From contig QHVI01000058.1 in the NCBI GenBank assembly GCA_003223515.1, positions 1 to 34,399 on the forward strand: DNA of 34,399 nucleotides, given 5' to 3'. A model generated the notes under the pieces. It was not told the origin of the DNA, made no database searches, and saw only the letters and a list, made by a program, of their open reading frames with translations. Below, piece by piece: positions 1 through 34,399 of this stretch (within the stretch, counting starts at the first letter, position 1; each line of letters opens with the position of its first letter). The stretch is from Candidatus Angelobacter sp. Gp1-AA117. Its GTDB lineage: Bacteria > Acidobacteriota > Terriglobia > Terriglobales > Acidobacteriaceae. A program made the translations under genes and the position numbers.

Positions 1-219
1 CGCCAGGTGCGCAGGAAATAATTTCAGTTGCTGAACTTCCCCCTGCTCGTTGAAGACTTCGATGCTCTTCAGCCACCGCGCCTGAGTCGAACCGTTCAGC
101 TCGCCCAAATAGCACAGCGTTCTCTGGCGCGGGCCGCGGGAGGTCCGCACTGTCTCTACCAGCTACCAATAGGTGTGCTGCTTACCGTCCTTACTTCGTT
201 GATGCGGCCGCAAAAACAT
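1..219 (-). pseudogene. IS1634-type transposase, N-terminal remnant
   Basis: Reading the minus strand from the ATG at 219 gives MFLRPHQRSKDGKQHTYW, then an in-frame TAG at 163-165, then LVETVRTSRGPRQRTLCYLG and, further on, ARWLKSIEVFNEQGE up to the window edge. This is the start I know from IS1634-type DDE transposases (MFLR...KDGK.H.YWSLVE...LYLGE). The TAG sits where the family has Ser in YWSLVE, so a single-base change probably made it. The catalytic DDE region would lie left of base 1. Neither end of the element could be defined. The remnant sits directly behind the decayed 3' end of the secreted-protein gene at 497-1918, which fits insertion and decay in one spot. Confidence 0.75.
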
Positions 220-496
220 CTGGGGCCGAGTTTGCCACCGGCTCTGGTTGGCCGCAAGAGGGTAGGTCTGCACCACATCGCTTTTCTGAATCTGGAGATT
301 GAGGATAAAAGACTTGTCACGATGACAACCTTAAAAATCGCGGAATTCAACCGCACCGTGACGAACTTCGGCTAAGTGATTGATATTGAACCTGTTGCGG
401 GCTGCTCGTTGAATGTTATTGAGCCTTCCGGTTCCTTGAGGCTCTTGCAGCTACAATTTTGCCTATACCAGATTACCTACTTTTGCTGTACCTCTT

Positions 497-1918
497 TCAA
501 CGGGCGACACTTCCTTTGCGAAGCGTTCTTGGATTCTGAGCGTATGACGCGGGTGTTCTACTTAGCTGAGTTGGTTCACTCGACGCCTGTTCGTGATAAA
601 AGGTTTGCCTCGCGAACTGTACGAGTTTGCTTTTCGTAAGTGTTAGGCGCCCTGAAGGAATACGGTGCACAACGCGGGAGGGCGTGGCGGAGAAACCCAC
701 AACACGCGAGTTCAGATCCGTAAGGTGCCGGACTAGACGAGTCACCACCTGCTGATTACAGTCTTGGCACCCTTGAATCCGATCTACCAGAGAGTCTTGC
801 AACCACGCAAGATGCCGCTGGGCGGCCTCCTCGGGGGTATGATTCCCTTGGACAAATCCGCCAGAAATATAGCTCATATTGTCAGCAGTTTCTTCCAATC
901 TATGGTCCTGCTGGAGGAGATGTGCCGCCAATCCAGGATGGAAACGCTGGATCATCGGAAAGACCTGGAAGAGGAAGGCTTCATTGCGATCAGTAAACGA
1001 GAGTATCTTGCCGCTCGAATCGATTTGAAGCTCCGCATAATAGTCTCCTGGGATATGGATCGGGTCGTTCTTCAGCCGTCGAAAGAATGTTGCCAATGCC
1101 TCAGCAGCAAGCTGTTTGTCAACCCAAGAATCATTCAGCGACTGCAAGAGTCGCAGGAACTCTTCATCCCGATTATAGAAACCCGTTTCGCTTGCATAAA
1201 AGGCTAAGGCATCACGGAGAAGTGCACTTGCCTCCTTCTCTAACGATCTTGGAAGGCTGCGAATGACCTTGGCAATGCCAACGTATGGGTACTGTCCTGT
1301 CTTACCTAAATATCTAGCCTTCGCGGCAATGATCGAGACTTCGAATGGGTTGAGCTTCGCAAAATTGACGAATGTTATTTCTGCTGCGTTGTAACGAGGA
1401 TCTTCATATAGCCATTGGCCCCGCCCGGGTCGCTGGAAGCTTACTTTTGAGAGCAACTCCATGGCTGCCACAGGGTCGACATAGGACAAACACGTCACAG
1501 CATTTTTTTGACCAACAGCACGCAATGCTGGACTCCGTTCGGCTGTCGCAACTCGGAACAGGATTAAAGCCACATCCTTGGCCATCTCTGGGTGATTGGA
1601 AGAAACACTCGCGCGGCACATTTCAACAAGATTGATCAGCTGGTCCTGACTACCCAACGCTTGGCGCAAATGAAAAGTTGTTGGGTCAACAAGCGGATTA
1701 CGAGCCTGGAATGCCATAGTCTCATCTAGCAGCTGAGCGTTCGGGAAAGAATAATTTGCCTCGAGTATCGATTGACCAGCAGAGCATTGGTCACTACTTG
1801 TCGAACTCGCATAGCTGCCGCCGGACAAATCGGTATCACGCTGGAAACCGCACTTTTCTCCGAATGCTACTTGCGACCCGCAAAAAAGCACTATAAAAAT
1901 AATTAATATGTTTTTCAT
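497..1918 (-). pseudogene. Secreted hypothetical protein, second paralogue, 3' end disrupted
   Basis: The product has an N-terminal signal peptide (MKNILIIFIVLFCGSQVAFG) and is an obvious paralogue of the upstream protein at 1915-3513. Shared blocks include QKNAVTCLS, AMELLSK, GQWLYEDPRYNAAE, ARYLGQTGQYPY-like, FYNRDEEFL, GDYYAE and GGFVQG. Similarity stops at VVGFSA, near base 680. It resumes in a different frame for about 30 residues (LPRCAPYSFRAPNTYEKQ against LPALARSNPSEGHSIYEKQ) before a TGA at 576-578. The gene is therefore frameshifted and lacks roughly the last 120 residues of its paralogue. Its ATG overlaps the upstream TGA (ATGA) and follows GGAGAAGG, so translation is coupled. The function is unknown; helical repeats are likely. 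Confidence 0.7.
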
Positions 1919-3513
1919 TGTACCTTCTCCTGGCCTCCAAGGAATCCCTCGACCAATGCCCCTCCGCGATCTCGCGTTCGTTCAGTCGCGTGTGCATCAG
2001 AGCATGACTTAGTCGCCATTGGCAGAGCCCTTAACGTTCCATGACCATCTGCTTCATACAGCCAGAGATAAGCCTTGAGCCAATCATCGGGCAGCTGCTG
2101 CACTTCTTCCAGCAGAAAGTCAGTTCGTTGTGAAGCTGTAAAGGTAATAAGGTCGTGGAGTTCATCGAAACCTTGACGTAGCTGTGCGTGGCTGGCCTTA
2201 ACATCATTACTGAAAAGCCGGAAGCCCATATCAAAAGCCTGCATGCTCAAAAATTTGAACTGTTTAAAATCGCCAAGCTGATAGGCAGCTGACGCTACCG
2301 CAACCGTAGCCCGCAATCTCCCGATGGGATTGCTCAAATTGCCGAGTTCGGAGAGTTGTTTTTCGTAGATGCTGTGCCCTTCGGAGGGATTGCTCCGTGC
2401 AAGGGCTGGAAGGATAGCGGAAAAGCCGACGATGCGCAAACTCGGATCGGTTATTCGGTAGGCAAGCTGGACCACCGATTCTGGATTGCAGCCTTGCTGT
2501 TCCTTGATCCGGGAAACGAGGGACTCTTGCAACCATTGAAAATGCTGCCGGGCTGCCTGCTGTGATGTTGGGCTCCCTTGCACAAAACCTCCGGGTATGT
2601 AATGCATACCATCTGTCGCTTCGTCCAGCTTTGCGTCCCTCTGCCGAAGCTCCATTGCCAGCGTCGGATTGAGTTTCCGAATGGCGGGGAATATCAGAAA
2701 TAGAAAGGCTTCATTGCGATCGGTGAATGGGAAGACCTTGCCGCTTGAATCAACGTGGATCTCAGCATAATAGTCGCCCGGAAAATGGATTGGAGAACTC
2801 GTAAGTCGTTGTGCGAAAACGGTTAATGCCCTTACTATTAAATCTTTGTCAACGGAGGGATTATGTAGTGACCGCAACAGAAACAGAAATTCCTCATCGC
2901 GGTTATAGAAGCCGCTTTCGCTCACATAAAATTGCACAGCGTCATTGAAAAGAGTATTTATTTGGTTCTTGAAGTCTGGTGGAAGGCGATCTATGACCAT
3001 TCCAACTCCAAAGTATGGGTATTGTCCAGTCTGGCCTAGATATCTTGCATTTGCTGTAACGCTGTCAATGGTGTTTTGGGATCTGGACATAGTGATCAAG
3101 TTGACAAAAGCCGTCTCAGCAGCGTTGTAGCGAGGATCTTCATACAGCCATTGTCCGGGTTGCTGTTGGAATCCTATCTTGGAGAGAAGCTCCATAGCTG
3201 TCGTCGGGTCAGCATGAGACAGACAGGTTACGGCATTCTTCTGTCCTATAATGCGTAACTTAGCATCCTGCCCTGTGGAAGCGAGACGGAACAACGCTAA
3301 GGAATACTCCTGTGTTTTTTTCGTGGAAAGGTTGAGGTGGGGGCTCAAATGACACAATTCGATAAGATAAGTTAGCTGCTCGCGACCGCCAAGCATTTGG
3401 CTCAAACGATAACTTTCATCCACCAGTCCATCATCCTTCTCCGTGGGAACGGCTGGAAGACTGATCAAAAACCAGACGGAAACGAGAAGCCGCCATTGCC
3501 GTGCTGTCTTCAT
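1915..3513 (-). CDS. Secreted hypothetical protein, first paralogue (532 aa)
   Basis: The start is an ATG with a purine-rich GGAAAGAG upstream, and residues 1-24 form a signal peptide (MKTARQWRLLVSVWFLISLPAVPT). The rest is mostly helical, with no catalytic motif I recognise. It reads like an alpha-solenoid of TPR or HEAT type, with repeated Ala/Leu helices and conserved patches around GQWLYEDPRYNAAETAFVN and FYNRDEEFLFLLRSL. The last 40 residues are polar and poorly structured. It is the intact member of a tandem pair with 497-1918 and overlaps it by four bases. Both genes lie on the same strand as the TIR and LRR genes, 244 bases downstream of the LRR gene, so they may belong to the same locus. 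The function is unknown. Confidence 0.85.
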   Translation of the reverse strand: MKTARQWRLLVSVWFLISLPAVPTEKDDGLVDESYRLSQMLGGREQLTYLIELCHLSPHLNLSTKKTQEYSLALFRLASTGQDAKLRIIGQKNAVTCLSHADPTTAMELLSKIGFQQQPGQWLYEDPRYNAAETAFVNLITMSRSQNTIDSVTANARYLGQTGQYPYFGVGMVIDRLPPDFKNQINTLFNDAVQFYVSESGFYNRDEEFLFLLRSLHNPSVDKDLIVRALTVFAQRLTSSPIHFPGDYYAEIHVDSSGKVFPFTDRNEAFLFLIFPAIRKLNPTLAMELRQRDAKLDEATDGMHYIPGGFVQGSPTSQQAARQHFQWLQESLVSRIKEQQGCNPESVVQLAYRITDPSLRIVGFSAILPALARSNPSEGHSIYEKQLSELGNLSNPIGRLRATVAVASAAYQLGDFKQFKFLSMQAFDMGFRLFSNDVKASHAQLRQGFDELHDLITFTASQRTDFLLEEVQQLPDDWLKAYLWLYEADGHGTLRALPMATKSCSDAHATERTRDRGGALVEGFLGGQEKVQ

Positions 3514-3757
3514 GCCCGGCTCTTTCCAGACTTCATCGAAGTGGCTGCTTCAGTAACGAAGGTTCGGCCCACACTAGGTAGAAGTCCGCACAAGTCGATG
3601 ACATTTCTCATGTTAGGTACACATCTAATGAGCAACCAGCATACCCTCCAAGAAAGCCGTTAGACAAGGCCTTTGTGATAAATGCCCGTATCTTTCCATG
3701 GTAACCAGTTCCGATACTTGCCAAAGCAATATGGTCGCTTCCCTTTGTTCCGTTCGA

Positions 3758-5620
3758 CTAGGGCATGAACGCCAACGCTTTGACCGATCTTGGCAGATTT
3801 TTTAAGGAGGAAAAGCCCCCATCGATGGTCAACTCTTGAAGCTGAGAGAGATTCCCAGTCTGACTAAGCATGAGCCCAGAATGCCTGATATCCATCTCGA
3901 CTCTCCGCAAGCTCTTGAGCGGCTTCAAATTGGGGAGAGTTTGCATATTGGTATGCTTCAGATCCAAGCACAGTTCCTCAAGACTGCTTACCTCCTCCAG
4001 CGACGACAGGTCCTTGATGTCAGAATCCTCCAGAACTAGTGTGACTTTTCTCAAATGAGGCAAGTGAGATAAGTTGGGCAGTTTGGAGATGTGGGAGCCC
4101 TTGAGATCGAGAGTTAACTCTTCCAGCGCCTGCAGATTGCTGATATCAGGTAATTGTTCCGTGCTTGGCAAATCATCCAAGTGGAGTTCAAAAATGCGCA
4201 GTCCCTTTATCAGCCCCAGATCTGGCAAGTCGTGGATCTGAGACCATCTCAAGCGAAGAGCAAGTTTCTCGATGCTCCCGAGTTTAGCAATAAAGCCCAT
4301 GTCTCGAATATTCGCTCCGTCTATATCCAATGAAAGACTCCTTAGTCCCCTGAGGCTTTCAACACTATTCAAGGATGTGATTTTGGAATCTGCTAGCGCC
4401 AAATCTAGGTCATGGAGCTTCGGAAGTTCTGTAAAATCCGGCAATTCCGAGATTACTGTTCCACTTACATGCAATATTAATCTATCGAGATCACGAATTT
4501 TAGAAATATCTGGAAGCTTGTCTACTGCGCTCATGTCCAGATCCAAATCAAGCGTTCTCAAGCCCACGAGATGGCCAATCTCCGGTAGGCGGCGAACTTC
4601 CGAACCGTTGAGGTGTATCGCTAACTGTTGCAATTGCTTAAGGTAGGTCATATCGGGAACTGAAGTCTCATCAGTAAGGTTACTGCCTCTCGTCCCTGGC
4701 ATATAAATGGTTAGATTCACGAGTCCTCGAAGGGCAGTAAGATCGGGCAACTTAATGTTGGGCGGTGATGCGAGCGAAAGCGTCAGAGAACGAAGGCTTT
4801 GACTGTAATTCAAGCCTGATAGCAGATTCAATTGGGTTCCATCCAAACTAAGACTAAGGGCTTCCAGACCCTCGATCTTCGCCAGCGAATCCAGGCTTTG
4901 TACGCGAGAGTAGTCCAGCAAGAGAGTTAGGGAGCGGAGTTGGGTCAGTCCCGATGTATCGGGAAGCTGGGAAACTGTACGGACAGTCCGCAGATCGAGA
5001 TAGAGGTCTCTAAGTTCTGGAAAGATACTAATTTCTGGCATAATCTGTTGTTTCGCCAGGCCAATGTGCCGCAGAGTCAAACTTTGAAGGTGGCGAAGAG
5101 AGGAAATACCGGCGAGGGAGTACAGCGGAAGATCTCTCAAATCTAGATCCAGGGATTGCAGTTGGGGAATGTGAGTAAGGCCATCCAGCGAACTTAAGTT
5201 GCGACTCGCAAGAGTGAAGTGCTTGAGGGTATTTGAATCAAGCCAATCCAAATCACTCAAAGCTACCTGATCAATGTTTAAGGATTCGAATTGGCCTTGA
5301 TAATCACGCAGATCGGAGGGTAAGCCAAAATGCTTCAATTGATTGTGAAAACCATCCTCCAACGATTTCTGATGTCGCCAGAGCCACACACCAGTGCATA
5401 CAATCAAGAGTACAGCTGCGGCGATGAGAAGCCTCAGCCAAGGTGGAAAGTGGCTCAGTACGCTTGAAGCATTTTTTGTTGTACTCGATGCACTATGATC
5501 AGGCTTTTCTGAATTCGAAGAGGAATCGCGAACAGTCGCGACTGCAATCATCTGCGCGTCGTGAATTGAGCCACGTGCTACATCTGCAATATCCCCCTTC
5601 TCCTCTTTGGCCGCACTCAA
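3758..5620 (-). CDS. Membrane-anchored leucine-rich-repeat protein
   Basis: The 620-residue product has a polar N-terminus (about 1-58), one transmembrane helix (about 61-81, LRLLIAAAVLLIVCTGVWLW) and then leucine-rich repeats to the end. The repeats are about 22-24 residues long, with signatures such as LRSLTLLLD, LPDISKI, LDLDLDMSAVDKLPD and LEELTLDLKGSHISKLP. The predicted form is a single-pass receptor or scaffold with a large LRR domain on one side of the membrane; topology cannot be fixed from charge alone (Arg63 before, Arg82/His83 after). The start is probably TTG at 5620: no ATG or GTG exists upstream in frame, and the first internal ATG is Met24. It lies 44 bases behind the TIR gene on the same strand. 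LRR domains bind proteins or ligands; partner unknown. Confidence 0.88.
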   Translation of the reverse strand: MSAAKEEKGDIADVARGSIHDAQMIAVATVRDSSSNSEKPDHSASSTTKNASSVLSHFPPWLRLLIAAAVLLIVCTGVWLWRHQKSLEDGFHNQLKHFGLPSDLRDYQGQFESLNIDQVALSDLDWLDSNTLKHFTLASRNLSSLDGLTHIPQLQSLDLDLRDLPLYSLAGISSLRHLQSLTLRHIGLAKQQIMPEISIFPELRDLYLDLRTVRTVSQLPDTSGLTQLRSLTLLLDYSRVQSLDSLAKIEGLEALSLSLDGTQLNLLSGLNYSQSLRSLTLSLASPPNIKLPDLTALRGLVNLTIYMPGTRGSNLTDETSVPDMTYLKQLQQLAIHLNGSEVRRLPEIGHLVGLRTLDLDLDMSAVDKLPDISKIRDLDRLILHVSGTVISELPDFTELPKLHDLDLALADSKITSLNSVESLRGLRSLSLDIDGANIRDMGFIAKLGSIEKLALRLRWSQIHDLPDLGLIKGLRIFELHLDDLPSTEQLPDISNLQALEELTLDLKGSHISKLPNLSHLPHLRKVTLVLEDSDIKDLSSLEEVSSLEELCLDLKHTNMQTLPNLKPLKSLRRVEMDIRHSGLMLSQTGNLSQLQELTIDGGFSSLKNLPRSVKALAFMP

Positions 5621-5664
5621 TTGCTGGCTCGCCGGCGCGGTGCGACTTATTTCCGGCGAGCCTG

Positions 5665-6180
5665 CTAAGGGTGGTGAGGTGTTGCCTTGATCGCTTGCAG
5701 CAACTTCGCGATTCCTTCAGTGCGCTCTGCCTTTGGGAATAGCTTCACATAATGGAGATCCTTTATTTTTCGGGTACTGTCGATTTTAATCGAAGGAACT
5801 GCACAATCCGACAGAAGTACCGGAATTAGAAAAATCCTATCAGGCGGATATTGTCGATAAGCGGAAATTGCATCGCTTGCCTCCGGATAAATTCCAGAAG
5901 TGACCCGTGCCTCCGATTCTTTCGACAAGCAAAGAATGACTGCGTAGGCATTTTCCATGGCCTTCTCAATTGCAAGCGCCCAATTCTGTCCAGGAAGAAG
6001 GTCTTGGTCCCACCAAATATTTTCACCGGCAGCAATCAGATCATCTCGCAACAGCTTGACCTCTGCTTGATTTTCGCGACAATATGATAAAAATACATGC
6101 TTCTTAGGCATTGCTCGCTCCGTTCCACCCTTGGCAATTCCTTCGGCTGATCCTTTTGTCACGTAATCCAGAGACAACAT
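5665..6180 (-). CDS. TIR-domain protein
   Basis: The 171-residue product is essentially one TIR domain. Box 1 is HVFLSYCREN (about 28-37), the BB-loop region is ENIWWDQDLLPGQNW (about 53-67), and the helix holding the usual catalytic glutamate reads SGIYPEASDAI, making Glu100 the candidate. Many bacterial TIR domains cleave NAD+ or make cyclic ADP-ribose signals; whether this one does is inference. There is no transmembrane segment if translation starts at the chosen ATG. That ATG was preferred because AGGAG lies eight bases upstream; Met24 at 6111 (GGAG six bases upstream) is an alternative. The gene is followed after 44 bases by a membrane LRR protein, suggesting a signalling pair in one operon. 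Confidence 0.88.
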   Translation of the reverse strand: MLSLDYVTKGSAEGIAKGGTERAMPKKHVFLSYCRENQAEVKLLRDDLIAAGENIWWDQDLLPGQNWALAIEKAMENAYAVILCLSKESEARVTSGIYPEASDAISAYRQYPPDRIFLIPVLLSDCAVPSIKIDSTRKIKDLHYVKLFPKAERTEGIAKLLQAIKATPHHP

Positions 6181-6188
6181 ATCAAAAA

Positions 6189-6193
6189 CTCCT
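6189..6193 (-). promoter_or_regulatory. Ribosome binding site of the TIR gene
   Basis: AGGAG on the minus strand, eight bases before the ATG at 6180. It decides the start: the reading frame is open further upstream, but that extension has no comparable site. Confidence 0.7.
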
Positions 6194-6274
6194 GAGGGGG
6201 AGCAAAATGGAATGCCTGATGTTAAGAAAGAAGAACTGAAAAGGAGCCACTGAAGGCTCACATCTACGTATCGC

Positions 6275-6301
6275 AGCCTCCTGATGCAACATCAGGAGGT
6301 T
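6275..6301. repeat. Strong hairpin upstream of the TIR gene
   Basis: CCTCCTGATG at 6277-6286 pairs perfectly with CATCAGGAGG at 6290-6299 around the loop CAA. One wobble and one A-T pair extend the stem. It lies about 95 bases upstream of the TIR start. There is no T-run on either side, so it is not a standard terminator; it could be an operator, a leader structure or the end of a lost element. Confidence 0.6.
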
Positions 6302-6981
6302 AATAGAACAGCAATTCGGGCGTTGCGCGCGTTGAAGTAGTCGTAGCCCAAATGGGCAACTATTCCCTCCCATGTCGGGTAAATCTGGTTGCTTTTCTAT
6401 AAAGCACCTACTATAGTATCTATGCTCCGCTCAGGCGGAAGCGCAGGTTTTGTTCTTTGAAAACTGAATATACATTGACGCTTACAGCACACCTCTATCT
6501 TGAGGGGCGCACTGGAAAGGCGAACTGCCGTAACAACGTAACCTGTCGTAACCCAGTCTAATACCCTTGGGATTAATAAGGATTGTGACGGCGTTACGCC
6601 TGTTACGCCAATTTTTTGTTCTCCCGCAAAGTCTCCGCGCCTCCGTGTCTCGGTGTCTCCGTGGTGCGCCTTTTGATCTTGTTCCTCTGCGTCCTTTGCG
6701 TCCTCTGCGGTTAAAGGTTTTGGTTGTGGCTCGCCACGCTGTGGTAAAAGCCTTCTGTTCCGCTTCTGAACCGGAACACGGAACGTCAACCGGAACAGCA
6801 GATGTGAAGCAGTGAAAGGACTTCTCCATTTGTTCCGTGTTCCGGTTCATCTCAGCCAATTGCCAAAACGCTCTGGCCTGCGCTGCAGATATATCGGTCA
6901 AAGAAGCGGCAACGTTGTAGCCCGCTGATACAGCAAAACCACTGAGAAATTGGCCGAAAATACCTCGTTTGGCGATATTCC
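6302..6981. other. Long spacer with repeats, no gene recognised
   Basis: No convincing coding frame was found on either strand. The stretch holds mosaic repeat text (GCGCCTCCGTGTC, GTCTCCGTGGTG, GCGTCCTTTGCGTCCTCTGCGG, about 6635-6715). It also holds a perfect 18-bp inverted repeat with arms at 6767-6784 and 6832-6849, containing CCGGAACACGGAAC and its complement, separated by 47 bases. Open frames over this part are low-complexity readings of the repeats. Confidence 0.6.
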
Positions 6982-7017
6982 TTGACCATCCGGCAACTCT
7001 GGATCATACTTTTTCCC

Positions 7018-7314
7018 ATGTTCACGTCGCTGTTTGGACGGTGCATCGGCATCTTTTCAGCCGTCGCTGTACTGCTTCTATTTTTCTTTCCGCTGGTTAC
7101 TGGCCCGTTTCCTGCCACTCACGGTCCGGCTACCATCTTTCGTCTCAAATGGGCCGTCCTCATGCTGCTTCTCAGCATGGTTATCGCGGCATTCCGTATT
7201 GCTTCTATGCGGTTGGTCAAAGCGCGGCTGGCTTGTGCGCGGCTTGCAGAGGCGCGAGAGCACATTAGGCGCGACGTGACTCCGGCCGCTCTCATGCGCG
7301 TCCTGCGCTGCTGA
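7018..7314 (+). CDS. Small membrane protein (98 aa)
   Basis: From ATG 7018 the product has two strongly hydrophobic segments (about 9-26, CIGIFSAVAVLLLFFFPL, and about 46-60, WAVLMLLLSMVIAAF). The loop between them reads TGPFPATHGPATIFR, and the tail is basic and Ala/Arg-rich. The hydrophobic pattern and the Gly/Pro loop look like a real inner-membrane protein rather than a chance frame. No good Shine-Dalgarno precedes this ATG; a TTG at 6982 would add 12 residues. It lies upstream of the Pal gene on the same strand, 88 bases away. Function unknown. Confidence 0.55.
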   Translation: MFTSLFGRCIGIFSAVAVLLLFFFPLVTGPFPATHGPATIFRLKWAVLMLLLSMVIAAFRIASMRLVKARLACARLAEAREHIRRDVTPAALMRVLRC

Positions 7315-7402
7315 TCCCCGCGTTCAAACACCTTTCCTGAATCAACGAAACCCGCAGCTCACATTGAGCTTTTTTGTGTATTTGGATTTGAGGAGAATTC
7401 CG

Positions 7403-8149
7403 ATGAAACTTCAGAAAGTCTTTGTCTTTGTATTTGCTTTATCCGTTGTCCTGGTCATGGCCGGATGCCATCACCAGCAGAAGCCGGTGGCCAAGATCAA
7501 CACTCCGCCTCCGACTGTACCTCCATCACCTACTGCGAATCTGATGGTGACACCAGCCACCGTGGACCATGGCCAGTCCGCAAAACTTAGCTGGCAGACG
7601 CAGAATGCCACGACCATCAACATTGATGGTGTTGGTACCGTAACGGCATCCGGTTCCATGAACATCATGCCGTCTGATTCCACCACTTATCACCTGACTG
7701 CAAAAGGCGATGGCGGAAGCACAGAGGCCAATGCCCGCATTACTGTAAATGCCAGGAAGGTTGCAACCGGAATCACCGATGAGCAACTGTTTGCCCAGAA
7801 TGTGAAGGACGTCTTCTTTGGCTACGACAATTACCAGGTCAGCGCCGATCAGGAAACCGCCTTGAATACCGATGCTGAATTCCTGGCGCAGCACCCGAAT
7901 ATGAAGCTGGTTATCGAGGGGCACTGTGACGAGCGCGGTTCGGAAGATTACAACATGGGACTGGGTGACAGCCGGGCCAACATCGTGCGCGACATTCTCG
8001 CGAAGCACGGCGTAACCGCGGACCGCGTCCACACCATCAGCTACGGCAAAGAGCGGCCATTCTGCACCAAGACTGAAGACGAGTCGTGCTGGAAGGAGAA
8101 CCGCCGCGCCCACTTCGTGCTGCAGAAGCAGCAGGTAGCAAGCAACTAA
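7403..8149 (+). CDS. pal: Peptidoglycan-associated lipoprotein (Pal/OmpA family)
   Basis: The 248-residue precursor has a lipoprotein signal peptide with lipobox VMAGC (lipidated Cys22), so it should sit in the outer membrane facing the periplasm. Next come a proline-rich linker and an Ig-like segment typical of Acidobacteria (VTPATVDHGQSAKLSWQT...). The C-terminal OmpA domain begins about FFGYDNYQVSAD. Its peptidoglycan-binding signatures are visible: EGHCDERGSEDYNMGLGDSRA and YGKERPFC. Pal normally works with TolA/B/Q/R in envelope constriction; no tol genes are in the window. The ATG at 7403 was chosen because GAGGAG precedes it and the signal peptide starts there. The Ig-like insert between lipobox and OmpA domain makes it longer than classical Pal. 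A strong terminator follows. Confidence 0.88.
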   Translation: MKLQKVFVFVFALSVVLVMAGCHHQQKPVAKINTPPPTVPPSPTANLMVTPATVDHGQSAKLSWQTQNATTINIDGVGTVTASGSMNIMPSDSTTYHLTAKGDGGSTEANARITVNARKVATGITDEQLFAQNVKDVFFGYDNYQVSADQETALNTDAEFLAQHPNMKLVIEGHCDERGSEDYNMGLGDSRANIVRDILAKHGVTADRVHTISYGKERPFCTKTEDESCWKENRRAHFVLQKQQVASN

Positions 8150-8172
8150 TTCTACCTGAAGGGCTGAACCGC

Positions 8173-8206
8173 AAAAGACGCAGTGTTATGCTGCGTCTTT
8201 TCTTTT
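8173..8206 (+). terminator. Rho-independent terminator of pal
   Basis: A perfect 11-bp stem, AAAAGACGCAG (8173-8183) with CTGCGTCTTTT (8191-8201), has a seven-base loop and a T-rich tail. It lies 23 bases after the pal stop. Confidence 0.92.
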
Positions 8207-8224
8207 GTGCTCATCGAAAAATCT

Positions 8225-8275
8225 CAACACAGATGACACAGATGAACAGATTCTCACAGATAGATGCAATGGATA
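8225..8275. repeat. Mosaic intergenic repeat (ACACAGATGA type)
   Basis: Overlapping short words AACACAGATGACACAGATGA and TTCTCACAGATAG occur between the pal terminator and the PadR promoter. Related text recurs near 13180, 19060, 19620, 20400 and 20500, always outside genes. Confidence 0.55.
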
Positions 8276-8310
8276 CATAAGCCCAAGCCAATAGCCAAAA
8301 CCCGTCTTCC

Positions 8311-8357
8311 TGTTGACAAGCAACATATAACTTATAAACTCATGTTGTTAATCGACA
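8311..8357 (+). promoter_or_regulatory. padR promoter with palindromic operator
   Basis: TTGACA at 8313-8318 is a consensus -35 box. TATAAA/TAAACT around 8333-8340 serves as the -10 region. Two arms, TGTTGACAAGCAACAT (8311-8326) and ATGTTGTTAATCGACA (8342-8357), are inverted copies matching at 12 of 16 positions, including a perfect CAACAT/ATGTTG core. The arms flank the -10 region, as expected for an autorepressed PadR-family gene. Binding by PadR is inferred. Confidence 0.65.
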
Positions 8358-8369
8358 GGAGACGCACCG

Positions 8370-8711
8370 ATGAGCGAGAAGGCTGACGTGCTGCAGGGCA
8401 CGCTGGACCTCATGGTATTGAAGACCTTGGAAGCGCTGGGGCCGCTGCACGGTTATGGCATCGCGCGGCGCCTCGAACAGGTATCAGAGAACCTGCTGCA
8501 GTTGAATCAGGGGACGCTTTATCCGGCGTTGCTGCGGCTGCAGCAGCGGGGCTGGATTACCTCCAGTTGGGGTGTTTCAGAGAACAACCGCAAAGCCCGG
8601 TTCTACACCATCACCAAATCAGGGCGTAAGCAGCTTGCAGTAGAAGCCGAGAACTGGGAGCGCATTGCATCTGTGATGAGCCGGCTGCTGAGCGGGCCGC
8701 AGGAAGCGTGA
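8370..8711 (+). CDS. PadR-family transcriptional regulator
   Basis: The 113-residue product is a short PadR winged-helix protein: DVLQGTLDLMVLKTLEALGPLHGYGIA (helices 1-2), then LNQGTLYPALLRLQQRGWI (recognition helix and wing) and the wing strand KARFYTITKSGRKQL. This subgroup is abundant in Acidobacteria, usually next to MacB-like ABC transporter permeases it represses. No such gene follows here; the next gene faces the other way. AGGAG lies eight bases before the ATG. Autoregulation is likely because a palindrome overlaps its promoter. Confidence 0.92.
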   Translation: MSEKADVLQGTLDLMVLKTLEALGPLHGYGIARRLEQVSENLLQLNQGTLYPALLRLQQRGWITSSWGVSENNRKARFYTITKSGRKQLAVEAENWERIASVMSRLLSGPQEA

Positions 8712-8771
8712 CAATTGTGTTATTCAGTCCGGACGCAGCCAGGGATCCCTGTGGCCGCAATAGCAATGTGT

Positions 8772-9533
8772 CTAATGTGCGTGAAAGCGAATTCCCGGCC
8801 CTACGATAAGAATATAGGCTCCCCCAAACACGACAGCGGTGATCCACCAGCCGGGAGAACGGCGTACAGTTAAAGTTTCTTTTGCTGCCGGTTGCGGCAA
8901 GAACACATTGGCCCAGAGCAGGCCTGAGTTGCCTCCGAAGGCAGCGGCTATGGTGGCGATCAGCAGAAGCCTCCAGCCTAGCGGATCGAGCAATCCTGCA
9001 ATGCACTGAAAAATACCGCCTGCCCAGTAGGGAAGACGTCCAGCAACATTATAGGCAGAGCCATCTGGCGCGAACGGTGCGACCGTAGCGCCGATTGCGC
9101 GCACAGACAAGTAATAAAGCACCACGCCGAATAAGCTCAAAGCAATTCGCCATGCGAGATGATGCGGCAATCCCCGGATGAGTGCAGCCCAATCGCCGAT
9201 GTTTGCGAGGCCGGAATACATGAAATAGCCCGCACCCGGCAGCAGATTGAGCGCGCCCAGGAGCCAGAGAAAGTAACGCCGGTTGGCATGTTGACCTGAA
9301 CGGGAGCAGGCAAAGAGCGCCGCAGCGCCAACAGCCAGGTTGACGAGAGTACCGCCTGCCATGACCCAGCGATCCGCCTTCAGCGACGACAGATGAGTGG
9401 TAGTAAGTTCCGTCGGACCGGCGCCGCGCAGCCAGGCTACAACACCGTGTCCCAGCCCTTCATGCAGGAGGGTTGCAGCAGCAGAAGCGATGACAGTCAT
9501 GCTGATGATGGTGGCGCGGTTGTGCGTGGGCAT
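8772..9533 (-). CDS. Multi-pass membrane protein with HExxH motif
   Basis: The 253-residue product has about six hydrophobic segments. An HEGLGH sequence near residue 24, at the end of the first helix (ATLLHEGLGHGVVAWLRG), matches the zinc-binding HExxH of membrane metalloproteases such as the M50 family. A later NLLPGAGYFMYSG segment is Gly/Pro-rich like the second metal-ligand region of M50, but has no clear NPxxxD-type aspartate. It could be an intramembrane protease or a degenerate relative. It stands alone, convergent with padR and divergent from nothing nearby. Substrate unknown. Confidence 0.7.
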   Translation of the reverse strand: MPTHNRATIISMTVIASAAATLLHEGLGHGVVAWLRGAGPTELTTTHLSSLKADRWVMAGGTLVNLAVGAAALFACSRSGQHANRRYFLWLLGALNLLPGAGYFMYSGLANIGDWAALIRGLPHHLAWRIALSLFGVVLYYLSVRAIGATVAPFAPDGSAYNVAGRLPYWAGGIFQCIAGLLDPLGWRLLLIATIAAAFGGNSGLLWANVFLPQPAAKETLTVRRSPGWWITAVVFGGAYILIVGPGIRFHAH

Positions 9534-9590
9534 TTATGGAAAGAGGATACCTTATTCTTTGTTCCGAGCGAAGCGAGAAATCCCTATATC

Positions 9591-9676
9591 GCCCGCTTCG
9601 CGGGCTTCTGGATTCTTCGTTGTATTTACCTATAGCTTGCGCTGTAGGCTAGAAGAGTTGCGCCAGCTTCGCTGGC
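9591..9676. repeat. Two short hairpins downstream of the acyltransferase fusion gene
   Basis: GCCCG-CTTCG-CGGGC (9591-9605) and GCCAGC-TTC-GCTGGC (9662-9676) are perfect small stems in the 172-base spacer between two minus-strand genes. The second is 30 bases after the stop of the 912-residue gene and may help end its transcript, though no clear T-run follows. The rest of the spacer shows no gene. Confidence 0.5.
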
Positions 9677-9705
9677 TTAAGTAGACCCGCCGATTTGTGG
9701 GAGAG

Positions 9706-12444
9706 TCAATCAGCCCCTGCTGTCTCTTTTTTTCGTGCATCTTCCCGCAAGCCTTCCCACATCTCGACCACGTGAGACCGGAGTTTTTCGGTGAGCTGTC
9801 TATAGCTCTCTTCCGGGCTTTGCAGCACTTCAGGAGGATTCACCGCTGTGCCGAACTGGATTTTCAGTTTGGCCAGGCGGGGCAGCTTCTGGTTGCGCGG
9901 CCATGCTTCATGGAAACCTTCAATCGCCACCGGATAGACCGGTACTTTCAAGTGGCTGGCCAGAATGGCAGCGCCCTTCTTGAATGCCTTGGGTATTCCA
10001 TCGATGGAGCGTTCGCCTTCGGGATACAGAATGAGCACCTTGCCGTGCTTCAAGCCATAGGCGCCGGCGCGCATGGCATTCACCAGGTTGGAATCGGGAT
10101 CAACCGGCACCAGCCGGATAAATTTCGAGAGCCAGCCGAAGATGCCCTGTCCGAATATCTCACTGGTTCCTACAAAGAAGATGTCCTTGAACACCCGCCA
10201 CGGCAGCGCGCTGACTACCATGGGTCCATCGAGGAAGCTCTGATGATTGGGAGAGAGAATGAATGGCCCGCTTGGGGGGAGATTCTCTCTTCCGCTTACC
10301 TTCAGTCCGAAGAAGAGGCGGCCAATTACCGAGACCAGCTTGACCATCACGAACCAGAAGACGGCCTGCAAATAGTTCTTCTTCGCCAGGGCACGCACGC
10401 GAGGATCTTCGGGTTCGTTGTCTAGGAGTATGTCCCAGCCGGGCATAGCACGGCGTGGTGCAGCCGTGCTGCCGCGGGATTGCAGCATGGTGTCCACCAG
10501 TTCGCGAACGGTATAGACGGAGGAGATCGCCGTCTCGTCTACCTTGGCGTTGAGTTCGCGTTCCAGTTCCACCATCAGTTCCACGCGCTCCATGGAATCG
10601 AAGCCCAAGTCCAATTCCAGATTATCTGAAGGCAATATCGGCTTCCGCACCTTGCTGGCACGGCGGATTACCGCCAGCGCGCGCTGCACATCCGGATCAA
10701 TCAGCCATACGGCTTCTTCTGCGGTAGGCTCCTGCGCGACGGTTGCAGCGCTCTGCCCGGCACGTTCATTGGCCGTGACACGGCGCTGGATTTCAAAGCG
10801 TTTCAGCTTGCGGGTACTGGTTCGGGGCAGAGGTTCAGGCCAGATATCAAAGCTCAGGATGCGCTTGGTGCTGGGCAACTGCATGGAGAGGCTTTCCACG
10901 TCGAACTTGATCACCTCTCTGGCGTTCACGATCTTGCGCTCGCGCAGCACGTCAAAATCAGGAACGATCACGGCGTGCAGGCGCTCGCTCACCGGCTCTC
11001 CCGGACGGTTCGTCAATCCCATGACGCAAATCTCCTTGATGAAAGGAGAGCGCGCGTAGTGGGCTTCAATCTCTTCAGGATAAATATTCTTGCCGGAACT
11101 GAGGACAATGATTTCTTTCTGCCTGCCGGTGATGAACAGGTTATTGCGCTGGTCGAGATAGCCCAGGTCGCCGGTATGCAGCCAGCCATCATGCAGCACT
11201 TCAGCGGTCGCATCGGGACGGTTGTAATAGCCCTTCATCACAATGCCACCAGAAATAGAGATTTCTCCCGCCTGATACTCACGGCCTTCCACCGGCTCAG
11301 GATTCAAAATCCTGACCTGCACGCCTTTGAACGGCTGGCCCACAGACCCAAGCACATTCTGTTGCGGTGGAGTGCAGGTGGCAGCGCCGCTGGTCTCCGT
11401 CAGGCCATACGCCTGGAGCACGTTGAAGCCGAGCGTGCGCAGGTCATGGCCGATATTCACGTCAAAGGCCGAGCCGCCGCTGATGAGGTAGCGCATCTTC
11501 GGGCCAAGCAGCAGGTGTACTTTGCGGAAGAGGAGCTTGCCGAGGTTGATTCCAACCCTGCGTCCGGCGGCCGCGATGCCCAGCAACGCGCGGAAGCCGG
11601 TTCGGGCGATCCAGCCACGCTGCTTCACCTGCTGCATGACCCGTTCATGAATCAGGTAGAAGAACTGCGGCACGCAGCAGAAGAGCGTGATGTTGCGTTC
11701 GCTCAGGGCGCGCAGCAGCTCAAAGGTATTCATGGAGTCGAGGTAGACGATGCGCGCTCCTGCGGCAAAGGGCAGCAGCAGGTTGGCCATCTGGGCCAGC
11801 GCGTGGAAGAGCGGCAGCACTGCCAGAATCGAATCCTTCGGGCCGACCTCGATGAAGCTGAAGACCCCATCCGCCTCCGCCAGCAGGTTCTTATGGGTGA
11901 GCATCACGCCCTTGGGATCGCTGGTCGTGCCGGAGGTGTACATCAGAACTGCCAGATCATCGTCATAGAGACGGGCTGGCCGGAACTCGCTCGATCCGGC
12001 GGCAAACATGCCCAGCAGGTTGGAGTAACATCCTTCACCGGAGCCCTCGAGCATCACGATTCGCACTAGTGTCTGCTCGACTGCTTTTTCTACAACCGGC
12101 AGGTGCCTGGAGTCGGTAAAAATGAGGGTGCTGCCGGAATCCCGCAGCAGCTTATTCACTTGGGCGGCAGTAAAGGCGGTATCCAGCGGCACAGAAACTG
12201 CGCCCGCCGACATGATGCCCAGATAAGAGGCCACCCACAGCGGCCCATTGGTGGCCATGATGGCGCAACGCACGCCGTTAGACATGCCGGAGGAGCGCAG
12301 CCACTGGCCCACAGACTCTCCCATGCGGCGCAACTCGGCATAGGTGTAACTCTCAACGGGGCCGGAGGAGTGCTGCAGCTCTATGGCTATGTTTTCCGGG
12401 TACTTCTCCGCTGATTGGAGAAAACAATTATAAAAACCGTGCAT
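9706..12444 (-). CDS. Acyl-activating enzyme, acyl-carrier and PlsC acyltransferase fusion
   Basis: This 912-residue protein has three domains. Residues 1-560 are an AMP-forming acyl-CoA/acyl-ACP synthetase, with the P-loop YTSGTTSDPKG (169-179), HDGWLHTGDLGYLD and the GRQKEII hinge. Around 600-665 is an acyl carrier domain with phosphopantetheine site LGFDSMERVE. From about 690 is a PlsC-type glycerophosphate acyltransferase, with NHQSFLD (NHxxxxD) and PEGERS motifs. Together they could activate a fatty acid, hold it on the built-in carrier and pass it to lysophospholipid or glycerol phosphate, like E. coli Aas but with its own carrier domain and the reverse domain order. It stands alone, divergent from the DUF892 gene. 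Other possibilities are lipid recycling or synthesis of an unusual acidobacterial lipid. Confidence 0.9.
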   Translation of the reverse strand: MHGFYNCFLQSAEKYPENIAIELQHSSGPVESYTYAELRRMGESVGQWLRSSGMSNGVRCAIMATNGPLWVASYLGIMSAGAVSVPLDTAFTAAQVNKLLRDSGSTLIFTDSRHLPVVEKAVEQTLVRIVMLEGSGEGCYSNLLGMFAAGSSEFRPARLYDDDLAVLMYTSGTTSDPKGVMLTHKNLLAEADGVFSFIEVGPKDSILAVLPLFHALAQMANLLLPFAAGARIVYLDSMNTFELLRALSERNITLFCCVPQFFYLIHERVMQQVKQRGWIARTGFRALLGIAAAGRRVGINLGKLLFRKVHLLLGPKMRYLISGGSAFDVNIGHDLRTLGFNVLQAYGLTETSGAATCTPPQQNVLGSVGQPFKGVQVRILNPEPVEGREYQAGEISISGGIVMKGYYNRPDATAEVLHDGWLHTGDLGYLDQRNNLFITGRQKEIIVLSSGKNIYPEEIEAHYARSPFIKEICVMGLTNRPGEPVSERLHAVIVPDFDVLRERKIVNAREVIKFDVESLSMQLPSTKRILSFDIWPEPLPRTSTRKLKRFEIQRRVTANERAGQSAATVAQEPTAEEAVWLIDPDVQRALAVIRRASKVRKPILPSDNLELDLGFDSMERVELMVELERELNAKVDETAISSVYTVRELVDTMLQSRGSTAAPRRAMPGWDILLDNEPEDPRVRALAKKNYLQAVFWFVMVKLVSVIGRLFFGLKVSGRENLPPSGPFILSPNHQSFLDGPMVVSALPWRVFKDIFFVGTSEIFGQGIFGWLSKFIRLVPVDPDSNLVNAMRAGAYGLKHGKVLILYPEGERSIDGIPKAFKKGAAILASHLKVPVYPVAIEGFHEAWPRNQKLPRLAKLKIQFGTAVNPPEVLQSPEESYRQLTEKLRSHVVEMWEGLREDARKKETAGAD

Positions 12445-12528
12445 TCGCTATTTGGTGGCAGGAAGGCAGCCTGCCGTAGAGTATCGCATCTTAAATGATT
12501 GAATCACACCAGAGGGAGATTTTCACCC

Positions 12529-13074
12529 ATGCAGACAGCCCACGAACTTTTTCTCCATGAACTTACTGACATGCTTGATGCCGAGCGCAAACTGGTTGAT
12601 GCCCTCGGCGAGCAGGCTGAAAATGCCTCTAATCCGCAACTGCAGAAAGCCTTGACTGCGCACCAGGCACAGACGGAAAAGCAGGTGCAGCGGCTGGAGC
12701 AGGTCTTCGAGTCACTGGAAGAGCAGCCGGAAGAAACCGAATGCAAAGGCATCAAGGGCCTGATCGAAGAATACCAGTCATTTGCCGAAGAGGACCCGGC
12801 AGAGGACATCCTTGATGTTTTCAGCATTGGCGCTGCTATGAAAGTGGAAGCCTATGAGATCAATGCCTATGAAGGGCTGATTCGTTTAGCCCGCGAGATG
12901 GGACATAACAAGGCTGTAAAACTGTTGCAGCAGAACCTGAAGGAAGAGCAGGCCACCTGGAAGAAGATGGAAGGCTTTTCCAAGAAGATCAAGCCCGAAC
13001 AGATGGGCATGGAAGAAGAGGAAGGCGAAGAGGAGCCCTCTCGGTCGCGTGGCCGCAGCGGCAGAGCCGCCTAG
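12529..13074 (+). CDS. DUF892/YciE-type ferritin-like protein
   Basis: The 181-residue product has the four-helix DUF892 pattern: ELFLHELTDMLDAERKLVDAL, then NPQLQKALTAHQAQTEKQVQRLE, AAMKVEAYEINAYEGLIRLA and a last helix, LLQQNLKEEQATWKKME. The Glu/His positions resemble ferritin-like metal ligands. Relatives are linked to stress responses, function not firmly known. A charged tail (EEEEGEEEPSRSRGRSGR) ends the protein. The ATG at 12529 was chosen because GAGGGAG precedes it by ten bases. It is divergent from the acyltransferase fusion and followed by a clear terminator. Confidence 0.88.
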   Translation: MQTAHELFLHELTDMLDAERKLVDALGEQAENASNPQLQKALTAHQAQTEKQVQRLEQVFESLEEQPEETECKGIKGLIEEYQSFAEEDPAEDILDVFSIGAAMKVEAYEINAYEGLIRLAREMGHNKAVKLLQQNLKEEQATWKKMEGFSKKIKPEQMGMEEEEGEEEPSRSRGRSGRAA

Positions 13075-13091
13075 GAATCCAGTTCAACGCC

Positions 13092-13119
13092 AGCCCCGGT
13101 AATCACTGCCGGGGCTTTT
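13092..13119 (+). terminator. Rho-independent terminator after the DUF892 gene
   Basis: AGCCCCGG (13092-13099) pairs with CCGGGGCT (13109-13116) around a nine-base loop, followed by TTT. It lies 17 bases after the stop. Confidence 0.88.
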
Positions 13120-13139
13120 CACGTACTAACCGTCATTTT

Positions 13140-13315
13140 GTTTGGCCGCTGATGAACGCTGCTTCGACGCTGAAAGCAGTGAACACGGATCAGCACAGAT
13201 TTAAAGATGAAAGGCGGGTTTAAACCGCTCTTGGAATCAGTCTTATGAATGGAGCCAGGAGTTCTTAATATTTATTCCAATCAGCGTCTTTAGCAGCGTT
13301 CATCAGCGGCCAAAC
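13140..13315. repeat. Long inverted repeat upstream of secA
   Basis: A 24-base arm at 13140-13163 (begins GTTTGGCCGCTGATGAACGC) is repeated perfectly in inverse at 13292-13315. A further seven-base match (ACGCTGA 13167-13173 with TCAGCGT 13281-13287) extends it after a short bulge. The 107-base interior carries ACACGGATCAGCACAGAT, related to the mosaic repeats. The whole looks like a small non-coding mobile or REP-type element. No gene was seen between 13075 and 13419; further mosaic text (CCTGCGTCCTGCGCGTCCTG) lies near 13338-13358. Confidence 0.75.
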
Positions 13316-13419
13316 CCGAGTGCAGGTCGCGGAACACCCTGCGTCCTGCGCGTCCTGCAGTAACCCTCATGCATCCAATATGTTAGTCTTACTTTGACGC
13401 ACTCTGCGCATAGGATTTA

Positions 13420-16350
<2,931 letters not shown>

Positions 16351-16411
16351 CTTTGGCTTTTAGCTTGGGTGTTCCGGGGAAAAACATTTAACCATTTACC
16401 AACTTACCCAT

Positions 16412-16612
16412 TTACCCATTTTGCGTTACCCATTCTGCCTGCCCATTTACCAGATGCAGTCCGGCTGTCGGCGGTTTTGCCTGTGGTGCGTGGTTGGCTT
16501 TCATGCAGCCGTAGACCAATCCCAGCACACAAAAGGCCAGGATGGCTGCCACGATGATGGCGATGATGAAAGTCGTATTGAAATCCTGCCGCTGCTCGCT
16601 CTTGCTGGGCAT
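16412..16612 (-). CDS. Small single-pass membrane protein (66 aa)
   Basis: The product has a polar N-terminus (MPSKSEQRQDFNTTF), one transmembrane helix (about 16-35, IIAIIVAAILAFCVLGLVYG) and a short C-terminal tail. GAGGA lies seven bases before the ATG. It converges on secA with a 61-base gap containing repeated ACCATTTACC/CCCATTTACC words. The function is unknown; the good ribosome site and clean membrane helix support a real gene. Confidence 0.6.
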   Translation of the reverse strand: MPSKSEQRQDFNTTFIIAIIVAAILAFCVLGLVYGCMKANHAPQAKPPTAGLHLVNGQAEWVTQNG

Positions 16613-16672
16613 CCTTCAGTCCTCACTTACTTAGATGCCGTAAATAGAGGCTGTGTCGAGCCACGAGCAACG

Positions 16673-16802
16673 TGTGGCACAGCCGCCCTCGGCTGTGCGG
16701 ATTAATCTCACTCAGAAAAACAAAAGGCGTACCTGAAGAGATGCGCCTTCGTCGTTCCTGGTTACAGTTATCCGCACAGGCCAGGGCGGCTGTGCTACAC
16801 GG
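16673..16802. repeat. Palindromic repeat pair between two minus-strand genes
   Basis: GCACAGCC (16677-16684) and GGCTGTGC (16691-16698) form a hairpin with loop GCCCTC. An imperfect inverted copy of the same 25-30 base unit lies at about 16773-16801 (CGCACAGGCCAGGGCGGCTG). Between them AAGGCG and CGCCTT (about 16726-16751) form another stem. The arrangement looks like a small non-autonomous repeat element. Related palindromes occur at 19003-19022 and 24270-24290. Confidence 0.65.
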
Positions 16803-16803
16803 G

Positions 16804-17631
16804 CTAATTTGTGTGCTGCAATCCTGTGTTGGCCGCTATGGTCTTGGGAGTTGCCAGGTAGCCGGTGACTTCGTTCTTATCCACGGTGTTCACCACAATC
16901 TCATACAGGTTGTGGTCGCGTCCGGTATAGAACTGGAGCGGTTCGTTGATGGTGCGATCTTTCTTTTCGATCTTCTTATCGTCCGCCATCACGTAGAGCG
17001 TGAACTTGCTTTTCTTGGAATCAGTCTTCTTAAGCTGCAGACCCACGGTGGACAACCGCGTGGGATCCTTGCCTTTCTTCAGCGTGAACTCGTAATAGTT
17101 GCGGTCGCCCCTATGCTTCAGAACCTCGAGTTCATCGTGATTGGTGGCAATCAATTCACTGGCGCGGTTCAGGTCGCCGATAGCATGCTCCAGCCTGGAT
17201 TTGGTGGCTTCAAGATCAGACCTGGTGGCAGTCACGTCGTCCCTGACCTTGCCCACGTCGGTGCGTACACCGCTCACTTCGCCGGAGACGGCGCCGAACT
17301 GCTGCTTGGTCTGCTCTTCCTGCACGCTCAGCCGTGATTCAATGGCTTTCTCTTTGCGCTGAAGAACGGCAGCGCGCTTTGCCAGGTCCTGGCGGGTGAT
17401 GCCGATTTGCTCTGCCAGCACGCCCACTGAGGCGCGGGTCTGGCTCTCGCTGTCCGCGATCTTTCTTGATAATTCCTCCTGCGCAGCGACCTGTTTCCGC
17501 TCCAGATCGTCAATGCGGCTGAAGACCTGGACTACAAACACCACTGACGCGATGATGTAAATTCCTGCCAACACCAGGAGAATATTGCGCACAGTTGAGC
17601 TTCCGCCCTCATTCTGAGGTATCTCAGACAT
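16804..17631 (-). CDS. Membrane-anchored coiled-coil protein
   Basis: The 275-residue product starts with a short polar segment and one transmembrane helix (about 13-36, VRNILLVLAGIYIIASVVFVVQVF). A long coiled coil follows (about 38-170; RIDDLERKQVAAQEELSRKI, repeated DVGKVRDDVTATRSDLEATKS) and then a C-terminal beta-rich domain (about 175-275; NYYEFTLKKGKDPTRLSTVGLQL, FTLYVMADDKK, NLYEIVVNTVDKNEVTGYL). I know the general layout from acidobacterial hypothetical proteins but no function. GGAGG lies six bases before the chosen ATG at 17631; an upstream in-frame start at 17658 is less likely. Confidence 0.8.
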   Translation of the reverse strand: MSEIPQNEGGSSTVRNILLVLAGIYIIASVVFVVQVFSRIDDLERKQVAAQEELSRKIADSESQTRASVGVLAEQIGITRQDLAKRAAVLQRKEKAIESRLSVQEEQTKQQFGAVSGEVSGVRTDVGKVRDDVTATRSDLEATKSRLEHAIGDLNRASELIATNHDELEVLKHRGDRNYYEFTLKKGKDPTRLSTVGLQLKKTDSKKSKFTLYVMADDKKIEKKDRTINEPLQFYTGRDHNLYEIVVNTVDKNEVTGYLATPKTIAANTGLQHTN

Positions 17632-17984
17632 CAAATTCCTCCAAAAATTCCGGGACAAGTGGCAGTCACATTGTTGAGCAGAACTGCTGCTCTGTCAATC
17701 AATTACAAACCTCGATGGTTGTCTCCCAAGATCATCTCCGGCCAGCACACTTTCGTAAGGGGAGCTTAGGTTATGAAATTGCATATCACTCAGGTGAGCA
17801 GTCCCAGCCGAAACTAAGTTTTTCCCCCTTCCCAGAGAGGAATCCATGGACTTAGCTGCTAAGGTCCGGACGATTCTCGACTGGCTGATGTGGTCCACCG
17901 CCTTCCATTATTGGTATATGGATACTCAGGCTGGGCAGATAAATACAGTTAGTTTGTAACAAGACATTTTACGGAATCATAGGA
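17632..17984. other. Divergent intergenic region upstream of the sortase locus
   Basis: 353 bases with no convincing gene. It must carry promoters for the minus-strand coiled-coil gene and for the plus-strand sorting-signal protein. Several short complementary segments (for example TTAGCTGCTAAGG near 17855) suggest a structured leader, but it matched no riboswitch I could recognise, and I found no clear c-di-GMP aptamer core. Confidence 0.4.
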
Positions 17985-18227
17985 ATGAAGAGGAAAATGA
18001 AAAGGCCACTTGTCATAGGATTTTTCGCCATTTTGGCGTTGCATCTGCCGTGTGTCGCACAGACAGCGAATTCCGGGACGGCAACCCCAGCGGCTGTACA
18101 GCAAAAATCGGCTCAGATGGCGAATTTGCCGGAAACCGCCAGCGCCTTGCCGCTGATCTCTGCCATTGGTGCAGGAGTGCTGCTCGGCGGATTGGTCTCC
18201 GCCCGGCGCACGCGCTCGCAAAGGTGA
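17985..18227 (+). CDS. Tiny exported protein with LPETA sorting signal
   Basis: The 80-residue product has an N-terminal basic stretch and signal peptide (MKRKMKRPLVIGFFAILALH, cleavage probably after VAQ near residue 26). About 20 polar residues follow, then LPETA (48-52), a hydrophobic helix (about 54-73, ALPLISAIGAGVLLGGLVSA) and a basic tail RRTRSQR. This is the standard three-part cell-wall sorting signal. LPxTA is the form used by class D sortases such as the LPNTA enzymes of Bacillus. After both cleavages only about 25 residues would remain, so nearly all of the protein is targeting signal. The sortase gene starts 45 bases downstream. The start could also be Met5. Confidence 0.75.
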   Translation: MKRKMKRPLVIGFFAILALHLPCVAQTANSGTATPAAVQQKSAQMANLPETASALPLISAIGAGVLLGGLVSARRTRSQR

Positions 18228-18232
18228 GTAGC

Positions 18233-18267
18233 TGTATCGTGCATCTAACCTGTATCGTGCATCTAAC
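18233..18267. repeat. Two-copy 18-bp tandem repeat before the sortase gene
   Basis: TGTATCGTGCATCTAAC occurs at 18233-18249 and again at 18251-18267, with one base between. It fills most of the spacer between the substrate gene and the sortase gene and lies just upstream of the sortase ATG, so copy number could change spacing or translation. Confidence 0.8.
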
Positions 18268-18272
18268 AAGGC

Positions 18273-18965
18273 ATGGCATTTGTGCGTAAGTTCCAGCCGG
18301 ATCGCATCAGGCTCGCGGCATGGCTGCATCGTGTTCAGAGCAGCTCTCCGCGCCGGATTCTCTCTCTCGCGATGTTGCTGATCGGCCTTACGCTGCTTGG
18401 ATATGTTGGCAGCCAGTACTGGGACATGTATCACAGCCAGCGCCAGCTTGAGGCGCAGTGGGAACACCAGCAACTCACCGGTATGCCGGCTGCAGGACAG
18501 CCCAAGGCAGCAGTGGCCACGGCTGATCTGCTTACCCGCGTCTCCATTTCCAGGATCAAGCTCGATGCCATTGTTGTAGAAGGCGCATCACGCAAACAGC
18601 TCTCCATCGGGCCCGGCCACATGGTGCAAACCGCCATGCCGGGAGAGCCCGGCAATGCCGTGATTACCGGACACCGCGATACCTTCTTCCGTCACATTTA
18701 CGAATTGCAGAAGGGCGATGAGATCGTCGTGCGCCGCAATGGGCAGACATTCAAATACCAGGTGACTGGAAAAAAGATCGTGAAGCCCGAAGACGTGAGC
18801 GTGCTCAAGCAGACCAAAGACGCGCAGCTTACGCTGATCACCTGTTATCCCACCTATTACATCGGCCCTGCGCCTGAACGATTGGTAGTGTTCTCGAAAT
18901 TGGTGGAAGGCGGCACGCAGCAGCCCGAAACCAGCAAAGCCATGGCGCGAAGTGTAGGGGAGTAG
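18273..18965 (+). CDS. Class D-type sortase
   Basis: The 230-residue product is a sortase transpeptidase with an N-terminal membrane anchor (about 28-46, RILSLAMLLIGLTLLGYVG) and an extracytoplasmic catalytic domain. The catalytic residues are visible: His134 in ITGHRDTFFR, Cys191 in TLITCYP and Arg203 in PERLVVF. The spacing and the TLITCYPTYYIGPAPERL signature match class D enzymes. It should cleave LPxTA between Thr and Ala and join the Thr to an amine. The gene directly upstream encodes a protein with LPETA, so the two form a dedicated pair. The ribosome site is weak (AAGG just before ATG). Sortases are unusual in diderm bacteria, although class D-like ones are known in some Gram-negatives. 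Confidence 0.88.
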   Translation: MAFVRKFQPDRIRLAAWLHRVQSSSPRRILSLAMLLIGLTLLGYVGSQYWDMYHSQRQLEAQWEHQQLTGMPAAGQPKAAVATADLLTRVSISRIKLDAIVVEGASRKQLSIGPGHMVQTAMPGEPGNAVITGHRDTFFRHIYELQKGDEIVVRRNGQTFKYQVTGKKIVKPEDVSVLKQTKDAQLTLITCYPTYYIGPAPERLVVFSKLVEGGTQQPETSKAMARSVGE

Positions 18966-19002
18966 CGCAGCAGAGCTTCAATACCACGGAATCCTTATGG
19001 AG

Positions 19003-19022
19003 CGCAGCCGCCCTCGGCTGCG
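19003..19022. repeat. GCAGCC hairpin repeat
   Basis: CGCAGCC (19003-19009) pairs with GGCTGCG (19016-19022) around GCCCTC. It shares TTATGGAGCGCAGCCGCC with the copy near 24271 and the loop with the one at 16685-16690. Confidence 0.7.
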
Positions 19023-19145
19023 GACGAAAACCCACACGCGAGGATTTCTGTCTTCACAGGGCACAGATGAGCCGATTTGAGCATATTGAAGTTAAACCCG
19101 TTCAGCAGTGATAGAGTTGCACTATACACAATCCTGGAGAAAACC

Positions 19146-19604
19146 ATGAAACCTGTAGTGCTGGTGTTCATTGCAGCTTTGCTGGGTGCGGCTTTCGTGC
19201 TGGCCGCCGATAACGACCGCAAACACATCGTGATGCAGCGTGCTACACCTGCCGCACAAAATGCGCCTTTCAGTGAAGCGGTACTGGTGGGCAATACCCT
19301 TTATATCGGCGGACACATTGGTCTCGACCCCAAGACCGGTAAGCCCGGCGCTACGCCGGAAGAAGAAGCCAGACTGATGATGGACTCGGTTAAGGCCACC
19401 ATTGAAAAGGCAGGGTTGAGCATGGACGACCTGGTATCTGTTCAGGTCTATTGCTCCGATGTGAGCTTCTATAATGCCTTCAACGGCGTGTATCGCACGT
19501 ATTTTCATGGGCAATTCCCCGCACGCGCTTTCCTGGGTTCCGGCAAACTGCTTTTTGACGCGCGCTACGAAGTGCTGGGAATAGCGATAAAGAAGGGGAA
19601 ATGA
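19146..19604 (+). CDS. Exported RidA/YjgF-family protein
   Basis: The 152-residue product begins with a signal peptide (MKPVVLVFIAALLGAAFVLA) followed by a complete RidA/YjgF domain. Visible features are APFSEAVLVGNTLYIGGHIGLDP, a MMDSVKATIEKAGLSMDDLVSVQVYCSD helix-strand unit and the active-site region FPARAFLGSGKLLFDARYEV. The Arg and Glu match the substrate-binding Arg105 and Glu120 region of E. coli RidA. RidA proteins hydrolyse reactive enamines or imines from PLP enzymes in the cytoplasm, so export is notable. GGAG precedes the chosen ATG. It stands alone after the sortase gene with a repeat-containing spacer. Confidence 0.85.
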   Translation: MKPVVLVFIAALLGAAFVLAADNDRKHIVMQRATPAAQNAPFSEAVLVGNTLYIGGHIGLDPKTGKPGATPEEEARLMMDSVKATIEKAGLSMDDLVSVQVYCSDVSFYNAFNGVYRTYFHGQFPARAFLGSGKLLFDARYEVLGIAIKKGK

Positions 19605-19653
19605 AAAACCTTAACCGCCGATGACGCTGATTACATTGATTCACGCTGATCTT
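19605..19653. repeat. Mosaic intergenic repeat (GACGCTGATTACATTGATT type)
   Basis: GACGCTGATTACATTGATT followed by CACGCTGATCTTTTAGCC fills the space between two convergent genes. It is the same family as the words at 13281-13310 and 20405-20420. Confidence 0.55.
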
Positions 19654-19884
19654 TTAGCCAAAAAATTTCAACCACAACACACCCACCATCAGTGTAAGCA
19701 GCGTGATCGGCACACCGGCGCGGGCGTATTCGCTGAAGCTGATGTTATGTTCGGCGCGCACTTTCTCCACGACGATGATGTTGGCTACTGAACCGGTGAT
19801 GGTGAGATTGCCTGCCAGGGTGCTCGCCATGGCCAGCATGAGCCAGAAGAGATGAGGATTGCTGTATTGCGCCAGGAAGGGCAT
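19654..19884 (-). pseudogene. C-terminal remnant of an anion/arsenite-type transporter
   Basis: The 76 residues contain two membrane helices and the motif MASTLAGNLTITGSVANIIVVE, the C-terminal repeat signature of ArsB/NhaD/CitMHS-type (ion transporter superfamily) carriers. A full protein has about 400 residues and ten or more helices, so over 300 residues are missing. The thioesterase gene stands immediately upstream instead, and its TGA overlaps the remnant's ATG (TGATG). The rest was probably deleted. The fragment could still be translated by coupling, but transport function is implausible. Confidence 0.7.
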
Positions 19885-20339
19885 CAGGCGTTGTTCTTCT
19901 TGCGCACGTAGAGCAGCTTATCAACTTCGGCGATCACATTGCCTTCAGCATCGATGACGGTCACCTGAAACTGCGGCTCAATCTTGCCCTGCGCGTCTGC
20001 CTGTGCGCGAATCTCTTCGACCCGTTCAGGTGAAAGACGGAATTGCGCCTTCACCAGTCCTTTGCCGGGCTTCTTGAAGCGGATGGTTGCAGCTTTATCC
20101 CACACGATGTAGCCCGGCCCCAGATTCTCCATAAGCATGACCATGAAAAAAGGATCGCACATGGAATAGAGCGAGCCGCCGAAGTGCGTGCCGACGTAGT
20201 TGCGGTTATAGAAACGGAGCGGCATCTCCACGTCAATGCTGCGGAAGTCTTCGGAGATATGGGTCACGCGAATGCCTGCACCCCGGAAGGGAGGCCAAAC
20301 CCATAGCTTTCTTAAGAGTTGCTTTCGCCGGTCTGCCAT
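19884..20339 (-). CDS. DUF4442 hot-dog-fold thioesterase
   Basis: The product (about 151 residues) resembles DUF4442/YiiD-type acyl-CoA thioesterases: NRNYVGTHFGGSLYSMCDPFFMVMLM holds the conserved Gly-rich helix of the hot-dog fold, and LGPGYIVWDKAATIRFKKPG is typical of this family. It would hydrolyse acyl-CoA or a related thioester in the cytoplasm. The start is uncertain: ATG at 20339 (MADRRKQLL) fits the family best, while a GTG at 20387 would add 16 hydrophobic residues; neither has a strong ribosome site. It is coupled to the transporter remnant downstream. Confidence 0.8.
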   Translation of the reverse strand: MADRRKQLLRKLWVWPPFRGAGIRVTHISEDFRSIDVEMPLRFYNRNYVGTHFGGSLYSMCDPFFMVMLMENLGPGYIVWDKAATIRFKKPGKGLVKAQFRLSPERVEEIRAQADAQGKIEPQFQVTVIDAEGNVIAEVDKLLYVRKKNNA

Positions 20340-20387
20340 CAGGTTTTCTATTATGCAGGATAGCAGGAGGAAGGTAGAAAACCTCAC

Positions 20388-20530
20388 CGCTGATCCGCGG
20401 CCGGCGCGACAGGTGACGCTGATTCACGATGATAAAGCTCTTTACCACAGGATAAATACAGATTTTTTGGGGGGCGGTGAAGCCATTTCTGAATCTGTGT
20501 TTATCAGTGTTTATCTGTGGTGAATTTGGA
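20388..20530. repeat. Mosaic inverted repeat between convergent/tandem genes
   Basis: Words of the family GGTGACGCTGATTCACGATG occur near 20410. An imperfect inverted pair follows, ACCACAGGATAAATACAGAT (about 20444-20463) and ATCTGTGTTTATC...CTGTGGT (about 20495-20521). No gene was seen. Confidence 0.55.
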
Positions 20531-20541
20531 TTTGCTAGTTG

Positions 20542-20931
20542 CTAATTGCCAGCTGCCAGTTCCTTCAGAAAACTCACGATCTGCCACCGTTGCTGTTCAG
20601 GCAGGCGTGACCATGAAGGCATGCCATTTTTCAGGCTGCCGTTATTGAGCAGCCATTCCAGTTCGCCGGGTGTGGCGTTGCGGATGCGGTCGGAATGCAG
20701 GTTGGGGTGATTGTCACGTCCGGTGCCTTCATCTCCATGGCATGAAGCGCAGTTCTGGCGAAAGAGTTTGCCGCCTGCGGCGATGGCATTTGACTGATGA
20801 TCAAAAGGGTTCTGGCGCTGGCGGTTTTTTCCTGGAACTTTGGTGATCCACGCGCCGTCGCCGGCCGCGGCCAGCAGGAAAGGCGTTGCCAGAGCGATGA
20901 TCAGCAGCAATAAAGATGATTTTCTAAACAC
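20542..20931 (-). CDS. Periplasmic c-type cytochrome
   Basis: The 129-residue product has a signal peptide (about 1-22) and one haem c site, CASCH (Cys61, Cys64, His65), inside the cytochrome c class I pattern AGGKLFRQNCASCHGDEGTG. The distal ligand is probably Met104 in KNGMPSWSRLP. It would carry electrons in the periplasm. Translation starts at GTG, eight bases after GGAGG, and that GGAGG lies within the last codons of the upstream outer-membrane protein gene, so the two form an operon. The partner oxidase or donor is not in the window. Confidence 0.9.
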   Translation of the reverse strand: MFRKSSLLLLIIALATPFLLAAAGDGAWITKVPGKNRQRQNPFDHQSNAIAAGGKLFRQNCASCHGDEGTGRDNHPNLHSDRIRNATPGELEWLLNNGSLKNGMPSWSRLPEQQRWQIVSFLKELAAGN

Positions 20932-20933
20932 AG

Positions 20934-21794
20934 TTACTTCCTCCGCAACCTGGAAAAGACTTGATCGATTTCGTAAGCAACGCCGAAGCGCAGCAGAAAG
21001 CCGTGGCTGTTGGAGTTCAATCCAAATCCCGGCGAGGCTTGGAATACCGGGCCATTCGGCATCCGGAAATTTACGACCGGCGCAAGATAGTGTGAGGTGT
21101 CATGCAGGCCGAAGCTGTAGCGGTCGCCCAGTCCGCCATAGAGTTCCGCGCCCAGGCTGAAGTTTTCGCGGCAGAAGGTGCATGGGTTGGGGCTGGCCAC
21201 CAGTGACAAAGGACGGCTTACACCTACTGCATAACCAAACTCCCAGGGCTCGCCGCGCAGGTTCTTCTCCGCGATCAGGTTCTCAGAGATGTTCCAGCCC
21301 TTTACGTTGCTGGAGAGAATCAATTTGAGTTCGGCCTCGCGCTTCTTCTCACTGCGGTCGTTTCTTTCCAGAAAGTCTTCGATTCCGTCATGCCCAACCA
21401 CTTCAAGCAGAGACTTGTCGGCGCTGTTGATGTCTTCAAATTCAAAGTACAGCACCGGGTTGATCCAATGTTCGCGCAGCAGGGGGCGGAAGCGGTTTTC
21501 GATCCGGAAGCCGGTAAACAGTGTGCTTTCGCCGGAGGTTGACTGGCCGTCAAGATACAGTTCAGAGGTCCACCAGGCTTTCATGCCGTATTCGAGTTCC
21601 AGGGCGCTGCCCAGAAATTGATTACCCGCAGAAGGGAAGCCGCTGACGGTGCGAGTGGCCAGTTCAAGATTACCGGGCTCTTCCATCTGGTGCGAATAGG
21701 TGACAAAGTAATTCTCCTGACTCCGAGACTGCGAAGGAACCAGCAGGCATAACGCGACAATCATGAATGCGGTGATTGGAATCGAGCGAAACAT
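20934..21794 (-). CDS. Predicted outer-membrane beta-barrel protein
   Basis: The 286-residue product has a signal peptide ending near SQSRSQ (about 25). Alternating hydrophobic strands rich in aromatic and Gly residues follow (LELEYGMKAWWTSELYLDG, TLFTGFRIENRFRP, NPVLYFEFED, FSLGAELYGGLG), and it ends in a basic RLRRK. This is typical of an outer-membrane barrel of about 12 strands. A CTFCRENF segment with two cysteines (near 210) is unusual for a barrel and might form a disulfide or bind something. It leads a two-gene operon with the cytochrome c, and a Fur-box-like palindrome precedes it, suggesting metal-dependent control. Substrate unknown. Confidence 0.75.
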   Translation of the reverse strand: MFRSIPITAFMIVALCLLVPSQSRSQENYFVTYSHQMEEPGNLELATRTVSGFPSAGNQFLGSALELEYGMKAWWTSELYLDGQSTSGESTLFTGFRIENRFRPLLREHWINPVLYFEFEDINSADKSLLEVVGHDGIEDFLERNDRSEKKREAELKLILSSNVKGWNISENLIAEKNLRGEPWEFGYAVGVSRPLSLVASPNPCTFCRENFSLGAELYGGLGDRYSFGLHDTSHYLAPVVNFRMPNGPVFQASPGFGLNSNSHGFLLRFGVAYEIDQVFSRLRRK

Positions 21795-21824
21795 AGGCTG
21801 AAAACACCCCGGCCATTTTGAAAA

Positions 21825-21845
21825 TGAAATTGAATTTCAATTTCA
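21825..21845 (-). promoter_or_regulatory. Fur-box-like 21-bp palindrome
   Basis: TGAAATTGAA, a central T, then TTCAATTTCA form a perfect 21-bp palindrome 31 bases upstream of the outer-membrane protein start. It has the length and heptamer layout of the Fur box (TGATAAT-type 7-1-7 overlapping), agreeing at 14 of 21 positions with changes only at the A/T positions. Binding by a Fur-family regulator is inferred. Confidence 0.6.
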
Positions 21846-22030
21846 AAATAGAAATTCGAAGTTTAATGCATGGCGTAAACGAGGGTCAATGACCTGCGTC
21901 ACAGAAACTCGGTAAGTTTAAGAAAAGTAGCAACTTACAGATCGGTAGATCGCTCATTTGCGGTTCCCGGAAACGCTCTTCTTGCCGCCGCTTGCCGTGA
22001 AAATACGGGGTCTTTTGTTAATATTGGCGC

Positions 22031-23197
22031 ATGATCAGGGAAGCGGTGATTGTAGATGCGGTGCGTACTCCGCTGGGCCGTCGTGAGGGCGTGCTTAGCC
22101 GGTGGCATCCGGTAGACCTTTTAGCCCATACTCTCTGTGGTCTTCTGCAGCGCAACCAGTTTGATCCGCAACTCATTGAAGATGTGATTGCGGGCTGCGT
22201 CATGCAGGTGGGCGAACAGGCCCTCAACATTGCGCGCAATGCGGTGCTGGCCGCTGGCTTGCCGGAATCTGTGACGGCCACCACCGTGGATCGCCAGTGT
22301 GGCTCAAGCCAGCAGGCGATACATTTCGCGGCGCAGGGCGTGATGGCGGGCAGCTATGACATTGCCATTGCCTGTGGCGTGGAAAGCATGTCGCGGGTAC
22401 CTATGGGGTCGGCTGCGGCGGCCGGGCCGGGAAAGCCTTTTGGCCCGGCTATGATGCGCCGTTACAACAATGTGCATTTCAACCAGGGCATCAGCGCGGA
22501 GATGCTGGCCGAGCGCTGGAAGCTTGAGCGTTGCAAACTCGATGAATTCAGCCTGGAGAGTCATCGCCGGGCGGCGCGGGCCACGGAGCAGGGTTATTTC
22601 CAGAGAGAGATTCACCCGATCACCGTGGAGACGGAACAGGGGCCGCAGGTGATCACGCGCGACGAGGGCATCCGTGCAGATACTACGCTGGAGAAGATGG
22701 CAGGACTGAAACCTGCATTCAAGCCGGATGGCGTAGTGACTGCTGCAAATTCGTCACAGATTACGGATGGCGCTGCGGCTGTGTTAATCATGGAGAGTTC
22801 CACCGCCCAGCGACTGGGCTTCACTCCGCTGGCGCGCTTCGTGGCTTTTGCTCTGGCCGGAGATGATCCGGTGATGATGCTGAGTGCGCCGATTCCTGCG
22901 ACGCAAAAAATTCTGAAGCGCGCCGGGCTGGCGCTCAGCGATATCGATCGCATCGAAATCAATGAGGCCTTTGCCAGCGTGGTGCTGGCATGGCAGGCGG
23001 AGACCGGAGCTGATCTTGCGCGCGTCAACGTGAACGGCGGCGCTATTGCCCTTGGGCATCCGCTGGGGGCCAGCGGTGCACGGCTCATGACCACTCTTGT
23101 TCATGAATTGCAGCGCAGCGGCAGCCGCTACGGCCTGCAAACCATGTGTGAAGGCGGCGGCATGGCCAACGCCACCATCATTGAGCGAATTCAGTAA
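22031..23197 (+). CDS. Acetyl-CoA C-acyltransferase (thiolase)
   Basis: The 388-residue product has the full thiolase signature. The nucleophile is Cys90 in VDRQCGSSQQAIHFAA. The domain-closing motif is NGGAIALGHPLGASGAR with catalytic His343, and the second active-site cysteine is Cys373 in TMCEGGGMANATIIE. It condenses two acyl-CoAs or cleaves 3-ketoacyl-CoA in the cytoplasm; length and the RTPLGRREG start fit beta-oxidation or acetoacetyl-CoA thiolases. No hydratase or dehydrogenase partner lies nearby. Instead an mbtH gene follows after 36 bases on the same strand, so it may supply acyl-CoA units to a biosynthetic pathway, which is speculative. Confidence 0.95.
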   Translation: MIREAVIVDAVRTPLGRREGVLSRWHPVDLLAHTLCGLLQRNQFDPQLIEDVIAGCVMQVGEQALNIARNAVLAAGLPESVTATTVDRQCGSSQQAIHFAAQGVMAGSYDIAIACGVESMSRVPMGSAAAAGPGKPFGPAMMRRYNNVHFNQGISAEMLAERWKLERCKLDEFSLESHRRAARATEQGYFQREIHPITVETEQGPQVITRDEGIRADTTLEKMAGLKPAFKPDGVVTAANSSQITDGAAAVLIMESSTAQRLGFTPLARFVAFALAGDDPVMMLSAPIPATQKILKRAGLALSDIDRIEINEAFASVVLAWQAETGADLARVNVNGGAIALGHPLGASGARLMTTLVHELQRSGSRYGLQTMCEGGGMANATIIERIQ

Positions 23198-23233
23198 CAA
23201 TTGCTGTAAAATTTCAAATCTGGAGCATTCATC

Positions 23234-23458
23234 ATGAGTGAAGATCGTGAAGACAAAACTATCTACAAAGTCGTCTTAAACCATGAAGAGCAATATTCCA
23301 TCTGGCCGGCCCACCGGGAAAACGCGCTGGGCTGGAAGGATGCAGGAAAATCCGGAACCAAAGAAGAATGCCTTGCTTATATCAAGGAGGTCTGGACCGA
23401 CATGCGACCACTCAGCCTGAGGAAGAAGATGGAAGAGGCCGCGAAGAACAAGAGCTAA
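23234..23458 (+). CDS. MbtH-like protein
   Basis: The 74-residue product matches the MbtH family end to end: [35 protein letters not shown], then [15 protein letters not shown], with the three conserved tryptophans (24, 34, 54). MbtH proteins bind and activate NRPS adenylation domains. GGAG lies nine bases before the ATG. No NRPS is in the window; the neighbours are a thiolase upstream and a type II thioesterase downstream, with gaps of 36 and 9 bases, consistent with one operon. Confidence 0.95.
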
Positions 23459-23467
23459 TCTTTCGAG

Positions 23468-24220
23468 ATGCCAACTCAAGGCAACTGGATATCTCCACGC
23501 ACCCTGAATGCACGCGCGGCTATCAGGCTGTTTTGTTGTCCCTATGCCGGCGGATCAGAGGCCGTCTTCCGCGCCTGGCAGACGGCGCTCGGTCCCGCCA
23601 TCAATGTAGTTCCGTTGCAGCTTCCGGGGCGTGGAGTACGCATGAGAGAACCCCTGTTCCGGGATATCATGCCCCTGGTTGCCTCGGCCAGCGAGGTGGT
23701 CGCCTCGCATCTGGATAAGCCGTTTGCTCTTTTCGGCCATAGCATGGGTGCGACCATCTCCTTTGAACTGGCGCGGGCGCTGCGAAAGACACGTGGGGTA
23801 CAGCCCATCCATTTGTTCGTGTCAGGCACGTGCTGTCCTCAGGAAGTTGGCCGGCATTACCGGGAGGAACTGCCCGTGACGGATATCAAAGACAAACTGC
23901 GACAATATGCGGGTACTCCACCGGAGGTGCTCGAACATCCTGAACTGATGGAAATTTTCGCACCCATCATTCAGGCCGATTTTGCGGTATGCAGGTCGTA
24001 TCAATATACGCCCGAGCCTCCGCTTGGTTGTCCAATCACTGCGTTTGGCGGACTTGAAGACCACGACGTGAGTCGGGAAAGCCTGCAGTGCTGGGGCACG
24101 GAGACTACTGGACAGTTTCGTTCACGCATGCTGCCCGGAGGGCATTTCTTTATCAACGATACCGGACCAACAATTCTGGAAACCATTGCACGAGACCTGC
24201 AGCCTCACGCGCGCGTGTGA
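23468..24220 (+). CDS. Type II thioesterase (GrsT-like)
   Basis: The 250-residue product is an alpha/beta hydrolase of the NRPS/PKS type II thioesterase family. Features are LFCCPYAGGSEAVFRAWQ, PLQLPGRGVRMREP, the nucleophile Ser92 in FGHSMGATISFELAR, the acid region FGGLEDHDV and the histidine in LPGGHFFIND. These enzymes remove stalled or wrong acyl groups from carrier proteins. It starts nine bases after mbtH. No NRPS or PKS modules are visible nearby; the only carrier domain in the window is in the acyltransferase fusion at 9706-12444. Confidence 0.93.
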   Translation: MPTQGNWISPRTLNARAAIRLFCCPYAGGSEAVFRAWQTALGPAINVVPLQLPGRGVRMREPLFRDIMPLVASASEVVASHLDKPFALFGHSMGATISFELARALRKTRGVQPIHLFVSGTCCPQEVGRHYREELPVTDIKDKLRQYAGTPPEVLEHPELMEIFAPIIQADFAVCRSYQYTPEPPLGCPITAFGGLEDHDVSRESLQCWGTETTGQFRSRMLPGGHFFINDTGPTILETIARDLQPHARV

Positions 24221-24708
24221 TTCGACTCATGGGGCACAGCGCAACAGGCCACCACCAAAAACGAAAATCTTTATGGAGCGCAGCCGCCGGGCCTCCGACC
24301 CGCGCCGGTTTTGTGTTGCGCGTGACGGGGTGGAGGGGCCGATAGCGCTAACTTAGCAATGCGAGTTGAGGTGGGCCTGCAAATTGGCCGCCGGGAATTA
24401 GCGCGTCAATGATCACAAGGGCGTTTATCGTTACATATTTGGTGAGACTTCCCACAAGACTTCTGGGGCGGAATAGCTTCCGGTTCGGCTCGTTACTGGA
24501 GATGCGATTCGGCTTCCCTCTGGGCAGAGTTGTGACGCGCCCAGGGTGAAACCTTTTGACCCTCGATCACCATATATTCTAGTGTTGCCGGTCGCTTGCG
24601 GCTGTCATGTGATGTAGGACCAGTATTCCCTGTTGTAATCGTGATCTCACTTACTTACACTGATTGCTCCCACAGTGTTAAGAATCGATTTCGGAAAGGA
24701 AAGTTCGC
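24221..24708. other. Intergenic region with a repeat fragment
   Basis: 488 bases without a convincing gene. Near 24271-24290 it carries TTATGGAGCGCAGCCGCC, identical to text at 18995-19012, followed by GGGCC...CGCGCC rather than the usual palindromic half. The rest shows no structure I can name; it must hold the promoter of the fibre-like gene. Confidence 0.5.
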
Positions 24709-26031
24709 ATGCCACCTCCTAACATTACCTCTGCGATCTCAACTATCAGCAATGAAGACTACCCCGCAATTCAAGGTGTGAATGATTGGACTCACGCGTC
24801 TCTGGGAGGCGTTGGCATTTCAGGTGTGTCGAAAAACGGAATAGGTGTCTTAGGTAAATCGACCGGAGGAAATGGTGTTGTTGGCACTACCAGGAGTGAC
24901 CACCACGCGGGGGTTTTGGGACAGGGCACGATGGGGCCGGGTGTCCATGGCACGAGCAAAGGCAAATCAGCACCCGGAGTTGTCGGTGAAAATCTACGCA
25001 CGGGCCCGGGGGTGCTGGGCAAGTCTACAAGTGCTGATGGAACCGGGGTACACGCTCAAAATACCGGTGGCGGCCAGGGCCTCTATGCACAAGGTACACC
25101 TGCCGGAAGGTTCGAGGGAGATATGAACGTGACAGGTAACGTGGGCATTGGCATAGACACCCCAGGATTCAAGCTTGATGTGGCAGACAGAATACGAGTA
25201 CGAGAGGGAACTAATTCTGCGGGAGTCTGGTTCTTCCAGCAGGTTCCCCAGCAAGACCAGGCATTTGTCGGTATGGATGGTGATAATTCGGTTGGTTTCT
25301 TTGGCAATACAGGAGCCGGGTGGGGACTGACAATGGATACCACCACAGGTAATGTGGGCATTGGCACAGACACTCCAGGATTCAAGTTTGATGTGGCAGA
25401 CAGAATACGAGTACGAGAGGGAGCTGATTCTGCGGGAGTCTGGTTCTTCCAGCAGGTCCCCCAGCAAGACCAGGCATTTGTCGGTATGGATGGTGATAAT
25501 TCGGTTGGTTTCTTTGGCAATACAGGAGCCGGATGGGGACTGACAATGGATACCAGCACAGGCGACATCAATATACCAACCGGAAATATCAACCTTGTGC
25601 AAGGAGATATTTTTCTGGGTGGCGCAGACTGTGCGGAACAATTTGACATAGCAAATGGGCAACAACTCGAGCCAGGGACGGTCGTGATTCTAGATGAAGA
25701 GGGCGCTTTACGAGAAAGCTGCGCATCATATGACAAGAAAGTGGCAGGCGTTGTTTCCGGGGCCGGCAACTATCGGCCCGGAATCATTCTAGATAAGCGA
25801 GCCTCCGAAGAAGGGCGAGCGCCGGTGGCGCTAGTCGGCAAGGTCTATTGCAAGGTCGACGCACAAACTGGCCCCATTGAGGTGGGCGATCTGCTGACTA
25901 CCTCTTCGAGACCTGGGTATGCAATGAAGGCGGCTGATCCTTTAAAGGCTTTTGGGGCAGTCATTGGTAAGGCCTTACGCTCCCTCAAAGAAGGTCAAGC
26001 GATGATTCCGATCTTGATCGCGTTGCGGTGA
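24709..26031 (+). CDS. Fibre-like repeat protein with conserved C-terminal domain
   Basis: The 440-residue product has three parts. Residues about 35-140 are Gly-rich repeats of the GVxGxS type (GIGVLGKSTGGNGVVGTT, GPGVHGTS), probably a beta-helix. Residues 145-286 are two nearly identical 71-residue units (NVGIG.DTPGFK.DVADRIRV...). The C-terminal part (about 302-440; GGADCAEQFDI, PGTVVILDEEGALR, YDKKVAGVVSGAG, VALVGKVYCKVDA, KAFGAVIGKAL) is a domain I know from uncharacterised bacterial tail-fibre-like proteins. No signal peptide is seen. GGAAAGGAAAG precedes the ATG. It could be a fibre of a phage-like particle or a surface protein; no other tail genes are present. Confidence 0.8.
   Translation: MPPPNITSAISTISNEDYPAIQGVNDWTHASLGGVGISGVSKNGIGVLGKSTGGNGVVGTTRSDHHAGVLGQGTMGPGVHGTSKGKSAPGVVGENLRTGPGVLGKSTSADGTGVHAQNTGGGQGLYAQGTPAGRFEGDMNVTGNVGIGIDTPGFKLDVADRIRVREGTNSAGVWFFQQVPQQDQAFVGMDGDNSVGFFGNTGAGWGLTMDTTTGNVGIGTDTPGFKFDVADRIRVREGADSAGVWFFQQVPQQDQAFVGMDGDNSVGFFGNTGAGWGLTMDTSTGDINIPTGNINLVQGDIFLGGADCAEQFDIANGQQLEPGTVVILDEEGALRESCASYDKKVAGVVSGAGNYRPGIILDKRASEEGRAPVALVGKVYCKVDAQTGPIEVGDLLTTSSRPGYAMKAADPLKAFGAVIGKALRSLKEGQAMIPILIALR
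25141..25566 (+). repeat. Tandem 213-bp internal duplication
   Basis: Two in-frame copies, 25141-25353 and 25354-25566, each encode 71 residues starting VGIG. The DNA is almost identical, with only a handful of substitutions (for example CCCAGGA/TCCAGGA, AAGCTTG/AAGTTTG, ACTAATT/GCTGATT), so the duplication is recent or kept uniform by recombination. Confidence 0.9.
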
Positions 26032-26195
26032 CTTGACCACGCGGGCCATTACGGAGATCTGGCCGAGGAGCGGCGTTTCGTTGATGCGGCGCATTGAGGA
26101 TTTCGGCCGATGCCGTTGCCCGGCGTTTCTGCCATGATATCTTTAAATGCGGCATTTGCTAGCTGTACACGCTGGCGAACGGTGGAGACCTTCAC

Positions 26196-27398
26196 ATGCT
26201 CTCTCTTCGCAGTGCGCTCAATGACCAGGGTATTAGCGCTTGTCCAAACGGACTTCTCGGACTGAATCCCTTCTACAAATCTTCTCCAGACGCGAGGAAG
26301 TGTTTTGGATTCACTCGTCTAAGTCAGATCATCAAAGCTCTCCGGTGGCCCAAGAGCTTTGTTGCTCTAGGCGATCACCCAGCGGACGACAATCAAGGCT
26401 GGCAAAATGGTCCTCAGGGCCTTGCGCATGATGCTGTAACTTGGTTTTTCACCCGCGAGGACGCCTTCCTGACTATCCCGATCACGACCGACCTTCAAGG
26501 GTTGAGTAGTAACCATTTTGACAAGCGCCGCTCGCCTATTCCGCTTGGAAACGGAGCGACGTATTCGCTTGCGTCAACTGAGCCTGGGGGAGCGGATACA
26601 GATATCATCCAGATCGATCACATGGCGGGATTCAATCATCTGGGAGCCTTAACGATTCAAAGCCTGGGCGATCAAGGTCTGGGCGACGAATCGATTATAT
26701 ACATTCCGGTTCAAGCGGGCGACGGTGGCAACCCCAACAACAAGCCGATTATTTATGCACTGCAGTCGATTGCAGGACAAAGTATCACGGACCACAACTG
26801 GAGCGCGAAGATCTCTCAACCTGGTGATCAGGGCGCTTGGTGCGCCTATGACCCGGTTGCTAAACGTCTGTATACTTCCGACTTCTACGGGGCTCCTGGG
26901 GCCCCTAAGGATGCAACCATAGCAGAATGGGGTCTATTTGCAGGAACATCAGTGGATGTTTATTCCGTCGGAACGCCATTTGTCCGCGACGAAGGAAACC
27001 CCGCCGGCCAGCAAATGGTACTCACCTTTAGGGGCTCTATGCAGCTCTTTGAAGCCGACGGAACGCCCGCACTGCTGCTCAGAATTCAAGGTGGCTTTAT
27101 CACGGACAATCGCCACCTTTATCTGGTTCAGGACGACGGAACTGGCATTGTGGGATTTGACCTGATTACGGCCCGAAAACAGCGCACGATACCAGTTGAC
27201 TATAAGCATATCCAGGGTATCTGGGATAAGACCTACCAGGAAATTGAAGCCGCCTGCCTCTTTTCTAACCCTCCAGCGCCTGGAATGAGTGGAGATATTC
27301 ATGTTTTGTTATGGGAGAATGGCGCTATTGGCATAGGGGAGGATTTTTGGATTAAGCACTACGGAGTGAGTGATCCGAATGATAGACCGTTTATCTAG
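26196..27398 (+). CDS. Unrecognised 400-residue protein, beta-rich
   Basis: The product is not one I recognise. It has no signal peptide and few helices, and many short strands with Gly/Asp turns (HMAGFNHLGALTIQSLGD, ESIIYIPVQ, IIYALQSIAG, WCAYDPVAKRLYTSDFYG, NRHLYLVQDDGTGIVGFDL, HIQGIWDK). This suggests a beta-propeller reading of repeated blades. HFDKRRSPIPLGNGATYSLA and DHPADDNQGWQNGPQGLAHD may be surface loops. GGAG lies eight bases before the ATG. It follows the fibre-like gene by 164 bases on the same strand, so the two may act together. Confidence 0.75.
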   Translation: MLSLRSALNDQGISACPNGLLGLNPFYKSSPDARKCFGFTRLSQIIKALRWPKSFVALGDHPADDNQGWQNGPQGLAHDAVTWFFTREDAFLTIPITTDLQGLSSNHFDKRRSPIPLGNGATYSLASTEPGGADTDIIQIDHMAGFNHLGALTIQSLGDQGLGDESIIYIPVQAGDGGNPNNKPIIYALQSIAGQSITDHNWSAKISQPGDQGAWCAYDPVAKRLYTSDFYGAPGAPKDATIAEWGLFAGTSVDVYSVGTPFVRDEGNPAGQQMVLTFRGSMQLFEADGTPALLLRIQGGFITDNRHLYLVQDDGTGIVGFDLITARKQRTIPVDYKHIQGIWDKTYQEIEAACLFSNPPAPGMSGDIHVLLWENGAIGIGEDFWIKHYGVSDPNDRPFI

Positions 27399-27629
27399 GT
27401 AGTTCTCCGCGCGTCCCACAATGTATCGCCCAATTTGGTCCTGTCCCGATCGAAAAGTCCATCCGACGGGAATCCTGGACTGGGCATTGTTGAATCTCGC
27501 TTCACGTAACGCAGGATCCGTACGGTAAAAGCTCAAAATCTCACCGCCTCGTCAGCGCGAGCCTCCGTCCATCGTGAATATGCTTGAGCCTATACCGGTT
27601 TGTGAAATAGTGTACCGCATGCCTGGCTG
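27399..27629. other. Degenerate stretch after the 400-residue gene
   Basis: No intact gene. A minus-strand frame over about 27400-27545 reads RTDPALREARFNNAQSRIPV and on to GRYIVG, which looks protein-like but has no start context and runs into the plus-strand gene. It may be the relic of a lost gene. Confidence 0.35.
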
Positions 27630-27687
27630 TTAAATGTCTGATTCTAAAGAGGATTGCTTCGGCACACTATTTGCTAAACGGGTATAG
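27590..27687. repeat. Imperfect 28-bp inverted repeat at the end of a broken gene
   Basis: The arm at 27590-27617 (begins CTATACCGGTTTGTG) and the inverse of 27660-27687 agree at 23 of 28 positions, around a 42-base centre. The second arm lies inside the last codons of the broken gene at 27630-27925, so the first arm is like an inverted copy of that gene's 3' end. Confidence 0.65.
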
Positions 27688-27925
27688 TCTGCCGCACTCG
27701 GCCAATCTGCGCTCGTTACATCCACAGTCGCAAAGATCACAGGAGCATCGGCACGGACGTTCCTTGAGTGGGCCATCACGCTGGAAGTTTCGAGCGTAAT
27801 CTCATGTTCAGCCATGCGAGCATACATCCCACGAACCAGACTTGATGCTTCCGCGGCGCCGCCGCTGGCGTGGATTTAACGTGGCCTTGCGCGGCCCTTA
27901 TTGCATTTTTAGGATTGGAAGTCAT
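27630..27925 (-). pseudogene. Small hypothetical gene with frameshift
   Basis: An ATG at 27925 with AAGGAAG eight bases upstream begins MTSNPKNAIRAAQGHVKS. Near 27865, in a GGC/GCG-rich run, the protein-like signal changes frame and continues as ASSLVRGMYARMAEHEITLE, then SSVMAHSRNVRADAPVIF and NSVPKQSSLESDI, to a TAA at 27630. Joined, the two halves give about 98 residues of consistent character, so a small indel in the GC-rich run probably broke one gene. A sequencing error there would give the same picture. Function unknown. Confidence 0.6.
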
Positions 27926-28158
27926 GTTCGAGCTTCCTTGTACAATAATCGGCTCCGAGGGATAACAAACGCGTGAAAGTGAGGTGCGAGGGCCAGCATC
28001 TTTTTGCCGGGCGAGTATTTGACTCATGCCGCAAGATGATTCGTGTCCACAAACGCGCTTCGAGGACTACAACCGGACTTCTTGCCCGCCTCGCTCCGAA
28101 AATCACTTCTAAGAAGAAGACAAACTGAAATGTCAGCCCGTACCTACAGGGAGTTCGC

Positions 28159-28983
28159 CTAAAGCCATTCAATCAGCGCGTAGACTGTTTTGGCATAGGA
28201 TGGGAATAACTGAAGAAGGGCAAATGCTTCCTCTTTCCTAACTGACCTACCAGTTGGATGTCCTGCCTCATTTCGCGTTTTGCGAATCAACTCGAATATT
28301 CCCGCAAGCTCAGTCCCGACCGATGCTCTCAGGTTGTCCGGTAGCCGCTCAAGATTTGGATCTAACCTCTTCCAAATCTTTTCATACACGCGCTTGATTA
28401 CCTTCCCAGTTGTGTCGGAGTCGAACTTCTACTTTCTATCATCGGGCTGAAGCGCTTTCCTAATCTCATCTCGGAGATGCAACAATACGCGCTCTGACGC
28501 GACGCCTGTCATGACAGCACAAGACAGATAAGTTCCCGATCGAAAACAATTCAAGGCTTCGACCAGATAGCAGTCAACCGTGGAATCCAAAGCGGAAATG
28601 TCGCTGCGTAGCTGACGCATATACTGGCCTGTGTCGTATGGAACATACTCGCCTATCGCAAGACACTCCTTTCCCCATTCCGTAATTTGAAAGAACGGGA
28701 AACCTGCGTTGTTGCTACTCTTATCCACTCCCGGAACAATGATCCCTTGGATGACCAGGCTCCACATCACCTCTCTTACTGCATCCGCAGAATGCTGAGG
28801 AAGGTTATTCACGCCATAGAGTGTATCCTGGGGAAGCTTGCCGACTCGCTGAGCCGCGCTCTTCACATGTCCCTCGACGTCTGAGAGTTGAAGTCCCAGT
28901 TGGTGCGGCTGGCGTAACTTCTTAGACTCTGCGCGTAAGAACGCATACACCCACGATCGCAACTCCTGTGTGTCAAGGGTCAT
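28159..28983 (-). pseudogene. DUF4145-like protein interrupted by an in-frame amber codon
   Basis: Reading from the ATG at 28983 (AGGAG six bases upstream) gives 184 residues ending ALQPDDRK, then TAG at 28429-28431. The same frame continues KFDSDTTGKVIKRVYEKIWKR, then GIFELIRKTRNEAGHPTGR, to a second TAG at 28159-28161. The join is smooth: SCAVMTGVASERVLLHLRDE before it and IRKTRNEAGHP after it are the two conserved helices of DUF4145-like domains, often near restriction or defence genes. This is one gene of about 274 codons with a nonsense change. True readthrough is less likely because TAG is also its final stop. Role unknown. Confidence 0.7.
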
Positions 28984-29324
28984 CCTCATCTCCTGGCTCG
29001 TGCAGAGTAAGTATACAGATGGCCCATGAACCCATCGGCCGTCCATTAGAATAGAACCAAGCTGAGTGCTCGTAAATGTTGGTCAAAAAAGACTCATTTT
29101 CTACAGTCCCGTTAATCCTGTGGAGTTGGCAACACTGAAACTGTCCACAAATGGGCTTCGAGGAAGTCGGCCGGATTAGTACCGCTAAGTCGACTTTCTG
29201 GGAAGTTTGGACACTACAGCCAAGGCTTGCCACTTTCCAATCGCATTTGGGCTCGACAAAGGAATTTTTTTAAGTTAGCGCTTATGGTGGAGGGGTCCTC
29301 GGCTAGTGCGGATTGCAGCCTGAT
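28984..29324. other. Spacer without a recognised gene
   Basis: 341 bases with nothing I could support: the open frames are short, cysteine-rich or low in protein character, and no terminator or repeat stands out apart from GC-rich text near 29300-29340. Confidence 0.4.
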
Positions 29325-29855
29325 CTACTTCGGCTGCGGTGGTTCTAGCTGATCGTGGAATTTGTAGAAGATGCGCTGGGCTGCTTCCACCAAGTTGTTT
29401 TCGCGGTCTTTCTTTTTCACTGCATTCCTTATATGTTCTGTCGCCGTCCAGAGTGGAAACTTGGTCCTGGGGTCGAGCACCGTCATCTTCACGTCTGAAG
29501 CAAGGGAAAGCTGTTTGCTGCTGGAGGTGGATGTTTCCATGTGTCCGCTTTCTGCCGAAGGCTTGGCAGAGCTTGAAACCGCCACGCCGCCGCTATCCTC
29601 GGGTGCTGTGATCTCAATGATTACGTCCGCTTTCTCAGGTGTGTCTACCAGGGTGAAGTGTCCCCAGCCTTCCAGCGCTGAGCTGATCACGTCAAAGGGA
29701 ATGGGATTGCCGTGAGCACGCGAAATGAAAGCCGTCTTGGCCGCCGCCAGCCGCGCCGAGGCAGTGAGTGGCTCAGGCTTCTTTTTCTCTTGTTGTGCAG
29801 GAGACAGCGTGGCGATTGTTAAAAGAGCGAGCGATAAAAGCAGAGTGCGTCGCAT
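29325..29855 (-). CDS. Exported hypothetical protein
   Basis: The 176-residue product starts with a signal peptide (MRRTLLLSLALLTIATLSPAQ) and then a mixed alpha/beta domain: AAAKTAFISRAHGNPIPFDVISSALEGWGHF, then KADVIIEITAPED, a Ser/Thr-rich loop (about 100-120), VKMTVLDPRTKFPLWTATEHI and a final helix, VEAAQRIFYKFHDQL. The layout resembles small secreted acidobacterial proteins of the DUF4136 kind, with strands typical of envelope lipoproteins, but there is no lipobox. It is preceded by an in-frame GTG at 29873; the ATG at 29855 gives a better signal peptide. Function unknown. Confidence 0.75.
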   Translation of the reverse strand: MRRTLLLSLALLTIATLSPAQQEKKKPEPLTASARLAAAKTAFISRAHGNPIPFDVISSALEGWGHFTLVDTPEKADVIIEITAPEDSGGVAVSSSAKPSAESGHMETSTSSSKQLSLASDVKMTVLDPRTKFPLWTATEHIRNAVKKKDRENNLVEAAQRIFYKFHDQLEPPQPK

Positions 29856-29897
29856 AACTCGTGACTCTAGCACATTTCACCGCAAGTGACCTGAGCC

Positions 29898-29933
29898 ATT
29901 AGTACTTAGTACTTAGTATTTAGTAATTAGCAA
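29898..29933. repeat. Short degenerate tandem repeat (TTAGTAC)
   Basis: TTAGTACTTAGTACTTAGTA then TTTAGTAATTAGC: about four copies of a seven-base unit in the spacer before the AT-rich island. Confidence 0.7.
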
Positions 29934-30041
29934 AACCTGCTTCGAAGCAGCCCGCGTAGCGGGTGAAACAAGTTAGTCCGGTGCGTAAGCGCTCGGAATC
30001 AGGCTCCTTGCGGGAGCCTCGGCTGCGCGAAATTCGGGCAA

Positions 30042-30860
30042 TTAAACTCTTTCTGAGGGCAACCTGCTGAACGCGTACATAATTTTTCGTGTACTTTGAT
30101 GAAAAATTACCGTTTGACGACAAAAATAAGCGATCAACAAGCCAGAAATAAATGCAAATGTGTCCATAGCAACAAGTTGACGCTGATATATAAGACTAAG
30201 CGTTGCCCATGCAGAAGTTGAATTTCCTCGCCAAGGTGAAATATAAAAAAAGCTAAAATAAATGTCAGTAAATAGAATAAAAGTAATCGTCAATACGGGG
30301 AAATATGTTAGCAGTCCAAACCAAAATTGCCCGAGCAGCCTTTTGCTTTCAGGCTTCCGATTTTCATCAAGAGTCACATAAGGTGAATCGTCATCTGATA
30401 TTGCCGTGAATACCATGAAGGATTGTATTCTGGAAAATACAAATTTTCTTAATCGTGGTTCTTCTGTTTTTGTTTCTACTAGTAAGCTTCCGATTTCGTG
30501 ATTCTCCCGCCTCTTTGTCATGCAGTGATAAAAGGAAAAGATCAAAAGCACTACTGATCCCAGTACGGCAGCATCACTAGCACTAACCCTGATTCCTAGC
30601 AATGAAATGTCAACCGTGTTGCTTTGCATCCACTCTTCAATCTGATGAGCCAACAATTGTTGTTGCCCCCAGCTTGTAGGTTCTTTCGCTATACTTGCCC
30701 ATTGCCGATCCCATGAAAAATAAGCGTTCCAGAGCGCAGCAATAATTGTACCTGCTGCCAAAGTTGAGAAAAATAAGGCTATACGAGCACGTTTTTGTGC
30801 TTCGTTGATTCCGCTCAAGCGAGATTCCAATAGAAGATGTGTGATTTCCGAATCCACCAC
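30042..30860 (-). CDS. Four-helix membrane protein
   Basis: The 272-residue product has a short cytoplasmic-looking start (VDSEITHLLLESRLSGINEAQKRAR). Four hydrophobic segments follow: IALFFSTLAAGTIIAALWNAY (about 27-47), AAVLGSVVLLIFSFYHC (about 97-113), FGLLTYFPVLTITFILFTDIYFSFFY (about 181-206) and FAFISGLLIAYFCRQ (about 237-251). A soluble, charged segment (about 114-175) separates the second and third. The start is GTG, with GGAG in the bases before it. The gene is visibly AT-richer than its neighbours and is divergent from the four-cysteine protein gene, sharing a very AT-rich promoter region (30861-30997). I do not recognise the family. Confidence 0.75.
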   Translation of the reverse strand: MVDSEITHLLLESRLSGINEAQKRARIALFFSTLAAGTIIAALWNAYFSWDRQWASIAKEPTSWGQQQLLAHQIEEWMQSNTVDISLLGIRVSASDAAVLGSVVLLIFSFYHCMTKRRENHEIGSLLVETKTEEPRLRKFVFSRIQSFMVFTAISDDDSPYVTLDENRKPESKRLLGQFWFGLLTYFPVLTITFILFTDIYFSFFYISPWRGNSTSAWATLSLIYQRQLVAMDTFAFISGLLIAYFCRQTVIFHQSTRKIMYAFSRLPSERV

Positions 30861-30997
30861 TCCACTCCATCAAATATATAAATTAATGCAATTTAATATT
30901 GATCAAAGAATATATAGCAAAAAGTTTCTTTATAAACAATTAAATCTTGTTTTATTTGAGTTCAGAAAGATATACTTATCTCCTCTTAGGAGGCCAA

Positions 30998-31306
30998 ATG
31001 AGCTTTGTCATACTTACGAGTCCATCTCTTAGATATAACGGACCAGAATTTGAAGAATTTTGCATCGACAAAGGCGCTTATCTTCCAGCATCTCGGGACC
31101 GTACTCCATGCATTTCCTGTCCTCTGGGAAATCTATGTCAGGCAGGCTTTGAAGAACAAGTTAGGCGTGTGTTAGCTGGAGAGAACCCTAGCCTTACTGA
31201 GAATCGTATATTTACGAATGAGCAGCTATCAAAAGAACACCTTCTCCATGGACTAAATGACGAGCAGATCAGATTTTTACAAAAATCCATACCTTCGCTT
31301 GAATAA
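30998..31306 (+). CDS. Small four-cysteine protein
   Basis: The 102-residue product has cysteines at 22, 38, 41 and 47; the last three form CX2CX5C in TPCISCPLGNLCQAGF. This spacing is like the CX2CX5C of SPASM-type iron-sulfur domains but lacks the following CX3C partner; a zinc site is equally possible. The second half (about 51-100) is helical and charged. AGGAGG four bases before the ATG fixes the start; an upstream in-frame start at 30947 has no such site. The next gene starts after only eight bases, so the two are cotranscribed. No known family was recognised. Confidence 0.75.
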   Translation: MSFVILTSPSLRYNGPEFEEFCIDKGAYLPASRDRTPCISCPLGNLCQAGFEEQVRRVLAGENPSLTENRIFTNEQLSKEHLLHGLNDEQIRFLQKSIPSLE

Positions 31307-31314
31307 AGGAAAAT

Positions 31315-31611
31315 ATGAGTGATAAAAATCATATCTTGACAGCACAGCTTGAGGCTAAGAAGCAGCTTTCACAAAAAGCGGAGTCTTTGAGCAAACAACA
31401 GCTTGAATCAAAAAGGCAACTTGCTCAAAAAGCCGAGATTGCAAGCAAGCAGCAGTTGGAATCAAAAAAGCAGCTCGCACAGAAAACAGAAGCAGTTGCT
31501 CGGCAGCAGCTGGAATCCAAGAAGCAATTATCACAAAAAACGGAAATTGCCAGTAAACAGCAGCTTGAGGCAAAGAGATCTCTTTCCTCCAAGACTGGAG
31601 ATGGAGACTAG
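31315..31611 (+). CDS. 18-residue repeat protein, helical
   Basis: The 98-residue product is a ten-residue leader (MSDKNHILTA), four and a half tandem copies of an 18-residue unit (QLESKKQLAQKTEIASKQ type) and a GDGD end. Copies start at residues 11, 29, 47, 65 and 83, which are bases 31345, 31399, 31453, 31507 and 31561. The unit is Lys/Gln/Glu-rich with Leu and Ala on one face; 18 residues equal five alpha-helical turns, so each copy repeats exactly on the same helix face. It has no cysteine, signal peptide or membrane segment. It is the second gene of a pair with the four-cysteine protein. It could be a long helix, a coiled coil or a multi-core precursor peptide; function unknown. Confidence 0.8.
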   Translation: MSDKNHILTAQLEAKKQLSQKAESLSKQQLESKRQLAQKAEIASKQQLESKKQLAQKTEAVARQQLESKKQLSQKTEIASKQQLEAKRSLSSKTGDGD

Positions 31612-31650
31612 TTCTAGATAATTCATTCAAAGGAAAAACGCAAGAAGGCA

Positions 31651-31685
31651 AACATCCAACCCTTGTGTTTCAAGGGTTGGATGTT
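31651..31685. terminator. Strong hairpin between convergent genes
   Basis: AACATCCAACCCTT (31651-31664) pairs perfectly with AAGGGTTGGATGTT (31672-31685), loop of seven. It sits 39 bases after the repeat-protein stop and 9 bases after the stop of the opposing propeller gene, so it probably ends both transcripts, although T-runs are short. Confidence 0.75.
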
Positions 31686-31694
31686 AAATGGCCC

Positions 31695-34399
31695 TTACGG
31701 CTGTTCATTATCGCCGTAGCCGCCGCTGCCCGCGGGAGTGGGACTGCCTTCAGACTTGATCTGAATCGGACCACCGGCAAACAGCGTGCTTGATCCGTGT
31801 TCAGTGGCTGTTTTGTTGAAGGCCGAGACTTCGGTGTTGAGGAAGCTGTTGAACTCCTGCAGGTGCAGGTCAAGTTCCTTGCGCAAGCGGGCCGCCTCTT
31901 CCACCAGCACATCGCTGGGCGCCTCGCCATAACTGCCCATCACACCGCGCATCACGCCCTGCAGTTGATCATGGAAGCGCTGCAGGTAATGGATGTCATC
32001 CTGGCCATACGGCTGCATCTCGGTGTTGTACAGCGGGTTCTGCATGGCGGTAAGTTTCTTGTCGAGCGCCCGGGCCTGCTCCAGCACGGGTTTGTAGTTC
32101 ACGTTCATCTGGCCATCGGTAGATTCGTCTCCGCCAATGATCTCCTGCATGCTGGTGATCTGCTTGTGCAGGTTATTCAGGCGATTCAGGGACTCGTTCA
32201 ATGCTGAAACTTCATCGCGCAACTCCAGACCCAGTTTGAACTGGGCGCGCAGCGCGTTGATGTCAGGATTGAAGCGCGGATCAGACTCCACCTGCACCGT
32301 CTGCATCTCCGTTTTTCCGCTTACGCTGATTGCCACTTTGTAAGAGCCGGGAAGCGCGGTGGGGCCGGTATTAGGATCAAAGAAGAACTCCTCTTCTTCG
32401 CGCTCTGCCGGAGGCGGAGGCAGAATCGTGAGCTTCTTCGGGCCATCGTAACGCATGTTCCATGTCACGCGGTTGATGCCATAGCGGGCCGGACCGTACA
32501 TGGTGCGGATCGCCTGGCCGGTGCTGTCACTGATGGTAATCTTCACCGGAGACTGGCCTTTCCGGCGCTGCTCCGGAGTTATTTTGATCTCCGCCGGCAG
32601 GAAATAAGTAATGACTGCACCGGTCGGTGGATTGGGAGCAACATATCCGCCGGAGCTGAAGCCGTGCTTGTTCCAGTTGTGCCAGTTCACTGCGGGCAGG
32701 TTGCCATAAACGTGGAACTCGTTCCTGGCCGCTTCCACGCCGCCTTCTTCCAGCGGAGTGAGGTCGTCAAGCACGAACAATCCACGGCCATGAGTGGCCA
32801 CCACCAGATCATGAGTCTTTTTGATGAACTTGATGTCATAGATCGAAGCGGTGGGGAAGTTGCTCTTGATCTGGGTCCAGTGCGCGCCGTCGTCAGTGGA
32901 ATAGAAGAGCGCCGTGTCTGTGCCCAGGGCCAGAAAGCCTTTATGGTTGGGGTTCTCGCGAATCACGCGCGCCGGGTCGTCCTGAGGCAGGCCCTGATGG
33001 ATGGCCGTCCAGGTCTTGCCTGAATCGTGCGTCTTGAACACGTAAGGCTTGTTGTTGTCGACCTCGTGGAAATCAAAGGCCGCATAGGCCGTGTTGGGAT
33101 CGGTAGGCGAGGCCTCAATCTGCTGCAGGCGTCCCCACTCCGGGAGGTTGGAAATGTTCTTAGTGACATTTTCCCAGTGCTGGCCGCCGTCGCGGGTCAT
33201 CTGCACCAGTCCGTCGTCGGTGCCCACCCAGATGATTTTGGGATCGAGCGGAGAGATGGAAATTGACAAGATGCAGCCAAAAGTTTCAGCGCCGCTGATG
33301 TCATATTCAATCGCGCCGCCACTGGTCTCCTGCTTGGTCTTGTCATTGCGGGTAAGGTCGGGGCTGATGGGCATCCAGTGAGCGCCGCCATCGGTTGATT
33401 TGAAAAGCACACTACCGCCAATGTAAACCTCTTTGGGATCGGTGTACGAAACCGCGATAGGAGAGGTCCAGTTGAAGCGGTACTTCAAATCCGCAGGTTT
33501 CCTCAGTTGCACGCCCTCCACATAAGGACGCACAAAGCTGGAAAGGCCGTTTTCGGTATTCAGCCGCTGAATCGAACCGTTCTGTGAATCGGTATAGACA
33601 ATATGAGTGTCTTTGCCGTGCGCAGGAACTGCGTATTCACCATCGCCGCCGGTTACCGTGAACCAGTCGAATCCGGTGATGCCTCCACGGCTCAGGCTAT
33701 TGGAAGGCCCGCACCAGCCGTTGTTGTCCTGAAGTCCGCCACAGAGGTTATAAGGAGTGCTGTCATCGTCAGCAACCGCATAGAACTGCTCGATGGGTAG
33801 GTTGTCGAGATAGCGCCAGGTGCGGCCTGCATCTGAGCTGATGTAGACGCCACCATCATTGCCATCGATGATGCGGTCGGGATCTTCGGGATCGATCCAC
33901 ATCGCGTGATGGTCGGGATGCACACGCTGGCCGATGGTGCGTGCAGTTTTTCCTCCATCTTCAGAAAGCACGATTCCGAAGGAGAGGAAGTAAACTTTGC
34001 TCTCGTCTTTGGGCGAGACCACTAACTGGCTGAAATAGAATGGACGCGCGTTGAGATTGTGATTGTTGCTCACCATCCGCCAGTGGTCGCCAAGATCGGT
34101 GGAATCCCACAGGATTCCGTTCTTAGCTTCGACCAGCGCGTAGATGTGGCGCGGATTGCTGGGCGCAGCCGCCAGCCCGACGCGGCCGATCAGGCCTTCA
34201 GGCAATCCCTCGGTGAGTTTCTTCCAGATATTTCCGCCGTCTACCGAACGATAGACGCCGCCGCCGGTGCCGCCGCTTTCCAGCATCCACGGGTGGCGCC
34301 GTACCGGCCATACTCCGGCAAAGAGCACCATTGGATTATTCGGATCCATAATCAGCGAACTCACACCGCTGTTCTCATCCACAAAGAACACCTTCTGCC
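31695..34399 (-). CDS. VPS10/sortilin-type beta-propeller protein, partial
   Basis: At least 900 residues of a large secreted-type protein; the frame continues past the right edge (QKVFFVDENSG at the edge), so its N-terminus and any signal peptide are missing. The first 560 residues are BNR/sortilin blades with the repeated Asp box: SVDGGNIWKKL, STDLGDHWRMV, SSDAGRTWRYL, STDGGAHWMPI, TRDGGQHWENV, THDSGKTWTAI, STDDGAHWTQI. Next comes an Ig-like segment (about 580-720, NRVTWNMRYDGPKK, GSYKVAISVSGKT), then helices (about 735-865) and a Gly/Ser/Pro tail ending GYGDNEQP. Families of this type are common in Acidobacteria, often annotated as glycosyl hydrolase, without proven activity. Confidence 0.88.
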   Translation of the reverse strand, partial: QKVFFVDENSGVSSLIMDPNNPMVLFAGVWPVRRHPWMLESGGTGGGVYRSVDGGNIWKKLTEGLPEGLIGRVGLAAAPSNPRHIYALVEAKNGILWDSTDLGDHWRMVSNNHNLNARPFYFSQLVVSPKDESKVYFLSFGIVLSEDGGKTARTIGQRVHPDHHAMWIDPEDPDRIIDGNDGGVYISSDAGRTWRYLDNLPIEQFYAVADDDSTPYNLCGGLQDNNGWCGPSNSLSRGGITGFDWFTVTGGDGEYAVPAHGKDTHIVYTDSQNGSIQRLNTENGLSSFVRPYVEGVQLRKPADLKYRFNWTSPIAVSYTDPKEVYIGGSVLFKSTDGGAHWMPISPDLTRNDKTKQETSGGAIEYDISGAETFGCILSISISPLDPKIIWVGTDDGLVQMTRDGGQHWENVTKNISNLPEWGRLQQIEASPTDPNTAYAAFDFHEVDNNKPYVFKTHDSGKTWTAIHQGLPQDDPARVIRENPNHKGFLALGTDTALFYSTDDGAHWTQIKSNFPTASIYDIKFIKKTHDLVVATHGRGLFVLDDLTPLEEGGVEAARNEFHVYGNLPAVNWHNWNKHGFSSGGYVAPNPPTGAVITYFLPAEIKITPEQRRKGQSPVKITISDSTGQAIRTMYGPARYGINRVTWNMRYDGPKKLTILPPPPAEREEEEFFFDPNTGPTALPGSYKVAISVSGKTEMQTVQVESDPRFNPDINALRAQFKLGLELRDEVSALNESLNRLNNLHKQITSMQEIIGGDESTDGQMNVNYKPVLEQARALDKKLTAMQNPLYNTEMQPYGQDDIHYLQRFHDQLQGVMRGVMGSYGEAPSDVLVEEAARLRKELDLHLQEFNSFLNTEVSAFNKTATEHGSSTLFAGGPIQIKSEGSPTPAGSGGYGDNEQP

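What the first reader, a model, noticed from the sequence alone, without database searches (positions are those of the whole stretch)
3758..6180. TIR protein plus membrane LRR protein: a split, reversed Toll-like receptor
Seen: a TIR domain gene (5665-6180) followed after 44 bases by a single-pass membrane protein with LRRs after its helix. Known: animal Toll-like receptors are LRR-membrane-TIR in one chain; bacterial TIR proteins often make NAD-derived signals in defence. Inference: here the same parts occur as TIR, then membrane helix, then LRR, on two genes. If the LRR faces outside and the TIR binds the N-terminal tail, it would be a bacterial sensor with receptor logic.
Basis: partly seen in the sequence, partly recalled or inferred. 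Interest (0 to 1): 0.85.

Follow-up and report, generated by a model that had tools for sequence, protein, structure and literature searches.

The report
Bacterial TIR gene with membrane LRR
A bacterium of the phylum Acidobacteriota carries a gene for a TIR protein, probably a signalling enzyme, right next to a gene for a membrane-anchored leucine-rich-repeat protein; the two may form an immune-like sensor and effector that resembles animal Toll-like receptors in logic but does not descend from them as a unit.

Summary
In detail: a 171-aa TIR_2 protein (5665-6180, minus) and, 44 nt on, a 620-aa protein with one membrane helix and about twenty LRRs. The TIR keeps the catalytic-column glutamate. 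The LRR chain is a defined module, matched from helix to C-terminal cap in four other Acidobacteriota proteins: three are nSTAND1-TM-LRR; one is KGGVGR ATPase-TM-LRR with a TIR-like gene 3 nt upstream. Charges in those four put the LRR outside; the window protein's own charges are undecided. So the neighbourhood recurs in 1 of 4 relatives, with a divergent TIR. The window's TIR is closest (56%) to the C-terminal TIR of an NB-ARC-WD40-TIR protein in its genus. No single-chain TIR-TM-LRR turned up, and the closest sequences are bacterial STAND-type parts, not TLRs. Best reading (0.45): an NTPase-less, two-gene membrane relative of bacterial STAND/TIR conflict receptors, TLR-like by convergence. 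Open rivals: loose neighbours, a frameshifted or broken fusion (the LRR gene starts at a TTG without clear Shine-Dalgarno, behind a hairpin), or a cytoplasmic LRR. The LRR gene was not found in the 8 other genus genomes searched.

The parts
5665..6180 (-). TIR_2 protein, 171 aa, ATG start with Shine-Dalgarno-like CAGGAG; putative NAD-processing effector
   Evidence: Pfam TIR_2 72.6 bits; fold matches TLR10/PdTIR TIR domains; Glu of the YPE motif aligned with Glu in 24 of 25 other TIRs
5626..5663 (-). 38-nt hairpin filling most of the gap between the two genes; perfect 10-bp GGCTCGCCGG/CCGGCGAGCC arms, just after the TIR stop
   Evidence: fold (z-score only -1.55, 15 of 200 shuffles fold as well); pattern made from the window and G003 occurs once in each of these two and in none of the other 7 genus genomes
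3758..5620 (-). Membrane LRR protein, 620 aa, TTG start: tail 1-55, membrane helix about 62-82, N-cap (PSDLRDYQGQ), about twenty LRRs of about 24 residues, C-cap (SLKNLPRSVKALAF)
   Evidence: Pfam LRR families, hydropathy, model with 22 strands, homology from helix to C-cap with four other proteins
5375..5437 (-). Membrane helix of the LRR protein (residues about 62-82)
   Evidence: hydropathy peak at residues 62-80; helix 60-96 in the model; aligned with the helix of four relatives

Best explanation
A two-gene conflict (immune-like) receptor. The LRR protein sits in the inner membrane with its short N-terminal tail in the cytoplasm and its LRR solenoid in the periplasm, where it senses a surface or cell-envelope ligand (phage, rival or damage). 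Ligand-driven clustering is passed through the helix to the tail, which gathers or releases the soluble TIR; the clustered TIR then cleaves or converts NAD, giving growth arrest or a nucleotide signal. It is an NTPase-less counterpart of the nSTAND1-TM-LRR and KGGVGR-TM-LRR-plus-TIR proteins of other Acidobacteriota. Shown: both genes, TIR family, catalytic-column Glu, membrane helix, LRR fold, homology of the whole TM-LRR module to NTPase-coupled proteins, one further TIR-like neighbour. Inferred: sidedness, physical contact, ligand, NAD chemistry, defence role.
For: The TM-LRR module aligns with G342 over 501 aa (28%, E 1e-39 for the single comparison); the N-cap alignment, helix left out, beats 2000 of 2000 residue shuffles. 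Helix, N-cap and C-cap recur in five proteins. Relatives carry the module behind nSTAND1 or a KGGVGR ATPase (NF047398, 110.5 bits, cut-off 90); the latter has a TIR-like gene 3 nt upstream: FxsC_Nterm E 2.2e-9, and second best of 472 ORFs, after the G003 TIR, with a TIR profile built without it (19.0 bits, E 2.3e-5). K/R before and after the helix, 20-residue flanks: 6/2, 8/4, 6/4, 6/3 in the four relatives. Catalytic-column Glu. TIR proteins with one membrane helix in the same chain exist in the phylum: L025 (TIR, helix 185-210, CarboxypepD_reg) and L029 (TIR, helix 303-325). Same strand, 44-nt gap.
Against: Only 1 of 4 TM-LRR relatives has a TIR in the fetched flanks of about 2-6 kb, and that TIR is divergent: TIR_2 24.7 bits, below the cut-off 28, FxsC_Nterm 37.5, cut-off 130. 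All four relatives carry an NTPase, the window pair none. The closest TIR relative serves in a protein without a hydrophobic segment. The window protein's own flanking charges do not decide: 2 K/R before and 2 after (20 residues), 2 and 3 (15 residues). The LRR start is a TTG without a clear Shine-Dalgarno. PADLOC: partial TIR matches only, none for the LRR protein. The LRR gene has no match in 8 other genus genomes.
Confidence: 0.45

Rival explanations
1. Chance or loose neighbours: the TIR is a cassette related to that of the NB-ARC-WD40-TIR gene of G003, and the TM-LRR gene is a receptor tail that lost its NTPase; the two do not work together.
For: DNA similarity to G003 begins at the TIR and ends about where the LRR gene starts, which looks like a recombination boundary; an NTPase precedes the helix in all four relatives; weak start of the LRR gene; no LRR match in 8 other genus genomes; G881 holds only a C-terminal piece of the module with a stop inside.
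Against: Same strand, 44-nt gap; the 620-aa frame is intact and coding-like at its start; a TIR-like neighbour also in G887.
Confidence: 0.27
2. One broken or frameshift-expressed gene: a TIR-linker-TM-LRR single chain read through a -1 frame change near the TIR stop.
For: The LRR frame is open upstream of the TTG back to a TGA inside the TIR gene; no clear start signal; a hairpin just after the stop; TIR-plus-helix chains exist in the phylum.
Against: The G003 TIR ends at the same codon (HP, stop) with the same hairpin and no LRR gene behind it, so the stop looks native; no classical slippery heptamer (by eye); the codon score of the 14 codons before the TTG is uninformative.
Confidence: 0.15
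3. The LRR faces the cytoplasm (N-out) and the pair is an intracellular membrane-tethered sensor, closer to NLR than to TLR logic.
For: Flanking charges of the window protein are undecided, 2/2 or 2/3; many known bacterial repeat-STAND sensors are cytosolic (recalled).
Against: All four relatives have more K/R on the N side of the helix, next to an NTPase expected in the cytosol.
Confidence: 0.13

Closest known systems
nSTAND1 proteins (Pfam PF20703; nSTAND1 as a name seen in passages of PMC8195603): nSTAND1-TM-LRR of Pyrinomonadaceae MAG contig JAJQRF010000012 (G342) and of G885 and G883
   Same: same TM, N-cap, LRR and C-cap module, homologous from the helix to the end
   Different: the window protein has no NTPase; a separate TIR gene lies next to it
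KGGVGR ATPase (NF047398) - TM-LRR protein with an upstream TIR-like (FxsC-type) gene, G887 (L085)
   Same: TIR-like gene directly upstream of a TM-LRR gene on the same strand
   Different: divergent TIR, and an ATPase in front of the helix
NB-ARC-WD40-TIR protein of the same genus, G003 (L040)
   Same: closest TIR found, 56% identical over 149 columns, same C-terminal end, same hairpin after the stop
   Different: one chain, NB-ARC (98 bits) and WD40, no hydrophobic segment, TIR last
Animal Toll-like receptors
   Same: LRR, one membrane helix and TIR in one presumed signalling path; both models match TLR structures among many others
   Different: two genes, helix before LRR, TIR first; closest sequences are bacterial STAND-type parts

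Membership tests
Toll-like receptor | LRR, helix and TIR in one chain in the order LRR-TM-TIR (order recalled) | tested here: not met
   two ORFs in different frames, TIR first
Toll-like receptor | closest relatives are TLRs | tested here: not met
   closest relatives found are NB-ARC-WD40-TIR and nSTAND1-TM-LRR of Acidobacteriota; no eukaryote sequence collection was searched; the LRR model's nearest folds are internalin A, CtRoco and SHOC2, with TLRs lower; the weak TIR model's top fold match is human TLR10, then PdTIR
TIR_2 (PF13676) | score over curated cut-off | tested here: met
   72.6 bits, cut-off 28
NAD-cleaving TIR enzymes | catalytic glutamate | tested here: met
   Glu in 25 of 26 TIRs aligned, window included; that this column equals SARM1 E642 is recalled, not tested
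NAD-cleaving TIR enzymes | measured NADase activity | not testable with these tools
   needs an assay
TM-LRR module of Acidobacteriota STAND-type proteins (defined here) | helix, DYQxQ-type N-cap, LRRs, SLKxLPxSV-type C-cap | tested here: met
STAND conflict receptors | STAND or other NTPase in the same chain | tested here: not met
   no NTPase family in the TIR or the LRR protein
Anti-phage systems in PADLOC | full-length match to system components | tested here: not met
   partial TIR matches only, best E 1.1e-8; LRR protein none

The most novel reading that the evidence does not exclude
Acidobacteriota have a small family of surface LRR receptors built on one exchangeable outside module (helix plus capped LRR) whose inside partner is swapped between nSTAND1, KGGVGR ATPase plus TIR, and TIR alone; the window is the pared-down TIR-only form, a bacterial receptor that reached TLR-like logic by independent assembly, with a TIR-plus-hairpin cassette as the unit moved between sensors.
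Probability: 0.3. Interest if true: 0.72.

Novelty: new variant of a known kind. Interest (0 to 1): 0.5.

Why it matters
Bacterial TIR and STAND defences are mostly thought of as sensing inside the cell (recalled). A conserved membrane helix plus outward LRR attached to nSTAND1, KGGVGR or TIR partners would be a surface-sensing branch with TLR-like logic, testable in laboratory bacteria, and would show that LRR, membrane and TIR were put together more than once.

Tried and rejected
Rejected or not supported: (1) descent from TLRs as a unit. (2) The hairpin as a dispersed repeat: one exact-pattern copy in each of 2 of 9 genus genomes. (3) The hairpin as a known RNA: the only Rfam match in 5500-7400 at E up to 1 is mir-1010 at 6766-6855, 32.5 bits against a gathering score of 70, taken as chance. 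(4) A conserved coding frame behind the G003 stop: ungapped identity is about 72% for 60 nt, then about 25%.

Led nowhere: genome-contig scan with the TIR alone, 44 stretches, none confirmed; with the LRR alignment only the Pyrinomonadaceae contig already seen as G342. LRR profile searches bring many LRR proteins whose match leaves out the helix. TIR profile at order level: 3 of 172 genomes at E 1e-12 or better, no new close TIR. TIR in plasmids: 9 of 72,556 records, all under 60% identity; their neighbourhoods were not read. Helix-plus-N-cap in plasmids: no match; viral contigs: 127 pattern stretches, none confirmed. These are limited searches, not proof of absence. No search of metagenomes was open to me.

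Papers: searches gave listings, none (one search was useless: 'tir' matched tire and tirzepatide). Of PMC8195603, PMC7159879 and PMC10907252 I saw only found passages. In what I saw, none described a TIR plus membrane-LRR pair.

Faults of mine: the out-of-frame quantiles, the first extension and the repeat listing were wrong; one search replaces the codon scores and the model the repeat count. The TIR profile contained the G887 and G003 TIRs, so their scores there were circular; one search repeats the scan without these two. The 26 TIRs are a choice: left out were the other own-genome matches L002, L003, L004, L006, L007, the loci L028 and L030 (match not in the frame that I read), and L112, fetched later.

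Full report
What is in the window. The minus strand carries a 171-aa TIR protein (5665-6180) and, 44 nt further on, a 620-aa LRR protein (3758-5620). TIR_2 scores 72.6 bits (cut-off 28); LRR_14, LRR_EndoS and LRR_4 score above their cut-offs in the second protein. The second protein has one hydrophobic segment, residues 54-83, and models as a helix at 60-96 and an LRR solenoid of 22 strands (mean pLDDT 73.5, two-row alignment). Its nearest solved folds are internalin A, the Chlorobium Roco LRR and SHOC2, with TLRs lower in the list. The TIR model is weak (58.2, single sequence), yet its best matches are TIR domains, human TLR10 first and PdTIR next.

Gene starts. The TIR ATG has CAGGAG upstream; the LRR TTG has no clear Shine-Dalgarno. 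The first 24 codons behind the TTG are coding-like: 1 of 3407 open out-of-frame windows scores as high (the reference set is nine long ORFs of this window). The 14 codons before the TTG in that frame are undecided: 600 of 5500 out-of-frame windows score as high, and 583 of 5145 coding windows score lower. The LRR frame is open back to a TGA inside the TIR gene.

The TIR and its relatives. Of the 41 genomes, 7 have a match at E 0.001 or better, this genome included; the only close one is G003 of the same genus, 56% identical. There the TIR is the C-terminus of a 1219-aa protein with NB-ARC (98 bits) and WD40 repeats and no hydrophobic segment. Both TIRs end at the same codon. Behind both stops lies the same 38-nt hairpin; the pattern, made from these two, has one copy in each and none in the seven other genus genomes. 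The hairpin is not more stable than composition predicts: z-scores -1.55 and -0.29 for 101-nt stretches, with 15 and 77 of 200 shuffles folding as well. Ungapped DNA identity over the 60 nt from just before the stop is about 72%, then about 25%, the change lying where the LRR gene starts. Upstream, similarity starts at the TIR itself. So TIR plus hairpin looks like a unit that lies in two settings. Among 26 TIRs that I chose to align, the Glu of the window's YPE motif is Glu in 25; the exception is L017, Ala. That this is the SARM1 catalytic position is recalled.

The membrane LRR module. BLASTP aligns it with G342 over 501 residues (28%, E 1e-39); without the helix, the N-cap alignment beats 2000 of 2000 shuffles. 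The G342 protein is nSTAND1-TM-LRR, with a further N-terminal hydrophobic segment at 59-89. Profile A1 found the helix region in 4 of 162 genomes of that class (G342, G885, G883, G887) and, in 399 genomes of the window's class, in the window alone. The five-row A3 found it in the window and G342 only among 396 genomes of the phylum. In some searches often only 3 candidate stretches per genome were scored, so misses are possible. G881 has only a C-terminal piece with a stop inside. G885 and G883 are nSTAND1-TM-LRR too; an N-terminal hydrophobic segment passes the threshold in G883, not in G885. G887 has a KGGVGR ATPase (110.5 bits, cut-off 90) and a C-terminal part of nSTAND1 (68.1 bits) before the helix.

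The TIR beside G887. Three nt upstream of the KGGVGR gene, same strand, is a 213-aa gene. It scores below the curated cut-offs (TIR_2 24.7 of 28; FxsC_Nterm 37.5 of 130, E 2.2e-9). With a TIR profile built without it, it is second of 472 ORFs (19.0 bits, E 2.3e-5), and the only other hit is the G003 TIR. I take it as a divergent TIR. The same scan found none near G342, G885 or G883 (fetched flanks about 2-6 kb). So a TIR neighbour is seen in 1 of 4 relatives.

Topology. In all four relatives K/R before the helix exceed those after it (6/2, 8/4, 6/4, 6/3), with the NTPase on the N side. In the window it is 2/2 over 20 residues, with 0 against 3 acidic residues, and 2/3 over 15 residues, which does not decide. 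By homology I place the LRR outside, with moderate confidence.

Surroundings. The LRR protein has no match in the 8 other genus genomes (completeness 81-100%). The next two genes (1915-3513 and 497-1918) are paralogues, 52% identical over the matched part, with a third copy (26%) elsewhere in this genome and no match in the other eight. Seven TIR_2 matches lie in this genome.

Judgement. The best reading is a pared-down, two-gene membrane form of STAND/TIR conflict receptors. The pairing rests on adjacency plus one recurrence with a divergent TIR, so I give it 0.45. Loose neighbours, a frameshifted fusion and a cytoplasmic LRR remain open. Passages of three papers describe nSTAND1 and TIR conflict systems, some with TM segments or sensors predicted in the periplasm. 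In my listings (empty) and passages I saw no description of this pair, which is not proof that none exists.

Noticed in passing
L010:1-1932 (minus), genome G008: A TIR_2 domain (95.6 bits) in one open frame with a 2Fe-2S thioredoxin domain, the Nuo51 FMN-binding domain and SLBB: a TIR joined to NADH-dehydrogenase-like parts. Unexpected for a possible NAD-consuming domain.
   Followed up: partly
L040:1315-4974: NB-ARC, WD40, C-terminal TIR protein (apoptosome-like order with the TIR last) in the same genus.
   Followed up: yes
L085:3263-6247 (minus): Divergent TIR gene followed by a KGGVGR ATPase-TM-LRR gene.
   Followed up: yes
L017:463-3201: KGGTGR motif (by eye; CbiA/ParA families below cut-off), TIR and TPR in one chain in the window's genus; its TIR has Ala in the catalytic column of my alignment.
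   Followed up: partly
window 497-3513: Two overlapping paralogous genes (52% identical over the matched part) without a Pfam match, and without a match in 8 other genus genomes.
   Followed up: partly
L021 and L022: TIR proteins with an N-terminal stretch that looks like an HU-type DNA-binding segment, by eye only.
   Followed up: no
L086:863-4039 and L087:368-3751: Large LRR proteins that look like Roco type (LRR then GTPase), in the same genome as the G342 nSTAND1-TM-LRR protein; by eye only.
   Followed up: no
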